The notes under the pieces: generated by a model
Seen by the model: only the letters and a program-made list of their open reading frames with translations
Databases searched by the model: none
What the model was told of the DNA's origin: nothing
Part shown: positions 1-64,000 of the stretch, in pieces
Position numbering within the stretch: position 1 is the stretch's first letter
How the letters are laid out: the number at the start of each line of letters is the position of its first letter
Position numbers and translations under genes: made by a program
Source: Methanomethylovorans hollandica DSM 15978
GTDB lineage: Archaea; Halobacteriota; Methanosarcinia; Methanosarcinales; Methanosarcinaceae
DNA: 64,000 bases
Direction: 5' to 3'
Assembly (NCBI RefSeq): GCF_000328665.1
Contig: NC_019977.1
Span: 124,001-188,000 of the forward strand

Positions 1-608
1 TTAGCGTCCGTTCTCCCGGAAAGGGTGGTATTTCCATTGATCTTCATTATCGGAAGGTTAAGTGTCTCACCGTTATAATGGAACTCAGGAGGTGAAACCA
101 TTGTAGTTCCTCCCCCAGGATACTTGGACCAGACACCTCCTCCCTCGTAGGCGATTGATCTATCTCCGGAATTGTACTGCACTTTTCCCATTGGTGTCAT
201 AAAACCTGTAAAATCAGGTTCATGTTGGTAGCTTTCCCATGCATTCCACACTCCACGGCGTTGATAGAAACTATCATGCCAGGAGGAGTTCTCAGACAAG
301 CTTATGATCATGATCCTGCTCTCTTTATAAGATCCAACATCTCCCAAAACCTTCAAATTGCCCCCCATCATGGAAAATTTCGTATTCTGCGTAGGTGATT
401 CTCCCAGAGCTGTCTTACTGGTCCTCGAGTCGAATACGGTAAATGCCTGTTCCATCTTCTGGGACTTTGCCATATCCTGCATATCGGTAATTGCAGGAGT
501 CATGTACAGGAGCATTATTCCTATGGACGCTAGAGTGATGGTAAGCAATATTGCAACATCAATAACCGATGAAACAGCTATTCCATCTTCTAACACATCA
601 TTTTTCAT
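1..608 (-). CDS. Type IV pilin-like protein, DUF7289-like (partial, C-terminus beyond window)
   Basis: An open frame starts at the ATG at 608 and runs off the left edge without a stop (about 202 residues visible). Residues 1-12 are short and charged (MKNDVLEDGIAV), followed by a single hydrophobic segment at about 13-36, the layout of archaeal class III (prepilin) signal peptides. The rest is a beta-rich extracellular-type domain with the motifs MMGGNLKV and YEGGGVWSKY that also occur, slightly altered, in the next gene (MQGGSLSV, YENAGVWAKY), so the two are paralogues. It follows that gene by 17 bases on the same strand. Family name is by recollection of DUF7289; the pilin-like nature is directly visible. 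No catalytic function is expected; a surface filament or pseudopilin role is inferred. Confidence 0.75.
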   Translation of the reverse strand, partial: MKNDVLEDGIAVSSVIDVAILLTITLASIGIMLLYMTPAITDMQDMAKSQKMEQAFTVFDSRTSKTALGESPTQNTKFSMMGGNLKVLGDVGSYKESRIMIISLSENSSWHDSFYQRRGVWNAWESYQHEPDFTGFMTPMGKVQYNSGDRSIAYEGGGVWSKYPGGGTTMVSPPEFHYNGETLNLPIMKINGNTTLSGRTDA

Positions 609-625
609 GTTCCCCTTCCTTTTCC

Positions 626-1402
626 TTAGTCAATTCTTACATCCATGGGTGAATCGATTATGAATAAATCTATATTTTCTTGATAATTCCTGTATGCATA
701 TACAGTGTTGTTGGAAGTATCAACTCTTGCTATCTGCATGTGCATGGTTTCGTGCAGGTACCTTTCCCATGCTTTGTAGAAGTCGCTGGTCAGTGTCAAG
801 TTAACCTGGGAAACATTCTCATAATTATGGATCGTTTTTTTTCCACCATCTGCAGTAACGCGCTCAATTCCTTTTCCGGATGCTGAAGTTGTCCCAAACA
901 GAGTTATAATGGGTATTATAAGCACATTGTTCTCAAAGATAAAACCTGGCTGGGACACCATTACAGCATTTTCTCCGTGGTATTTTGCCCAGACTCCAGC
1001 ATTTTCATAAGATATCAATGTACCACCTGATGAGTACTCTATTGTCCTCATTTGCTTCTCAAAATACCGTGGCTCGAAAGAAGGAGGTGTTGCTGAATAA
1101 TTCCATTCCTTAACAATTAATTCAATGCTGCTGTCTCCGGTTACAGATAGAGAACCCCCCTGCATCTTTAGTTCAACAGATTGAGAAGGAGCCATATCCA
1201 ATACAACCTTATTAATATTCAATGCAAGTATCTCAAAACCTTGCCTGATATTCTTGGTATGCTGTGTTTCCTGCATGTGCTCAAGAAGGGGAACAGCACC
1301 TACAATGACGATTGCCATTGCAAGAATTATGAGACTTAAAACAATGCCAAAATCCACCATTTCAGATACTGCATCATCGGATCTTCTAAAGCTTCCTTTC
1401 AT
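626..1402 (-). CDS. Type IV pilin-like protein, DUF7289-like
   Basis: 258 residues. A short charged leader (SFRRSDDAVSEM) precedes one hydrophobic helix at about 17-40 (FGIVLSLIILAMAIVIVGAV), as in archaeal prepilins processed by the PibD/FlaK-type peptidase; the remainder is an exported domain. It is paralogous to the partial gene downstream: both have a GG-S/N-L motif near residue 80 and a YE..GVW.KY motif near 130-140. It lies in a tight minus-strand run of six genes. Role in a pilus or pseudopilus-driven surface system is inferred from the signal type and the gene cluster; no assembly ATPase is inside the window. Confidence 0.78.
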   Translation of the reverse strand: MKGSFRRSDDAVSEMVDFGIVLSLIILAMAIVIVGAVPLLEHMQETQHTKNIRQGFEILALNINKVVLDMAPSQSVELKMQGGSLSVTGDSSIELIVKEWNYSATPPSFEPRYFEKQMRTIEYSSGGTLISYENAGVWAKYHGENAVMVSQPGFIFENNVLIIPIITLFGTTSASGKGIERVTADGGKKTIHNYENVSQVNLTLTSDFYKAWERYLHETMHMQIARVDTSNNTVYAYRNYQENIDLFIIDSPMDVRID

Positions 1403-1420
1403 TTTCTAAGCCTTCCTTAC

Positions 1421-1894
1421 TCAATCTATGCGTATCATATTCGAATCTTGATCATAGTACAGCCTGAAATTATCTGAATTGCTATACACTATTCCAGAGG
1501 CAACATTGGTATTCAATGCAACATAGGGTACCTTAACTCTTGTCTCATGCCTGCCTTCGGATTCAAATATGATCTCCGATGTTTGGTTTGATATTTTTAC
1601 GGAATATTGTTTGTCTGCAATTTTATCAGGCATAATTAACTTATAATCGATGCTTCTAATTTTTCCTCCCGATGTTTGCATTATCTGGACCGCTGTATCC
1701 ATGTTTGCTATCTGTAATGCTATCTCATTTCCATGTATCTCAAATTCATCTCTCATGGCAGTTTCTCTTGCTCTGTCAAGCATTGTGAAAATAGAACCTA
1801 TCAGAACGCTCATGCAGATAACTGTTATAGTGAAGGTCAATATGAATCCGACAGACATCGATACTGCCCTTTCATCATGAATAAATCCCTGCAT
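1421..1894 (-). CDS. Type IV pilin-like protein, DUF7266-like
   Basis: 157 residues. The N-terminus MQGFIHDERAVSMSVGFIL shows the pattern of archaeal pilin-like proteins: charged leader, then A-V-S before a hydrophobic stretch at about 12-37 and an amphipathic helix (FTMLDRARETAMRDEFE) that would continue the pilin alpha1 helix. The C-terminal part is short and beta-rich, ending in RLYYDQDSNMIRID. The neighbour at 626-1402 ends in a related motif (SPMDVRID). It shares base 1894 with the upstream gene's stop, indicating translational coupling. Resembles DUF7266, known from haloarchaeal and methanogen pilin-like clusters; the name is from recollection, not a search. Confidence 0.78.
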   Translation of the reverse strand: MQGFIHDERAVSMSVGFILTFTITVICMSVLIGSIFTMLDRARETAMRDEFEIHGNEIALQIANMDTAVQIMQTSGGKIRSIDYKLIMPDKIADKQYSVKISNQTSEIIFESEGRHETRVKVPYVALNTNVASGIVYSNSDNFRLYYDQDSNMIRID

Positions 1895-2784
1895 TATATC
1901 TGATCCCCTGGTAGTATTATTGGAATTGTCGCATTCGTTTTCACATTTCCTCTTTTATTCATTACCAAGGTGCAGTTCATGACCTTAAGTCTCTCGATTT
2001 CGAAGGCTTCTCCCGAGATCAGATCTCCTGAAATAAGAAAAGTGCCAGCTGCATTGCACCCATTTATAAATTTAATCATGTATCTTTTTCCAGATGTCTG
2101 GCTGTTAAAATGGAAATCGAAAGAAGTGTTACCGATTTTGTCAGATGTAATGTTCAGTTCATCAGTTGAAATGATCTTTGAATCAATGATCTGTGTACTG
2201 TTTTCGACAGTAACCTTTATCTGGCCATCAGAGTTGAATAATTTTGCTGACCATAATGTATTATCGGATTGATCAATAGCTTTAACCGCAAATCCATCGG
2301 GTTCATTTCCCAGTTTTGAGGCGTTAAGCGACATAAGGAACGTATCAGTGCTGTTAACCCATCTGACAATGGTCCATTCATTATTTCCATCCTTCAGACC
2401 GTTATGACTGAAATATGGTTCCTCAAAAGCACCATTATGAATAGAAAATATTGTGCCTGTAGGTGCATAGCTCTTTACCATCATTGAAGAGTAATTTAAT
2501 ATATAAGCATCAAATGTGTCTTTATCAAAGTTTTGTCCTCCCCCTGCACCAGCATATGCTTTTTGGTATGCTTCCACAGTTGTCTTCAATATATTGGAAA
2601 AATCGAACACATTTGTTTCAATACCGGATTCAGATGCACTATTGCTTGCGAAGATGATATTGCTAAGCATGATACTAAGGACAAGAAAACTAATACATAT
2701 CACAAAAGAGGATATCAATATCATTTGGCCGGAATCATTGAACTTTTCCATACTGTTGCAAGCTATTTTCCTTACATGCGCCAT
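1894..2784 (-). CDS. Pilin-like secreted protein, DUF7261-like
   Basis: 296 residues with the motif DSGQMILISSFVICISFLVL at about 17-36, a G-Q-hydrophobic helix seen in archaeal pilin-like families, followed by a large extracellular domain with many Asn/Ser residues and potential N-glycosylation sites. Its start overlaps the end of the upstream gene (2772-2784), and its stop overlaps the next start at 1894, so it is translated as part of the operon. Resembles DUF7261. Largest exported domain of the complete genes in the cluster; could be a tip or minor subunit, which is inference. No enzymatic motif seen. Confidence 0.75.
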   Translation of the reverse strand: MAHVRKIACNSMEKFNDSGQMILISSFVICISFLVLSIMLSNIIFASNSASESGIETNVFDFSNILKTTVEAYQKAYAGAGGGQNFDKDTFDAYILNYSSMMVKSYAPTGTIFSIHNGAFEEPYFSHNGLKDGNNEWTIVRWVNSTDTFLMSLNASKLGNEPDGFAVKAIDQSDNTLWSAKLFNSDGQIKVTVENSTQIIDSKIISTDELNITSDKIGNTSFDFHFNSQTSGKRYMIKFINGCNAAGTFLISGDLISGEAFEIERLKVMNCTLVMNKRGNVKTNATIPIILPGDQI

Positions 2785-3383
2785 AAAGTGAGCCTCACAT
2801 TCACAAGGTTATAGAAATCAGTAGTAGGGTCAGCATCCCAGAGGCCGGTGCTATATGCAAATGCTGTTGATCCTATATCCTGGTCCGATAACAAAACTCT
2901 TTTTGAGATTATAACAGCATTGTCAGAAGGGTCTCCGTTGTAGATGTAAGGCAGTGTGGTTATTGTACCATCATTGTTTGTCCATTCCATCTCCACGTTA
3001 TGAGCTATACCCCGAGGGATCACAATAAAATAAAGTATTTCAGCAATAGAACTATTTGTCAGTTCTTTATGTGCACTTGAAATGTATTTATCAGAGTTCC
3101 AATTGTAGTAAGCTCCATCCCAGTTCACGATGTCCTTTTTGAGCTCTGAGTTTTGCCCATATGGTGAGTAATCGAGAGATGTGAGTATATCCTGTCCTAT
3201 TATCTGCAATTGTGATTCAATATGGGTATTTGCAGTTGATGATGTAAGTGGGATAATTGAGGTTGCCTGAAAAGAAAAAATGATTACGCCTATAATTAAG
3301 ACAAGGGATATGAGTGCTTCCAGTGTATGCATCTGGCCAAATGCATCTTTATTAAGATCATAGTTACTGTTTTTTCTAACCAT
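2772..3383 (-). CDS. Pilin-like protein, DUF7288-like
   Basis: About 203 residues from the ATG at 3383, chosen because it sits one base after the upstream stop (TGA-G-ATG); a longer frame back to 3470 would overlap the upstream gene by 86 bases and lacks family-like sequence. The N-terminus contains DAFGQMHTLEALISLVLIIG, a GQ-x-TLEA-hydrophobic motif typical of DUF7288-type pilin-like proteins, with one membrane helix. The exported part has scattered aromatic residues and ends VNVRLTLWRM, similar to the end of the upstream gene (FSVRVW). Member of the six-gene cluster. Confidence 0.76.
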   Translation of the reverse strand: MVRKNSNYDLNKDAFGQMHTLEALISLVLIIGVIIFSFQATSIIPLTSSTANTHIESQLQIIGQDILTSLDYSPYGQNSELKKDIVNWDGAYYNWNSDKYISSAHKELTNSSIAEILYFIVIPRGIAHNVEMEWTNNDGTITTLPYIYNGDPSDNAVIISKRVLLSDQDIGSTAFAYSTGLWDADPTTDFYNLVNVRLTLWRM

Positions 3384-3384
3384 C

Positions 3385-3852
3385 TCACCACACCCGTACG
3401 GAGAAAATAGCATTTTGTACATTTCCACTATTCTCATCTCGTAAAAGAACAACTCTTTTTGTCTGGCCAATGTTCTCTCTCATTGGTAACTCCTTTCCAG
3501 CCGAATATATCGTACCATCACTTTTTTGCATAGTGACATTAAGATCATAACGAAGGTATGTTCCATTTAATCCGAAATGATCTATTATGTATTCATAATC
3601 CGCATTGAATCCCGAAAAAAAATCCCTGGTCTTCGTATCATTCAGAATGTTAGAAGTTCCAGGTTCATATGCACCGAGGGTCTGTTCCACTATATTTATC
3701 GATATCCGGTCAGCAAGCAGGGTAACCTCATCTGAATTAGATTTGAATGGGGTGAAAAGTCCTGCAGCATACGAAAAGACAAAAATGATACTAACAAGGA
3801 ATATAGCAATACCTAATAGATAGTCCACATGCATTTGTCCATTATCATCCAT
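3385..3852 (-). CDS. Pilin-like protein, DUF7287-like (first gene of the cluster)
   Basis: 155 residues. MDDNGQMHVDYLLGIAIFL has the GQ-x-hydrophobic pattern with a single membrane helix at about 12-32, then an extracellular domain. It is the promoter-proximal gene of the six-gene minus-strand cluster; a GAGG ribosome binding site (3856-3859) lies just before the ATG at 3852 and TATA-like sequences lie upstream. Resembles DUF7287. In haloarchaea such DUF72xx genes sit together with TadA/PilB-like ATPase and TadC-like membrane genes (established association, from memory); here those would have to lie beyond the left edge or elsewhere. Confidence 0.76.
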   Translation of the reverse strand: MDDNGQMHVDYLLGIAIFLVSIIFVFSYAAGLFTPFKSNSDEVTLLADRISINIVEQTLGAYEPGTSNILNDTKTRDFFSGFNADYEYIIDHFGLNGTYLRYDLNVTMQKSDGTIYSAGKELPMRENIGQTKRVVLLRDENSGNVQNAIFSVRVW

Positions 3853-3860
3853 AATCCTCG

Positions 3861-3890
3861 CTATATAAATTTATTTAATTATATAAATAT
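3861..3890 (-). promoter_or_regulatory. AT-rich promoter region of the pilin-like operon
   Basis: Read on the minus strand there are two TATA-like boxes, at 3881-3890 and 3861-3870. The distal one lies about 33 bases before the ATG at 3852, which would place transcription start close to the start codon. The exact box in use cannot be told from sequence. Confidence 0.35.
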
Positions 3891-4044
3891 ATGTCTATAT
3901 TTTATGCGTTTTAAAGCAAGGTTTCAAATTGGGGTTTCAAAAGTATGATTGGAATTCTATAAGCAATATATGAGCACCCAGCGAATTACATCCCAATATC
4001 GATAGGTTTTTATCTGAGTTGGCTTATCGTATATTCGATAATTG

Positions 4045-4057
4045 CTATATATAAAAT
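4045..4057 (+). promoter_or_regulatory. TATA box of the ferredoxin gene
   Basis: The sequence CTATATATAAAAT is a good archaeal TATA box. A start site about 25 bases downstream would give a short leader that includes the GGAG at 4078-4081, ten bases before the ATG at 4092. Confidence 0.5.
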
Positions 4058-4091
4058 AACGATTGTCATAAAAGCACGGAGAATATAAAAT

Positions 4092-4268
4092 ATGGTAGCA
4101 GTAATCACTGTAAATGAATGTGTAGGCTGTGGAACATGTGTTGATGAGTGCCCAGCAGAGGCCATCTCACTGAATGGAGAAAACATTGCAGTAGTCGATG
4201 CCGGTGAGTGCCTGGACTGCGGTGCATGTGTTGATGTGTGCCCAACCAGCGCTATATCAATGGAATAA
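4092..4268 (+). CDS. 2[4Fe-4S] ferredoxin
   Basis: 58 residues, two CxxCxxCxxxCP motifs: C10-C13-C16-C20P and C40-C43-C46-C50P, the full bacterial/clostridial-type ferredoxin fold with internal twofold repeat. It carries low-potential electrons in the cytoplasm; methanogens have many such ferredoxins and the partner cannot be named. It has its own TATA box and GGAG site and lies 59 bases before asd on the same strand. In Methanosarcina, aspartate semialdehyde also feeds a ferredoxin-dependent homocysteine pathway, so the adjacency may be meaningful, but that is inference. Confidence 0.93.
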
Positions 4269-4327
4269 AGTATTGATCAATTTTTTACTATTTTTCAGAT
4301 CGTTTTCTTTTTCTTCGAGGTTACAAT

Positions 4328-5359
4328 ATGGCAGAGCCAATCAGAGCCGGAATATTAGGTGCTACAGGAGCTGTTGGACAGCGGTTCATACAAGCACTCG
4401 CCGATCACCCATGGTTTGAGATAACATCTCTTGCAGCTTCTGAAAGGAGTGCAGGGAAGAAATATAAAAATGCTGCCAACTGGAGATTGGATGAAAAACT
4501 TCCAGATGAAGTTGCAGATATGGAAATTGTATCTGTGGATCCCACCAAGGTGGATGCAGATGTTGTTTTCTCGGCATTGCCTTCAAGCCTTGCAAAAACC
4601 GTGGAAGCAGATTTTGCAAAAAAGGGTTTCGCTGTGGCAAGTAATGCCTCTGCATATCGTATGGAGAAAGATGTTCCCCTTGTGGTGCCGGAAGTCAATG
4701 CTGATCATCTTGGACTCATAGAAGTCCAGCAGGATAACAGAGGTTGGGATGGATATATCATTACTAATCCTAACTGTTCTACAATAATGCTGGTAGCTAC
4801 GCTAAAACCGCTCATGAAATTCGGCATCCAGAATGTGAACGTGGCTACAATGCAGGCTATATCCGGTGCAGGTTATGAGGGTGTGGCATCAATGGCCATT
4901 CTCGACAATGTGATACCCTATATAGGAAGCGAAGAAGAGAAAATGGAAACTGAGCCTCTCAAGCTCCTGGGTGAGTTTAACGGCTCAGAGATTATAGATG
5001 CTGATTTTAAATTAAGTGCTGCTTGCAACAGAGTACCTGTTATGGACGGGCACACTGAAACAGTGTGGATTACCATGCGGGATGATCCCACCCCTGAGCA
5101 GGTAAGACAGGCATTCCTCAATTTCAATCCTCATCTAGGGGACTTGCCCACCGAACCTGACCAGGTGCTCATAGTAAGGGATGAGCCTGACAGGCCACAG
5201 CCCCGTCTTGATCGCAATATGGGTAATGGAATGAGTATAAGCGTCGGACGTATCAGGGAAGGTATACGCTACGTTCTTATGGGACACAACACTATTAGAG
5301 GAGCGGCTGGTGCCAGTGTGCTCAATGCTGAGCTCCTGCACAAACAGGGTAAACTTTAA
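4328..5359 (+). CDS. asd: Aspartate-semialdehyde dehydrogenase
   Basis: 343 residues, the usual size for the archaeal/fungal type. It reduces aspartyl-4-phosphate to aspartate semialdehyde with NADPH, the branch point to lysine, threonine, methionine and (in methanogens) homocysteine. Visible motifs: dinucleotide-binding GATGAVG at 11-17, catalytic Cys150 in NPNCST, and the substrate-binding/proton-acceptor histidine H242 in PVMDGHTE. The C-terminal region [10 protein letters not shown] is also family-typical. The start has an upstream GAGG (4316-4319). It begins a run of six same-strand genes ending at 9692 with short gaps, although the products are functionally mixed. Confidence 0.97.
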
Positions 5360-5380
5360 AAATAATAACTCAAGAGTACA

Positions 5381-6112
5381 ATGCTCCGCCTGATTATGTT
5401 CTTGCTGGCAGTTTCACTGTCAATTGGAATAATATCAGGCGGTATAACATCAGATGTGAGAAATACTATTTTTGAACTTGAGTTAGTATCACTATCGGAG
5501 ATCGTAAAAAATCCAGCTTCTTATGATAGCACAATGGCCTATCGCAAGATAAGCGTTGTTGGAAATGTTTCGGTGATGGATAAGCACCTCATAGCCATCT
5601 CTCAGGATGGTTATGAACTAAAAGTGGATCGCACAAATGACAAGCTGTTTTCTGGTTTCAATATGGGAGATGGTATCAAGATTACAGGTCAGTTCTTGTA
5701 TGATTCCATGGGAACCAGCATATTTTATCCCAAGTATGTTCTGCATTATCCCACTGTATACATGGCTGATGTAAATATAAGCGGTATTATTTCTGATCCA
5801 AGTTGTTTCAATGGAAAATATGTTACTGTAACTGGCAACATAACTGATATCAGATCAACGATGGGTGAGTATATTATAAATCTTGCAAGTCTGGATGATG
5901 GTCAGAACCTACGTGTATCTTACTTGGGATCCACTGAAGTTAAAGCCGGAGATATAGTAAGTGTAACTGGTCTTGTTAACGGTGCTACACTGTACAGTGA
6001 ACAAATGGGAAAGCACTCTCCTCTGTCCATAAGCACGTTCATACCCGGTTTTACATTTCTTTGGACTCTATTAATCATAGGATTACTGGTCATATATATC
6101 AAGTATGAATGA
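5381..6112 (+). CDS. Membrane-anchored protein with OB-fold-like repeats, function unknown
   Basis: 243 residues. N-terminal signal peptide or anchor (about 2-20), a middle part made of two similar beta-rich modules (around VVGNVSVMDKHLIAISQDG and VTGNITDIRSTMGEYIINL), and a C-terminal membrane helix (about 218-240) ending in a short cytoplasmic tail. The modules, with V-x-G-x-V starts and a G-D-x-V/I-x-V/I-T-G motif (GDGIKITGQ, GDIVSVTGL), look like OB-folds of the nucleic-acid-independent, secreted type. It should sit on the outer face of the membrane. It lies 21 bases after asd and 20 bases before the UMP kinase gene. No enzyme motif recognised. Confidence 0.8.
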   Translation: MLRLIMFLLAVSLSIGIISGGITSDVRNTIFELELVSLSEIVKNPASYDSTMAYRKISVVGNVSVMDKHLIAISQDGYELKVDRTNDKLFSGFNMGDGIKITGQFLYDSMGTSIFYPKYVLHYPTVYMADVNISGIISDPSCFNGKYVTVTGNITDIRSTMGEYIINLASLDDGQNLRVSYLGSTEVKAGDIVSVTGLVNGATLYSEQMGKHSPLSISTFIPGFTFLWTLLIIGLLVIYIKYE

Positions 6113-6132
6113 CTTAAATTCCCAGGATTATC

Positions 6133-6834
6133 ATGTTAATTGCATTATCAGTTGGTGGATCCATTCTTGCAAAGGACTTGAGTCCTGAGAGCTTCCGTGC
6201 CTATGCCGAAGTGCTCAAAAGCTTGGCTAAAGAACATAAACTTGTAGTCGTTACTGGCGGCGGTGTTGCTGCTAGGGATTATATCAGGATTGCAAGGAGC
6301 TTGGGAGCTAATGAAACAGAATCTGATTACATTGGCATCTCAATAACCCGTTTGAATGCGCAGTTACTTATTACTGCATTGGGAGATGATGCATATCCGG
6401 AGCCTCCATGTGATTACAAGGAAGCCTGGAAAGCACTTTCCTCAGGCAAGATCGTTGTTATGGGAGGTGTAATCCCAGGACAGACCACCGATGCTGTGAC
6501 GGCTATTGTAGCTGAATATCTTCAAGCTGACCTTATTGTTATTGCGACATCCGTTGACGGCGTATATTCCGCTGATCCAAAGAAGGATCCTAATGCGGTC
6601 AAATATAAGACAATTACAGCTAAAGAACTTGTGAATATAGTGATCTCCACTGAGATGAAAGCCGGTTCCCAGTCGCCTGTAGATCCCCTGGCAGCCAAGA
6701 TCATAGAGCGCTCAAACATTAATACCATTGTTATGCATGGAGCAGACCCTGAGAAAGTAGCAGATGTAATTATGCAGGAAAGTATTGGCTCCACATCTAA
6801 AGAAGTTCATCTTGGCACAAGGATCGTAGGGTAA
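6133..6834 (+). CDS. pyrH: UMP kinase, archaeal type
   Basis: 233 residues, amino acid kinase fold. It phosphorylates UMP to UDP with ATP in pyrimidine nucleotide synthesis. Seen: the N-terminal phosphate-binding LSVGGSILAKDL, TGGGVAARDYI (UMP-binding glycine loop), TTDAVTAIVAEYLQAD, and VDGVYSADPKKDP, typical of archaeal UMP kinases, which lack the GTP-regulated features of bacterial PyrH. The length matches the family. Located between two exported-protein genes with gaps of 20 and about 15 bases, so it is probably cotranscribed. Confidence 0.95.
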   Translation: MLIALSVGGSILAKDLSPESFRAYAEVLKSLAKEHKLVVVTGGGVAARDYIRIARSLGANETESDYIGISITRLNAQLLITALGDDAYPEPPCDYKEAWKALSSGKIVVMGGVIPGQTTDAVTAIVAEYLQADLIVIATSVDGVYSADPKKDPNAVKYKTITAKELVNIVISTEMKAGSQSPVDPLAAKIIERSNINTIVMHGADPEKVADVIMQESIGSTSKEVHLGTRIVG

Positions 6835-6849
6835 ACTTCTGTGGTCAGC

Positions 6850-7908
6850 ATGAGGCTCATACCATTTCTTACTGTTATCTTCTTTTTCGTCACTTTGATC
6901 GTTCCTGCTGCAGCCACTGAACAGGCTCGCATTACTGATATGTTTGCAAATGGTGATGTGTGCGAGGTCACTATTGGATTTTCAGATGATCTGCACAATG
7001 TGACCTTAAGATATGATCTGATGTTAAATGATCGATCAATCGATTCCAAAGTAGTTGAACTGGGTTATGTACCCACAGGAAATGTTACCAGAATTGTTTT
7101 TTGGGATAGTTATTTGGAGAAGAACCTCTACGTTTTTGAGGTAAGTGTGTTTGTAGATGGGAAGCTTGCTGACAGCAGGCAGACAGAATTCATTTATGGT
7201 AATCAGGCGTTGCTGGAATTCAAAGTAGCAGGTTTCAACTCTGACAATAAAAGGGCTGCAGTTGTTATCAGCCCTAATAACATCTACAGTCCTTCAATAG
7301 TTGATCTTACGTTTGAGATATTCGAAGAGAATGAATTGTTGTACTCTGCGACTTTCATGGATGTTCCTGTGATTCAAGCCATGGAAAAAAACATAAAATG
7401 GCCTGTTTTGCTTGACAATGGAAGAAAGTACGTTACTGTGCTGAAGGTCCGCTCCCATGGATCTGATATTACATCAGCCTACATTTCCATCTTTATGGCA
7501 GAGCAGGATGTAGAAATAATGGCAGATGACGTAGAACTGGATGAATATGGTGCAAGCATCACTCTTAAGGGTATGTCTCAGGTACCTTTCTACGGAAAAG
7601 TTGGTGTTACTCTTAGCAATAATGCCACAAATATCTATTTTGAGGAAGAAAGTGATGTGCTGACTTTAAATAAAGAGGACACAGTTGGTTTTCTCTGGGA
7701 AGATATTCCTCCAGGCAATTATACTGTTGAAATAAGGGTAATTAACAATGAAGGTAAGATTCTCGATAGCTACGAAACAGCTGTGAGGATACGGGAATTG
7801 CCCCCAGTCCCGCCGGAACAAACGAAGGGATTGCCAGGACCAGGTGTTATTGGGAATATTGCAGCTTTACTTGCTGTTTTCTTCCTATTGCGTATTAACA
7901 GGAGATAA
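6850..7908 (+). CDS. Secreted, C-terminally anchored beta-domain protein of unknown function
   Basis: About 352 residues from the ATG at 6850; a GTG nine bases earlier (6841) is also possible. Signal peptide at about 1-23 (MRLIPFLTVIFFFVTLIVPA), several Ig/CARDB-like beta modules with motifs such as GNVTRIVFWD and PPGNYTVEIRV, then a proline-rich linker (PPVPPEQTKG) and a terminal PGPGVIGNIAALLAVFFLL followed by RINRR. That end looks like an archaeosortase-type or simple C-terminal anchor. It stops one base before the start codon of a MacB-like permease, suggesting that it works with that transporter as an extracytoplasmic partner (inference). Confidence 0.78.
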   Translation: MRLIPFLTVIFFFVTLIVPAAATEQARITDMFANGDVCEVTIGFSDDLHNVTLRYDLMLNDRSIDSKVVELGYVPTGNVTRIVFWDSYLEKNLYVFEVSVFVDGKLADSRQTEFIYGNQALLEFKVAGFNSDNKRAAVVISPNNIYSPSIVDLTFEIFEENELLYSATFMDVPVIQAMEKNIKWPVLLDNGRKYVTVLKVRSHGSDITSAYISIFMAEQDVEIMADDVELDEYGASITLKGMSQVPFYGKVGVTLSNNATNIYFEEESDVLTLNKEDTVGFLWEDIPPGNYTVEIRVINNEGKILDSYETAVRIRELPPVPPEQTKGLPGPGVIGNIAALLAVFFLLRINRR

Positions 7909-7909
7909 G

Positions 7910-9025
7910 ATGCTTGATCTGATTGTCAAGAACGCTTCCCAACGTAAGGTAAGAACTTTGCTGACGATCTGTGGCATAGCTCTGGGAATATTCGCTCTGG
8001 TGGTTATGGGGGCCATGTCCGAGAATTTCGGCCAGACCTTTGAAAAGTCTATGAGCCTCACAAGTGACAAAATAAGGGTTTTTGCAGAGAGCGGTATTTT
8101 TGGTGGTGGTCTAAGCGAACGCAAAGTTTCCGATGTCAGGCGTGTGGCAGGAGTCGAGGATGCTTATGGGGTGCTGGTCACATTGTTCGATGAAGACCAG
8201 TTTGGGATGAGCGGCAAACAGGTATTGGGAGTCCCACCACGGAAGTCCGGAAATGTGCTGGAACCAGTGGAGCTAAAAGCAGGAAGATTCCTCAATGCCG
8301 GAGATACTTATCATGCAGTGGTAGGCAAGAACATTGCCGGAGAATACGATCTGGACATAGGCAGTACTCTGGAACTGAACGATAAAAGATTTATAGTGGT
8401 AGGCATAATTGAATACACTGGATCCATTTTTGACAGTTATGCTATCATTCCCCTTGATACAGCTCAAGACATATATAATGCTGAAATTTCCATAACATAC
8501 ATCTTTGCCCAGCCGGCACCAGGTGTAGATGCTGAACTTTTGTCCAAACGTATAGAGCTGAGCGTAAAAGGAGTTAACACAATATCTCCCAATGAATTGA
8601 AGGAACAGGCAGGGCAGTCATTGCTGATCTTCAGCGTGGTAACCATCAGCTCTGCTATCCTTGCAGCTATCATAGGGGGATTGAGTGTGATGAACACTAT
8701 GCTAATGTCAGTTACCGAAAGAACTCGAGAGTTTGGCATCCTGAAGGCAATGGGTGCAGAAACAAAAGATATACTGCTTCTTACTCTGGGAGAGGCTGCA
8801 CTGCTGGGCTTAATAGGAGGGGTGCTTGGCATCATTACCGGAGGTGCAGCAGCATATGCTTTGAATTCATGGCTTGCTGGTAAGGGTATAATCTTATTCA
8901 CAATAACTTTCAGGTTACTTGTTGTTGCCATGCTGTTCGCTATACTCATAGGTATGGCATCAGGGGCATATCCTGCTTACCGGGCAGCCAGCATGAGTCC
9001 CATGGAGGCTCTAAGGCATGGTTGA
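7910..9025 (+). CDS. ABC transporter permease, MacB/FtsX type
   Basis: 371 residues from the ATG at 7910, one base after the upstream stop; a frame starting earlier would overlap the previous gene. One membrane helix near residues 16-38 (ICGIALGIFALVVMGAM), a large extracytoplasmic MacB_PCD-like domain (about 45-240), then the FtsX domain with three helices (about 245-270, 295-325, 335-362). Conserved MNTMLMSVTERTREFGILKA and the terminal SPMEALRHG, both typical of the LolC/MacB group. These mechanotransmission-type transporters move lipoproteins, peptides or small molecules outward or couple ATP use to periplasmic work. Substrate unknown. Its last eight bases overlap the ATPase gene. Confidence 0.92.
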   Translation: MLDLIVKNASQRKVRTLLTICGIALGIFALVVMGAMSENFGQTFEKSMSLTSDKIRVFAESGIFGGGLSERKVSDVRRVAGVEDAYGVLVTLFDEDQFGMSGKQVLGVPPRKSGNVLEPVELKAGRFLNAGDTYHAVVGKNIAGEYDLDIGSTLELNDKRFIVVGIIEYTGSIFDSYAIIPLDTAQDIYNAEISITYIFAQPAPGVDAELLSKRIELSVKGVNTISPNELKEQAGQSLLIFSVVTISSAILAAIIGGLSVMNTMLMSVTERTREFGILKAMGAETKDILLLTLGEAALLGLIGGVLGIITGGAAAYALNSWLAGKGIILFTITFRLLVVAMLFAILIGMASGAYPAYRAASMSPMEALRHG

Positions 9026-9692
9026 ACAAGTACTCGAGGTAGAAAACCTTTGCAAGACATACATACAGGGGAAGATCCCGGTAACTGCGCTCCATGACGT
9101 CACTTTCACCGTCAGCCAGGGAGAACTTGTTGCTATAATGGGGCCAAGTGGCTCAGGGAAGTCTACTTTGATGGCTCTTGTGGGCTGTCTTGAAAAACCT
9201 ACTAGTGGTAAAGTGGTGATAAGGGGTATTGATGTCACTTCTGTGCTTGATAGCGAATTGCCAAGGATAAGGCGGGAAATGATAGGTTTTGTATTCCAGC
9301 ATTATAATCTGCTACCTGCATTATCAGCTCTTGGGAACGTTGAACTTGCTATGCGGTTCTCTGGAATTACTAAAAAAGAGAGGCTAAAACGGGCAGAAGA
9401 CCTGCTTCAGAGATTAGGGTTAGAAAAACGTCTGCATCATAGGCCGAATGAACTTTCCGGAGGGGAACAGCAAAGAGTGTCCATCGCAAGGGCTATTGCA
9501 AACGATCCCTCGATAATTCTCGCAGATGAACCTACGGGAGAGGTCGATAGCACCACAAGGGATAAAATTGTAAAGATATTCGAAGAATTAAGGGTACAGG
9601 GGCAAACGATAATAATTGTCACCCATGACCCAGAAGTTGCAAAGCACTGTGACAGAGTTATCCATATAATGGACGGCACTCTGTCACACTAG
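9018..9692 (+). CDS. ABC transporter ATP-binding protein, LolD/MacB type
   Basis: 224 residues, standard for this family. Walker A GPSGSGKST at 42-50, Q-loop at FVFQHYNLLPALSALGNVEL, signature LSGGEQQRVSIARAI, Walker B IILADEPTGEVDS and switch histidine in VTHDPEVAKHCD. The Gln-His-Tyr-Asn-Leu-Leu stretch after the Q-loop is typical of LolD/MacB/FtsE relatives. It drives the permease encoded immediately upstream, with which it overlaps by eight bases (translational coupling). Last gene of the run that starts at 4.1-4.3 kb. Confidence 0.95.
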   Translation: MVEQVLEVENLCKTYIQGKIPVTALHDVTFTVSQGELVAIMGPSGSGKSTLMALVGCLEKPTSGKVVIRGIDVTSVLDSELPRIRREMIGFVFQHYNLLPALSALGNVELAMRFSGITKKERLKRAEDLLQRLGLEKRLHHRPNELSGGEQQRVSIARAIANDPSIILADEPTGEVDSTTRDKIVKIFEELRVQGQTIIIVTHDPEVAKHCDRVIHIMDGTLSH

Positions 9693-9706
9693 GAGAGACT
9701 AACTAA

Positions 9707-10024
9707 TCAGCAATATGCTACAAGATAAGCTGTGTTCTCAGTTTTCTTCTCAGTTTCTCTGTTAGTAGATGAACCCGACGTAGCTCTTGATTCTTTCAGA
9801 ACTCCCAGATCCATTTCCAATTGCTGGATATGCATCTTTGCTCTTTGTACCTTCTTGTTCTCAGCTTTAAGCTTTTCCAGCAGTTCTGCCTTCTTTTCTT
9901 CACTAATGTTTGAATCTGATATTTGCTTCTGGTACTGCTGGGATACTTGAGCATATTTCTTGAACATTTCGTGGAGAGTATCAAGGTTCTTTTCCAGATC
10001 CATTATAGTCTTGTCCATGCCCAT
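9707..10024 (-). CDS. Small coiled-coil protein, function unknown
   Basis: 105 residues (or 103 from the second ATG at 10018). From residue 5 to about 80 the sequence is a nearly continuous heptad-rich helix (LEKNLDTLHEMFKKY, KAELLEKLKAENKKV), then a polar tail rich in Ser/Thr/Glu. An AAGGA ribosome binding site precedes the start. It is encoded convergently with the ABC ATPase with a 14-base gap. No domain recognised; probably cytoplasmic, possibly oligomeric. Complementary frames are less protein-like. Confidence 0.65.
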   Translation of the reverse strand: MGMDKTIMDLEKNLDTLHEMFKKYAQVSQQYQKQISDSNISEEKKAELLEKLKAENKKVQRAKMHIQQLEMDLGVLKESRATSGSSTNRETEKKTENTAYLVAYC

Positions 10025-10256
10025 CGATTCCTTCGTTTCCTGAACTTCTTTTGGTAATTTGCGGCTTATATTTGAGTTCTAAGCTCTAATTTAAAAATGG
10101 ATATGGCCTTATATTAGAATTGCTATACAATTGTATATACTAATTATCATAATAATGAGATAACTTTTCTAATCATTCCGAACAGACATCAAATGTGAGA
10201 AATAGAAAGAAAAAACAACAAAAAATAATGAAAAGTAGTATGTAGCAAAAATCTTA

Positions 10257-10808
10257 CTAAATTCCTTCAGAAACCTCGCAGACTTGCAATATTGCAGCTT
10301 CTGGGTGGGCATGTATCACTTCATCAAGCTGCTCTTTGCAGTCAGAGAGTATGTCAGAAAAAGTACTGTCCTTCTCAATGAAGTCTACTATAGATTCATT
10401 ATCTGTGAGTTCTACAACATCAAAATCATTTACCATCAACATTATTTCCAGTATAGACCTCTTTATTGAACTCTCACCCTCCTTTTGTGCGCCTATGACA
10501 GCTTTATCATGGTGTTTAAGCTCACCATGCATTTTTTCAATTTCCGGAGAAAGGATGTCCATTCCAGCTTTCATGGCTGCGGATGCAGCAAGCACCTGGA
10601 CAATTAATATTTCATCAGCCTCGAACATATCTCCAATTTCTCTCATGGCTGCTATACATCCTTCATCAGCAAGTATCACAGGATCTATACCTGCTTGTAT
10701 ACCTTCCTTTACAGATGATTTAACTGCTTTTTCATCGCATTCCCGGATAGCCTTTTTTATCCCGAAAAGGATATTGTCTTTTGTTTTTTTCACATCATTT
10801 TTTAGCAC
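10257..10808 (-). CDS. Corrinoid-protein-like protein lacking the B12 histidine motif
   Basis: 183 residues from a GTG at 10808, supported by AGAGGT six bases upstream. Residues 15-95 match the helical cap of methyltransferase corrinoid proteins (MtmC/MtbC/MttC type): VKEGIQAGIDPVILADEG, then AAMREIGDMFEADEI and QVLAASAAMKAGMDIL. The following Rossmann-like domain starts with KAVIGAQKEGESSIKRSI, where true corrinoid proteins have a G-x-V-x-G-D-x-H-D-I-G-K motif whose histidine ligates cobalt. That Asp-His-Gly set is absent, and the domain is short and acidic. So it likely does not bind cobalamin as a methyl carrier; a regulatory or decoy role is inference. Flanked by long AT-rich gaps, own transcription unit. 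Confidence 0.72.
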   Translation of the reverse strand: MLKNDVKKTKDNILFGIKKAIRECDEKAVKSSVKEGIQAGIDPVILADEGCIAAMREIGDMFEADEILIVQVLAASAAMKAGMDILSPEIEKMHGELKHHDKAVIGAQKEGESSIKRSILEIMLMVNDFDVVELTDNESIVDFIEKDSTFSDILSDCKEQLDEVIHAHPEAAILQVCEVSEGI

Positions 10809-11059
10809 AATAATACCTCTCGCATTCCTGTCAATGGTAAGGCAGGATCATTGGAACATATTCGACAAAAACAGAGTTGTATTTAAATCTGGCGAGAGAA
10901 TATGACAAATCATTATTAATTCATTCTATATTTATAAAAAAAGAAAAATTATAGCTGTGTATGCATCAAAATAGAACAAAATCATAACTAAAATAAAATA
11001 ATAATCTTTTCTACTGATTTTAGTGAATAAATTGTTCTATGTAAGAAAAGAAATGTTAA

Positions 11060-11079
11060 TACCTGCACGATTGCAGGTA
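11060..11079 (-). terminator. Stem-loop after leuB
   Basis: TACCTGCA and TGCAGGTA form an 8-bp stem with a 4-base loop, eight bases after the leuB stop. Read on the minus strand it is followed by a T-rich stretch (TTAACATTTCTTTTC). This looks like a terminator or 3' end processing/stability element. Confidence 0.5.
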
Positions 11080-11086
11080 CTGGATC

Positions 11087-12214
11087 TTAAATTGAAGAAA
11101 CTATTCTTGCAATATCGTCACCTACGTCAGATGTGGTTGATGTACCACCCATATCGTAGGTCTTTACCTTACTGTCAAGGATGTTCTTTTCAATAGCAGC
11201 AACTATTGCATCAGCAGCCTCTCCTTCTCCCAGCTGCTCCAGCATGAGGGAACCTGCCCAGATCGTAGCTATCGGGTTTACCTTGTTTTGTCCCTTGTAC
11301 TTTGGCGCAGAACCATGTATAGGTTCAAACATACTTGTGCCTTCTGGGTTGATGTTTCCTCCAGGAGCAAGTCCAAGACCGCCTTGTATCATTGCACCAA
11401 GGTCCGTTATAATATCACCAAACATGTTAGGAGTGACAACTACATCGAACCATTCCGGATTTTTAACAAACCACATGGTAATAGCATCCACATAGTTGAA
11501 ATCAGTTGTAATTTCTGGATATCCAGAGGCTATGTCCTGGAACTCCTGCCTCCAAAAACCATATATATCGGAAAGTACATTCGCCTTGTCCACAGATGAT
11601 ACGTGTTTCTTTTTCTTCAAAGCCAGATCAAAAGCATATTTGATCACTCTGCGTGTTCCTTCTTTTGAGATCATACCTATCTGATAAGCGATCTCCTCAC
11701 TGTCAGTTTCAATGTCAAGGTCGAACTTGGCAGAATAAAGATTCCTTTCAACCTCGAGTAGGTTCTTACTTACTCCCTTTTTAGCTTTTCCACCAATGCC
11801 TATGTAGAAATCTTCAGTGTTCTCTCTTACAACAGTAAAATCTATGTCTTTAGGAGTCTTGTCTTTTACAGGCGTCCACACACCCTCTAGTAATTTTATG
11901 GGTCTTAGGTTCACGTACTGATCAAAATAGAACCTTGCTGCCAGAAGAATTCCTTTTTCCAGCACTCCTGGGGCTATCCGCGGATCTCCGATAGAACCAA
12001 GGTATATTACGGGGTAGCTGGATAGTTCCTTGAGCGTATCAAGGGAGATCAATTCCCCGGTTTCAAGGTAGTGATCAGCGCCTTGAGGGAATTCTACCCA
12101 TTCAACATCGAACCCGAATTTTTCGCCGGCCGCATCTATGACCTTCTTCCCTTCAGCAACTATCTCTGGTCCGATACCATCACCGGGTATAACTGGAATC
12201 TTGTATTGTGTCAT
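11087..12214 (-). CDS. leuB: 3-isopropylmalate dehydrogenase family (LeuB; possibly also AksF-type)
   Basis: 375 residues. NAD-dependent oxidative decarboxylation of 3-isopropylmalate in leucine synthesis; methanogens also use a paralogue (AksF) for coenzyme B chain building and the two are hard to separate by eye. Motifs: IPGDGIGPE at the N-terminus, the substrate-binding region [14 protein letters not shown], the catalytic lysine in SSVDKANVL, the metal-binding aspartates in [12 protein letters not shown], and the adenine-binding [12 protein letters not shown]. The last lacks the DI-AG pattern of bacterial LeuB and is more like the archaeal branch. It lies 36 bases after leuD on the same strand, so a leuD-leuB operon is likely. 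Confidence 0.88.
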
Positions 12215-12250
12215 ATTCCTTCCTTCTTAAATTGATATTTGTTTTTGTAT

Positions 12251-12733
12251 TTACCTGACCATCTTTTTGGCATACTCTATTAGCCCGCCGGAATCCACAA
12301 TTCCCCTTACGAAATCCGGAAGTGGGGTTGCCTGATATTGTTCGTTCTTTGTCATATTCTTTATGACCCCTGTGGCAAGGTCCACTTCCAGGATATCACC
12401 GTCATCTATCCTGTCCGCTTCAGAACATTCAAGAAGTGGGACCCCTATATTTATGGCATTTCTGAAAAATATGCGTGCGAAAGATTTTGCTATAACGCAA
12501 CCTATCTTTGTTCCTTTGAGTGCCAAAGGCGCATGTTCTCTCGAAGAACCACAACCAAAATTGTTACCTGCAACGATTATATCATTTTCTTGCACTTTCT
12601 TTGGGAACTCAGCTCTCACTCCCTCAAAAGCATGTGCTGCAAGTTCTTCAGGTGTGTTCATTATGAGATACCTGCCCGGGATCACAGCATCGGTATCGAT
12701 ATCATCCCCAAATTTCCAAACTTTTCCTTTCAT
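12251..12733 (-). CDS. leuD: 3-isopropylmalate dehydratase small subunit
   Basis: 160 residues, the standard archaeal length. With the large LeuC/HacA-type subunit (not in this window) it isomerises 2- to 3-isopropylmalate; methanogens use related subunits for the homoaconitase of coenzyme B synthesis. Visible: [16 protein letters not shown] near the start, the swivelling-domain signature [16 protein letters not shown], and [15 protein letters not shown]. The substrate-specificity loop cannot be read with certainty, so LeuD versus HacB is open; the leuB neighbour favours leucine. Upstream there is a 145-base gap with a direct repeat. Confidence 0.9.
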
Positions 12734-12778
12734 GTTATCACAGCCAGAATACTATTATGATAGTCATTCTGTCAGCTT

Positions 12779-12802
12779 TCCAGTAACTGACATCCAGTAA
12801 CT
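12779..12802. repeat. 10-bp direct repeat upstream of leuD
   Basis: TCCAGTAACT occurs at 12779-12788 and again at 12793-12802, 14 bases apart, about 46-70 bases before the leuD start. Its position suits an operator, but no known regulator motif is recognised. Confidence 0.4.
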
Positions 12803-12878
12803 AAACACAATAATCCTAAATAATACTAATGTAAAGTGGTTAGTAGTTTGTACATCCACTGAGGTATGTTTATTCAAT

Positions 12879-14171
12879 TTATTGATTTTTATGGCCCAAT
12901 GCACTGGGTTCATTTCCTCCATGCCAGCTAAGTCGTGGACGCATCTTTATCACATGAGCAGCTTCTGTGGTGTCGTCAAGTATAAATGCTATTCCCTGCT
13001 CCATTCCTATTTTCCGGATGGAATCTCCAATATTCTCTTTCATATAGCTCGGTCTGAAAGATTCAAGGGCATTGATATCTTCAGCTGCTGTCAGACGGTG
13101 GCATATCAGTATATCAGACTGTGAAGCGACTTCAGGATCAAGGGCTGAAGGACGTTGTGTGGCAAGTATTAATGAAAGACCGGGCTGTCTACCCTGTCTG
13201 AGCCATTCATTGATAAGTATGTCTGAAGCAAGTGTCTTTCTCCCAGTGGGTACAAAAAGATGAGCCTCGTCTATGAACATCCATATCATAGGCATGCCTG
13301 TATTGTCTTGTGCACATCCCATTGCCATGCGTTCCTCTGATCTGCGTGCCTCAAGACGCTTATAATAAATTTCCTTGCTGATCTGCCCAACAACAGCTGC
13401 TCTTACATCATGATCTCTAAGAGTGCTAACATCGAGCACTGTTGTGCACCCCCTACCCACGAGGTCTTTCACATGCACTCCTTCTTCAGTGAAAACGCCC
13501 CATGAAGATGCATTTCTGATGTAGTTTTCAGCAGCACTCTTAGTTACATTGTCAGCTCTTTCGTCTTCCATCACCATGTCCATTATCGTATCGAAGGAAA
13601 ATCTTTCATGCATTGATCTGAGTTCTGCAATTACTCTGATAAAAAGCACTCCCAGAGGAGAAACTTCATCGATGCTGAACAGCTGACACCATGAATACCC
13701 ATCCATTGAGGAAATGGGTATAGAATATGGAAGTGCCTCTATCTGTTGTTCATCATACTTTTTTATACTTCCAGAAGGCACGAATAATTTTATGTTTATT
13801 TTGTTTGGGTTCAGAGACCATTGGTTTAATAAGATTTTCTGTGGCTCATTAGCTTTTTCCATTGTCCAGAAGATACCCATAGTATCTATCACAAGAGAAG
13901 CAATATTATTTCTTATATGTTGAGGGAGTAATGATATCTCTTCTACAAGGGTACCCATTGTATAGGACTTTCCATATCCTCTTTTACCACAGATCAAAAT
14001 GCAATGAGGTCCAAGTGCATCCAATCCTACATGCGATGCAGCTGAGCCGTCAAGTGCAAGATATCTCCCAAGGTTAAGAAGACCCTGTTCCCCACCACTT
14101 CTTCTGCCAAGAACATAACGGTTTTTGGCAACTCCCGCTTCAACAGTATTGGATATAGCATTCATATACAA
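12879..14171 (-). CDS. HerA-like ATPase (FtsK/HerA superfamily, DUF87-type)
   Basis: 430 residues from the TTG at 14171, or 428 from the ATG at 14165. Walker A CGKRGYGKS at about 62-69, Walker B PMIWMFIDEAHLF at about 290-302, sensor-like ILATQRPSALD, and an arginine-finger-type region EWLRQGRQPGLS. These mark HerA-type hexameric pumps that move DNA (or other polymers). In many archaea HerA is next to nurA, mre11 and rad50 for end resection; none is here, so this is a stand-alone HerA/DUF87 relative. The N-terminus (NRYVLGRRSGGEQGLLNLGR) resembles the beta-barrel HAS-type segment in shortened form. Substrate unknown. Confidence 0.85.
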   Translation of the reverse strand: MYMNAISNTVEAGVAKNRYVLGRRSGGEQGLLNLGRYLALDGSAASHVGLDALGPHCILICGKRGYGKSYTMGTLVEEISLLPQHIRNNIASLVIDTMGIFWTMEKANEPQKILLNQWSLNPNKINIKLFVPSGSIKKYDEQQIEALPYSIPISSMDGYSWCQLFSIDEVSPLGVLFIRVIAELRSMHERFSFDTIMDMVMEDERADNVTKSAAENYIRNASSWGVFTEEGVHVKDLVGRGCTTVLDVSTLRDHDVRAAVVGQISKEIYYKRLEARRSEERMAMGCAQDNTGMPMIWMFIDEAHLFVPTGRKTLASDILINEWLRQGRQPGLSLILATQRPSALDPEVASQSDILICHRLTAAEDINALESFRPSYMKENIGDSIRKIGMEQGIAFILDDTTEAAHVIKMRPRLSWHGGNEPSALGHKNQ

Positions 14172-14471
14172 TAAAATATATAGAAAATATATATTTATTT
14201 CTATATGCTTGCCTGGTTGTCAGTCATTTAATATTAAAAACTATCTTTCACAGCAACAATGTACAAATCGTGTATTCCTTTGTAATATTAGGGTATACAA
14301 TGATTAAAACGAAAAGTATAAATTCTACTGCACTGAATCCACCTAGAGGAATCTCCCGTGCATAAAAAATCACTCCCATAGATGCCATTATATTTAATGG
14401 ATCTTTTGGTTTAATGAGATATTATTCCCCGTAATTCACCCAAAATCTGAGAGGTTCCTCATTTTCTCTCT
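14172..14471. other. 300-base region without a convincing gene
   Basis: The first 40 bases are TATA-rich and probably carry the promoter of the HerA-like gene on the minus strand. The rest is AT-rich. A minus-strand mini-frame ending in a hydrophobic stretch (SAVEFILFVLIIVYP) is visible around 14235-14390, but there is no ribosome binding site and it is not called. Confidence 0.4.
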
Positions 14472-14790
14472 CTATTTCGCATAAGGATCTGTCTTTTTCC
14501 AAGAATAATGAATTTTAAGCCTACCTCTGGCTGCAAGTCTTCCTGTTGCGGCAGAGTTGACCAGGTCTCTTGAAAGGCCGGTGCGGTCTCCGGCAGTCAT
14601 ATCTTTCAGAGTATTACTTATTATATTCTTGTCAATTCTTGCTTTAGTGCAGCGTCGATCTGTGTGCAGTTCTCCATCCTCTGTAATACGGTTTTTCCAC
14701 CACCAACGCCGCATATTGATAACGCGCAAGTTCCCTTGCAGCAAACATATTTGCAGGACCTGCCCCCAATATGATAACGTAATAATCAGA
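14472..14790 (-). pseudogene. Remnant of an FAD-dependent dehydrogenase (COG2509-like), internally deleted
   Basis: Two frames read one after the other show the two ends of one enzyme. From 14790 down to 14647 the frame gives YYVIILGAGPANMFAAREL, the N-terminal FAD-binding GxGxxN/G motif and following helix, and then a stop. In another frame ending at 14472 there is MTAGDRTGLSRDLVNSAATG followed by RLAARG, the typical C-terminal FAD-binding motif of COG2509-type dehydrogenases (normally A-G-D-G-A-G-x-S-R-G-I-V-x-A-A-A-T-G). About 300 or more residues in between are missing, the frame is shifted, and there is no start codon: an in-frame TGA lies just upstream. A degraded gene is the only simple reading. 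Confidence 0.75.
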
Positions 14791-14845
14791 TATATTTAAT
14801 CAGATATATTAATTAACCAGATATATTCAATCAGATATATTAATA
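14784..14845. repeat. AT-rich tandem repeat, four copies
   Basis: Four copies of the core AATCAGATATATT (one with AACC for AATC) start at 14784, 14798, 14815 and 14829. Spacers alternate, giving 14-, 17- and 14-base steps, i.e. two copies of a 31-base higher-order unit. It begins inside the 5' end of the fossil dehydrogenase, so it may have arisen with its decay. Confidence 0.7.
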
Positions 14846-14898
14846 GAAGATGCTCTGCACATTATCCTCCATTATATGGACAATGCGCAATATGTGTT

Positions 14899-15966
14899 TC
14901 AAGATAAAATCTTATCCAGTTGTTTCATCTTCCGGGCAAGGGAAATTTCCTGCGCTATCCGTCTTCCTGTTGAAAGACCAGGTTCTATTAAGTCTGAATA
15001 CGGGGAGCCTGAAGGATAAAGATTTGTACCTGCAACTATGCGGGCTGATATTTCAAAGACCTTGATCTCAAGTTTATCGGTGAACACTGTCTCAAGGCAG
15101 AAGGGACCTATCATACCATCGAACAGTTCCAGGGATTCTTCCACAACTCTCTCACCAAGTTCAAATATAAGCGGGAGCAACGATTCTCTTGCAACAAGCG
15201 GTACGTTTCCAGTGACAACGTATGTGGGGTGGATCCCTGCATCTTCCAGTTCTCTGGGGGAACCCAACCTGAAGATCTCGTCAGCATTAGATTCTACGCG
15301 TCTGTCCATACTTAGCATTTCCAGCACACCAGTGCTTATTGTATAGCCTTCTGTTTTCAGGGGTGAATAGAAGAAATGAAGATAATACCTTGTACCCACT
15401 ATAAATTCCTGGATATTGTATTTAAGAGTCTTGTCGACATTCTCAAGGAACTCTTCGTAATTCTTGGCAATAAAAAACCCACGCCCTCCTTTAGCACCAT
15501 GGTATTTTACCATAACAGGTCCATCGATATCTTCAGGTTTCACCAATTTTGGCATGTGGATTCCTGCACCTTCCAGCCATTCTCTTTCCTTGTTCCTGTC
15601 AGATTCCCATTCAAGTACTTTCCTGTTACCAAAAGTAGGTACTGGAAAATCAGTGAATTTGTCGGTACCCAGGTATTCAACAAAAGAGCCATGTGGCACA
15701 ACAATAGCATTTTTCATTACAAGTTGTTCCGCTATGGACGGAATGTCTTGATAGCTATCTACTACTATGAACTCATCAGGCTTTGCTTTAGGAAAAGCAT
15801 CATAAAACTTAGGAGGTTTTTTAACGCAGATGCCAATGGTCTTGAAACCTTCCTTCCTTGCACCGTCAAATATCTGAAGGCTCGAATGAGAGCATACAGT
15901 TGCAATTGCAAGTTTATCCAGATCATAGGTTTCGAGTATTCTCATGATTTGGTTTTTTTCGATCAT
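14899..15966 (-). CDS. purP: FAICAR synthetase (formate-dependent IMP pathway enzyme PurP)
   Basis: 355 residues, ATP-grasp family. It makes 5-formaminoimidazole-4-carboxamide ribotide from AICAR, formate and ATP, the archaeal replacement for the folate-dependent PurH formyltransferase. Visible: TVCSHSSLQIFDGARKEG near residue 23 (AICAR site), the ATP-grasp lysines and loop VMVKYHGAKGGRGFF, the HPTYVVTGN segment, and the metal-binding acidic end IKVFEISARIVAGTN. Length and order match archaeal PurP. A full-length PurH is encoded at 23.4 kb, so this genome appears able to form FAICAR in two ways. Transcribed divergently from the regulator gene at 16096. Confidence 0.95.
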   Translation of the reverse strand: MIEKNQIMRILETYDLDKLAIATVCSHSSLQIFDGARKEGFKTIGICVKKPPKFYDAFPKAKPDEFIVVDSYQDIPSIAEQLVMKNAIVVPHGSFVEYLGTDKFTDFPVPTFGNRKVLEWESDRNKEREWLEGAGIHMPKLVKPEDIDGPVMVKYHGAKGGRGFFIAKNYEEFLENVDKTLKYNIQEFIVGTRYYLHFFYSPLKTEGYTISTGVLEMLSMDRRVESNADEIFRLGSPRELEDAGIHPTYVVTGNVPLVARESLLPLIFELGERVVEESLELFDGMIGPFCLETVFTDKLEIKVFEISARIVAGTNLYPSGSPYSDLIEPGLSTGRRIAQEISLARKMKQLDKILS

Positions 15967-16095
15967 AATTGTGCCCCAAAAAGTTACATTATATTGTTCT
16001 ATCTATTTTTTAAGTTTGCGGAATCACTCCTATAACTGCGAATAGCTTCGAAGTTTACGGAAAAGTTATGAGGTTCGTTGTGGTTATTATAAAAC

Positions 16096-16995
16096 ATGCA
16101 AGAAACAAAGGAAGCAGACAATAATTCCGACAAAGTGCTGGTCTTACCCCTTAATGAGAATTCTAAAAAGATAACACAGGCTCTCTCTAATGAAAAAGCT
16201 CTCAAGATGCTGGAGATGCTGGCAGACAAACCCATGTCTGCCACAACGTTATCTGAAACGATGGGTCTGCCCCTTACAACTATTAAATATAATCTAGATA
16301 GCCTTATCGAAGCTGATCTCATTAAGGTAAAAGAAACAAAATGGAGCCAGAAAGGCCGTGAGATCAAAATATATGAGCCTGTACAAAAACTCATCGTAGT
16401 GGTTCCAGGTACAAAGAACGTCGATAGATCATCTATCATGGGTATGTTGAAAAAATACCTGGGTCTTTTCATGGGTGCAGTATTTGCAGCTACAGGCATA
16501 GAATTCCTAGCGCGCCGGATAGGTCTGTCTCCTTCGACAAATAATTATCCTGCATCCCTTGAAAAGGCTGCAATGAAATCAGGTGAATATGGTACATCTT
16601 TCAATGAAAGTCTTCATCCACGTATCGGAGTGGCAGATCAGGCAAATATAGCAGATGAGACCTCTCCTATGCTATCGACAATGATCTCTAATGATAGTTC
16701 AGAAGCTACTATCGCGGGCTCTGGTCAGGCTGTTAATGCTCCTCAGGTGATTCCTTCGGAAGGCCTGACAACATATATGAATACAACAGAATCGAACACA
16801 ACAGATCTTAATTCAAATATAATACCTGTACAATCTCCGCCAGTCGAAGATGCAACAGTTCTCACAGGTACAAGTTCTGGTCTCATCCCGCCTGACCTTC
16901 TGGCTCATGTGAGTATTTGGTTCTTTTTTGGATGTCTATTTGTAATAATATTTATGCTGATGAGGGAAGTATATTATAGAAAAAAGGTTGTATGA
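16096..16995 (+). CDS. Membrane-tethered winged-helix regulator
   Basis: 299 residues. A winged helix domain at about 28-98 (KALKMLEMLADKPMSATTLS, LPLTTIKYNLDSLIEADLIK) of ArsR/HTH_20 type, a first hydrophobic segment at about 115-140 (MLKKYLGLFMGAVFAATGIE), a Ser/Thr/Asn-rich low-complexity stretch (about 145-265) likely outside the cell, and a second membrane helix at about 270-292 (VSIWFFFGCLFVIIFMLM) with a basic tail. Such one-component regulators could sense an envelope signal directly. It is divergent from purP and 16 bases before truA. Targets unknown. Confidence 0.85.
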   Translation: MQETKEADNNSDKVLVLPLNENSKKITQALSNEKALKMLEMLADKPMSATTLSETMGLPLTTIKYNLDSLIEADLIKVKETKWSQKGREIKIYEPVQKLIVVVPGTKNVDRSSIMGMLKKYLGLFMGAVFAATGIEFLARRIGLSPSTNNYPASLEKAAMKSGEYGTSFNESLHPRIGVADQANIADETSPMLSTMISNDSSEATIAGSGQAVNAPQVIPSEGLTTYMNTTESNTTDLNSNIIPVQSPPVEDATVLTGTSSGLIPPDLLAHVSIWFFFGCLFVIIFMLMREVYYRKKVV

Positions 16996-17011
16996 GGATT
17001 AGTGAGACTAA

Positions 17012-17821
17012 ATGAGGGTTGCACTTAAGATCGCATATGTGGGAACAGGTTATCACGGATCTCAGATCCAGTCAGATGTTGCCACCATTGAGGGTGAGCT
17101 CTTCAACGCCTTAAAAGAGCTGGACATAATAGATGATCCAAAGACAGCATCTTTCCAGAGCTCCGGAAGAACAGATGCGGGAGTACATGCAAGAGGGCAG
17201 GTTGTAGCTTTCAATACTGATAAGCCTAACCTTTCGATCCCAAGGGTCATTAATTCTAAACTACCTAACTCTATATGGGCATGGGCACACGCAGAAGTTC
17301 CTTATGACTTTGATCCAAGAAGAGATGCAAACAGCAGGGTGTACAGGTATATCATGAGTGGAGAGCAATATGATATATCCAGGATAAGGTCTGCTTCAAA
17401 GATATTGGCTGGAGAGCATGATTTTTCAAATTTTTGCAGCAAAGACGAGGATAAAAGTACAGTCAGAGATGTAAAAAGAATAGATGTCAGGGTAAGTGGA
17501 GCCCTTACAAAGATTGACATAGAGGCAAATAGTTTTCTTTGGAACATGGTGCGTAAAATTGTCACCGCTCTTACAATGGTGGGAAGCCTTATCAGAGATG
17601 AGGCGTGGCTAAAGCAGATGCTTGAACCTGAATCATATGAAGAGGGATTGGAACCAGCTCAATCTTATGGTCTTACTCTTATGGAAGTAAAATATCCGAT
17701 GCCTATACAGTGGGTATATGATTCTTATTCACTACGCAGAGCTTCTGAAAAGGTACAGGAATATCTTGTGAGGCATCGTGTGATGGCAGAGGTCATGCAA
17801 GAACTAGTGCCAAAAGATTGA
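17012..17821 (+). CDS. truA: tRNA pseudouridine(38-40) synthase
   Basis: 269 residues. Converts uridines 38-40 in the anticodon arm of tRNA to pseudouridine. Catalytic aspartate D55 in SSGRTDAGVHARGQ, the substrate tyrosine motif DANSRVYRYIM, and the C-terminal NSFLWNMVRKIVTALTMVG, all characteristic of TruA. Length is in the normal range for archaeal members. It follows the membrane-tethered regulator by 16 bases and precedes a peptidase gene by about 40, all on the plus strand. Confidence 0.96.
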   Translation: MRVALKIAYVGTGYHGSQIQSDVATIEGELFNALKELDIIDDPKTASFQSSGRTDAGVHARGQVVAFNTDKPNLSIPRVINSKLPNSIWAWAHAEVPYDFDPRRDANSRVYRYIMSGEQYDISRIRSASKILAGEHDFSNFCSKDEDKSTVRDVKRIDVRVSGALTKIDIEANSFLWNMVRKIVTALTMVGSLIRDEAWLKQMLEPESYEEGLEPAQSYGLTLMEVKYPMPIQWVYDSYSLRRASEKVQEYLVRHRVMAEVMQELVPKD

Positions 17822-17860
17822 GGTCCTTTTCTAATTGCAGTAGTATTAGGTGAATATGTA

Positions 17861-18454
17861 TTGAATGTCCAGATGGCTACAAATATTGCTTCTTCCATCA
17901 AAATCAATGACTTCGATGTACCTTATGAGTTAGTACGGCGAAAAGTCAAAAATCCGAGGCTGGAATTTAGGAATGGTAGCCTCAAGCTAGTGGTACCTAA
18001 TGGGTTTAAAGAACATGAAAAACTGCTAAATAAACACAAATCATGGATATTCCAGCGATTCATTGCTTACAAACAGAGGCATCTGTTTTCTTCGGAGATA
18101 GAACTTAATTCTGCAAGGACCAAAGTTCAATTCCAGGAATATGTTGATTTTTTGATCTCCTATATAGGTACTGAACTTGGTGTCTTCCCGAAGAAGGTGA
18201 CATTCAGGAAGATGCGCACTAAATGGGGAAGCTGTAGTTCAAAAGGGAACATCAGTCTGAACACTTATTTGATCTTCTTGCCTGAAAGGCTGGTGGACTA
18301 TGTTGTGTTCCATGAGATGGTCCATCTAATAGAAATGAATCACGGACCCAGGTTTAAGGAAATTGTACGTAATAGGTTCCACGAGCATAGGATTCTTGAA
18401 AAACAGCTGCGTGAATACTGGCCCGTTATCATGGATAAGTATTCTATTCAATGA
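17861..18454 (+). CDS. YgjP/DUF45-type zinc metallopeptidase
   Basis: 197 residues from a TTG at 17861, favoured by AGGTGA seven bases upstream; an in-frame ATG at 17873 is the alternative. Zinc site HEMVH at 151-155 with third ligand H161 in NHGPRF. The KWGSCSSKGNISLN segment before it is diagnostic for the DUF45/YgjP (M48-related WLM-like) family. No signal peptide, so cytoplasmic. Relatives are often found beside type I restriction genes; here it follows truA, so that link is not supported. Oddly, an ATG followed by one codon and a stop lies just before the TTG start. Confidence 0.88.
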   Translation: MNVQMATNIASSIKINDFDVPYELVRRKVKNPRLEFRNGSLKLVVPNGFKEHEKLLNKHKSWIFQRFIAYKQRHLFSSEIELNSARTKVQFQEYVDFLISYIGTELGVFPKKVTFRKMRTKWGSCSSKGNISLNTYLIFLPERLVDYVVFHEMVHLIEMNHGPRFKEIVRNRFHEHRILEKQLREYWPVIMDKYSIQ

Positions 18455-18493
18455 TCTATAAGAAATAAGTTCTCGGCCATCTATGACCGTACA

Positions 18494-20008
18494 TCAATTT
18501 CCTTCATATCCTAATTCCTTGGCCCTGCTATAGGATGCAGCAGCCTCAGTACCTTTTCCAGCTTGGTCAAGTGCGATGGCTCTATTATACCATGCTACGG
18601 CATAATCAGGATTCAATTCGATGGCCTTATCGTATGCTTGTATCGACTCGTCAATTTTTCCCATCCTTCGAAGTGTATTCCCCTTGCTGTACCACGCATC
18701 AGAATTCTCAGGATTCAGTTCTATTACCTTGTCGAATACTTGCTCTGCTTCCTCTAGTTTTCCCATCCCATATAGTGTATAACCTTTGTGCATCCAGGTC
18801 CAGCTATTCTGTGGATTCAGTTCTATAGCTTTATCGTATGCCTGTATTGCTTCATCATATTCGGCCATCCTGCGCAGTGAATTACCTTTACTATCCCAGG
18901 CTGCATCGTTCTGCGGCTCGAGCTCTATGACTTTATCAAATGCCTGAATTGCATTTTCATACTCATTTATATTATAATGTGCCCTGCCTTTATCATTCCA
19001 GGCTTCTGCATACTGTGGATTGATCTCCGTGGCTTTATTAAGGTTCTCCAGTGCTTTTTCGTATTCCTTCATCTCATAAAGGGCAGTACCTTTGTAATAC
19101 CATATTTCTGCATCCAGTGGATCTAGCTGGATAGCTTTATCAAATGCCTGTATTGCTTCTTCGTTTTTTCCCATCTCATTAAGAGCATAACCTTTGTAAT
19201 TCCAGGCTTTCGCATCCTGTGGCTCGATTTCTATGGCTTGGTCGCATACCCGGATAGCTTCCTCGTATCTTCTCATTTGATTTAAGAGATAACCTTTGTT
19301 ACTCAGGGCTGTACTGTACTGGGGGTCAAGCCCTATAGCATTGTTCAATGCCTCCATTGCTTCGTAATTCATACCAAGCTCAATGTAAGAAACACCTTTA
19401 TAATTCCAAGCCTTTGCATCCTTTTTGTTTATTCCGGTGGCTTTGTCAAATGCTTGTATAGCTTCTTCATATCTTTTTGTATAATAGAGGACATACCCCT
19501 TGTTATACCAGGCCATGGCGAACCGTGGTTCCAGTTCTGTGGCTTCATCATATGCTTGTATTGCTTCTTCATATTTTTTTATATGGAACAATGCAATGCC
19601 TTTATTGTACCAGGCAAAGCCATCCAGTGGGTCCAGTTCTATTGCCTTGTCATAAGCTTGTATAGCTTCCTCATATCTCCCCATCTTCCGAAGAGCAATT
19701 CCCTTCTCGCTCCAGAATTTTACATTATTGGGCTTAAGTTGTATGGCTTTATCATATGCCTGTATCGCTTCTTCATTCTTTCCAGTCTCAGAAAGTGCCA
19801 TGCCTTTACCGGCCCAGGCATCTGCGTTTTGAGGGTTTAATTCTATAGCTTTATCAAATGCCTCAATTGATTCGGAATATTTCTCCTCTTCAAAAAGTTC
19901 ATTACCTTTCTTGGTAAACTCTTTCGAATCATCGGTTCCAATACACCCCACACAGAAAACTGCAGTAAATACTAAAACCGGGATCACATATTTCATATTC
20001 ACTAACAT
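18494..20008 (-). CDS. Lipoprotein with 14 tetratricopeptide repeats
   Basis: 504 residues from the ATG at 20008 (a second ATG at 19996 is possible). Signal peptide with a lipobox-like end (VFTAVFCVGC), so probably lipid-anchored outside the membrane. Residues 30 to about 500 form 14 TPR units of 34 residues with very regular sequence (e.g. YEEAIQAYDKAIELDP, AWYNKGIAL). The DNA shows a matching 102-base periodicity. TPR arrays bind partner proteins; the partner is unknown. Such large TPR families are common in Methanosarcinales. Flanked by a 256-base AT-rich upstream region with TATA-like runs. Unit number is likely to vary between strains. Confidence 0.92.
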   Translation of the reverse strand: MLVNMKYVIPVLVFTAVFCVGCIGTDDSKEFTKKGNELFEEEKYSESIEAFDKAIELNPQNADAWAGKGMALSETGKNEEAIQAYDKAIQLKPNNVKFWSEKGIALRKMGRYEEAIQAYDKAIELDPLDGFAWYNKGIALFHIKKYEEAIQAYDEATELEPRFAMAWYNKGYVLYYTKRYEEAIQAFDKATGINKKDAKAWNYKGVSYIELGMNYEAMEALNNAIGLDPQYSTALSNKGYLLNQMRRYEEAIRVCDQAIEIEPQDAKAWNYKGYALNEMGKNEEAIQAFDKAIQLDPLDAEIWYYKGTALYEMKEYEKALENLNKATEINPQYAEAWNDKGRAHYNINEYENAIQAFDKVIELEPQNDAAWDSKGNSLRRMAEYDEAIQAYDKAIELNPQNSWTWMHKGYTLYGMGKLEEAEQVFDKVIELNPENSDAWYSKGNTLRRMGKIDESIQAYDKAIELNPDYAVAWYNRAIALDQAGKGTEAAASYSRAKELGYEGN

Positions 20009-20264
20009 TTCCCCTTAGATTTCCCCAATTTTCATTAAAATATAGAATTTCTCGAGAATTAAGTTTTTCTATTTAGAGAGAATGTTAATAAATCAAGTTT
20101 ATAACACAATTTTATATTCTTATGTCTACTCTATGTTAAGATATTTCACTATATTTTTTACTTTAATATCTTTTTTTATGTAAGCTGAATTAAATATCAA
20201 CTGTACAATATTCTCTCTACTGCTCGTTTACATATATATTTATATATTGTCAATTTGAACAGAT

Positions 20265-21302
20265 TCATCTTTTTTGTAGTAATGTAATTCTTCTGGTGAG
20301 GCTTCTATGTACTCTCTGGCTATATTCACAAACTATTTTGAATCCTGCATCTATTGCAAACACACTTACATCAATTTCAGAGACCACTACAGCAAGTTTC
20401 TCACTTTTAAGTAATCTGTACATTTCTCTGAAAGCACCATCATAAAGATGGTGCAGAGATTCGGCTTTAATGGCTGCAGAACGGCCATAGGGAGGGTCTG
20501 TGACTATAGCATCCACACACTCGTCATTAAGGGGAACCATGCATGCATCTCCTATTATGACATCATGGTGTCCGCCAAAAGCCTGTAGGTTCATCTGTGC
20601 ACCTGAAGTTATCATGGGGCGCACTTCAATACCAATCACTTTTGCTCCTATTATGGCACCTTCCACCAGGATACCAGCAGTACCACAGAAGGGGTCAAAC
20701 AATATCTCACCTTCCTTAACTCCTGATATATTCACAAGAGCTCTTGCTACCCGGGGCATGAGCACACCAGGGTAGAAAAAGGGTTTCTTGTGGGGTAATC
20801 TCTTTTCGTAAGCACTCCTGTCCACAGATGCCACTACAGGTCCAAAGATACATTTTTCTCCAATGATCAACCTGAATTTCACATCTGGTGTTTTTAGGTT
20901 TGCCCGGAATCTTTTTCTGAATATAGTGCCACCAACATGTCCCTCTATGAACTCTCTTTCAAAATCGCAATAATGCTTGATCTTCCGGGCACGCACCACG
21001 AATGTCTCACCAGGGTCAATATGTTTTGAATAATCTATATTTTCTGCCATCTGTAATATGGTATTTGCAGAAGTATCACACATACCTGCAACCCTTATTA
21101 TATGGTGCGACATGGCAAGTCTCTGTGCTACATGCAGCAAACGAGATTCGATCTCATCCCGTATGCCATTGATGTCCACGACAAGACATTGGTCAAGAAC
21201 TTCGTATTCCTTGAACTCAAGCCCTGCAATTTTCATGCAGGCATAAGCTTCCATAACCGGGAGGACATCATGCTCTCCAGAAAGTTCTAAAGCGTATAGC
21301 AT
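20265..21302 (-). CDS. tRNA (guanine(10)-N2)-dimethyltransferase, Trm-G10/Trm11 type
   Basis: 345 residues. An N-terminal THUMP-like RNA-binding region (about 1-160) precedes a SAM-dependent methyltransferase domain: FDPFCGTAGILVEGA is the SAM-binding loop and the catalytic motif is TDPPYGRS, typical of N2-guanine methylation. Archaeal Trm-G10 makes m2G/m2,2G at position 10 of tRNA. The segment MPRVARALVNISGVKEG also fits this family. It is transcribed away from the PP-loop fusion gene at 21438. Confidence in the family is high, in the exact position modified moderate. Confidence 0.92.
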   Translation of the reverse strand: MLYALELSGEHDVLPVMEAYACMKIAGLEFKEYEVLDQCLVVDINGIRDEIESRLLHVAQRLAMSHHIIRVAGMCDTSANTILQMAENIDYSKHIDPGETFVVRARKIKHYCDFEREFIEGHVGGTIFRKRFRANLKTPDVKFRLIIGEKCIFGPVVASVDRSAYEKRLPHKKPFFYPGVLMPRVARALVNISGVKEGEILFDPFCGTAGILVEGAIIGAKVIGIEVRPMITSGAQMNLQAFGGHHDVIIGDACMVPLNDECVDAIVTDPPYGRSAAIKAESLHHLYDGAFREMYRLLKSEKLAVVVSEIDVSVFAIDAGFKIVCEYSQRVHRSLTRRITLLQKR

Positions 21303-21437
21303 AACACTTGCATAGAGAATCCCTTTGGTATTAAAAAGCTGCTATCATCTTTATTCAAAAATTGAGGCAGGGGACTAACATGTCTTAAATTATCCAAAGC
21401 AAAGAACTATTTACTATAAAACTATTGAAATCTCCTA

Positions 21438-23339
21438 ATGTCAAAGCCTCTTTATCTTGGTGAAATGCTGCTGCACTGGTGCAGTAAATGTAATGTACCT
21501 GTGCTTGGGAAGGAATGTGTATGTGGCAGTCATACAAAAAAGGTGACTGTAACACCTCCTGGTGACATACGTCCGGCATTTGAATATGATCTCGAACTTA
21601 TAAATTCCGTTTCCATGCTACAGTTCAATGCTCCTCTTATAGCTGATGAGAGGGTGGTGGTGCTGAACAAAGCTCCTTATGATGATCGTATGGATGAGAT
21701 CATCGTTGATGGGGAGGTATTAGGAAGCATCAGATTTGAGCTTGATACTCTTAAATGGGTACTTCTCTTGCGTGTAGAAGGGGCTCGGCGTCTTTTCCAG
21801 GGTAGGTCCTTGTCTGCTATGAAGGGCTGGGTTATTCTGGAACAAGGTGCAGTAAAGTTCATACTTGGAGGAGCCAATCTGTTGGCTCCCGGAGTGCTGG
21901 ATGCTGATCCAGGTATTCTGGAAAAGGATGAAGTGGTCGTTCTTGATCCCACAGGCCAGGTTGTAGCTATCGGCAGAGCTCGTATGAGTGGTGAACGAAT
22001 GCAAGAGCGTCCTAAGGGTGTCGCAGTAAAGGTAAGGGTTAAAGAAGAACCATGTGATGTGGTTGTACCGCCAGGTGGACAGACATGGGATGAAGTCATT
22101 GCTGCCAACAAGCAGTTCATGGAAGATTTCATAGCCCGTTCTCATAAGTTCATCACTAATGTTGCATCAAGCATGACCAAACCTGTGACGGTTTCATATT
22201 CCGGAGGTAAAGATAGTCTTGCTGTGCTACAGCTAGTAAGTGAGTGCATCGAAAATTTTGACATAATTTTCGCTGATACTGGCATCGAATTCCCGGAAAC
22301 TGTACTTAATGCTCAGGAAGTCTCGCAGTTATACGGCAAACATCTCAAGTCCATTAGCTCAGAAAATGCTTTCTGGGAATCAGTGGATACTTTTGGCCCC
22401 CCCAGTGTGGAAATGCGTTGGTGTTGTAAAGTATGCAAATTGGGACCTATCACCCAGCTCATCGAAGGTAACTATGAAGAAGGCTGTCTTACATTCATCG
22501 GGCAGCGCAAGTATGAATCAGGCACAAGGGCAAAAAGTGAAAGGGTGTGGAAGAATCCCTGGGTAGGAAATCAGGTAGGTGCTGCTCCAATACAAGACTG
22601 GACAGCTATGCATGTGTGGCTCTATATTTTCATGCATCGCCTTCCTTATAATCCTCTCTACGCAAAAGGGTTTGATAGGATAGGATGTTGGCTTTGTCCC
22701 TCATGTTCTCTTGCTGATCTGCGTAGGCTCAGAGAAACCCATCCCGAATCTGCTTCCAAGCTGGAAAATTATTTGGCAGACTATGCTCAAAGGTCTGGAC
22801 TTTCTCCAGAGTGGGTAGAACATGGGATGTGGAGGTGGAATAAATTACCACCAAGGCTTCAGGAGATTGCAAAGGCTAAGGGAATTCTCACTACACCCAA
22901 AGTCCTGGCAAATAGTAAACTTGAGCTTACTGTAACATCTGGTTACCGCCCATGTAAGCAGGGAGGGATGTCTGCAGAGGGTAGTTTTGGTACAGCTATA
23001 GATCTCGGGGTGATCGAGGTTTCTGGTATCCTTGAAGCTGTAGGCAAGGTCTCTTTCATGGAAGGTGTTGTTTCTATATCTCAGGGAGAGGACAGTGCTC
23101 AGATCTTTGCTTCCGGCACAGTAACAGCTCGCAGTGATACCGAGATACAGGTCCGCCAGTTGATAAGGTCAGTAGAATTGTCTATCAGGAGGGCTCTTCG
23201 TTGCAGTGGATGTGGTGTATGTATAGGCAAGTGTCCACAGCATGTGATTAGGGTAAAGGATAACATTGCTGTGATCGGTGAGGAATGTGTACATTGTGGG
23301 AAATGTATTGAAGTTTGTCCGGTAGTGAAATTTGGATAA
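21438..23339 (+). CDS. PAPS-reductase-like PP-loop protein fused to PUA domain and ferredoxin
   Basis: 633 residues with four parts: a zinc-ribbon-like CSKC...CVCG at 15-29; a PUA-like RNA-binding domain around 155-190 ([20 protein letters not shown]); an ATP pyrophosphatase (PP-loop) domain with [12 protein letters not shown] at 253-264, followed by cysteine sites RWCCKVCK and CWLCPSC; and a C-terminal 2[4Fe-4S] domain ([24 protein letters not shown]) at about 590-630. The PP-loop part resembles PAPS reductase, but a PUA domain argues for RNA thiolation or modification rather than sulfate reduction. Known as a methanogen-type fusion; function is not established. Monocistronic by context. Confidence 0.87.
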
Positions 23340-23417
23340 TTTTCAATAATTTCATTTTTCTACTTTTTCAACCAGAACATTTATACATGATATGCACTAA
23401 TCTTTGACGGTGATTTT

Positions 23418-25034
23418 TTGGTAAAAAGGGCACTGCTAAGCGTTTCTGACAAGGCTGGAATTGTAGAGTTTGCGCGGGGGCTTGCAGCCCTTGGCGTGGA
23501 ATTGCTATCTACTGGCGGAACTGCACGAATCCTGCGGGATTCGGGAATTGAAGTAAAGGATGTTTCAGAGGTAACAGGTTTTCCTGAGATGATGGATGGC
23601 AGGGTTAAGACATTACATCCCAATATACATGGTGCCATATTGTGCAACAGGCATGATCCGGACCATATGGACCAGGCATATAATGCAGGTATCGAGCTTA
23701 TTGATCTAGTGGCTGTAAATCTCTATCCGTTTGAGATCACAGTGACAAAGGAAGGTGTTTTGTTAGAAGAGGCCATAGAGAATATTGATATCGGTGGTCC
23801 CACTATTCTGCGATCAGCAGCTAAAAATTTCCATTTTGTTACTGTTCTATGTGATCCGGCGGATTATGGACATGTGCTTAAAGAGATCAGATCGACCGGT
23901 GTAGTTTCAGAGAATACGCGCAAGCAACTTGCTGTAAAAGCTTTCAGACACACGGCATATTATGATGCGACTATTGACACATATCTTAGTAAGGAACTAG
24001 CTTCAGAAGAGGTTCTGCATCTGGACTTTACAGAAGGTGTCGAGCTGCGTTATGGTGAGAACTGGCATCAAAAAGCTAAGTTCTTCAAAGAACCTGGAGT
24101 GAAAGGTCCATCTCTTGCAAATGCACGACAATTACATGGGAAAGATCTATCGTATAATAATTACGTAGATGCTGATAACGCATTACTGACCATAAAAGAC
24201 CTTCATGCCGAAAAACCGGCAGTGGTTATTGTGAAGCACAATAATCCATGCGGATTAGCCATTGGCGATACTCTTCTGGAGGCTCTGAGTGCGGCATGGG
24301 ATGGAGATCCCATCTCTGCATATGGAAGTATCGTTTGCAGTAACAAAGTATTTGATCTGCAGTCAGCAGAGTTCTTGGAAGGCAAATTTATCGAAATTAT
24401 TCTGGCCCCAGGTTTTGACCATGACGCACTGGAGTATCTTAAGAAAAAGAGCTCTAATCTTCGGTTGGTTGAACTACCTCAGCTAAACGATGTCTTTGAC
24501 TTCGATCATACGTATAAATTTGTAGTTGGTGGCTTGTTAAAACAGTCCAGAGACGTGGGTCTCTATGAGAAATGGGACTGTGTAACGGAAAAAGAGTTTC
24601 CAGAGTCTATGCGCCCTCTATCTGAATTCTGCATCAGCGCCTGTAAGAGCACCAAATCCAATTCCATTACCATTGCATATGAGTACAAGAAAAGTTGTTA
24701 TATGATACTTGCTATGGGTGCAGGTCAGCCAAACAGGGTAGATTCTATCAGAAAACTTGCTGGCACTAAGGCCAGGGAAAATCTGAAAGTAATGCATGAA
24801 CGTGACAGTCCTAAAGAGGATTTTAATGAATATTGCACAAAAATTCTTTCAAAGTGTGTGATGGCATCTGATGCTTTCTTCCCCTTCGATGACAGTATCG
24901 TTCATGCTGCTGAGCATGGTATAATGTATGTAGTTTCTCCCGGTGGTTCCATCAGGGATAATGAAGTTATAAATACTGCAAACAATCTTGGAGTTTCTCT
25001 CGTATTCACCGGCATGCGCCACTTCCTGCATTGA
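23418..25034 (+). CDS. purH: Bifunctional AICAR formyltransferase/IMP cyclohydrolase
   Basis: 538 residues. N-terminal IMP cyclohydrolase (MGS-like) domain: ALLSVSDKAGIVEFARGL, STGGTARIL and GRVKTLHPNIHGAIL. C-terminal formyltransferase: LRYGENWHQKAKFF, the catalytic VKHNNPCGLA, GAGQPNRVDS and DAFFPFDDSI, ending SLVFTGMRHFLH. All key motifs are present, so both last steps of IMP synthesis are covered if a formyl-pterin is available. Start is TTG at 23418, four bases after GGTGA. The formyl-dependent step duplicates PurP at 14.9 kb; the cyclohydrolase half would serve both routes. Methanosarcinales contain tetrahydrosarcinapterin rather than folate, so the formyl donor is unclear. Confidence 0.95.
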   Translation: MVKRALLSVSDKAGIVEFARGLAALGVELLSTGGTARILRDSGIEVKDVSEVTGFPEMMDGRVKTLHPNIHGAILCNRHDPDHMDQAYNAGIELIDLVAVNLYPFEITVTKEGVLLEEAIENIDIGGPTILRSAAKNFHFVTVLCDPADYGHVLKEIRSTGVVSENTRKQLAVKAFRHTAYYDATIDTYLSKELASEEVLHLDFTEGVELRYGENWHQKAKFFKEPGVKGPSLANARQLHGKDLSYNNYVDADNALLTIKDLHAEKPAVVIVKHNNPCGLAIGDTLLEALSAAWDGDPISAYGSIVCSNKVFDLQSAEFLEGKFIEIILAPGFDHDALEYLKKKSSNLRLVELPQLNDVFDFDHTYKFVVGGLLKQSRDVGLYEKWDCVTEKEFPESMRPLSEFCISACKSTKSNSITIAYEYKKSCYMILAMGAGQPNRVDSIRKLAGTKARENLKVMHERDSPKEDFNEYCTKILSKCVMASDAFFPFDDSIVHAAEHGIMYVVSPGGSIRDNEVINTANNLGVSLVFTGMRHFLH

Positions 25035-25106
25035 GGCACTCCTTCTCTTTTTTTACAAAAATTCAATAGCATCCTCATTTATATTTGGATGATATATTTA
25101 TAACTA

Positions 25107-25124
25107 ATATTGATTATTCAATAT
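25107..25124. promoter_or_regulatory. Inverted repeat upstream of the FilR1-type regulator
   Basis: ATATTGA and TCAATAT form a perfect 7-bp inverted repeat around a 4-base centre, 74-91 bases before the regulator start and just after a TATA-like ATATTTATAA (25092-25101). An autoregulatory operator is a possibility only. Confidence 0.35.
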
Positions 25125-25197
25125 ATAGGTAGTATACAATCATTAAATTATGTGCCCATCTTAAATTTAACCAATTAATCAATTGCGAATGATCACT

Positions 25198-25980
25198 ATG
25201 AAATCCAAAGGCCTGCTGAGTTTGCTCACTTTTTCGGAAAAAAGAAAAGATCTACTTCTATTTCTCCTGGAGCAACCTTCAACACTTACTAATATACGTA
25301 ATAAGTTCAATGTATCTTCTCCAGAGATCGCTCCACGGATAAGAGAGATGGAATCTGCCAACCTTATGTACAAAGATCCTTCTACCAAGATGTATACCCT
25401 TACTACTACAGGAATGATCGTCGCAAAATCATTCAAACCTTTTCTTGATATGGTGGGTCTCCTCGAAAAGAATGAAGATTTTTGGAATGATCATGACCTA
25501 TCCGGAATACCAGAACATTTGCTTGACAGATTAGTGGACCTTAAAGATTGTAATTTTTATGTGGACAAACTTGAGAACATATATGACTCTCATAAGGTAT
25601 TCACAGAAAATATAGGGCACTCCAGTCTGATCAAAGGCGTTTCCCCTGTATATTTCTCTTCTTATCCCGATTATTTTATGCAACTTGCAATAAAAAATGT
25701 CCCTACATCACTAATTCTTACTAGATCTGTTTATGATAAAGTCGAAAATGAGCACGCAGATAAAATGAAGGCATATTGTGCTGCTAAATCCACTGAACTT
25801 TATCTTCTTGAGAATGCAAAGGTTGCTTTTGTCGTTACAGATATTTTCTTTTCCATGTCTCTGTTCTTTAAATCCGGTAATTACGATCCCCGCACAGACC
25901 TCGTCTGTTTTGATAGGTCTGGTATACAATGGGGAAATGATCTGTTTGAATACTACTTGTCACAAGCAAAAAAGTTATAA
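25198..25980 (+). CDS. Winged-helix regulator with FilR1 (DUF1724) domain
   Basis: About 260 residues from the ATG at 25198 (TTG 25183 and ATG 25189 are in frame), chosen because the family starts with MKSKxLL. N-terminal winged helix (LTFSEKRKDLLLFLLEQPS, SSPEIAPRIREMESANLMYK) and a C-terminal FilR1/DUF1724 ligand-type domain from about residue 120 (SPVYFSSYPDYFMQLAI, SLILTRSVYDKVENEH). In Methanosarcina, proteins of this architecture (Msr) control methyltransferase and methanol-use genes. Here no methyltransferase is adjacent, so the target is unknown. Possible operator at 25107-25124. Convergent with the UbiA gene, 9 bases apart. Confidence 0.9.
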   Translation: MKSKGLLSLLTFSEKRKDLLLFLLEQPSTLTNIRNKFNVSSPEIAPRIREMESANLMYKDPSTKMYTLTTTGMIVAKSFKPFLDMVGLLEKNEDFWNDHDLSGIPEHLLDRLVDLKDCNFYVDKLENIYDSHKVFTENIGHSSLIKGVSPVYFSSYPDYFMQLAIKNVPTSLILTRSVYDKVENEHADKMKAYCAAKSTELYLLENAKVAFVVTDIFFSMSLFFKSGNYDPRTDLVCFDRSGIQWGNDLFEYYLSQAKKL

Positions 25981-25989
25981 AATTCGTGT

Positions 25990-26910
25990 TCATCCCATAC
26001 TTCCAATTACTGCTCTTAGAGATATTATGGACCCAGACTCGCCATCAACAAGGAAAAGTCTTTCTATTTTCCCTCTTGTAGTTTCATTTTCCCGGTCATG
26101 AGTAAGCCGAATTATATATACTAACCCTATAAAAAAGCTATACAACACTATTAAAGGCTCAAATGCAATCAATTTCATTATTATTGCGGTTGCTATAAGT
26201 GAATGAGATATCATGTGCAATGCTAATAGCAATTCACGTGTATTTTTTTTTCCCAAGCTTACAGGAAGTGTTTTAATACCTGCCATCAGATCTCCTTTGA
26301 CATCCTTAAAGTCGTATATCGTCGAATTAATAAATAGTTTAGATGCATAGTAGAAAAATACTATCAACACAGGCAGGTAATTCTCAATACCATTTCCAGC
26401 TATACCTGTAATGAAAGTTCCCCATGTCAATCCAACAACGAGGTTCTTGATGCCCAGGCCACCTTTTAGTTTAAGGTTCAGTTTTCCCAAATTAATTCCT
26501 TTACTATATAGATATCCAGTTATAAGGGGAATCAAAGCTATAACTATTAAACCACTGTTACTCAGAATGTAAAAACCCAATAGGAATGCAACCAGGGAAA
26601 ATAACAGTGCTATTTTTTTATTTGCTCCATTTAGTTCAGATCTGTTTATACTATCTTCGGTTGATTCAAGTGCACGGTCCAGAGTATATACTGCATATAC
26701 AATAAGTCCCCCTGCTACGCAATTCGATATGCTGGTCTGTGCCAAAAGCAGTAATGATGCTATGTATACACGTAAAGCTCCTGAGATGGATACCAACAAA
26801 GAGCTTTTCAGCATGTTTATTGTTGGTAATATATTCCCGTAGTGTTCCTTCTCTATGCTCAGATTTTTCTTTCTGGTATAATTGCCATAGAAATTATTAC
26901 TTGTGTTCAT
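25990..26910 (-). CDS. UbiA-family prenyltransferase with divergent first motif
   Basis: 306 residues from the ATG at 26910 (TTG at 26916 also in frame). About eight hydrophobic segments. The second metal-diphosphate motif is clear (TIYDFKDVKGD at about 196-206). The first, where most family members have N-D-x-x-D, reads YTLDRALESTEDSINR, so the Asn-Asp is changed but acidic residues remain. This form resembles uncharacterised UbiA relatives rather than the DGGGP synthase needed for archaeal lipids. A membrane enzyme moving a prenyl chain to an unknown acceptor is the likely role. Transcribed alone, convergent with the regulator. Confidence 0.82.
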   Translation of the reverse strand: MNTSNNFYGNYTRKKNLSIEKEHYGNILPTINMLKSSLLVSISGALRVYIASLLLLAQTSISNCVAGGLIVYAVYTLDRALESTEDSINRSELNGANKKIALLFSLVAFLLGFYILSNSGLIVIALIPLITGYLYSKGINLGKLNLKLKGGLGIKNLVVGLTWGTFITGIAGNGIENYLPVLIVFFYYASKLFINSTIYDFKDVKGDLMAGIKTLPVSLGKKNTRELLLALHMISHSLIATAIIMKLIAFEPLIVLYSFFIGLVYIIRLTHDRENETTRGKIERLFLVDGESGSIISLRAVIGSMG

Positions 26911-26916
26911 GTACAA

Positions 26917-27258
26917 GTAAATTCTAATGCTTTGGAATTATTAGTAACCCATTCTACTTTTATATCAATGAGTTAGTTTGTAAATTCAAGCAACATCCAG
27001 ACGAATGTGTAAAGGTTATTGTACCTCAATAAAATTGTATTAAATATAAACGAATCTTCTCTATTGTAGCAGATGTTTGTACTTTTACCAGCATACTTTG
27101 TTTGCACATTTCGATATCAGCCAACCAAGTCTTACATTTCAATCTATTAATTACCAACTATATTTATAGAAGATTAAGTTCGCCTTTTTTCATTAAGTCC
27201 CTCTTTCCATATCTTAGAGGCAGAGTATTTAATATAGATTAGTGATGTTTATTTTCAT
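26917..27258. other. 342-base intergenic region between UbiA gene and gpmI
   Basis: AT-rich, with divergent promoters expected at its ends. A TATA-like CTATATTTATAG lies near 27160-27171 and a better box for gpmI at 27226-27236. No frame above about 30 codons with a ribosome binding site, no tRNA-like cloverleaf and no long hairpin was seen. Confidence 0.4.
27226..27236 (+). promoter_or_regulatory. TATA box of gpmI, probably leaderless
   Basis: TATTTAATATA is centred about 27 bases before the ATG at 27259, and there is no GGAGG-like site close to the start. Transcription would begin at or next to the start codon. Confidence 0.5.
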
Positions 27259-28800
27259 ATGTCACTATCCAAAAAAACTTTACTACTTATGATCCTTGAT
27301 GGGTGGGGCTATAATCCCGATCCTCAAGGCAATGCTGTTCTGGCTGCCAGGACTCCAGTTCTTGATTCCCTTCTGGAAAAATATCCATTTACTTTTCTGG
27401 AGGCCTCAGGGGAAAGTGTTGGTCTTCCTTCAGGACAGATGGGCAATTCTGAGGTGGGGCACCTCAATATAGGTGCGGGAAGAATTGTGTACCAGGATCT
27501 GACTCGGATCAATCGGGCAATAGAATGTGGTGATATTTACAATAACCGGGCACTTCTCGCGGCGGTAAAGAATGTTAAGGAGAAAAACTCAAATCTGCAC
27601 TTTATGGGTCTTTTCTCATATGGTGGAGTCCACAGCCACATAAATCACTTGAAAGGTTTAATAGGGTTTGCTGCAGATATGGGACTCTCAAAGGTCTATG
27701 TTCATACTTTTCTTGATGGCAGGGATGTCCCTCCCAGACAAGCCATTTACGATATGGAAGAGTTTCAGCAAATATATTCTCTAAAAGGCAATGCTGTAAT
27801 TGCTACTGTCTCAGGGAGATATTATGCAATGGACAGGGACAAACGCTGGGATAGGACAAAGCTGGCTTACGATGCATTGGTCCTGGGTAAAGGTTTGAAG
27901 TCCAAAGACCCTGTTTCTGCTGTAAGGGAGGCATATGAAAGGGGTGAAAATGATGAATTTGTCAAACCTACGGTGATCACTGGTAAAGATGGGCAGCCAC
28001 TTGCCACGATCAATGACAATGATTCTGTGATATTTTTCAATTTCAGGCCGGATAGGGCACGTCAACTTACATACTCATTTGTAAATGAATGTTTTAACGA
28101 TTTTGAAAGAACTATTCATCCACATGTCCATTATGTATGCATGACTGAATATGATGAGAAACTGTCTGTCCCTCTCGTCTTCCCACCAGAATATATTGAG
28201 AACACACTTGGGCAGGTTCTGAGCTGTCATGGTCTAAAGCAGTTAAGGATAGCTGAAACCGAAAAATATGCACATGTTACTTTTTTCCTGAATGGAGGCA
28301 TTGAGCAGCGAAACCCTGGGGAGGACAGGTTATTGGTTCCATCTCCACAAGTGGCTACTTACGACCTTAAACCAGAAATGAGTGCTTATGAGGTCACGGA
28401 TGCTCTTGTGGAACAGATCCTGTCAGGCTCATACGATGTCATCATAGTTAATTATGCTAATATGGATATGGTAGGCCATACAGGTTTCTTCGATGCTGCG
28501 GTAGAGGCGGTCCAAATAGTTGATACATGCGTGGGAAAAGTTGTGAATGCTGTCATGGCATCGGGTGGATCTGTTATCATTACTGCTGACCATGGCAATG
28601 CTGAGAAGATGATGGATATGGTTTCAGATTCTCCTCATACGGCTCACACATCTAATTTGGTACCTTGTATCTATGTTTGCGATGAACCAGGCCTGCAGCT
28701 TAGAAAAGGAAAATTATCGGATATTGCGCCCACAATGCTTGAAATACTGGGCATCCCTAAGCCATTGGAAATGACTGGCAGATCACTTTTAAACAAGTGA
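27259..28800 (+). CDS. gpmI: 2,3-bisphosphoglycerate-independent phosphoglycerate mutase
   Basis: 513 residues, the bacterial-type iPGM length, longer than the archaeal ApgM form (about 410). Interconverts 2- and 3-phosphoglycerate in glycolysis/gluconeogenesis. Seen: metal ligand D14 in LILDGWG-like MILDGWGYN, nucleophile S64 in GNSEVGHLN, the insertion domain with DGRDVPP and [19 protein letters not shown], and the second metal set [13 protein letters not shown] and [11 protein letters not shown]. The alkaline phosphatase fold is complete. Convergent with fen, only two bases apart, so the two transcripts must overlap. Confidence 0.97.
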
Positions 28801-28802
28801 TT

Positions 28803-29819
28803 CTAGAACCATTGGTCCAGGGTTCTCTGCCCGGGTCCGCTAATCTTTTCCAGTCTTTCACAGGCTTTAATGACCCTTTCTTTTGAAAAGTCATGCCCCT
28901 GGCAAAGGAATTCAACAATTGCGTCAGTGTCGGGTTTTTTCCATTTGAGAGTATAGTTGTCTGTTACAGAAGGATTTAAAAAAAGATCTTTTATCTCCTG
29001 CAGGTCCTCTATATTCTGTCCAACTGCCTGCAACACTTTTTCAATGCTCCTATGCTCTTTTATAAGTTTCAATGCTTTTTTTGGTCCGATCTTTTCAAGT
29101 CCGCGGTTGTAATCTGTCCCTACACATAATGCAATCTCTATAAGTTGTGACTGGTCGATCTCCAGTTCTGCCAGATTTTCCCCGAGTTCCATTATTTCAG
29201 GTTTCACATCCACAAAAATATTTTTCTTTGGCAATTTACGTTTACCAGTTATTGTAAGGTTCCTCACAACAAAAGAAGCTCCGAAAAGCAATGAATCATA
29301 GTCCTGCGAGGCCACATAGTTTGCATCTCCTCTTTTCACCATGTGGGCAGCCTGGCTCTCTCCTTCAGAGGGGGCATCAACCCAGGGAATGCCCATGGCC
29401 ACAAGAAGCTTTCTGGAATCTTCAACAATTTCATGGGTGACCCTGGAGGAAGCCTGTGCATACATATATGCTTCTTCTGCTAATCCTTTAGACTTTGCTT
29501 CTTCCCATTTTATTGTTGCTTTCTCTCTGTCAGCCGTCCGCTTCTCTATAGTCCGGGCTTTAAGATGCGATGGTTTCCCATCAAAAACAAATACTGGTTT
29601 AATTCCTTCTTCCATAAGGCTGGTCATCCGATAAAGAATGCCCGACAGATGAGAGGTAATATTCCCTCTGGAATCCTTAAGAGGGGTCCCATCTCTCTGT
29701 CTTATTATACTAAGAAACTGATAAAGAGTATTATATGCGTCTACAGCCACTACTTTATGGGACAATTCGGATATTTCAACTTGCTGTTTCTTTAGAAGCT
29801 CTCCAATATCTGTTCCCAT
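28803..29819 (-). CDS. fen: Flap endonuclease 1
   Basis: 338 residues from the ATG at 29819 (MGTDIGELL); an open frame continues to 29876 but would enter the upstream gene. Removes 5' flaps in Okazaki fragment processing and long-patch repair. Seen: N-terminal nuclease region with the acidic [14 protein letters not shown] and [18 protein letters not shown], the internal nuclease part [17 protein letters not shown] and [11 protein letters not shown], the helix-hairpin-helix [20 protein letters not shown], and the terminal PCNA-binding PIP box QRTLDQWF. All catalytic acids appear present. It follows a small gene by 16 bases. Confidence 0.97.
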
Positions 29820-29835
29820 AAAAACAGAATAGTTG

Positions 29836-30147
29836 TCACATATTCTTAGTTGTTTCGTTAGTATCCAGTTGTACATCTATGACCGAATCATCAGATGCAT
29901 CGATCTTCCCTATTTTTAGTATATTTCCTACTCTTTCGACAAAGTCTGCTTTTGTGATCTGGACTTGATGTCCGTCTACATCAGAGCTTCTGTTCTTGTG
30001 TACGATAAGCAACTTCTGTCCGCTGATTTCATTGCCAATCTTTGATATGACATTTTTAATGACTTGCTCGAAATCAGAGTAGATCATTATTTCTGAGTAT
30101 TTTCCAGCTTTTTTTATAATACCAATCGGTTCGAGATGAATGCGCAT
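29836..30147 (-). CDS. Conserved small protein of unknown function
   Basis: 103 residues, ATG at 30147 with AGAGGTG five bases upstream. Mixed alpha/beta, no membrane segment: [20 protein letters not shown] at the start and an alternating [20 protein letters not shown] segment in the middle. The opening PIG-I-x-K resembles the first strand of the TrmO/YaeB family, but the rest does not follow that family. Just upstream of fen on the same strand (16-base gap), so possibly cotranscribed with it. Function not recognised. Confidence 0.75.
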
Positions 30148-30270
30148 ATACGCACCTCTTTTTAAAATGAGACTTTTAAACTAGTCATCATAAGTAAGCA
30201 CCTGTTTATATTATTTTCGCATCACCTGGGAAATAAATAATCCTCGATAGTAACAATCTTCCATCATTTC

Positions 30271-30597
30271 TTATCTGTACCTTTTGCTATCTAGGGCTTC
30301 CAAAGTTTCATTTACTCTGCTGATCACTTCGTTCATTTTTCGGTCCATGTTGCTTTCTATGCTCTGAACATTGGTCTTGAGAGACCTTTCCTTTATATCT
30401 ATCGTAGTCTCTAGTTTGCGCAGGCGTATGTCTACTGACAGGATCATAGCCGCCAGAGCCCCCACCATAACTATTGCTGCGAGTATTATAAGGGAATTTG
30501 CAGGATCATAACTGAATCTTCCGAGCCATTCATACGTAAGTACGAACGATGACACAACCATTACTATGGAAAAAACAATATCTCTTATTTCCATCAT
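30271..30597 (-). CDS. Small membrane protein with cytoplasmic coiled coil
   Basis: 108 residues. Two hydrophobic helices (about 6-24 and 34-54) followed by a charged helical region with heptad spacing (RLRKLETTIDIKERSLKTNV, NEVISRVNETLEALDSKRYR). The layout is that of a membrane-anchored coiled coil. No known domain. Start is the second or first ATG (MMEIRD); it is followed at 123 bases by the small gene at 30147 on the same strand. Confidence 0.68.
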   Translation of the reverse strand: MMEIRDIVFSIVMVVSSFVLTYEWLGRFSYDPANSLIILAAIVMVGALAAMILSVDIRLRKLETTIDIKERSLKTNVQSIESNMDRKMNEVISRVNETLEALDSKRYR

Positions 30598-30955
30598 CTA
30601 CCCTCATGAAATAGAATTTTGATTCCTTTATTTAATTCTTCTTTAAGGAATAGTAAATCAATAGATTGACTTTGTAGAAAAGCCTTTTCAATCTTATTCA
30701 GACGATACTTTCTTGTTTTTTCTTTGAGATGTTCATTTCTGCTTGCATATACTTCTTCATTTCGTTTTCAAGTTCAATGAAAAAGCACACACATAAGCAT
30801 ACACATGCGTACGCATATAGGCATGTGTATTCATATTCTTATTTATATATGCATATATATATAAATCCCTTATTTAACATAGTGGTAACTATAAGTTCCA
30901 TGGAATGTTATTTAAGTAAACATTTTATATTCCTTAATTGTTAGGGGGTACTTAC
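30598..30955. other. 358-base intergenic region with alternating purine-pyrimidine tract
   Basis: Between divergent genes. From about 30785 to 30870 the sequence is dominated by CA/TG and TA steps (ACACATAAGCATACACATG..., then TATATATGCATATATATAT), including a hairpin at 30799-30830. It ends with a TATA-rich stretch that may serve the gene at 30956. No protein-coding frame with a ribosome binding site was seen. Confidence 0.5.
30799..30830. repeat. Inverted repeat with 10-bp arms
   Basis: ATACACATGC at 30799-30808 pairs with GCATGTGTAT at 30821-30830 around a 12-base loop that itself contains the palindrome GCGTACGC overlapping the left arm. The surrounding alternating purine-pyrimidine sequence could favour Z-DNA or cruciform extrusion. 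Confidence 0.55.
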
Positions 30956-31702
30956 TTGAGTATAAAGGATCTCATAAATGTCTGGGTTGTAAAGACAGGG
31001 TATTCCGGAAAGCAGGCGCGTGAATGTCTTAAAAAAAATATTATTTCATTTGATCTAGAATTGCATATACTTGATGAATTCGAAGAGGACCTGAACTCTT
31101 CATCTAATCCGTTCATTATGCAAGATCGTTACAGGATGCTTGATCAAAAATATGAAGATTTTACCAATAATCTGGTCTTAGAACTGGAAGATAATCAGGA
31201 CGACTTAAATTATTTTTCCGGCTCTCCTCTGAGGAAAGAAAAGATATCCAGGCTAAAGGAAATGCTTGAGTGCATGAACCGGGAGTTATTAGGTTTTCAT
31301 GAAGTTATGGACAAGTTCGATGAATTTGAACAAGTAGAGTATCTAAAAAGAGCTATTCACGACAAGCTATGTTCTGTTGCACAGTCTAAACTTGAAACAT
31401 GGGCTCTTGATATGGCACGGTTCTCAATAAGTATCCTTATAGGTGATATTGTGGTAATGCCTCTTTCTGAAAAAGGTCTTTTTGCAATTGGAAGGGTCAT
31501 TGGAAGATATAGTCACAACAGTACAGAAATATATACCCGGCATTTTCATAATGTGGACTGGTTGAATATGGAAGTCCCATTCTCTGAGTTGAAGGAAGAC
31601 CTTAACAATCCTTCAGCTGTTTTTCTTCTTACAGGGGAGTCCAGGGAAAAAATACTTGGCATGCTTGTTTCCAAGAGAGTTTCTTCAGATGGATCAATAT
31701 GA
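30956..31702 (+). CDS. Orphan restriction-endonuclease-associated domain with helical N-terminus
   Basis: 248 residues from the TTG at 30956, chosen because GGGGGT lies six bases upstream (a further TTG at 30938 lacks a site). Residues 1-150 are mainly helical and acidic (LNSSSNPFIMQDRYRMLDQK, KEMLECMNRELLGFHEVMDK). Residues about 155-245 (ISILIGDIVVMPLSEKGLFA, IGRVIGRYSHN, FHNVDWLNMEVPFSEL) match in pattern a PUA/EVE-like beta domain found at the N-terminus of Mrr-type restriction endonucleases (G-D-x-V-x-x-P ... G-R-V-x-G-x-Y ... V-x-W-L). No nuclease motif is present. It may read modified DNA without cutting; this is inference. Confidence 0.7.
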   Translation: MSIKDLINVWVVKTGYSGKQARECLKKNIISFDLELHILDEFEEDLNSSSNPFIMQDRYRMLDQKYEDFTNNLVLELEDNQDDLNYFSGSPLRKEKISRLKEMLECMNRELLGFHEVMDKFDEFEQVEYLKRAIHDKLCSVAQSKLETWALDMARFSISILIGDIVVMPLSEKGLFAIGRVIGRYSHNSTEIYTRHFHNVDWLNMEVPFSELKEDLNNPSAVFLLTGESREKILGMLVSKRVSSDGSI

Positions 31703-32083
31703 TGCGAACCCTAAAAACTGGAACAGACTGCATTTGGAGAATATTACGAGCAGGTTATTTACCATAAGAAGTAAACCCAGAAGACTGACCGTACTTCTGG
31801 AAGCTAGCCATATATGGTTCTTCCATGCAGATCCAGTGTCCATTATAGCTCTATAAAACCAATAAATAATTCCGATGAACAAGAACTTCATCATGAGTAT
31901 TGACCAGATACCAAATTCACTCATCAGGATCACAAGGAACGGATTTTTCTCAAATCCATAATTAAGTGCATGATAAGTGGTTATAAAATCTCCCAATACA
32001 TAGAATAGGACTACATACTTTATGTCTCGTAGGAACTGTACAGAAGGATCAAATCCTGCCACAAAAACGTTTTTCAGTAACAC
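31694..32083 (-). CDS. DUF5658-like small membrane protein
   Basis: 129 residues, start GTG at 32083. Four hydrophobic segments. The core YVLGDFITTYHALNYGFEKN is the DUF5658 pattern (a D...T.. helix followed by G-x-E-x-N-P), ending PFLVILM. Function of the family is unknown. Its last nine bases overlap the end of the convergent gene at 30956-31702. Confidence 0.78.
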   Translation of the reverse strand: MLLKNVFVAGFDPSVQFLRDIKYVVLFYVLGDFITTYHALNYGFEKNPFLVILMSEFGIWSILMMKFLFIGIIYWFYRAIMDTGSAWKNHIWLASRSTVSLLGLLLMVNNLLVIFSKCSLFQFLGFASY

Positions 32084-32245
32084 TATCTTATATCATCATG
32101 AACCAGTATATATCCAAAATGGATGCAGATATTTGCCGTATGGACATGCTCTGTAGGATGCTGGTTTTTGCTTTGAACATTATATGACAGGATCATTGAA
32201 AAGACAAGACAATTGTTTTGTACTATTAATAACAATGCTTATTAA

Positions 32246-33421
32246 ATGGTGGAGAGGATGGAGAATATGGATATATCAGATTTGCTGAGTAAGCATAAAG
32301 CAGATGGTTTCATGATCATGGGTAATGCTGAAAATGCTGATTTCTACTACACTACAAATTTCTTTGTTTCAGATAAGTACACCTATATCCAGACATCAGG
32401 CTCCAAAGAGATACTGGTGGTCTCAGAAATGGAAAGGGGCCGTGCTGAAATTGAGTCAAGGATCACGGATATTCGTACATTGCAGGATTATAACTACAGA
32501 GAGAAAGTAAAGGAAAGGGGCGACTCATACCAGGCATATGTCGATTGCATAGCGGAGATCTTGCAAAAAGAAGGTATTCGAAAAATAGGAGTTCCCAGGG
32601 ATTTCCCCTATCATACAGCTCAGGCGTTGAAAGAGGAGGGCTTTACTATTGTTGATATGGAAAGTCCTTTCAGAAAATTGAGGTCCATCAAAAGAGAAGA
32701 TGAAATCAGACATATAAGGTATGCCCAGAAAGCTTGTGAAAAAGCCATGGCTGCAGCTATTGATATTGTTCATAAGTCTGAGATAGTCGATGGTAAACTT
32801 CTTTTCCGGGGTTTTGAACTCACCGCAGACGATGTTCGCAGGGAGATTGACCTTGCATTACTGGATTCTGGTTGTGAAGCAGTAGGAACAATTGTTGCTG
32901 GCGGTAAAAAAGCTGCCAATCCTCATTGGGAAGGAGAAGGCCCACTTAAGCCAAATGAGTCTATTGTTATTGATATATTTCCTCGCAGCAAAAAACACCG
33001 TTATTTTGCCGATATGAGCCGCACAGTCCTGAAAGGTGAAGCATCTGTAGAGCTTCAGAAAATGTATGATGCGGTTCTGGCAGCTCAGAAGGAAGCCATA
33101 GAAATGGTAAAGCCTGGCATACTCTGCAGTGATATACATGACCGTATATGTGATGTACTTGAATCCCAAGGGTTTAAAACAATACGTAGCGGTTCTAAAG
33201 TAGGTTTCATCCACTCTACCGGCCATGGGGTAGGTCTTGAGATACATGAGGCTCCATTTATAGGAACTCAGGAAATTCCTCTTGAGAAGGGTAATGTCAT
33301 TACCATTGAACCTGGCCTTTATTATCCAGATCAGGGTGGTATTCGCATAGAGGATATGTTGTTAGTAACAGAGGATGGTTATGAAAACCTCACGTCACTT
33401 GAAAAAAGATTTGTAGTATAA
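32246..33421 (+). CDS. M24 family Xaa-Pro peptidase
   Basis: 391 residues as listed; ATGs at 32258 and 32267 are also in frame and the GGTGGAGAGG sequence (32248-32257) could serve the last one. N-terminal creatinase/prolidase-like domain (1 to about 150), then the pita-bread catalytic domain: VIDIFPRSKKHRYFADMSRT holds the metal Asp residues, STGHGVGLEIHE the histidine site, and TIEPGLYYPDQGGIRIED the two Glu ligands. Removes N-terminal residues before proline or cleaves X-Pro dipeptides. Followed 46 bases later by methionine aminopeptidase, another M24 enzyme. Confidence 0.9.
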   Translation: MVERMENMDISDLLSKHKADGFMIMGNAENADFYYTTNFFVSDKYTYIQTSGSKEILVVSEMERGRAEIESRITDIRTLQDYNYREKVKERGDSYQAYVDCIAEILQKEGIRKIGVPRDFPYHTAQALKEEGFTIVDMESPFRKLRSIKREDEIRHIRYAQKACEKAMAAAIDIVHKSEIVDGKLLFRGFELTADDVRREIDLALLDSGCEAVGTIVAGGKKAANPHWEGEGPLKPNESIVIDIFPRSKKHRYFADMSRTVLKGEASVELQKMYDAVLAAQKEAIEMVKPGILCSDIHDRICDVLESQGFKTIRSGSKVGFIHSTGHGVGLEIHEAPFIGTQEIPLEKGNVITIEPGLYYPDQGGIRIEDMLLVTEDGYENLTSLEKRFVV

Positions 33422-33467
33422 ATTTCTAGTATAAGTTTTTATTAAATCATCAGTCAGTAGGTGCTTT

Positions 33468-34358
33468 ATGACAGGTAAAATGCAGGAGGATGTTCTGGAA
33501 AAATATCTCAAGGCAGGCGAGATACTATCCAGGGTAAGGAGTGAAGCAAAGGATAAGATCAAAGTTGGTGCAAGTCTGCTTGAAGTAGCGGAGTTTGTGG
33601 AAAATAGGACCCTCGAGCTCGGGGCCGATGGTTCAGCATTCCCATGTAATATCTCACGGAATGATGAAGCTGCTCATGCCACACCAATGGCAGATGATGA
33701 GGGTGTTTTTGGAGAGGATGTGGTAAAGCTGGATATCGGGGTGCACGTAGATGGCTACATTGCCGACTCTGCTATTACGGTTGACCTCACAGGTAAGCAT
33801 GGTGATTTGGTCAAAGCCTCAGAAGCCGCCCTTTATGCTGCCATAGATACCGTAAGAAGTGGAGTGGATACTGCACATATTGGTGCAGTGATCGAAGATA
33901 CTATTCTGGATCTTGGGTTTAAGCCAATAGTCAATCTTACAGGTCATGGGGTTGCAAGGTATATTGCTCACACGCATCCCAGCATACCCAATCGTCATAT
34001 TGATCATGGTTCTATACTCCAGGCTGGAGACGTGATCGCTATTGAACCCTTTGCTACAGATGGTGCGGGAAAAATCGTAGATGGTTCATGGTCAGAGATA
34101 TTTAGTGTCATAGGCAACAAACCTATGCGTCTGCCAGCTGCCCGCAAGCTTTTGAAAGAGATCGAGCCGTACCAGATGTTGCCATTTGCCAAGAGATGGC
34201 TCAAGACAGAAAAGCTTGACTTTGCTCTTATGCAGCTTGCCAAATCAGGTGTGATCACTTCTTATCCGGTGCTCAAGGAAGTTGCAGGCGGTCTTGTGTC
34301 CCAGGCAGAACATACGCTGATAATTACAGAGGATGGTTGTCAGGTGACCACTCTTTAA
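33468..34358 (+). CDS. map: Methionine aminopeptidase, type II
   Basis: 296 residues. Removes the initiator methionine from new proteins. Archaeal type II features: ADGSAFPCNISRNDEAAHAT near residue 54, the metal aspartates in VKLDIGVHVDGYIADSA, the histidine in NLTGHGVARYIAHT, Glu in AIEPFATDGAGKI, the type II insertion (residues 210-270) and the final EHTLIITEDG with the last Glu ligand. AGGTG precedes the ATG. Its stop overlaps by one base the upstream ATG of the following gene. Confidence 0.96.
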   Translation: MTGKMQEDVLEKYLKAGEILSRVRSEAKDKIKVGASLLEVAEFVENRTLELGADGSAFPCNISRNDEAAHATPMADDEGVFGEDVVKLDIGVHVDGYIADSAITVDLTGKHGDLVKASEAALYAAIDTVRSGVDTAHIGAVIEDTILDLGFKPIVNLTGHGVARYIAHTHPSIPNRHIDHGSILQAGDVIAIEPFATDGAGKIVDGSWSEIFSVIGNKPMRLPAARKLLKEIEPYQMLPFAKRWLKTEKLDFALMQLAKSGVITSYPVLKEVAGGLVSQAEHTLIITEDGCQVTTL

Positions 34359-35137
34359 TGGAGGATAGGTTGAGGTTTCAGCTTTTAGTATTTACACTGT
34401 TTATTTTATTCATGGTGTTCCCAGTAAATGCAGCTTTTACATGGGAGAACAATATTACCGTAGGGTATGAAGGCATTCAATGGGCATATACAGAAACATA
34501 TACTGAAGCCAATTCTCTTATCTACAAAGATTACATTGACGTTTCGATGGGTAATGGGGATGGCTTCATCAGTGCATGGGAGGTACTTAAAAGCGATGTG
34601 AAGACCAGATCTACTTTGCAAAATTCTATCATTGAGCAGATGGATGTGAGCGTGAATGGTTCTTCTGAACACGTTGTGCTTACAGATGTGGATTCTTTGT
34701 TATCGCCTGAATTATTAGGTCCAGTCATACAGTTGGAGGTAATTAAGAACACGTACACTACAAATTACCTCCTTTATGATCCATTTTTATCATCAGGCGA
34801 CAGCAGTATAAGTTTCATTGGTGAAGCAAGTACTCCTGTGGTCATCAATATGCCAGAAGGAGTATCTATCAATTTCACAGAAGGGGTCGAAAACGTATCT
34901 TTCAGTAACTATATAGGATATATAACAATAATTGGTAATTTTGGCCCAGATGGGAAGGCAACCGTTCATTTCCATCTGCAGTCCTTTGAAGATATATCCG
35001 CTTCATTCCCGGAAGCTACTGAAATGAATGTTTCAGGGGAAATGTTGGTATTCGAGGATGATGGAAAATCTCAAGATTCCTTTCTTGCAGGAAGGATATT
35101 TCCAGGTTTAGGGATATGTAATCTGAAGACTGCTTGA
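34358..35137 (+). CDS. Secreted beta-rich protein of unknown function
   Basis: About 259 residues from the ATG at 34358; a TTG at 34370 is strongly supported by GGAGG at 34360-34364 and would give MRFQLLVFTLFILFMVFPV, a clean signal peptide. The mature part has many Ser/Thr/Asn-x-Ser/Thr sites and beta strands, including a segment GNGDGFISAWEVL that looks like an EF-hand/dockerin-type D-x-x-x-D-G calcium loop. The C-terminus (FPGLGICNLKTA) has no membrane helix and ends abruptly, so a frameshift near the end cannot be excluded. No family recognised. Confidence 0.7.
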   Translation: MEDRLRFQLLVFTLFILFMVFPVNAAFTWENNITVGYEGIQWAYTETYTEANSLIYKDYIDVSMGNGDGFISAWEVLKSDVKTRSTLQNSIIEQMDVSVNGSSEHVVLTDVDSLLSPELLGPVIQLEVIKNTYTTNYLLYDPFLSSGDSSISFIGEASTPVVINMPEGVSINFTEGVENVSFSNYIGYITIIGNFGPDGKATVHFHLQSFEDISASFPEATEMNVSGEMLVFEDDGKSQDSFLAGRIFPGLGICNLKTA

Positions 35138-35190
35138 AGATAAAAGGATCGGTCAATTTGAGTGCTTTAATATTGTGAGGTCAATAGAAG

Positions 35191-35481
35191 ATGGTGTTCA
35201 TCGAACAGATTAAACTGAAAGGTGGTATTGCTCTTGGCCTGAAATTTGAAATGCAGCATGCATCCCTGATCGTAGTCAAAGCTGAGAGAGGGTTCGTAAT
35301 GTGTGGTTATCTGGATATTTCCACAGCTGAAAAGCTTGGGGATGTGGCTGTAAGGGTTTCAGGTGTTAACACCTTTGAAGATGTTCTCACTGCTGAAGTA
35401 AAGTCGATAACTCCGCAAGCTAAAGAACTTGGCATTACCTTAGGAATGCGGGCTAAAGATGCTCTTGAGTTAATGTTCTGA
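35191..35481 (+). CDS. DUF1805 family protein (YunC-like)
   Basis: 96 residues, the family's usual length. The pattern GGIALGLKFEMQHASLIVVK followed by GFVMCGYLD and AEKLGDVAVRVSGVNTFEDV is typical of DUF1805, a small cytoplasmic protein widespread in archaea and in Bacillus (YunC), of unknown function. GTGAGGT precedes the ATG. Lies between a secreted protein gene and a presenilin-like protease gene, without obvious link. Confidence 0.88.
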   Translation: MVFIEQIKLKGGIALGLKFEMQHASLIVVKAERGFVMCGYLDISTAEKLGDVAVRVSGVNTFEDVLTAEVKSITPQAKELGITLGMRAKDALELMF

Positions 35482-35600
35482 ATATATGGACTATCTTTTA
35501 TATTCTTTGTTATACTATAAAGGTTTAAATCTGCGTAATATTAAATATTCTTAATTATTATTTGAATACAACAATTTCAATCCAATGAGAGGTTCTCACT

Positions 35601-36518
35601 TTGAGTTCGGAAAAAAGCTTCTTAAAGACTTATGCTCCAATCTTTGTCATGGCTGGCATCATATTAGCTGTCCAGTTTCTGTCCCTGTTGCTGGCACAAC
35701 CTATGAATGCTGAAGGTATGCAGGCTTTTGAGGATCCGGACTCTACGGCCAATAGCCTGTACTACATAGTGGTCATCCTTGTGTTCACTTTCCTATTGCT
35801 CATAGCATTGAAGAGGAACATGCAGTGGATCATTCAGCTTGTGATACTATTGGCTGTTGCTTCTACTATATATTATGTGTTCCTAGCTCTATTATCGCTG
35901 TTGGCAGATTCAGGCACGGTAATAAATACTGTTTCTCTGTCCATGGCAATAGTTCTTACTGTTCTGCTCTACAAGTTTCCGGAGTGGTATGTAATAAACA
36001 CCATTGGCTTGATCATAGGAGCAGGCGCAAGTGCCATATTCGGTATTTCCCTTTCTATAATTCCAGTACTTGTTTTGCTTTCACTCCTCGCTATCTATGA
36101 TGCGATCTCCGTCTACAAGACAAAGCACATGATAGATCTTGCTGAAGGTGTCATGGATTTACGGTTGCCCATCCTTTTCGTTATTCCAAAGAAACTGGAC
36201 TATTCTTTCATCAAAGATGATTTCAAGAAAGAGGAAGGTGAAGAGAATGAAGCGTTTTTTATGGGTCTGGGAGATGCTGTAATGCCTACTATTTTAGTAG
36301 TATCTGCGAATATCTTCCTTTCTGAGTATTCACCTTTGCAATATATGGGCATTTCATATCCCTCCATAGGTGCCATGATCGGCACACTAGTGGGATATGC
36401 TGCTCTGATGGTATTCGTAATGAAAGGAAAACCTCAGGCTGGGCTTCCTTTCCTTAACACAGGTGTTATCCTGGGGTATGCAGCAGGGGTGTTAATAGCA
36501 GGGGTACCATTCTATTGA
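35601..36518 (+). CDS. Presenilin-like intramembrane aspartyl protease (A22)
   Basis: 305 residues from the TTG at 35601 with GAGAGGT seven bases upstream. About nine hydrophobic helices. The two catalytic aspartates are seen in SLLAIYDAISVYKTKH (YD motif, about residue 160) and in FFMGLGDAVMPT (GxGD motif, about residue 219); the third family motif near the end is QAGLPFLNTG in place of the usual PAL core. Cuts membrane-embedded peptides. This is the archaeal PSH type used as a model of gamma-secretase. Last gene before the convergent MCR activation operon, 16 bases away. Confidence 0.92.
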   Translation: MSSEKSFLKTYAPIFVMAGIILAVQFLSLLLAQPMNAEGMQAFEDPDSTANSLYYIVVILVFTFLLLIALKRNMQWIIQLVILLAVASTIYYVFLALLSLLADSGTVINTVSLSMAIVLTVLLYKFPEWYVINTIGLIIGAGASAIFGISLSIIPVLVLLSLLAIYDAISVYKTKHMIDLAEGVMDLRLPILFVIPKKLDYSFIKDDFKKEEGEENEAFFMGLGDAVMPTILVVSANIFLSEYSPLQYMGISYPSIGAMIGTLVGYAALMVFVMKGKPQAGLPFLNTGVILGYAAGVLIAGVPFY

Positions 36519-36534
36519 TCTTCTAAAAAAAACG

Positions 36535-37011
36535 TTATTTCTGTTCTTGCAGTTCAGAATTAAAAGTACAGAACATGCAAGAAGGATCCTTTCCTTCAAC
36601 AGTAGATGCAAATTCAGTATCAATTGCACGGGTACCCTCTGCAAGTATGGAGGCATTGGCTACAGTACTGCTGATCAGGATCGTATCGAATATCTCTTCC
36701 TTACTAACTCCAAGTCTTTTGGCTGCCCTTATATGTGTTTTAAGGCAGTGGCCACATTTGAGGGCAGAAGCCACAGCGATACTGATAAGCTCCACGGTCT
36801 TTGGGTCCATGCGTTTGAATTCACGCATGATGCTGTTAGTATATATCATTCGGGAGATAAAAAGCTCAGGCATATCTTTAATGAAGTTTACTATATAGGG
36901 TACCTCGCCATATTGTTTCTTAATGTCTGCAAGCATCTTCTCAACAATTTCTTCAGGCTCTTCATCAAGAAGCTCTTTGATCTTTTCAATTTCCACGTTG
37001 CACCCCGCCAC
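36535..37011 (-). CDS. Carboxymuconolactone decarboxylase/AhpD-like thiol protein
   Basis: 158 residues. The AhpD/CMD helical core with the redox motif C86-G-H-C89 and H93 (ALKCGHCLKTHIRAAKRLG), the peroxiredoxin-reducing or disulfide-exchange type. A second pair, C145-x-x-C148 (DPSCMFC), sits near the C-terminus and is not part of the usual core. It follows methanogenesis marker 7 by only 3 bases on the same strand, so it is the last gene of the MCR activation operon. A role in keeping thiols reduced during MCR activation is inferred from position only; generic peroxide defence is the alternative. Confidence 0.88.
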   Translation of the reverse strand: MAGCNVEIEKIKELLDEEPEEIVEKMLADIKKQYGEVPYIVNFIKDMPELFISRMIYTNSIMREFKRMDPKTVELISIAVASALKCGHCLKTHIRAAKRLGVSKEEIFDTILISSTVANASILAEGTRAIDTEFASTVEGKDPSCMFCTFNSELQEQK

Positions 37012-37014
37012 GTC

Positions 37015-37950
37015 TTAGATCTCTATACCTACTTCGGATTTCCTTTTAACCTTCACAAGTATGTAGTTTTTCATTTTTGAGGGAGTAATAGTTGCAACAT
37101 CTCTAAGGCGAATATTGTCCTGCAGTTCCAGATCTTCAATCTTCTGATGAAAATCAGCATAAGGAAGTTTAATGCGCAGTCCATCCAATTGAAGTGTGAG
37201 AGGTGCAGGTGTGTATACATTCTCTATCTCTTGTATCTGTTCCTGTACTTCTTTCATTACCCTTGCTGGCAAAACAGCAAGCGGATCCCTGGCAATATCC
37301 TCTCTAATCTTTTCAACGATATTACCCACTTTCTCGCTCATTACATCCAGACCTCCCAGCTCCTCGCTGTGTCTTAGCCTGTGGGCGACTCTGCCTATGT
37401 TCCCAATGTACATATCAGCCCCAGGTACTTCGTCTGTCTTAAGGTCTGGTCCTCCTGTTGCAACAATGGGTATCTTTATACCTTCAAAGAGTTTTGGTTT
37501 CTTATTAATGATACAATCCTTGAATGTCCCAAATGAGAACAGGGCAATATCATGTTCGTTTATAAGTCTCCTTTCATAATCTGCAGAAAGTGCAACCCTT
37601 CTTCCCATTCCTCTGGCAAGTCCTATCATTGTGGTATTTGCTCCACCGCGCCGCAGAAACTCGGCTATATCGCAGGCAGAATGCGGCAGATGATGAGATG
37701 CCAGGGTAGGTGAGACCACAGCAATTTCAGTCCCTGTAAGGGGAGCTTTTGAAATCTTCCCCAGAAGATCTTTGGCTAGCTGCTCAATAAGATGTACGTC
37801 CTCTCTGGGTACGAGCATAATAAGAGTAACCTCTGTGGCAGCCGGTGTTTTCTGGATAAGGTATCCTCCCAGATCTTCCAAAAGTTCCAAAAGGAGCGTA
37901 TGCCTGTGTATACCTCCTTCATATATGTAAGGTTCAAGCACTGCCGCCAA
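37015..37950 (-). CDS. mmp7: Methanogenesis marker protein 7
   Basis: 311 residues, ending IRLRDVATITPSKMKNYILV then a short basic tail. Seen only in organisms with MCR; recognised from the beginning LEPYIYEGGIHRHTLLLELL and from its invariant place in this cluster. In the structurally studied MCR activation complex Mmp7, Mmp17 and Mmp3 assemble with McrC and A2 around MCR, carrying complex metalloclusters (established knowledge, recalled). Overlaps the mmp17 gene by 17 bases. Cysteines are few here, as usual. Probably a structural/cluster-holding component. Confidence 0.9.
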   Translation of the reverse strand: MAAVLEPYIYEGGIHRHTLLLELLEDLGGYLIQKTPAATEVTLIMLVPREDVHLIEQLAKDLLGKISKAPLTGTEIAVVSPTLASHHLPHSACDIAEFLRRGGANTTMIGLARGMGRRVALSADYERRLINEHDIALFSFGTFKDCIINKKPKLFEGIKIPIVATGGPDLKTDEVPGADMYIGNIGRVAHRLRHSEELGGLDVMSEKVGNIVEKIREDIARDPLAVLPARVMKEVQEQIQEIENVYTPAPLTLQLDGLRIKLPYADFHQKIEDLELQDNIRLRDVATITPSKMKNYILVKVKRKSEVGIEI

Positions 37951-38548
37951 GATTTAACCCTCCCTTTATCTGTTCAAGCATTTGATGTCCCTGTTGCACC
38001 CACTCCGGTTTCATGGCATCCTCAGATGCTACAAAAATAAATTCATTATCTCTAAGGGAATGATAACGTACCCTGAACCCTTCGGGGGTTGTCCTTATGG
38101 CCATTTCCACAAGCCTGGAAAGCAGCGTGCGCTTTGGATCAAATATGATCATCTCTTTTATGGCCTCTATTTCAGTGTCCATATTTTCTACAGTTACATT
38201 AATGGTCTTCCTGTCTTGCTGAATAACCTTTCCCCGGCTATATTTTGCCCAGAGCTTTTCCAATAGTTCGGGTAAGTGCTTCTCATCCCGAAGAACCACC
38301 TGTATCTCATTCCTGGTGACTGCTCCCACGTTAACATCTGCAAAGTCCGATGTTTTTACCAGCGGGGGGCTGCCCCTCAGGATGACGGCCATCTGGAACA
38401 GTGACTCCTCTGGTGTTATAATCACGTATATCCTGCCGATGGAGTTGGCAAGAGCAAGCTCTGATATGACATCTGAGGTAATAGACCTGTAAGCTTCGGC
38501 CTCTTCAGGTATTTTAGTTTCCACCTTGAAGATCTCCAGAGGCTCCAT
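37934..38548 (-). CDS. mmp17: Methanogenesis marker protein 17
   Basis: 204 residues. Typical start EPLEIFKVETKIPEEAEAYR and the segment VIITPEESLFQMAVILRG, with a long alpha/beta body. Restricted to methanogens and relatives. It is a partner of Mmp7 and Mmp3 in the MCR activation complex. Starts six bases after mmp15 ends and overlaps mmp7, in line with stoichiometric expression. Confidence 0.9.
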   Translation of the reverse strand: MEPLEIFKVETKIPEEAEAYRSITSDVISELALANSIGRIYVIITPEESLFQMAVILRGSPPLVKTSDFADVNVGAVTRNEIQVVLRDEKHLPELLEKLWAKYSRGKVIQQDRKTINVTVENMDTEIEAIKEMIIFDPKRTLLSRLVEMAIRTTPEGFRVRYHSLRDNEFIFVASEDAMKPEWVQQGHQMLEQIKGGLNLGGSA

Positions 38549-38553
38549 AATTC

Positions 38554-39795
38554 TTATTCCTCCACAAATCCCGATGCAAGCAATGCACTTCCCACAGCGC
38601 CTATAAGGTGCGAGTTTGGTGGTACAAGCACTTCTATTTTAAGCAGAGTGCTCAATGCTTTTGGAACTCCCTCTATCAGTGAAGAGCCACCCACAAGGAT
38701 CAGCGGCTCTTTTACATCCACTTCCTGCAATTGCTGCTCAAATATCTGTTCCACCACACTGTGACATGCCGCAGCAGCCACATCCTCAGGTCTTGCTCCC
38801 TTAGCAAGTGAATTCACAAGTGACTGGATACCAAAGACAATGCAGTAACTGTTCATATCGACTTTTTCCTGCATACCTTTTACAGCCAATGCACCCAGTT
38901 CAGTGATATCAACACCCAGCCTCTTTGCCGTCATATCCAGAAAACGCCCGGATGCACCTGCACATATCCCGCCCATTGTGAACATGCCTGGAATACCATC
39001 TTCCACGGATATGGCCTTGTTGTCCATTCCTCCTATGTCTATAACGGTTGCAGAGCCTTTTTGTTTGTTTGCCAGATACACTGCACCCTTGGAGTTGACA
39101 GTGATCTCTTCCTGTACCAATTGTGCTTTAAAATGTTCTCCTACCAGGAACCGGCCATATCCGGTAGTTCCAAGGGCCTGTATCTCTTCGGCTTTTACTC
39201 CAGCTTCCTCAAGCGCATGATTAAAAGCTTCTGTTGCACTATCAATGACCTTTATAGTGGGTACCCAACCCTGGCCAATGATCTTGTCATCTTTCATTAC
39301 CACAGCTTTTGTAGTGGTTGAACCAGAGTCTATGCCTGCAGTAAGACCAGTCTGATGCTCACGGGCAAGCAGATGTTTCCTTCTTGCGATGGTGGTAAGA
39401 GCCTCCATTCTTGTCATAAGAGTAGCGGCTGTTGTCCTTTCCGTGAAAGAATAACTAATAACAGGAATACTTGAATGCTTATTTATGTATCTTCTCACTT
39501 CGTTCCTTACAATAGCAGCTTCAGCACACCTAAAACATGATGTGATGAATACTCCATCCACATCTGTAATGCCTTCTACCACTGCCTGGGCTCTTGCCAT
39601 CATCAGACGCAGGTCAGGACTCGCAGCCTCTATTCCAAAATCCCTTCCGATCGTATCAAGAGAAGCTATATCTATTTCAGGAAAGATTAGCTTTGCGTTA
39701 ACACTGCCAGTTACTTTTTCCAGTTCTCCCTGGACGCCAGCATATTCCGAACCGCATGACACCAGTGCCACTTTTACTTGCTTCTCCTTGTTCAT
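38554..39795 (-). CDS. mmp15: Methanogenesis marker protein 15 (BadF/HgdC-type ATPase)
   Basis: 413 residues. N-terminal part with cysteines ([25 protein letters not shown]) and from about residue 150 an ASKHA-fold ATPase: [64 protein letters not shown] and [10 protein letters not shown]. This is the activator type used by 2-hydroxyacyl-CoA dehydratase and by benzoyl-CoA reductase, which couples ATP hydrolysis to low-potential electron transfer from a bridging [4Fe-4S] cluster (cysteine in GGICAG and NSYCIVFG). Suits reduction of the F430 nickel to Ni(I), which needs ATP. Overlaps mmp5 by 4 bases. Confidence 0.92.
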
Positions 39796-40244
39796 GATCT
39801 CTCCTCCATTGGCAGTGATTTCAAAAATTCGGCTATCTCATAGACAAATTCCTTACCTTCCTCTTCACTTCTGGGATAATCTACTTCAAGGATAGGTATC
39901 TCTTTTTTGCGTATCAGGTATTTAGTAAGTTCATTCGTCCTGGCGCATCCCATACATCCAAAGGCCATGGACGCTTCATTCACTATGACAGCAGCTTCTG
40001 CCTCATCTATCATCGGGCCCACTATAGCCATTCTCCCCCTTACACCTGCTGGCACTTCCACGGCTGCATACTTCAGACCCTTTTTGGGCTCTTCAGCTGT
40101 TATATTAAGGGGTGGAGAGTCTACGCCTACAGTGTTTACTTTCTCTTTGATCTTTTCCATCATTGCAAGGGGTTTATGACCAAATCGCTCTACAAGATCA
40201 GAAAGTATCAGGCTGTTGGTAGGATAAATGATCACTTTTGCCAT
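39792..40244 (-). CDS. mmp5: Methanogenesis marker protein 5
   Basis: 150 residues. Methanogen-specific. Recognised by [20 protein letters not shown] at the start, VGDSP-like [18 protein letters not shown] and the cysteine pair [18 protein letters not shown] (CxxC). Part of the conserved marker cluster; exact biochemical role not established. It lies between mmp6 (9-base gap) and mmp15 (4-base overlap). The paired cysteines could bind a metal or redox cofactor (inference). Confidence 0.9.
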
Positions 40245-40253
40245 TATATTGCC

Positions 40254-40685
40254 TCATAAATTAGATTCAATGATACTCTTCAGCTTCTTTGTGTCAATTT
40301 TTTCTGCACGGTGTATCTCCGTGGGTGGAACATGTTGTTCATAAGCATCAAGTGCTTTTCCAATCATGGGCAGCATCTGCACTTCTTCTCTCAGATAATG
40401 GAAGCCTGGTCTGGGTCCACCTCCCCTCACGGCCCGGCATCTCCTCTCATCGCCCGGATGAAATCCACGTTCTTTAACAAAGATATGATTCCTGTCCATA
40501 CCTCTCAGTTCAGCTATAACCCGATCTACAGCAATCCTGGGCCCAGTAACCATCGTCCCAAAGCAGGTTTCTTTAATCGTTATAGCGTTTTCTGATTCAT
40601 ACACTTTCATTGCTGCGTCTATGGGCAGAACGCTGTCAGAACTTATGACAACTATTTTGGTGATAATATCTTCCTCATTATTCAT
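40254..40685 (-). CDS. mmp6: Methanogenesis marker protein 6
   Basis: 143 residues. The sequence TKIVVISSDSVLPIDAAMKV and the central VKERGFHPGDERRCRAVRGG followed by GPRPGFHYLREE identify the family. It has a single conserved Cys in the RRC motif. Overlaps mmp3 by 4 bases. Function unknown, gene order conserved with MCR activation genes. Confidence 0.9.
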   Translation of the reverse strand: MNNEEDIITKIVVISSDSVLPIDAAMKVYESENAITIKETCFGTMVTGPRIAVDRVIAELRGMDRNHIFVKERGFHPGDERRCRAVRGGGPRPGFHYLREEVQMLPMIGKALDAYEQHVPPTEIHRAEKIDTKKLKSIIESNL

Positions 40686-42247
40686 GAGTCCCCCTCCCTG
40701 TTACGTTCAATAACATAGATCTTATCCCCTTCCCTGAAGTGCTGAAGCTTTTCTATATCAAGGATACGCCCTATGATATTTGTACTTATGAATTTCTCTC
40801 CGGTGGGTCCGAACAGATCATCGTCCTTTGTTTTAACTCCTACCATTCCCATACGTTTAGCTGCCTGGTTAGTGACACCTATCTCACCTGCAACGACTTT
40901 TTTCTGGGGTGTGTTCTCAGGTAGGATCTCTTTATACCTCTCTGCAGGTTTTTCGGCCTTGAAGATATAGGTATTCTCATACATCATTATTAAAGGCAAT
41001 ATTCCTATGGGTCTGAACTGCAAGCCAATAGCATGTCTGAAAAAGTCAAGGGTTATGGGTGCAACATCGTCGTATAACTCTATACTAACTATTTTTGAGC
41101 TGTCAACACCTGTAGCCTTTACAGTTCCTTCCTTCAGTATCTCAATGGTGGTGTCTGGCTCCTGGGCTACGATCAATGCCTCATCTGTGGTGTCCCCTTC
41201 CCTTACAAGTTTCACACCAAATGAAGCCATTTCCTCCTCAGCATCAAGGAAGCTCTTACCATGTAACATTATCTGTGGTGGTGTAGTGTGTACCAGAAGG
41301 CGATGTCCAACTTCTGCCATCTTTACCAGTTCCATACCCTGGTCCACGTGTCCGATAACCGAATGCAGAATACTGGCAGTTCTGTCTTCAGTTGAGATAA
41401 ATGCTTTTCCTGCTCCATACCCCACTGTGCGCAAAAATACGCTGCCTCTTGAGCGAGATTCATAGTTTTCATATGCTGGCAGCTCTCCAAGCAGCATGTG
41501 ATCTGCAATGAAAGAACTAGAAGCCATATCCACCTTGAAACTACCAGTTCTTATCAGTGCAAAAAAATGTTCAGCCCCAAGGGGTGATTCTGGCGACATT
41601 ACCACATCCAGATATGTGAACACTTTTTCTCCCTCTTCCAGGAGAGTCTCGAGGTCAGTAGTAAGCAGATGTTCACCTGTGTGTTTCCATGATAGTACCG
41701 GCTTCACTTCGATTATACTATCTTTCTTTTCCAAATTTTCCAGCACACTTTTTCCGCTGACTACTCTTCCAAAAGCTCCTTCCTGCGGAGCCCCATATTC
41801 AGCCGAATGCCTATCCTTGGTTATTATCATATGGGTATTGTGCGGATCTCCTCCTCCCGCTGCAAACAATACTTCATATTCTCTATATGTTCCAGTTTCT
41901 CTTTCAGGGATCATGTCACTTACAAAAGGGCCAAAAGCCACAGCATCCCTGCTGGACCATCGCAAAGGTATATCCTTATACTCATTAAATTGCTCTATCC
42001 ACTGCTTCCGGGAAGGGGAATGGTTTTCAAAGAGTTCTATCATGAACTCTCCGGAAGTGGTGATTATCCGATATTCCGCAACATTTTCTTCTTGTTCGAT
42101 ATCAGACTTTTTAAGTATTCCTACAGAAGTCCCTTTTTTATAAGGGGCGTCAGATGCCTTGATGGCATCCCCTAGAGTAGCCTTTTCAGGCAACCTTATT
42201 TTAATTCCGTTGATCTCTACGGTTATTCCATCATCCACATCTAACAC
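40682..42247 (-). CDS. mmp3: Methanogenesis marker protein 3 (cyclophilin-like fold repeats)
   Basis: 521 residues. Contains several cyclophilin/peptidyl-prolyl isomerase-like modules: SPLGAEHFFALIRTGSFKVD and VIGHVDQGMELVKMAEVGHR in the middle, and MYDNVAP-like IELYDDVAPITLDFFRHAIG near residue 400. Established as a subunit of the MCR activation complex with McrC, Mmp7 and Mmp17. The N-terminus (GITVEINGIKIRLPEKATLG) is ubiquitin/MoaD-like. First marker gene after A2 with a 17-base gap. The isomerase activity itself is not shown; the fold may serve binding. Confidence 0.92.
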   Translation of the reverse strand: MLDVDDGITVEINGIKIRLPEKATLGDAIKASDAPYKKGTSVGILKKSDIEQEENVAEYRIITTSGEFMIELFENHSPSRKQWIEQFNEYKDIPLRWSSRDAVAFGPFVSDMIPERETGTYREYEVLFAAGGGDPHNTHMIITKDRHSAEYGAPQEGAFGRVVSGKSVLENLEKKDSIIEVKPVLSWKHTGEHLLTTDLETLLEEGEKVFTYLDVVMSPESPLGAEHFFALIRTGSFKVDMASSSFIADHMLLGELPAYENYESRSRGSVFLRTVGYGAGKAFISTEDRTASILHSVIGHVDQGMELVKMAEVGHRLLVHTTPPQIMLHGKSFLDAEEEMASFGVKLVREGDTTDEALIVAQEPDTTIEILKEGTVKATGVDSSKIVSIELYDDVAPITLDFFRHAIGLQFRPIGILPLIMMYENTYIFKAEKPAERYKEILPENTPQKKVVAGEIGVTNQAAKRMGMVGVKTKDDDLFGPTGEKFISTNIIGRILDIEKLQHFREGDKIYVIERNREGDS

Positions 42248-42264
42248 CTCTTAATTCTTGGCCA

Positions 42265-43878
42265 TCAATCTGTGTCCGCTTCCACCCTTTCGGCCTCGGT
42301 GAGTTGTAAGATCACTTTCTTTGGTTCTCCTATATCCACAATCTCTCCATTTCTCATAAGGGCTACCCTGTCACATACCTCTTCCAAGAAGTCCATATCA
42401 TGGGATACGATTACAAATGTGTTCCCAAGCTCCTCCCGGGCCTTGAGAATGGACCTTGTGACATCTTTTTTAGTAATAGGATCCATCGTACCTGTTGGTT
42501 CATCCATCACTATTATGTTCGGTTCCTTCATCAGTATCTGAGCCAATGCTACCCTGTGTCTTTCTCCCTCACTAAGTTCGTCAGGCATTTTGGATAAGAT
42601 CGACTTTGCTTTTTCTTCTGTAAAACCGGTGGTTTTCAAAGTGATGATAGCCTTTCGCACTGCAAGTTCATAGGGCAGGTCAATACCAATGGATTCTGTG
42701 AGGTTATCTATAATATTGCGGTGTGTATAAAGACTGTATTCCTGGTGTAATATGCCCATGTATTGGAGTGCACGCCCTCTGCATTCAGGTCCAGGCTTCT
42801 TCATATCTATCCATTCATCACCTACTCGGGTAACTACCTCGCCGCTCGTGGGCTGTACAATTCCCATGAGGATTTCGGAAGTAGTGGTCTTTCCAGCACC
42901 ACTGACCCCTGCAAGACCGAATATCTCACTTTCTCTCACTTCAAAGGAGATATCACTAACAGCGTTTACAACTCCTCTAGTAACCGATATATACTTCTTT
43001 CGAAGATTTTGTACTTTTATTATAGGGTCACCAATGGCAATGTCCGGCTTCTTCTCTATTGCACATGCCATTCCAGTGAATGCCTTTGCCATTTCGCAGG
43101 GGTCTCCTTCATTGATTATAGCTCCATCCTCAAGAATTATTGCCCTGTCAGCAATACTTTCAACAACTTCAGACCAATGAGAGGTTATGACCATAGTCAT
43201 ATTGTAATCCTTGACAGACCTTTCGATTACATCATGTACTATCTTTGCAGTCCTGGGATCAAGAGTGCCGGTAGGTTCATCTGCAAGTAGCAGCATTGGA
43301 TTTCTCACAAGCTGGCGGGCCAGTACAACTCTCTGTTTCTCACCACCACTCAGGTCTCGTGCCACATGCATCATACGGTGGGATAATTGCACTTTTTCCA
43401 GCAGCTCCATCGCCTTTGAGATTGCCTCTTCATCCTGCTCTCCTATTTCGGTAAGAGAGTTTACTACATTTGTTATGACTCTTTCATCACCATACAGTGC
43501 AAAAGTGCGCTGCAGCATTATAGCTATTCTCTTGGTAATATCTCTTCTTTTATGGTCATGAATTGCCATCTCTATGAAATCAGCATCAAAAGATAGTAAT
43601 TTCTCCCCCGGACATCCTGGACATTCATATCCTGTCTTACTTGGGGGTTCGATATGGCCGCACTTTTCACACCTTGCAAGATGATATATTACCTGTCCGC
43701 TGATACTTTCGTATTCTTCCACCCCGCGAAGTACGTGCATCAGAACAGTTTTGCCTGCTCCGCTTCGACCCAATATACCGATGACCTCTCCTTCATTTAT
43801 AGTAAGGTTGATGTCCTTCAGAACTTTAAAGCCGTCAAAATCCACATTAAGGTTTTTTACCTCGATGAACGCTGCCAT
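42265..43878 (-). CDS. atwA: MCR system component A2 (twin ABC ATPase)
   Basis: 537 residues with two ABC domains. First: Walker A GILGRSGAGKT at about 34-44, signature LSGGEKQRVVLARQL, Walker B LLLADEPTGTLDPR. Second: Walker A GLAGVSGAGKTTT, signature LSEGERHRVALAQIL, Walker B IIVMDEPTGTMDP. Between Walker A and the Q-loop of the first domain sits a four-cysteine insertion (C70, C73, C86, C89), presumably a zinc knuckle. No membrane part. A2 is the ATP-hydrolysing component required for reductive activation of methyl-coenzyme M reductase. GGAGGAAC precedes the ATG; it opens the operon that runs to 36535. Confidence 0.95.
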   Translation of the reverse strand: MAAFIEVKNLNVDFDGFKVLKDINLTINEGEVIGILGRSGAGKTVLMHVLRGVEEYESISGQVIYHLARCEKCGHIEPPSKTGYECPGCPGEKLLSFDADFIEMAIHDHKRRDITKRIAIMLQRTFALYGDERVITNVVNSLTEIGEQDEEAISKAMELLEKVQLSHRMMHVARDLSGGEKQRVVLARQLVRNPMLLLADEPTGTLDPRTAKIVHDVIERSVKDYNMTMVITSHWSEVVESIADRAIILEDGAIINEGDPCEMAKAFTGMACAIEKKPDIAIGDPIIKVQNLRKKYISVTRGVVNAVSDISFEVRESEIFGLAGVSGAGKTTTSEILMGIVQPTSGEVVTRVGDEWIDMKKPGPECRGRALQYMGILHQEYSLYTHRNIIDNLTESIGIDLPYELAVRKAIITLKTTGFTEEKAKSILSKMPDELSEGERHRVALAQILMKEPNIIVMDEPTGTMDPITKKDVTRSILKAREELGNTFVIVSHDMDFLEEVCDRVALMRNGEIVDIGEPKKVILQLTEAERVEADTD

Positions 43879-44096
43879 TTATGTTCCTCCGTTTATGTGC
43901 CGGCCGGATTTTCTCTCGCTATGACTACCAATTCAAATTACTTAATGGTATTGTATGGTATGTACTAAACTGCTAACAACTTCTGCCGGACATTTATGAT
44001 TTGTTTTTATGTTCATTTTTTGTAGAGTATCATCTGCATTATGTTAAATTATACATAAACGTAACGCATATTGTTTTCACCGTTAACAATAAAAAG

Positions 44097-44927
44097 CTAT
44101 TCCCTTTTCTCATCTTTGTTCTGGAGCACCAGTGAATCCACAATATCTATAACCTCTATAATATTGTTAATCACAAGATCAGCTGCTTCCAGCAACCTTT
44201 GAGGGCGCTTATCGCCTTGCTGGACTGTAACTACTCCCAGGTCAGCAACTTTTAAGGCACGAATATCGTTCATGCCATCGCCTATCATCAATACAGTTTC
44301 ATATTTCTTTTTAAGGTCCAGTACAATATTGGCCTTGTCATCTGTAGTGGCCAAACAGAACACATTTTCAAGAGGGATACAGAGTTTTTCAGCTACTCCT
44401 CTTAGTGAACGCATGGTATCCCCTGATGCAATATATGTGTCGATTCCTCTGCTATGCAAAAGCTCTATTGTTTTTGGAGCATTTGAATACAATTTTCCTG
44501 CTGTGCTCAGCACATATGGAATGGAGTATGCCTCTCTATCTACTATCAGACCTGCTGCAATGTAGTACACCTCAGGGCAACTTCTATGTGCCCAAGTTAG
44601 GACTTCTATCACATCTCCAACAACGATCTTTTGTTCATTTATTATTGATGCAGCTTCCTTTATGCTTACTGGTCCACTGGAACAACTTATGTCAATTTTT
44701 AATCCATTGTCAGCTATGAAACTTTTAAGTTCTTTCGTGGGGTCTGTTTTCTCTATCAAAGATGGTTCAGCATGCATAACTACAAGAGCTCTTCCAGGCT
44801 GTTCTGCTACCAGCATGATACTTTCGATACCTTCCAGAATGTTTCCGGTTGCTATTTCTTTTGCAACACGATACATACGTAGCAGTGTTCCCGCACAATC
44901 GAATACCGCTGCCATCTTCTTTTGCAT
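44097..44927 (-). CDS. HAD-superfamily phosphatase, soluble P-type-ATPase-like
   Basis: 276 residues. The nucleophile motif is AAVFDCAGTLLRM with D10; the usual second acid (D-x-D-G-T) is replaced by Ala, as P-type ATPases have Lys (DKTGT). Later HAD motifs are clear: YIASGDTMRSL (Thr/Ser motif II region), the lysine in TDDKANIVLDLKK, and MIGDGMNDIRALKVADLGV (motif III). No membrane segment, hence a stand-alone soluble enzyme. Archaeal homologues of this type are small phosphatases of unknown substrate. Located upstream of the A2 gene on the same strand but separated by 218 bases with AT-rich sequence, so likely its own unit. Confidence 0.85.
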   Translation of the reverse strand: MQKKMAAVFDCAGTLLRMYRVAKEIATGNILEGIESIMLVAEQPGRALVVMHAEPSLIEKTDPTKELKSFIADNGLKIDISCSSGPVSIKEAASIINEQKIVVGDVIEVLTWAHRSCPEVYYIAAGLIVDREAYSIPYVLSTAGKLYSNAPKTIELLHSRGIDTYIASGDTMRSLRGVAEKLCIPLENVFCLATTDDKANIVLDLKKKYETVLMIGDGMNDIRALKVADLGVVTVQQGDKRPQRLLEAADLVINNIIEVIDIVDSLVLQNKDEKRE

Positions 44928-45007
44928 AGCGTTGCTTTGTTCCTCCTTGTATTTATCGTTATGTAGATCGTGTCTGCATTCAATTAACTATTTGTATTGT
45001 GTAATGT

Positions 45008-45754
45008 ATGTTTATATGGTTCCCAATGTTCCAAAAATTTCCTGCTATCATCGGGTATTTATTTTTTGTTTGCTTTCTCAGTCCATTGACATTCCAGGGC
45101 GTCTATGCAATGGAAGATGATACCTATCCAGCACTAAATACAAATCCCTGGGGACACTCTCCTATCACAGTATACATCGACACAATCAATGTTCCGGAAC
45201 ATTACAGTCCCACATATAACGAGCAGGTTGAGGTTGCCATGGCATACTGGGAAAAAGGCGGGAATGGACGTCTTGCGTATAATCCGGAATTCAGTCCGGT
45301 TGATTCTGGAAGTGAAGCCGATATCTACATTATATGGGTAGAGAATCTGGAAAAGGATGCTGGTGTTGAGAATGGTGTTGCAGGCTTTGCAAGACCTCAT
45401 GAAGTAAATGGGAAGTATGTGCGAGTGGACATTGTCATGGAGGTGGGCAATTACGAGGGTTATGCATGGAAGCAATATGGTAATACCAACATGCGCGAAC
45501 TGGCAAAGCATGAACTTGGTCATGCTCTTGGTCTTGGACACAGTAAAGACAGGCGTGATATCATGTACCCCACCTATGATCAAAAGGATAATATCGATCC
45601 GCTACTTGTGGAGAGGACCAGACCTTTCATATATGTTGCTGTTGCAGCTAGCATAATTCTTGTATCCTTTTCTGGCATCAACTGGTTACGCTATCGTAGA
45701 AAAAGGCGTTCTCTTGAAGGTAATTTACTGGAGGGCAAAGATGGAAGACCTTGA
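45008..45754 (+). CDS. Matrixin-like (M10) zinc metalloprotease, membrane-anchored
   Basis: 248 residues. Signal peptide (about 8-34), then a metzincin catalytic domain: HELGHALGLGH with zinc ligands H168, H172 and H178, followed by the Met-turn DIMYP at about 185-189. C-terminal membrane helix (about 205-225, FIYVAVAASIILVSFSGINW) and a basic tail, so the protease faces outside and is tethered. There is no recognisable cysteine-switch propeptide. The end overlaps the ogt start by 14 bases. Substrate unknown. Confidence 0.9.
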   Translation: MFIWFPMFQKFPAIIGYLFFVCFLSPLTFQGVYAMEDDTYPALNTNPWGHSPITVYIDTINVPEHYSPTYNEQVEVAMAYWEKGGNGRLAYNPEFSPVDSGSEADIYIIWVENLEKDAGVENGVAGFARPHEVNGKYVRVDIVMEVGNYEGYAWKQYGNTNMRELAKHELGHALGLGHSKDRRDIMYPTYDQKDNIDPLLVERTRPFIYVAVAASIILVSFSGINWLRYRRKRRSLEGNLLEGKDGRP

Positions 45755-46103
45755 ACGTTTGTGCCAGGAGATCTTACGATATCTTAAAGGTGAACAGGTA
45801 AATTTTTTATGGTGTCAAGTGAACCTTTCCGATTTCTCTGATTTTGAGAGGGATGTGCTTGAGCATACAAGGAAGATACCATATGGTCATACAGTGACAT
45901 ATGGTGAACTGGCTGTGCAAATTGGGAGGAAAGGAGCTTCCAGGGCAGTGGGCAGTGCTCTTTCAAAGAATCCCTATCCTATAATTATCCCATGCCACAG
46001 GGTAGTTTCAAGTAAAGGCATGGGAGGTTTTTGTGGAAGTAAGGATACTCAAAGTTTGTCTTTGAAACGCAAACTCCTGGAACTTGAAGGAGTTAATATC
46101 TAA
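45741..46103 (+). CDS. ogt: Methylated-DNA-protein-cysteine methyltransferase (C-terminal-domain form)
   Basis: 120 residues from the ATG at 45741 with GGAGGG eight bases upstream. Reverses O6-alkylguanine by transferring the alkyl group to its own cysteine. Motifs: IPYGHTVTYGELAVQIGRKG, the DNA-binding helix GASRAVGSALSKNP and the active-site PCHRVVSS with nucleophile Cys, ending GGFCGS. Only the DNA-binding/active domain and a very short N-terminal part are present, a minimal form. Overlaps the matrixin gene by 14 bases and precedes the AOR gene by 15. Confidence 0.94.
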   Translation: MEDLERLCQEILRYLKGEQVNFLWCQVNLSDFSDFERDVLEHTRKIPYGHTVTYGELAVQIGRKGASRAVGSALSKNPYPIIIPCHRVVSSKGMGGFCGSKDTQSLSLKRKLLELEGVNI

Positions 46104-46118
46104 ATAAAGGTGAAAAAT

Positions 46119-47825
46119 ATGTTCGGCTGGACTGGAAGGACTATAATTGTTGACCTAAGTTCCCATGCGATCACTGAGTCAAGAACAGGTGCAAAGCAAG
46201 CAAAGGAATATCTGGGAGGCCGGGGCTTTGGAATTAAGCTGATGCATGAATTTGTTGATCCAGGTGTGGACCCCTTGTCACCTGAGAATTGTTTGGTGTT
46301 TGCAACAGGTCCTTTGACGGGTACTGCAGCTCCTATGTCTGGACATTATTCACTTATCACAAAATCCCCTCTTACCCATACAATATTTGACTCCAATGCA
46401 GGGGGATATTTCGGGAAGGCGATGAAGTATGCAGGTATTGATGCTCTGATAATTACTGGCAGGTCTGAGATGCCTGTCTATCTCTCTATCTATGATGAAG
46501 ATGTAGAGCTCATAGCCGCTGACCATCTATGGGGAAAGGACACCAGAGAAACCACTTTAATATTGAAGGAAAAAGGCAGTGTGGCATGTATAGGCAGAGC
46601 AGGTGAAAATAAAGTACGCTTTGCAAACTTTGTGAATGACAATGTTTTTTTAAGTGGAAGAGGTGGTCATGGGGCTGTAGCAGGCTCCAAGAACCTGAAA
46701 GCTGTAGTCGTAAAAGGTACAAACGATCCTCTTATAGCACAGCCTGAATCCTTTGAACAGGCTACATTAAGTGCCCAGAGGTTGCTGCAGGCAAATCCTG
46801 TAACTTCCAAAGGCCTATCTGTATATGGTACCTCTTTTATGGTCAATGTCCTGGACAATCTTGATATCCTTCCTTCCCTGAATTTCAGGGAACAGAAGTT
46901 TCAGCATGCTGACAAAATTTCGGCAGAAAAGATCTCCTCATCTTATACAAGTAATAAAACCCCATGTTCTAGTTGTCCACTTGGATGCAGAAGAGTTCTT
47001 GAAAACGGAGCTCCATTGCCTGATTATGGTGCTTTATGGGCATTTGGTCCGGCTGTGGGGAATAATGATCTCAGGTCCATCGTGCTGGCTAACGATCTTT
47101 GTTATGCTGATGGTCTGGACCCGATCTCCTGTGGAGCTACTATTGCCTCTTATCTTGAAATGTCAGGTCAGGAGGTCACTCCCGCATTGCTGTTGGAAAA
47201 AGTGTCTGAGACATCACAGGGTCGCAGTTCACTTAGTGCAGGCTCTTTGTCTTATATGAATGAGCAGGGGGCAAAAGACCTTAGTATGAGTTCCAAAGGT
47301 CTGGAACTACCCGGCTATGATCCCAGGAACATGTCAGGTCTTGCTCTTGCATATGCTACTTCTAACAGAGGAGCATGCCATATGAATGCATTTATGGTGG
47401 GTCCGGAGTTATTGGGTAAACCAGTGGAACTTGATAGGTTCGTATTGCAGGGCAAACCAGGGTTTGTTAAGTTTTTCCAGGACTTTGCAGCAGCTCTTGA
47501 CTCTGTTGTCATGTGCCCGTTTGTAAGTTTCTCTCTAAGCGAAGGAGATATTGCCTCCCTTGTCAGTGCTGTAACAGGAGTATCATATTCTTCCGAGGGC
47601 TTGCTAAGGGTGGGTGAGAGGATATGGAATCTTGAAAGATTGTTCAATCTTAAGGCTGGTTTAACCTGTGATGACGATACCTTGCCCAAAAGGATGTTTT
47701 CAAATGGTGGTATTTCTGAAGGAGAATTTAAAAAAGCTATGGATGAGTATTACCGATTCAGGGGGTGGGATGGTCTTGGAGTTCCAACTCCAGGCAAGCT
47801 TGAACAACTTGGAATAACATTTTAG
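46119..47825 (+). CDS. Aldehyde:ferredoxin oxidoreductase family (tungstopterin enzyme)
   Basis: 568 residues from the ATG at 46119; AAGGTGA lies 5 bases upstream, which favours it over the GTG at 46110. N-terminal AOR domain motifs: LGGRGFGIKLMHEF, FATGPLTGTAAPMSGHYSLI (pterin binding), DSNAGGYFGKAMKYAGIDAL. The [4Fe-4S] cysteines are CSSCPLGC at about 281-288, with the fourth in SVVMCPF further on. Such enzymes oxidise aldehydes to acids and reduce ferredoxin, using tungsten or molybdenum bispterin. The physiological substrate is not known. A little short (usual about 600) but complete in motifs. Confidence 0.92.
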   Translation: MFGWTGRTIIVDLSSHAITESRTGAKQAKEYLGGRGFGIKLMHEFVDPGVDPLSPENCLVFATGPLTGTAAPMSGHYSLITKSPLTHTIFDSNAGGYFGKAMKYAGIDALIITGRSEMPVYLSIYDEDVELIAADHLWGKDTRETTLILKEKGSVACIGRAGENKVRFANFVNDNVFLSGRGGHGAVAGSKNLKAVVVKGTNDPLIAQPESFEQATLSAQRLLQANPVTSKGLSVYGTSFMVNVLDNLDILPSLNFREQKFQHADKISAEKISSSYTSNKTPCSSCPLGCRRVLENGAPLPDYGALWAFGPAVGNNDLRSIVLANDLCYADGLDPISCGATIASYLEMSGQEVTPALLLEKVSETSQGRSSLSAGSLSYMNEQGAKDLSMSSKGLELPGYDPRNMSGLALAYATSNRGACHMNAFMVGPELLGKPVELDRFVLQGKPGFVKFFQDFAAALDSVVMCPFVSFSLSEGDIASLVSAVTGVSYSSEGLLRVGERIWNLERLFNLKAGLTCDDDTLPKRMFSNGGISEGEFKKAMDEYYRFRGWDGLGVPTPGKLEQLGITF

Positions 47826-47994
47826 TATGGGTATTAGTTGATCAGTGGCAGTGAATCTTCTAACTATTGGTCTTTCTATTATATCGAATATATGCCTCTT
47901 ATATAGATAACTTGATATATGGAATGGTAAATTACTACCTGTCATATTCAACAATTGATCGCTTATTTAACAGACCGTTCCGGAGAATTCATAC

Positions 47995-48378
47995 ATGAAA
48001 CAGCAAGTAGAGGTTAAAGAACTTAAAGAGGGTAAATACGTTTTAATCGATGAAGAGCCCTGTGTCATTAAGAGCATTTCTAAATCAAAGCCAGGAAAGC
48101 ATGGTTCAGCAAAAGCAAGAGTCGATGCCATTGGAATTTTTGATAATCAGAAAAGGTCTATTGTGGGGCCTGTATCGGACAAAATATATGTTCCTCTGGT
48201 CGAGAGAAAGAACGCTCAGGTAATTACCATAACAGGTGATGTTGCCCAGCTTATGGACATGGCTGACTACTCGACCTTTGAGCTTCCCATACCCGAAGAG
48301 TACAAGGAAAGGGTAAAGGAAGGGGAAGAGATCAGCTACCTTACGGCTATGGGTAAGATGAAGGTCGATATGAGGTAA
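47995..48378 (+). CDS. eif5a: Translation initiation factor aIF5A
   Basis: 127 residues, normal archaeal length. The hypusine loop SKPGKHGSAKARVDA is intact with the modified lysine at K35. Promotes peptide bond formation at difficult stretches and requires deoxyhypusine modification from spermidine. The C-terminal OB domain is visible (VISGDVAQLMDMA-like VITITGDVAQLMDM). The next gene encodes agmatinase, a polyamine enzyme, 50 bases downstream on the same strand. Confidence 0.97.
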   Translation: MKQQVEVKELKEGKYVLIDEEPCVIKSISKSKPGKHGSAKARVDAIGIFDNQKRSIVGPVSDKIYVPLVERKNAQVITITGDVAQLMDMADYSTFELPIPEEYKERVKEGEEISYLTAMGKMKVDMR

Positions 48379-48428
48379 ATCTATAACCTCATATTTTACA
48401 AATACAAGTGTATACTTTATTCTGGTAA

Positions 48429-49298
48429 ATGTTCCACGATCTTTGTATGATGGATTCACTGGCAGATTATGACTCTGCCAGATATGTTCTCTTTGGTGTC
48501 CCCTTTGATGGCACCTCATCTTTCCGAGCGGGCAGCAGGTGGGCTCCGGATGCTATGCGCAAGTCATCTCCTAATTTTGAGACCTATAATGCATACTTCG
48601 ACATAGATTTTGAGGATCTGCTGATCCATGATGCAGGCAACTTCGAGCCATATTCGGATGTTGAGAGGACCCTCGAAGAACTTTTCTTCGCAGTGGAGCC
48701 AATTGTAAAGGATGGGAAACTCCCCATAATGATGGGTGGAGAACACTCTCTCACATATCCCTGTGTGAAGGCATGTGCAAAACATGCTGGCGAAGATATT
48801 GGTTTTGTGGTGATGGATGCTCATTTCGACCTGCGTGAAGAATACAGCGGTGTGAAATTCAATCATGCATGTGTTTCCAGGCATGTACTCAATGACATCA
48901 CTGACAGGTATGTGACCATTGGTGTGCGCAGCGGTCCCAGAGAAGAATGGGATTTCGCAAAAGATCATGGCATCTGCTACTATACTTCTGATACTGTAAG
49001 AGAAAAAGGTGTTAAAGCAGTTCTTGCAGAAGCACTTGAGCACCTTGAATGTGATAAGATTTACCTATCTCTTGACATGGATGCATTGGACCCATCCTTT
49101 GCCCCGGGTTTAGGAACTCCCGAACCATTCGGGCTGACGGATATAGAGGTTAGGGATATCATACGTGTTCTTGCTCCTATGTCCATTGGGTTTGATGTAG
49201 TCGAGATTTCTCCGGAATACGATGGTGGGCAAACTGCCCTCTTGGGTACGAAGCTTTTACGTGAGTTCATTGCAGCACATGCTGCAGCACACAGATGA
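48429..49298 (+). CDS. speB: Agmatinase (ureohydrolase)
   Basis: 289 residues. Hydrolyses agmatine to putrescine and urea in archaeal polyamine synthesis. All manganese motifs are seen: MMGGEHSLTYP, VVMDAHFDLREEY, SLDMDALDPSF; the substrate loop FNHACVSRH is also present (H). Length matches archaeal SpeB. Neighbour aIF5A needs a polyamine-derived modification, so this pairing has functional sense; cotranscription is plausible given the 50-base gap, although weak TATA-like sequence sits between. Confidence 0.96.
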   Translation: MFHDLCMMDSLADYDSARYVLFGVPFDGTSSFRAGSRWAPDAMRKSSPNFETYNAYFDIDFEDLLIHDAGNFEPYSDVERTLEELFFAVEPIVKDGKLPIMMGGEHSLTYPCVKACAKHAGEDIGFVVMDAHFDLREEYSGVKFNHACVSRHVLNDITDRYVTIGVRSGPREEWDFAKDHGICYYTSDTVREKGVKAVLAEALEHLECDKIYLSLDMDALDPSFAPGLGTPEPFGLTDIEVRDIIRVLAPMSIGFDVVEISPEYDGGQTALLGTKLLREFIAAHAAAHR

Positions 49299-49465
49299 GA
49301 ATTGATTCAATTTGGACCAACAATAGAACTTTTCTCCTTTTTTACGTATCCATCATCATCCAATAACTATTCATATTCGATGAATCCGGTATGTAACACT
49401 TGACTGCATTGTATGGGTATCTGGGGGTAAAATATTTACTCTCTCCTGTCATAAGTAGATAGATT

Positions 49466-50116
49466 ATGAACGAAGAAGTCGAAGTTGTGTGTCCATCATG
49501 CTCTCCACGTCATACGGTGCTGCATGAGGTTCTTAAATCAGGTGTTAATCCTGTAGTAAAATGTTTAGAATGCGGCAGAGTTCACCCTACAGTAATAGAA
49601 ACTCCCAAGAACATTGGCATTAAGGTTATTGTAAGCAGAGGTGAAGCTTCTTTTCCCCTGCATACTTACATGCAGGAGAACGAGATAATTAGCGTTGGTG
49701 ATGAGATGTTCATCGATGACGAATCTTCAGATGAGGTCTATCCAGTTGTAATAACGGCGATCGAATCTGGTCAAAAAAGGCCAGACACCGCCAAAGTCGC
49801 AGACATTAATTATCTATGGGGCAGGGCCATAGATGAGGTGTGCGTAAAGATAGCTATTCATGAAGGTACCACTACAAGATCGGTGATAAAGCAGGTTCCT
49901 GGAGGTTACCAGTTCACAATTGGTTCGACTGAAAAGGCTGGCACCGATGAGTTCACGATCATAAAGATCAAGGAAAGAGATGGCAGTTTTAGATCCCGTG
50001 ATGGTATCGTCATAGAAGCCAAGAATATAAAACGTATCTTTGCAAACCCTGTCCATAGAAGAACATGGGGGAGTGGTACTTCGTGGAGTTCTCGAAGAAG
50101 AGGGCAGAGCTGGTAG
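49466..50116 (+). CDS. HVO_0476 family zinc-finger protein
   Basis: 216 residues. Four cysteines in two CxxC pairs near the N-terminus ([10 protein letters not shown] at about 10-19 and [12 protein letters not shown] at about 34-45), then a beta-rich domain ([20 protein letters not shown]) and a tail [20 protein letters not shown]. Family named after Haloferax HVO_0476, predicted small OB/zinc ribbon protein of unknown function, conserved across euryarchaea. The last 52 bases overlap pcm in another frame, and that gene order is typical for the family. Confidence 0.88.
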
Positions 50117-50751
50117 CTCGCCTGAAGGTCCGTGGTGTAAGTGAAAAAGTTCTCAGGGCAATGACAAATGTGCCCAGACATCTTTTTGTTCCCTCTGTGC
50201 ACATGTCAAGTGCTTATGTGGATACACCTCTTAATATCGGGCATGGTCAAACCATATCTGCTCCTCATATGGTAGCTATTATGTGTGATCTGCTTGATCT
50301 TCAGGAGGGCCACAAAGTCCTGGAAGTGGGTGCAGGTTCGGGGTATAATGCTGCAGTTATGGCTGAACTCATAGGAAATACTGGTATAGTATATTCTACT
50401 GAAAGGATACCAGAGCTGGTCGGATCATCAAAAAATAATATAAAGGCAGCTGGCTATCGTAACATAGAGGTTTTTCTTTCCGATGGATCTATAGGGCTAC
50501 CAGAACACGCTCCCTATGACAGGATATGCGTGACCGCATCAGCACCCTCCATTCCTCAACCTCTGGTGCAGCAGCTAAAAACAGGGGGGAGGATGGTTAT
50601 TCCGGTTGGAGATATGTTCCAGTCTCTTTATCTTGTTACAAGGGATAGTGATGGCACAGTGGTCACTAAAGAATGGGGTGGCGTAGTTTTTGTTCCTCTA
50701 ATAGGGAAACATGGTTTCCATTTCGAGCAGAAACCTTATAGACACCATTGA
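50065..50751 (+). CDS. pcm: Protein-L-isoaspartate O-methyltransferase
   Basis: 228 residues. Repairs isoaspartyl residues in aged proteins with S-adenosylmethionine. Motifs: [42 protein letters not shown]-binding [20 protein letters not shown], and the post-motif [20 protein letters not shown]. Archaeal-type length. Starts inside the upstream zinc-finger gene (52-base overlap) in a different frame. Confidence 0.96.
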
Positions 50752-50833
50752 AGGTCCCATTTTTTGGAATAGGTCATCATTCATGATGATATATGTCATA
50801 TAATAGTTGATAATATAGGGAAGTGTTCTATTC

Positions 50834-51289
50834 ATGGCAAATGAGGAAGGTGTCAGAGAAGTATTTGTGAAGGGTATTTTCCTAGTAAATATGCTGGGTG
50901 GTACATCTCCTGCAGTATTGCTGGAGGATGAGGATGGTTTAGTAATACCCATTCATATAGGCCAGGCCGAAGCATTGTCGATTGATACGGTAATACGTAA
51001 TGAGACCCTTCCACGTCCTATCACTCATGATCTTCTGGTAGCTATTCTTGAGCGCATGGAAGTTAAAATTGACAGTGTGTTCATTGATGATAAAATCGAT
51101 AATATCTATTATGCCCGCCTGGTGCTAAACGATGGCGGAAAGCATATGGAATTTGATGCCCGTCCAAGCGATTGTATAGCCATAGCTTTGAGAACAGGTG
51201 CTCACATAATGATATCTGAAGATTTGATCATCAGTGATGCTGTGAGCAAGGACCTGCTCAAAGGGGCACGTTCTCTTTCTCTTTATTGA
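50834..51289 (+). CDS. Bifunctional nuclease family protein (DUF151)
   Basis: 151 residues. The BFN/DUF151 core is clear: GGTSPAVLLEDEDGLVIPIH, IGQAEALSIDTVI, PRPITHDLLVAILERM and ARPSDCIAIALRTG. Plant and bacterial relatives have reported nuclease or regulatory activity; the archaeal role is unknown. No signal peptide or membrane segment. Sits between pcm and a DUF1614 membrane gene. Confidence 0.9.
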   Translation: MANEEGVREVFVKGIFLVNMLGGTSPAVLLEDEDGLVIPIHIGQAEALSIDTVIRNETLPRPITHDLLVAILERMEVKIDSVFIDDKIDNIYYARLVLNDGGKHMEFDARPSDCIAIALRTGAHIMISEDLIISDAVSKDLLKGARSLSLY

Positions 51290-51305
51290 TAAAAAAGTTT
51301 AGAAA

Positions 51306-51316
51306 AACTTATATGG
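51306..51316 (+). promoter_or_regulatory. TATA box for the DUF1614 gene, leaderless
   Basis: AACTTATATGG is centred about 26 bases before the ATG at 51337, so the predicted start site coincides with the start codon. No ribosome binding site is visible between. Confidence 0.45.
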
Positions 51317-51336
51317 TGTCCAGTTGATGCTTCTAT

Positions 51337-52044
51337 ATGAGGCACAGGATATTCTACAATCCTTTAACAATGGTTTTTACCTTTATACTGTTGCTTCTGT
51401 TATCTGTTGTTGTATCATTTCTCTTTTTCGGGCTTGTAAGCTCAGCTTTTGCAAAATTGGGTTTTTCGTGGGGAGATGCATTCCTGCTTCTTTTCCTCTG
51501 TCTGATCGGCAGCAACATCAATGTCCCTCTCACAACACTGGAAACTGAGGTACCTATCCCTAATGGTAATTTCGTCAAGGTCTTCGGTGTAAAATACCGC
51601 GTACCTTTCATGGATAGTTTTGTAAGGAAGACCACAGTGGCTGTTAACATTGGAGGAGCAGTAATACCTATCTTTGTATCAGTCTACCTTCTTTATACAT
51701 ACCCTGGGGTGATAACCTATTCGCTGTATGGGATAATGATCGTAGCCGCAATTACTAAACTGGTAGCACGTCCTGTAAAAGGTGTGGGTATAGTGACACC
51801 CGCACTGGTACCTCCACTGGCCGCAGCGCTAAGCTCCATATTAATAATCTCTCAGTTTCCGGAAAATCACGACTTCATTTTCATAATTGCATATACTGGC
51901 GGTACCCTGGGCACCCTGGTAGGTGCAGATCTGCTCAATCTTAGGGGTATTACAAAGATAGGTGCGCCCGTAGTCAGTATAGGTGGAGCAGGCACTTTTG
52001 ATGGTGTTTTTCTTGCAGGTGTTATTGCTGTGCTCCTGGTGTAA
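51337..52044 (+). CDS. DUF1614 family membrane protein
   Basis: 235 residues with about seven hydrophobic segments. Typical family sequence: [52 protein letters not shown] and [11 protein letters not shown] ending [20 protein letters not shown]. The family is found in archaea and a few bacteria and has no assigned function; the G-x-D and GGAGTFDG motifs may line a pore or active site (inference). Followed by hisF after 43 bases. Confidence 0.87.
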
Positions 52045-52050
52045 GGGTTC

Positions 52051-52064
52051 ATAAATTATTAATA
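52051..52064 (+). promoter_or_regulatory. TATA-like box for hisF
   Basis: ATAAATTATTAATA is centred about 29 bases before the hisF ATG at 52088, in the 43-base gap after the DUF1614 gene. No GGAGG-like site precedes the ATG, which suits a leaderless start. Confidence 0.4.
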
Positions 52065-52087
52065 CCAGGTTTGCTTGATTATCCATC

Positions 52088-52909
52088 ATGCTCACAAAAA
52101 GGATAATACCCTGTCTCGACGTAACACTTGATGAAGCTGGAGGAACCGTTGTCAAGGGCATTGAGTTCGTTGATCTTAGAAAAGCAGGCGACCCTGTGGA
52201 ACTTGCCAAGCGGTACAATGAACAGGGTGCTGATGAACTGGTATTTCTTGATATTACGGCTTCTCATGAAGGTAGGGGCACTATGATCGATGTTATCGAA
52301 AGAACTGCTGACGAGGTTTTCATTCCCCTTACTGTGGGAGGTGGTATTAATTCAATAGAGGACATCAGGCAGATCCTCCGAGCGGGTGCTGATAAAGTTT
52401 CTATCAATACTGCGGCAGTTAAAGATCCGGACCTCATCCGGCAATCATCACAGATATTTGGTTCTCAGTGCATTGTTACTGCCATCGATTGCAAGCGTAA
52501 TACTGATGTTGAGGGCAATCCTGATAAGGTTATATTGGAGCTTGAGGACGGTACTCCGGCATGGTACGAAGTTGTCATCTATGGAGGTCGTAAATCTACT
52601 GGTATCGATGCCGTACAGTGGGCAAAAAAAGTAGAGGAACTTGGTTCAGGTGAGATCCTGTTGACCAGTATGGACAGGGATGGCACATACGACGGATTCG
52701 ACATTCCAATTACCCGCAAGCTTTCTGAGGAACTGGACATACCTGTGATAGCTTCTGGGGGTGTGGGCAATCCACAACATATATATGAAGGCTTCATTAA
52801 AGGCAAGGCGGATGCTGCACTTGCAGCAAGTATCTTCCACTTCGGGGAATACACTGTGCAGGATGTGAAAGAATACCTCAGGGAAAGGAATATCCCTGTC
52901 AGGCTGTAA
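52088..52909 (+). CDS. hisF: Imidazole glycerol phosphate synthase cyclase subunit
   Basis: 273 residues. Together with HisH it makes imidazole glycerol phosphate and AICAR in histidine synthesis; AICAR links to the PurP/PurH enzymes of this window. Catalytic Asp residues are in [13 protein letters not shown] and [12 protein letters not shown]; phosphate-binding loops [21 protein letters not shown]-like [14 protein letters not shown] and [13 protein letters not shown] are present. (beta/alpha)8 barrel, full length. Confidence 0.97.
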
Positions 52910-52925
52910 TTCTGGAGATGTTATT

Positions 52926-53213
52926 CTGGAGATCAAGGAATTCCAGCAGTTCATGTCCGATCTGTATGGACACAACGATAGAAGGCGTGGTGCCACTGCA
53001 ACCATGTTATGGCTTGTGGAAGAAGTAGGAGAACTCGCGGAAGCTGTGCGCAGGCACGATACAGAGAACATAAGGGAAGAGCTTGCGGATTGTTTTGCCT
53101 GGGTGGGCGCTCTTGCAAACCTCTACAACGTGGATCTTGAAACTGCTTTCCTTGAAAAGTATCCGCGTGCATGTCCCACATGCGGCAAAAATCCATGTGT
53201 CTGCACGGATTGA
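52926..53213 (+). CDS. MazG-type nucleotide pyrophosphohydrolase
   Basis: 86 residues from the ATG at 52953, or about 95 if translation begins upstream at CTG 52926 (or ATT 52923). The upstream frame reads EIKEFQQF directly before MSDLYGHNDRRRG, and family members normally begin with that helix, so the real start may be non-canonical; GGAG at 52914-52917 fits. Catalytic acids: WLVEEVGELAEAVRR (ExxE) and IREELADCFAWVGAL (ExxD). C-terminal CPTCGKNPCVC may bind zinc. Cleans modified nucleoside triphosphates or regulates pools. Sits 16-43 bases after hisF. Confidence 0.85.
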   Translation: MEIKEFQQFMSDLYGHNDRRRGATATMLWLVEEVGELAEAVRRHDTENIREELADCFAWVGALANLYNVDLETAFLEKYPRACPTCGKNPCVCTD

Positions 53214-53232
53214 TCTGCCCAAAAAGCCTATA

Positions 53233-54129
53233 TCATATGTATGGTTCACAATGTATGTAGAGAATACTATCATTTCCATATTTTTCACGTAAGCGATTCT
53301 CTACTTCAGTGCATATATCATGGGCTTCGATAAGGCTAAGCTTATTATTCACCTGGATATGCACGTCAGTTGCAATATTGTTGCCTATCTTTCTTGTTTT
53401 AAGCTTGTGGAAGTCTTTAACCCCGTCGGTTGATGCAATTATATGCTGGATATCTTCAATGATCTCTTTTTCCGGGGCTGCTTCGGTAAGCTCATTTGTA
53501 TTCTTATATGTGATGTCGAATGCAACTTTAAATATGAACAAACTCAGTATTACCGCAGCAATTGGGTCAAGAACTGCCCACTTACCCCCAAGGGCTATCG
53601 CTCCTCCAATTCCCAGCATTGTCCCCACTGAGGAAAATGCGTCTGACCGGTGATGCCATGCGTTTGCTTCCATAGCATCGCTTTTTACCGATCTTGCATA
53701 ATTTAATGTATATCTGTATAACCATTCCTTTGAAATGATGGAAACCACTGCAGCAATAAAGGCTATTATTCCTGGTTGTTCCAGTTTTCCTCCATTAATT
53801 GCCAACAGGATCTTACTCAAGCCACCCACAAAAATCTCTAATCCTATTATGAAAAGAACAATTCCCACAAAAGCCGCGCACAGAGTCTCGATTTTACCAT
53901 GTCCATAATGATGATTAGTGTCTGCAGGTTTTCCTGCAGCTTTTAGTCCGACAATTACGACAATATCTGTTATAAAATCAGATAGTGAATGGACAGCATC
54001 TGCGACCATTGCTGCACTGTTGCCTAGGATTCCGGCAACGAATTTGAAAATAGTCAGGACAACATTTAATATCATCCCGTTCACAGTTACTTTTACTGCT
54101 GTTTCATTTCTTTCTTTTCCAGTCTGCAT
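53233..54129 (-). CDS. Cation diffusion facilitator transporter
   Basis: 298 residues. Six membrane helices in the N-terminal 210 residues and a cytoplasmic domain after. Metal-site residues: ADAVHSLSDFITDIVV (H-x-x-x-D type, about residue 43-57), NHHYGHGKIETLCA and the later ANAWHHRSDAFSSVGTM (HxxxD). C-terminal domain includes DVHIQVNNKLSLIEAHDICT. Exports Zn, Mn or Fe in exchange for protons. Convergent with the MazG gene. Confidence 0.93.
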   Translation of the reverse strand: MQTGKERNETAVKVTVNGMILNVVLTIFKFVAGILGNSAAMVADAVHSLSDFITDIVVIVGLKAAGKPADTNHHYGHGKIETLCAAFVGIVLFIIGLEIFVGGLSKILLAINGGKLEQPGIIAFIAAVVSIISKEWLYRYTLNYARSVKSDAMEANAWHHRSDAFSSVGTMLGIGGAIALGGKWAVLDPIAAVILSLFIFKVAFDITYKNTNELTEAAPEKEIIEDIQHIIASTDGVKDFHKLKTRKIGNNIATDVHIQVNNKLSLIEAHDICTEVENRLREKYGNDSILYIHCEPYI

Positions 54130-54347
54130 GCAATTAGATGCTCCGGTGGATAGAATAAGATATATATATATCTCTATTTAATTCTTTGTATATTTTTCGG
54201 GCACCATTTTCTTTTTTGTCTGCCTTCATTGCTTATTATTGCCATTACTTATTAACCATTTAACAATATGTTTTGAACACCTATCTTTTCAACTTTGATT
54301 CATGAACTTTAACCTGGCCTCTAATTTACTTTTTCACATTTCAGAAC

Positions 54348-54357
54348 AATTTAAATA
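54348..54357 (+). promoter_or_regulatory. TATA box of the PGF-CTERM protein gene
   Basis: AATTTAAATA lies about 45 bases before the likely ATG at 54398. A start site about 25 bases downstream leaves a leader holding the GAGGGGG ribosome binding site (54385-54391). Confidence 0.5.
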
Positions 54358-54397
54358 GATCTAACACAGAATTATCTATGTGTAGAGGGGGATGTAT

Positions 54398-55375
54398 ATG
54401 GTCAACAATATCAGGATATATTTTATAGCCATTTTCTTGCTGACATTAACGATCTATTCCAGTGGCTGTATCAAGAATTTTGAAAAAGAGTCAAACATTA
54501 TAATAACGGATACTGAATTGTCCGCAGACAAAGTGACAAGTTCTTTTGTAGATATCAACGTGACGACTTATATTCTTCATACAAGCGGAGTTCAAAAAAA
54601 TGATACTTCACTGCAACTGAAGGTATTTGATAGTAATACTGACTTTTTGAAGTCAAGGAAAGCTACAGAGATAGGGCCCATAAAAGAAGGTGAGACAGCT
54701 TCAGTTTCTCACTCTATCAGATTGCCCAGAGAAGGCACATACAGGGTGGAATTTGTGCTGTCTGATGGCAATAAAACAAAATCCACGGCAGAGATATATT
54801 TGAGTGGGCTTGAAAGATTGAAGACTGACGTACAGGAAATAGGTATAGGTATAGATAGTATAGATTTCCTGGTTCGGAAGGTCGTAGGCAACAACGTTGT
54901 GATCGAATCTGATGTTTATCTCACTAATTCAGGTTCTAATGTGAGTCAAGACTACAAGATGCTGGTGAAAGCCCGCGAAATGGATGCACGTCTTATAGCA
55001 GACAAGGTCTGGGCCACCACTGGCCTAATAGGTCCGGAAGAGACAGTTGTCAGAAGTGTAAACCTTACAGTGCCTGATAACTACAATTATGTTGTAGAGG
55101 TCCTTGTCTGGAAGGATAATGTCCTTGTGAAGCGTGGAGAAGATTACGTCCAGTTGAATCCACAAAAAGTTATTGATAAAAACAAGACCGTTGAGTCTAA
55201 AGATATCGTAACAAGTGATTTTGTTGTGGAAACGCCTCCATCTGCACCGGGTGAAACACCTGCATATGAAACACCTTATGAAGAACCAGAAGTGGGTACA
55301 CCAGGATTTGGTTCAGTACTTGCTATAATCTCTCTGATTGCAGTATTTATCATCTTCAGGAGGAGATCTGTATGA
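54398..55375 (+). CDS. Surface protein with PGF-CTERM sorting signal (DUF7490-like)
   Basis: 325 residues from the ATG at 54398, six bases after GAGGGGG (an ATG at 54392 is too close). Signal peptide or lipobox (IYSSGC) near residues 15-25, two similar beta domains (about 30-130 and 140-260), a Pro/Glu/Thr-rich linker (PPSAPGETPAYETPYEEPEV) and the terminal TPGFGSVLAIISLIAVFIIF with a basic RRR end, the archaeosortase A recognition form. So it is probably lipid-attached to the surface. Presence of both a lipobox-like Cys and PGF-CTERM is notable. Overlaps the next gene by 4 bases. Resembles DUF7490 proteins. Confidence 0.85.
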   Translation: MVNNIRIYFIAIFLLTLTIYSSGCIKNFEKESNIIITDTELSADKVTSSFVDINVTTYILHTSGVQKNDTSLQLKVFDSNTDFLKSRKATEIGPIKEGETASVSHSIRLPREGTYRVEFVLSDGNKTKSTAEIYLSGLERLKTDVQEIGIGIDSIDFLVRKVVGNNVVIESDVYLTNSGSNVSQDYKMLVKAREMDARLIADKVWATTGLIGPEETVVRSVNLTVPDNYNYVVEVLVWKDNVLVKRGEDYVQLNPQKVIDKNKTVESKDIVTSDFVVETPPSAPGETPAYETPYEEPEVGTPGFGSVLAIISLIAVFIIFRRRSV

Positions 55376-55668
55376 GTGGGGAATTAAAAGAAACTGGAAA
55401 TATGGGGCAGGTGCAATCTCCTGCACCAGTAAAGGCGAAAGAGAAAAAAGAAGCATCAATGGAGGACTATTTTAGAGCTGGTCTATTAATACTGGTAGGT
55501 CTTCTTCTTGCAATTTCAGTACTCCAGTTCATCGGTTCGGTAGATCAGGTTATATACACATGGTTTGAGTCGGAATATATTCCCATCATCAGGGCTGTGT
55601 TTAATCTCGCAGTTGTAGTTTTCTGTTTATATATTATAAAATTCTACCTTATGAAAAAGAAGGTATAG
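55372..55668 (+). CDS. Small membrane protein coupled to the PGF-CTERM protein
   Basis: 98 residues, starts at 55372 overlapping the upstream stop by 4 bases (ATGA). A polar, Lys/Glu/Pro-rich start of about 35 residues, then two hydrophobic helices (about 37-55 and 72-92) with a basic end KKKV. No known domain. The overlap and orientation suggest joint expression and perhaps a complex with the surface protein. Confidence 0.8.
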   Translation: MSGELKETGNMGQVQSPAPVKAKEKKEASMEDYFRAGLLILVGLLLAISVLQFIGSVDQVIYTWFESEYIPIIRAVFNLAVVVFCLYIIKFYLMKKKV

Positions 55669-55724
55669 ACTTCTTTGGATACATTCCCGAACATTGGCCG
55701 GAAACTTCAAAGTATTCCGGATAT

Positions 55725-55736
55725 CTTTTATATATT
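55725..55736 (+). promoter_or_regulatory. TATA box of the U32 protein gene, leaderless
   Basis: CTTTTATATATT is centred about 26 bases before the ATG at 55758; the predicted start site falls on the ATG. This favours ATG 55758 over the GTG at 55737 that lies directly next to the box. Confidence 0.5.
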
Positions 55737-55757
55737 GTGACATCATCAGAACATCTC

Positions 55758-58205
55758 ATGTCCTCGGTCCCTGAACTGCTGGCCCCTGCCGGTGATATGC
55801 TATCTCTTAAGGCAGCTGTGGAAAATGGTGCAGACGCTGTGTACCTGGGCGTTAAGAAGCTAAGTGCCAGAGCTTATGCTTCTAATTTCTCTCTCGATGA
55901 GCTGGAACAAGTTATTGATTATGCTCATCTTAGGGGTGTGAAGGTATATATTACAGTGAATACTCTTATAAAAGATGCTGAATTTGCCGAGGCAGCCGAA
56001 ACTTTGCAGAGTATTGCCGCATATGGAGCAGATGCCGTAATAGTGCAGGATATCGGTTTGCTTTCATTTTTACGTGAATTTCTTCCGGAGCTTCCTGTAC
56101 ATGCAAGTACGCAGATGACAGTACATAACACTGAAAGTGTGCGTTTACTTGAAGATGTGGGTGTGAAAAGGATCGTGCTTGCAAGAGAACTTCCACTTGA
56201 AGCCATCCGTTCAATACATGATAATACGCATGCAGAACTTGAGATCTTCATTCATGGTGCTCTATGTATTTGTTATTCGGGCCAATGTCTGCTTAGCAGC
56301 ATAATAGGCGGAAGAAGCGGTAACAGAGGATACTGTGCACAGCCCTGTCGTAAACAGTATGCTCTTATGAAAAATGGAAAAGAAGTCGATGTTAAGGGAA
56401 ATTTCCTGCTAAGCCCAAAGGACCTTAATACCGCTGAAATCCTGCCTCAAATAATCGAAGCAGGTGTTTCATCCCTTAAGATAGAAGGGAGGATGAAACG
56501 ACCTGAATATGTGGCAGGTGTAGTGAGTATTTATAGACAGCTTCTGGACCGGTATGCAGCAGACCCGACAAGATATTTTGTATCTGAGGAAGAATTAAGA
56601 ACACTTGAACAGCTTTTTAACAGGGGTTTTACCCATGCATATCTTTCAGGAAAACCACGCATTGAGCTAATGGACCACGACATGCCCCATAACCGAGGGG
56701 TTCTGGTGGGCACAGTAATTGGTCATTCAGGAGGAGGCTGTGTAAGCCTCAAATTGTCAGGCTCTCTCAATGTTGGCGATGGGATTGGTTTTTCATCGGA
56801 GGGAACGGGTGAGAATGTAACCAGGATGTTCTACGAGAGCAGACCGATCACTTCTGCTGGTAAAGGCATGATTGTAGATCTGCTTCTTTCCAACCCCGTA
56901 TCTGCAGGTACGCAGGTATACAGGACTTCTGATAGCTCACTTATTAAGTCTATGGAACGATCTTTCACTTCTCAAATGCCTGTACGCAAAGTGCCCGTGA
57001 GGCTTAAGCTTACTGCTGTAAAAGGCAAAAATCTGGAAATGTCTTTGGAGGATCACAATAACAATGTAGTAAGGATGGTTTCAGAATACATTGTCCAGCC
57101 ATCCCAAAAAAACCCAACAACCGAGAAGGATATGGAAAAACAGCTTTTAAAACTTGGAAATACTGTTTTCTATCCGGTCTCACTGGAGATTTTATCAGAC
57201 CCCGATATTTTCGTTCCTATCAGGGAACTGAACAATATCCGTAACAGTGCCGTTCAGGAAATGGAGAAGATAAGGATCATAAAATGGAAACGTATATTTG
57301 AAGATTTTATTTTTTCACTGCCTTCTTATCTTGAGGACAATACAGGAACACCTTTCTTGTCTGTCAGTGTGAATACTCTGGATGGATTATTGTGTGCAGC
57401 AGATGAAGGTGCGGGTGTAATTTATTATGGAGATGAGAACTTCCGCAGTCACACGAAAGCCACATTAAAAGAAGCACATGATATTACATGCAGAACAGGC
57501 TGCAGGATTTATCTTACAACACCATCTATTGTCTGGGATAAGGAGATGGATGAACTGCATTTGCTTATCCGGGAGGCACTGGGAATTGGTTTCCACGGCG
57601 TGCTTGTTGGCAACCTTGGTGTTCTCAGAGTAGTTCAACAGTTGGGTTGCAATTTTATTATAGACTATCCTCTTAACGTATTCAACAACAGGTCGTGTTC
57701 ATTTTTTCATAGGGCAGGCTCTGAAGCTGTTACCTTATCTCCGGAACTTGCAATGGGGCAGGTTTCATCATTGAGCAGGTATGGGAATGTGGAATGTGTG
57801 GTACATGGAAATCTCAAGCTCATGGATATAGAGAGTTGCATCGTTGGAAGTTTGCTGGGTGGAAAAAACGATGCATGCTGTATGCCCTGCAGGGATAATA
57901 CGTTTGCAATAAAGGATGAGAAAGGTTTTGAATTCCCGCTGCTTATGGATGAACACTGCAGGACCCATATTTTCAATTCCAGGGAATTATGTCTGCTGGA
58001 TGATGTTACCAGCTTTGTCAAAGCAGGTGTATTCAGATTCAGGATAGAGGCAAGGTATATGGATGCGCAGAAAGTGCGGTTAGTAGTAGCCGCATACAAA
58101 AAAAGTATCGGTCAATGTATCTCCAAGCAAGCGATCTCCTATATTTCCTGCAGGGATATATCTGGCAAATACACAAAAGGGCATTATTTCAGAGGTGTAC
58201 TATGA
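55758..58205 (+). CDS. Double U32-family protein (DUF3656 type)
   Basis: 815 residues. The first U32 unit has the diagnostic ELLAPAGDMLSLKAAVENGA, ASTQMTVHNTESV and the four-cysteine segment with IHGALCICYSGQCLLSS and GYCAQPCRKQYAL. Around residues 300-470 there is a peptide-binding-like insert. From about 540 a second, diverged unit follows (VVHGNLKLMDIESC, ACCMPCRDNTF), which keeps only part of the cysteines. U32 proteins with these cysteines bind [4Fe-4S] and take part in RNA hydroxylation (TrhP, RlhA) or ubiquinone synthesis (UbiU/V), while older literature calls them collagenases. Start discussed at the TATA box entry. The stop overlaps the next gene. Confidence 0.9.
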   Translation: MSSVPELLAPAGDMLSLKAAVENGADAVYLGVKKLSARAYASNFSLDELEQVIDYAHLRGVKVYITVNTLIKDAEFAEAAETLQSIAAYGADAVIVQDIGLLSFLREFLPELPVHASTQMTVHNTESVRLLEDVGVKRIVLARELPLEAIRSIHDNTHAELEIFIHGALCICYSGQCLLSSIIGGRSGNRGYCAQPCRKQYALMKNGKEVDVKGNFLLSPKDLNTAEILPQIIEAGVSSLKIEGRMKRPEYVAGVVSIYRQLLDRYAADPTRYFVSEEELRTLEQLFNRGFTHAYLSGKPRIELMDHDMPHNRGVLVGTVIGHSGGGCVSLKLSGSLNVGDGIGFSSEGTGENVTRMFYESRPITSAGKGMIVDLLLSNPVSAGTQVYRTSDSSLIKSMERSFTSQMPVRKVPVRLKLTAVKGKNLEMSLEDHNNNVVRMVSEYIVQPSQKNPTTEKDMEKQLLKLGNTVFYPVSLEILSDPDIFVPIRELNNIRNSAVQEMEKIRIIKWKRIFEDFIFSLPSYLEDNTGTPFLSVSVNTLDGLLCAADEGAGVIYYGDENFRSHTKATLKEAHDITCRTGCRIYLTTPSIVWDKEMDELHLLIREALGIGFHGVLVGNLGVLRVVQQLGCNFIIDYPLNVFNNRSCSFFHRAGSEAVTLSPELAMGQVSSLSRYGNVECVVHGNLKLMDIESCIVGSLLGGKNDACCMPCRDNTFAIKDEKGFEFPLLMDEHCRTHIFNSRELCLLDDVTSFVKAGVFRFRIEARYMDAQKVRLVVAAYKKSIGQCISKQAISYISCRDISGKYTKGHYFRGVL

Positions 58206-58630
58206 AGGTATTCTTTTCAGGTTCTATTCGTGGTGGAAGGGAATTGTTATCAGTTTATCAGCATCTTTGCTCATTTATTGTTTCTAAAGGTCATGAGGTA
58301 CTTACCGAGCATGTAGCTGATCCACAGGTTGAAAAAGTGGAGTCTGCCATGACAGAGCAGGAGATCTTTGCAAGGGATATGGCTCTCTTAGAGCACAGTT
58401 CATGCCTTATTGCAGAGGTAAGTATTCCTTCTACAGGCGTTGGCTATGAGATATGCAGTGCAGTTCAAAGGAATATTCCGGTACTCTGTCTGTACAGACC
58501 CGGAGCAAACGTGTCGGCTATGGTCCTAGGTAATCCCTATGTTGCCCTGTGGCAGTATTCCACACTGGAGGGACTTGATACCAAAGTGTTGGCCTTCCTT
58601 ATCTCGCTACAGGCAGAAATATGGGGATAA
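58202..58630 (+). CDS. 2'-deoxynucleoside 5'-phosphate N-hydrolase-like protein (DNPH1/Rcl)
   Basis: 142 residues from the ATG at 58202, which overlaps the upstream stop (ATGA). The N-terminus MKVFFSGSIRGGRELLSVYQ, the VLTEHVADP region, ARDMALLEHSSCLIAEVSIP, STGVGYEI and VLCLYRPG follow the DNPH1/Rcl family closely, including the catalytic Glu in GVGYE. Hydrolyses the N-glycosidic bond of deoxynucleoside monophosphates, a nucleotide-pool sanitiser. A longer frame starting upstream is not supported. Confidence 0.85.
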   Translation: MKVFFSGSIRGGRELLSVYQHLCSFIVSKGHEVLTEHVADPQVEKVESAMTEQEIFARDMALLEHSSCLIAEVSIPSTGVGYEICSAVQRNIPVLCLYRPGANVSAMVLGNPYVALWQYSTLEGLDTKVLAFLISLQAEIWG

Positions 58631-58664
58631 TAGTTAAATATTTATTCTGCCATATATTACACAC

Positions 58665-58910
58665 ATGGTTACAGAGATCATAATCGTTCTGGCTGCAATA
58701 GTAATTGCATACCTGCTTTATAAAGTCCTGAAGACCATAAAAAGCATGGTGATCAATGCTATTATGGGATTATTGGTGCTTGTTATCGCCAATACCGCTC
58801 TGGGACTGGAAATAGCATACTCATGGGTTGTGGTCTTCACCTGTGCCATTGCAGGTGTGTTTGGTGCCATCCTTGTGATCCTGCTGCACTATGCGGGCAT
58901 CTTCTTCTGA
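58665..58910 (+). CDS. BofA-like small membrane protein
   Basis: 81 residues, three hydrophobic segments. The pattern KTIKSMVINAIMGLLVLVIA and the end ITGVFG-like [20 protein letters not shown] is that of the pro-sigmaK processing inhibitor BofA family, which in archaea has no sporulation role and unknown function. The last 22 bases overlap the convergent methyltransferase gene. Confidence 0.85.
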   Translation: MVTEIIIVLAAIVIAYLLYKVLKTIKSMVINAIMGLLVLVIANTALGLEIAYSWVVVFTCAIAGVFGAILVILLHYAGIFF

Positions 58911-59581
58911 TTATAACACATAACGGCACTGATCATGTGCCTGATATATTTCTCTCTTCTATACTTTTTTTCCAGCAGTTTGTCTTTCAATTCAAGGAAC
59001 TGGAATCCTTTAAAAAGTGTCCTTATTTCTTCGGGGGTGAAGTAGTGGTAAAGTATTCCAGTCTGGCGCATAAAACTGCGCTCTTCTACTTCCTCTCCTC
59101 CATATCTCATATCCTGAGAACCAAACACCTCTAGGAATACCAATCCATTGCATTTTAAAACTCTTCTTATCTCTCTTGTTGCAGCATATCTTCCTGCTTC
59201 AGTGAGATGCTGCAGTACTCCCAGACAGATCACGGCATCAAAAGTTTCTTCCTTAAAGGGCAAGTGGGTAAGACTTGCAGTGGTATAATCAGCTTTTCTA
59301 TCCTGCTTTTTCAGGTACTCCCTTGCTTTGTGCAAAGCAATGGATGAAATATCCATACCTGTTGTGCTGTAGCAGGTGGACAATGGAAACAGATGTCTTC
59401 CACATCCGCATCCTACATCCAGTATTTTGCTTCCGGGAGGAAGCATTTCTGTTATATGGGATATGGAGCCGGCACAGCCCCACTGCAAATGCCTGTACTC
59501 CCTTTCCCACGCAAGAATATCTTCTTTCTCTATCAATTCTTCATGGCCTGTAACTTGCAGCTTCACTGAATCTCTTTGCAA
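58889..59581 (-). CDS. Class I SAM-dependent methyltransferase
   Basis: 230 residues. SAM-binding motif [16 protein letters not shown] at about 52-67, post [17 protein letters not shown], and the motif [19 protein letters not shown]. Rossmann fold of the Methyltransf_11/25 type. Target unknown; relatives methylate small molecules, RNA or proteins. Starts 41 bases inside the 3' end of lysS, so it is translated from the same mRNA. Ends inside the convergent BofA-like gene. Confidence 0.88.
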
Positions 59582-61133
59582 GGAAGTCCTTTTCCATTGA
59601 TGAAAGGAACCATCCGGCTTTTGGTCCGGACTGCTGTCCCAGCACGGCCAGATAGATGGCTTTGAACATTTCAGTGGGCTTCACTTCCAAATCATCAGAG
59701 GACATTTCCATTATGCGGCCCATCCTGGCGTTAAGTGAAGAACTCTTATCCTGGGAGGAATAGACAAGGTTATGGTAATCTTCCCCTGTTAGTTCGCTTG
59801 CAGCTTCTATTTCCTCGGCCAAAGCCTGCAGGAAAGCTCTCTGGATATCGGTCAAGGTTGCAGCCTGTACCGGCATTTCTTCCTTCACACTGAACTTCAC
59901 CATGTCAGGAGCATACATCTCAAGCCACTTTCCTACGTTCTCTGCAAGCTCCAGGATACATTTCTCGTTCTTTGTGCTGTATCCCGATCTTTCAACTATT
60001 TTCATAACCTTGTCAAGATCACCGTGAGCTACCTGATAAATGGTGATCATGTGCTTGAATGGAATGTCTGTATGGCAGATTCCTGCTGCATGTGATAGCT
60101 CTTTCAGTCGCTTATTATAGCCGGATTCTTCTGCGTTAGCACTTAACTTTTCATATTCTTCTACCAGGTTGAGCAGAGGCAGGGAAGGATCAAAGCGAAT
60201 ATGCTTTTCAGGTTTTGTTCTTATGATCAGATATCTCAATATTTCGGGCGGAAGAACTTCCAGCATATCGGATATTGCTACTACCACTCCGCTTGAGGAG
60301 GACATTGCGCCTTTTGTACCCAGCATGATCCATTCATATACAATCGGGTATGGTGCTTTGTATCCATATATCTCCTCGCTTATGGCTTTGCCTGTATCGT
60401 AGGACCCACCTTTGGAAGCATGGTCCTTCCCGAAAGGCTCAGCTGTAACTCCCAGCACACCCCAGCGGGCAGGCCAGTCCACACGCCATGTAAGTTTTCC
60501 TCCTCCGGTCATTGATACTGTTCCACAGTCGCCGCAGGAGCAAGCATAATCTATTGTCTCTGCTTCAATATCAAAACCAGTGACTTTAGTGGTCGTAAGC
60601 CGGCCACATTTGCTACAGATCGGATTAAATGGGCTCCAGTCAGCTGTGACCTCTTTTCCGGAATGTTCCTGCAGTATACGCGCGATTTTGTCCCTGTTGA
60701 GAAGAGCGGTTTTGATGCTTTCTACATACATTCCCTGTTTATACATCTCATCAGCCCTGTATATTTTAGGATGAATGCCTAAACGGTCCAGTGCTTTGTA
60801 GAAAGGTTTGAGAAAATGTTCAGCATAACTGTAACATTCACCGCATGGGCAGGGGATTTCTGAAATGGGCTTTCCCACATGTTGTGCAAAACTTTCATCA
60901 AGAAATGGATATACTTTCCTCAGAGGATCGTATGTGTCTGCAACATAGATTATTTCTGCATCCGCTCCCTGATCCAGCAGGGCACGATATGTTGCGTCTG
61001 CTGTGACCACTTCTCTCATGTTCCCTATGTGTATGTGTCCGGAAGGGGTGATGCCAGTTGCTACAAGGTGTTTTTTTCCACTCCTTAGGATCTCCTCTGC
61101 CATGACATCTGCCCAATGCGTAATCTCTACCAT
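59541..61133 (-). CDS. lysS: Lysyl-tRNA synthetase, class I
   Basis: 530 residues. Class I Rossmann catalytic domain with the HIGH-type SGHIHIGN at about 30-37 and KMSKS-type AMSSSSG at about 280; characteristic of archaeal LysRS1. Zinc-type cysteines: CPCGEC at about 94-99 and CSKCG...CSCGDC in the middle. C-terminal helical anticodon-binding domain with the family end [18 protein letters not shown]. Good GGTGA site six bases before ATG. Methanosarcinaceae often have also class II LysRS; the latter is not in this window. Confidence 0.96.
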
Positions 61134-61169
61134 ATTAGTTCACCAAATTCATAATAATGATGCATTATG

Positions 61170-61182
61170 AAATTATATACTA
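61170..61182 (-). promoter_or_regulatory. TATA box of lysS
   Basis: On the minus strand the sequence reads AGTATATAATTTC, about 43 bases before the lysS ATG at 61133. The predicted leader is about 17 bases and includes the GGTGA ribosome binding site at 61140-61144. Confidence 0.5.
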
Positions 61183-61301
61183 TTATTTTAGAGCTGTGGT
61201 GTAAAGGCATGTCTGGGCGGTTTAATATTCCCTTTCTGTACTAAACGTTCGCACAAGTACGAATCGAAAGAGTTAATTAGTAGTATATACTCCTTTCCTC
61301 A

Positions 61302-61559
61302 ATGACTCGCATAACACCTAAAGGAGAAAGGAACAGTATTTCAGCTATGAGGGATATATTCATGCTGTATCGGATGAGGGATCCGGCATGTGATGAACTT
61401 GCTTCTCTTATTGAAATTCTGGGTACTCATGGTGCTATTGCATCCTCTCCGGTTCTTTATGATGAAGGTGACCATTCCGAAGACGATGAAACAGATGCCA
61501 GTGCTACCCAAGCTGTGCTTGTATTTACTGGTGAACTCCAAAGTTCAGAAGCTCAGTGA
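61302..61559 (+). CDS. Small acidic protein of unknown function
   Basis: 85 residues. Basic start (MTRITPKGER), a helical region SAMRDIFMLYRMRDPACDEL and ASLIEILGTHGAIASS, then an acidic tail (DEGDHSEDDETDASATQ). No recognised domain. A TATA-like AGTATATAC lies at 61283-61291, rather close to the ATG, and no clear ribosome binding site, so start and even reality are uncertain. The last 35 bases overlap the convergent nuclease gene. Confidence 0.5.
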   Translation: MTRITPKGERNSISAMRDIFMLYRMRDPACDELASLIEILGTHGAIASSPVLYDEGDHSEDDETDASATQAVLVFTGELQSSEAQ

Positions 61560-62304
61560 CCTCTTTTTTAAACTCTTCAAAAAACAGATAGCATTTTATT
61601 ATGTCCCCATTACTTTTAAGTGTATCCAGAAATCCATACCAATAGACCACTAATCCATGACCGGACATCTGTTCGTAATGGGAAAACTGTTTTTTAGTAT
61701 AGCGTTTGTGTTCCTGCTCATCCCCAAAGATCGCTTTACTCTCTATCCAGAATACTTTTATGCCATCTATAGTTATGGGTTCAGCCAACAGGAAATCTGG
61801 CGTTTTGGTTGTATTCTGCTCTCTTAATTGGACCTCGGTCAGAAACTCTATCTTATGAGCTTTAAGCCATCGGGAGATTATCTCCTCGCCGAGTCTACCT
61901 TTTTCCAGTTGCAGATTGTGTGCATGTGGAGAAAAAAAATGATCTTCATCCAGCGCCTGAATGATCTCCTGGCTCAACCGTTTGTTTTGAAGTTTCTCCG
62001 GGTAGTTAAATGCCATCTTTTTAGGTATATTCAGTTCCTTCAGAATAACGGAAGCCATCAATGTGGCAGGTATTTTTTCGGCCCCGGCCATTTCAAGTAT
62101 CGTTTTTCCTCGGTTCCATTGTTCCAGCTGTGCCGGTCCGTTCCTCTTCAAATGTCCAAAGTCTGATCTAACCTTAGATACTGTCTTTTGTGATAATATT
62201 GTATACGCAATTCCAGGGTGGACGCCGAACTCTTTGGCCACAGGTCCTATGTCTTCTATGTCCTCCAATAATCCATAGATCTCTTTATATTTGCTTTTGT
62301 CCAT
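61525..62304 (-). CDS. CDIN1/C15orf41-like TPD nuclease
   Basis: 259 residues from the ATG at 62304, six bases after AAAGGA (an ATG at 62328 is also in frame). N-terminal helical HTH-type region (IYGLLEDIEDIGPVAKEFGV, HPGIAYTILSQKTVSKVRS), then a PD-(D/E)xK-type nuclease core: GRLGEEIISRWLKAHKIEFL, the motif TKTPDFLLAEP with the name-giving T-P-D, and IKVFWIESKAIFGDE with Glu and Lys. This follows the archaeal/eukaryotic family including human CDIN1 (C15orf41), mutated in congenital dyserythropoietic anaemia type I. Substrate unknown. It overlaps the upstream HhH glycosylase gene by about 20 bases. Confidence 0.82.
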   Translation of the reverse strand: MDKSKYKEIYGLLEDIEDIGPVAKEFGVHPGIAYTILSQKTVSKVRSDFGHLKRNGPAQLEQWNRGKTILEMAGAEKIPATLMASVILKELNIPKKMAFNYPEKLQNKRLSQEIIQALDEDHFFSPHAHNLQLEKGRLGEEIISRWLKAHKIEFLTEVQLREQNTTKTPDFLLAEPITIDGIKVFWIESKAIFGDEQEHKRYTKKQFSHYEQMSGHGLVVYWYGFLDTLKSNGDIIKCYLFFEEFKKEVTELLNFGVHQ

Positions 62305-62953
62305 GTATTGTTCCTTTCCTGTGACCATTTATCAGAATGCATTCTTTGCAGAGTTTTTTTCCACAATAGGATTTTGCATATTCAACAATAAGTGCATGGT
62401 ACTCCTTGAATGTGTTTACATCCTTTGAAAGTGTATTTTCAAATAACCTCTGCAGTTCTTCGTAATTACCTTCTACACCCATGCATCCCATAATACGTGT
62501 AGTATATGCATCGATAACAAATTTAGGTTTATCAGCAGCGTACAATATTATACTATCCGCAGTTTCATTGCCAACACCGTTCAGAGCCAATAATGTCGTA
62601 CGTAACTGGTCAACTGGAAGCTTGAACAGTTCATCTATATCCCTCTCGATCAGAAACTGTGCTATGTTTTTTAATCTGCTGGCTTTCTGGCGATAGAATC
62701 TGCAGCATCTTATCATTTCTTCCAATGAAGACATATCTATTTTGACAAGACCATGCGGTTCAAGCACTTCTGCCCGTTTGAGATTACATATGGCCTTTTC
62801 CACATTGTTCCACTTTGTTTGCTGAGTTAGCAAAGCTCCAACAATTACCTCAAAGCGTGTTTCTGCAGGCCACCACTTTTGTGGACCAAATTCCTCCAGA
62901 AGTGTTCTATATATCTTTTTCAGGTCACTTTCTTTAAATTTTGAAGGTAACAG
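62285..62953 (-). CDS. Endonuclease III-like HhH-GPD DNA glycosylase with unclear start
   Basis: The first ordinary start is TTG at 62833 (182 residues), but conserved sequence continues upstream: FGPQKWWPAETRFEVIVGAL directly precedes LTQQTKW, as in the Nth-like family. The open frame reaches about 63015 without ATG, GTG or TTG, so initiation at CTG (62953 or 62923) or a lost start is needed. Helix-hairpin-helix LNGVGNETADSI and catalytic Asp in FVIDAYTTR are present; the Nth lysine is not (GVGNET, not GVGRKT), suggesting monofunctional glycosylase type. Cysteines SYCGKKLCKEC are three, not four, so the FeS cluster is probably missing or altered. Overlaps the CDIN1-like gene. Confidence 0.75.
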   Translation of the reverse strand: MLPSKFKESDLKKIYRTLLEEFGPQKWWPAETRFEVIVGALLTQQTKWNNVEKAICNLKRAEVLEPHGLVKIDMSSLEEMIRCCRFYRQKASRLKNIAQFLIERDIDELFKLPVDQLRTTLLALNGVGNETADSIILYAADKPKFVIDAYTTRIMGCMGVEGNYEELQRLFENTLSKDVNTFKEYHALIVEYAKSYCGKKLCKECILINGHRKGTIHGQKQI

Positions 62954-63009
62954 AGAACTCTCAACTCCAAATCTCTTTTTCTTTTTATGGGAAGTATGTG
63001 CTTCTAATT

Positions 63010-63281
63010 TTATTTATTCTTTGCATTTTTGATCATTTCGTATGTTCCGATAGCAGCCATATTCTTGTTACTTACAGTTATCTTTTCAAAATATTCATTT
63101 GTCTCAAAATTCTATGTACGTATGAAGCACGCCCATTTCAGAAAAAGTTGTTCAGTGGGAACTTCCTTTCCTGTTATGTAATTAGTCTCTTTTGTGCGTC
63201 AATCCACTTGATATAAACGTGGAATTGTTTTCCTTTGGAATTTGATCTTGCATCAAGGAGACACTTTGCCGGAATTCCCAT
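63010..63281 (-). pseudogene. Possible decayed small gene
   Basis: From an ATG at 63281 a frame encodes MGIPAKCLLDARSNSKG and KQFHVYIKWIDAQKRLIT, then stops at about 63174. In a second frame the sequence continues protein-like (KETNYITGKEVPTEQLFLKW, ACFIRT), meets a TAG near 63107, and then runs NFETNEYFEKITVSNKNMA to a TAA at 63010. One frameshift and one TAG would separate this from an intact protein of about 90 residues. No family recognised. It starts 20 bases after the prs stop. Pyrrolysine reading of the TAG is conceivable in this order but would not repair the frameshift. Confidence 0.35.
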
Positions 63282-63300
63282 TATTCTTATGAATGATTGT

Positions 63301-64000
63301 TTAATTCTGAAAATTCTTTATGGATCCAGCAATAAGGGATGCAACACTTACAGAACTCTGTGCTTTTTCCAGTGTATCTGTGGCTATAATGTCGCGCACA
63401 CCTGCATTGAAGAGGCGCAACACCGCATTCTTTGCCAGTACGGGATGTACGCATGCAAGGTAAACTTCTCTTGCCCCCTGGCTCTTGAGGAGTTTTATAG
63501 ATTCTGCCATTGTACCGCCTGTAGCGATCATATCATCCACCAGGACCACATCCCTGCCACAGACATCCATATTCTTCGTTTTGATGTTCACGGTGTCCCC
63601 GGAAAGCCTGGTCTTTTCAAGATGATCGTACTGGATACCTACTCCTTTTGCAGTATTTTCTGCAAGGGTCATAGCACCTGTATCCGGAGCCACTATCAGA
63701 GGATCTTTCAGTTGGAGGGAGCTAATGTATTTTCCTATAACTTCTGATGCATCCAGGTCAAAAGCATCAGAACTAAAATAATTCAGGATACTTGGCTTGT
63801 GGATATTCACAGTAAATATCCTGTCTGCAGATATGGCTCTAGCTACAGCTCTTGCACTGATGGGTTCCCCACATTTGAACTTCTTATCCTGACGTGCATA
63901 CCCCATATAGGGAATAACCACGTTTACCACCTGCGCATCTTCGCAGGCATCTATCATAAGCAGTAGTGCCATGAGGTCAGAGTCTGTTGTTGTGCTCTGA
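63301..64000 (-). CDS. prs: Ribose-phosphate pyrophosphokinase (partial, N-terminus beyond window)
   Basis: About 233 residues are visible and the frame is open at the right edge; the visible part begins QSTTTDSDLMALLLM, which in the family is around residue 60, so roughly the first 55 residues are missing. Makes phosphoribosyl pyrophosphate from ribose 5-phosphate and ATP. Motifs: VIPYMGYARQDKKF (ATP loop), the PRPP signature VVLVDDMIATGGT and VAPDTGAMTLA. Archaeal short type. Feeds purine, pyrimidine and histidine synthesis represented elsewhere in the window. Confidence 0.96.
   Translation of the reverse strand, partial: QSTTTDSDLMALLLMIDACEDAQVVNVVIPYMGYARQDKKFKCGEPISARAVARAISADRIFTVNIHKPSILNYFSSDAFDLDASEVIGKYISSLQLKDPLIVAPDTGAMTLAENTAKGVGIQYDHLEKTRLSGDTVNIKTKNMDVCGRDVVLVDDMIATGGTMAESIKLLKSQGAREVYLACVHPVLAKNAVLRLFNAGVRDIIATDTLEKAQSSVSVASLIAGSIKNFQN

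Follow-up and report, generated by a model that had tools for sequence, protein, structure and literature searches.

Corrinoid proteins are central to the production of methane from methylated compounds. In MttC, the corrinoid is held by a His107–Asp105–Thr158 triad together with loops 101–109 and 138–153, and in the structure of the MttB–MttC complex the cap and the core loops form the main contacts to MttB (PMC9842639). A B12-type fold can also give up cobalamin, as in the heme-binding SCHIC domain of AppA (PMC9144470). Our literature search, which most subscription journals lay outside, did not turn up any account of corrinoid-protein paralogues that lack the cofactor.

Here, we describe a gene from a window of 64,000 nucleotides of the Methanomethylovorans hollandica DSM 15978 genome (NC_019977.1). 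Judged from its sequence, the product is very probably a retained, B12-free paralogue of an MttC-type corrinoid protein, which we term a pseudo-corrinoid protein. Sequence comparison of the orthologues shows that the His–Asp–Thr ligand set and a recognisable second Rossmann half have been lost and that purifying selection has maintained this state in each of two genera.

Gene and expression signals

The pseudo-corrinoid protein gene (10257–10808, minus strand) is an intact open reading frame of 183 codons that runs from a GTG at 10808 to a stop at 10257, and its assignment draws on syntenic orthologues. A ribosome-binding-site-like GAGAGGT is located at 10815–10821 (minus strand), with GGGAGGT or AGGAGGT at the counterpart site in three orthologues from the genus. 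A TATA-box-like TTTAAATA at 10880–10887 (minus strand) is kept in four Methanomethylovorans, and TTTATA occupies the same place in most Methanolobus, which suggests that the gene has its own promoter. The start codons of all 16 orthologues described below are apparently GTG or TTG, never ATG, in both genera, possibly reflecting weak initiation. An antisense ORF (10336–10905, plus strand, 189 residues) was rejected as spurious; it is unmatched in orthologous loci.

Orthologues and selection

A search of 112 Methanosarcinaceae genomes recovered 16 full-length orthologues (E ≤ 2e-70), found in four of six Methanomethylovorans and 12 of 27 Methanolobus genomes. After a clear gap, other corrinoid proteins of normal length follow at 1e-40 or weaker, and 393 genomes drawn from the phylum yielded no orthologue outside the two genera at E ≤ 1e-45. 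For one strain with an orthologue (L055) and cap-only relatives, M. vulcani B1d, proteomes from growth on glycine betaine, methanol and trimethylamine are publicly deposited (MassIVE MSV000084013; PMC6855144). The cobalt-ligand histidine is absent in all 16 orthologues and none has an intact D-x-H-x-x-G; recent pseudogenisation or sequencing error is ruled out by these 16 intact orthologues. Whole-gene dN/dS is about 0.08–0.31, and the values for the C-terminal half are mostly below 0.25 (0.49 for one close pair). The family-invariant residues of the cap are nearly all identical to their MttC counterparts and those of the C-terminal half are mostly new (e.g. Glu110, Lys116, Glu121, Asn127, Glu133, Asp142, Asp147 and Cys157), which suggests that the cap is constrained to keep its fold, with the second half under new constraint.

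An intact copy is missing from 15 of the 27 Methanolobus genomes and from two of the six Methanomethylovorans genomes. At the corresponding locus, a frameshifted remnant persists in one Methanolobus (G033), and one Methanomethylovorans (G003) has only a short gap; from these two cases and the lack of an intact copy in over half of the Methanolobus genomes, we conclude that the gene is dispensable in some lineages. The missing copies, the remnant and the GTG or TTG starts in 16 of 16 could point to a decaying, functionless gene, but this explanation is extremely unlikely given 16 intact frames in two genera, dN/dS values far below 1 for either half and new residues that are invariant lineage-wide. 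The G033 remnant is an example of real decay, unlike the intact orthologues. The first-pass annotation, which had noted a good ribosome-binding site and an unbroken frame and had judged the gene not simply to be decaying, is thus borne out by the GAGAGGT element, the 183-residue ORF and the selection seen across both genera, and the outcome that it had named as refuting, close homologues with an intact D-x-H-x-x-G, did not occur among the 16 orthologues.

Cap domain

Residues 16–86 match the Pfam family B12-binding_2 (PF02607) with an E value of 1.1e-17 and a score of 64.4 bits, above the gathering cut-off of 23 bits. Together with the helices of the AlphaFold2 model (residues 2–22, 26–38, 43–63 and 69–94), this match defines a four-helix cap spanning residues 2–94 (10527–10805, minus strand), with a mean pLDDT per ten-residue block of 90–98 over residues 11–90. 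The retained cap positions resemble general fold residues, namely Gly, Ala, Met, Phe and a G-D-x-F-E turn. A [FY]LP[HQ] segment, which by analogy with methionine synthase lies against the upper corrinoid face, is present in 39 of 39 intact proteins; it is found in none of the 16 orthologues and in none of the 36 cap-only proteins (see below) examined. A role as a spare cap over the corrinoid of another protein, or as a cofactor chaperone, is disfavoured because this segment, universal in intact relatives, has been replaced.

Cofactor site and second domain

The alignment with MttC (7xcn) covers residues 9–148 of the window protein (E = 1.4e-18) and places Asp105, His107 and Gly110 of MttC opposite Gly111, Ser113 and Lys116. 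The cobalt-ligand site is therefore degenerate in these alignments, with G-E-S-S-I-K in place of D-x-H-x-x-G at residues 111–116 (10461–10478, minus strand), and no histidine is present in residues 101–165. A match to TIGR02370 (methyltransferase cognate corrinoid protein; E = 3.6e-22) ends at residue 147 and, at 78.7 bits, misses the curated cut-off of 215.3 bits.

When the C-terminal half alone was compared with the MttC/MtbC/MtmC core by profile–profile alignment (hhalign), 50 columns were aligned with a probability of 91.9; this half therefore represents what is left of the Rossmann core rather than a domain of other origin. This alignment and the structural model assign residues 101–147 (10368–10508, minus strand) to a residual first Rossmann half, β1–α1–β2–α2. 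Beyond α2, neither the alignment nor the profile comparison recognises any of the core, the triad Thr included, and the Ser/Thr segment and the GG segment found in corrinoid cores are lost. The first corrinoid-holding loop has been rewritten, and the chain ends in a new tail of about 36 residues (148–183; 10260–10367, minus strand) that has no recognisable kinship with corrinoid proteins and carries the family-invariant residues Cys157, Lys158, Pro169 and Gln175. The B12-binding family PF02310 was not reported at E ≤ 10 by HMMER, the filters of which drop most matches above about 0.1. No DNA-binding or HTH family was found in the Pfam scan, B12-binding_2 being the only supported match.

The AlphaFold2 model has a mean pLDDT of 78.9, and its second part (β–α–β–α) is of moderate confidence (about 64–72); the underlying alignment included intact corrinoid proteins and may favour a Rossmann-like second domain. 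A model built from 12 orthologues alone contains the same elements at low confidence, with a poor second domain and a mean pLDDT of 64.9. The closest solved folds are those of MttC (7xcn; Z = 15.7) and MtmC (3ezx; Z = 14.7).

Much of what had been proposed at first pass survives this comparison. The resemblance of the helical cap to methyltransferase corrinoid proteins is confirmed by the B12-binding_2 match, the replacement of D-x-H-x-x-G by KEGESSIKRS is correct (residues 109–118 in the MttC alignment), and the second domain has no better structural match than MttC and MtmC. The description of a fold kept without its cofactor needs qualification: the site is lost and much of the fold is kept, but the second domain consists of a half-Rossmann unit and a new tail. 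The loss of the core beyond α2 and the replacement of the [FY]LP[HQ] segment had been overlooked.

From these features we infer that the window protein binds no B12 at all. Some B12 folds bind cobalamin without a protein histidine, so a corrinoid might still be carried in a His-off state, perhaps completed by a partner protein. We regard this as very unlikely, since conserved features have gone from either side of the cofactor site: the Ser/Thr and GG segments in the core and the FLP segment in the cap. Binding of a different ligand, in the manner of AppA SCHIC, is also unlikely. The AppA precedent (PMC9144470), the new conserved polar residues Glu110 and Lys116 in the region of the former site and the presence of the SCHIC structure (4heh) among the weaker fold matches are in its favour, but a Z score of 7.3 carries no significance by itself, the core lacks half of the part that forms the pocket, no histidine lies near the site and a DNA-binding or output domain is absent.

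Genomic context

The gene is adjoined by a gene of the isocitrate/isopropylmalate dehydrogenase (Iso_dh) family and a short coiled-coil-like ORF of 105 residues, and in the loci compared in both genera it lies between these two. No methyltransferase gene lies beside it, and its surroundings, as well as those of the cap-only genes, are of the housekeeping type only. The suggestion in the first-pass annotation of a regulator or chaperone of methyltransferase systems is thus not supported by these neighbours. The gap to the dehydrogenase gene is about 280 bp, and some genomes keep the dehydrogenase without the pseudo-corrinoid gene.

The coiled-coil-like ORF (9707–10024, minus strand) was matched in seven of the seven Methanomethylovorans and Methanolobus genomes queried (one match, located at a contig end, is partial) and was not matched in any of the five queried from other genera; it also occurs in genomes without the pseudo-corrinoid gene. 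Elsewhere in the window, 14501–14787 (minus strand) is a remnant of an FAD-dependent protein gene of the PF21688 family, in scattered pieces in different frames; the gene is intact in three relatives of the genus, with 476–495 residues.

Cap-only relatives

A search seeded with small cap-containing matches revealed an undescribed family of cap-only proteins of about 105 residues. The 112 genomes yielded 71 matches (E ≤ 7.1e-33), every one from Methanomethylovorans or Methanolobus, and in the 393-genome sample of the phylum matches were likewise confined to these two genera. Two of the 71 contain an in-frame stop. The proteins end with β1 (..FGNLVVGM), just before the D-x-H-x-x-G position. Their genes reach four copies per genome at several separate loci and have housekeeping-type neighbours, including aconitase, U32-peptidase and deaminase genes; no methylotrophic-type methyltransferase was identified among the neighbour proteins scanned.

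The window genome has two cap-only genes outside the window, L036 (G000:C2:619094-619402) and L101 (G000:C2:770632-770934). At L100 (G080:C6:286073-290400), three cap-only genes lie within about 4.4 kb, with tails ending in ..YCC or ..YC; L036 also ends in ..YCC. U32-peptidase-family genes adjoin cap-only genes at two distinct conserved Methanolobus loci (L042, L046, L047, L103 and L111; L043, L045, L105, L107 and L116).

A tree of the caps separates all cap-only proteins, together with the Methanolobus orthologues, from the intact proteins (100/100); the four Methanomethylovorans orthologues join the intact proteins through a long branch. Monophyly of the orthologues is not rejected (p-AU 0.3). 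Because the tree splits the orthologues and one clade is not rejected, we claim no single origin for the cap-only and half-Rossmann forms.

Functional interpretation

We propose that an MttC-type corrinoid protein gave rise to a paralogue that has very probably lost cobalamin binding and is kept by selection, with intact corrinoid proteins persisting elsewhere in the window genome (L048). Less firmly than its B12-free state, the pseudo-corrinoid protein may act as a non-catalytic binding module. Because the MttC cap contacts MttB directly, partner binding by a cap that carries no cofactor is conceivable. The most likely partners would be the methylotrophic contacts of the parent, i.e. a methyltransferase or the reductive activator RamA, the activity of which might be modulated by the pseudo-corrinoid protein, with new contacts supplied by the rewritten half. 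Taken as a whole, this chain from a retained, B12-free protein to a working binding module is our leading but tentative reading; the lack of methyltransferase neighbours, the generic nature of the cap residues and the dispensability of the gene argue against the binding role.

Nearly as likely is exaptation to an unrelated role outside methyl transfer, in which the cap and half-Rossmann unit would possibly serve as a general scaffold, for example in 2-oxoacid or Fe–S metabolism. The conserved Iso_dh-family neighbour and the placement of cap-only genes beside aconitase, U32-peptidase and deaminase genes, with no methylotrophic methyltransferase in the neighbours scanned, are consistent with such a role; however, the TATA-like element, the intergenic gap and the retention of the dehydrogenase alone in other genomes indicate that the neighbour may be irrelevant.

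Extending the binding-module reading, the B12-free caps (16 half-Rossmann and about 70 cap-only) might act in trans on methyltransferase–corrinoid complexes, which we consider doubtful; if true, such caps would tune methylotrophic methanogenesis in Methanomethylovorans and Methanolobus without a cofactor of their own. A selected cofactor-less family with dozens of cap-only relatives makes a function of the cap beyond B12 shielding directly testable. It also calls for caution in annotation, as the cut-off of a Pfam 'B12 binding domain' is passed both by the window protein and by a cap-only protein, the only one of its family scanned.

Comparison with known systems

The window protein differs from TIGR02370 proteins in lacking the D-x-H-x-x-G histidine (Ser113) and a complete Rossmann core, and from B12 regulators of the CarH/LitR type in having no DNA-binding domain in Pfam. 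With AppA SCHIC it shares the surrender of cobalamin by a B12-type fold; SCHIC, however, is bacterial, lies within a larger photoreceptor and has a full core, and it keeps, close to where cobalt was once bound, a histidine for the heme that is absent here. The cap-only proteins resemble the window protein in their B12-binding_2 cap, the absence of a cofactor site and of the FLP segment, and their restriction to the same two genera; they differ in having neither a half-Rossmann unit nor a tail and in occurring as multiple copies at unrelated loci. Compared with MttC (7xcn), the window protein has no adjoining methyltransferase and is without the histidine, its Asp105 and Thr158 partners, the second half of the core and the FLPH segment of the cap; MttC is nonetheless the closest system by both sequence and fold, sharing the cap and the β1–α1–β2–α2 part of the core.
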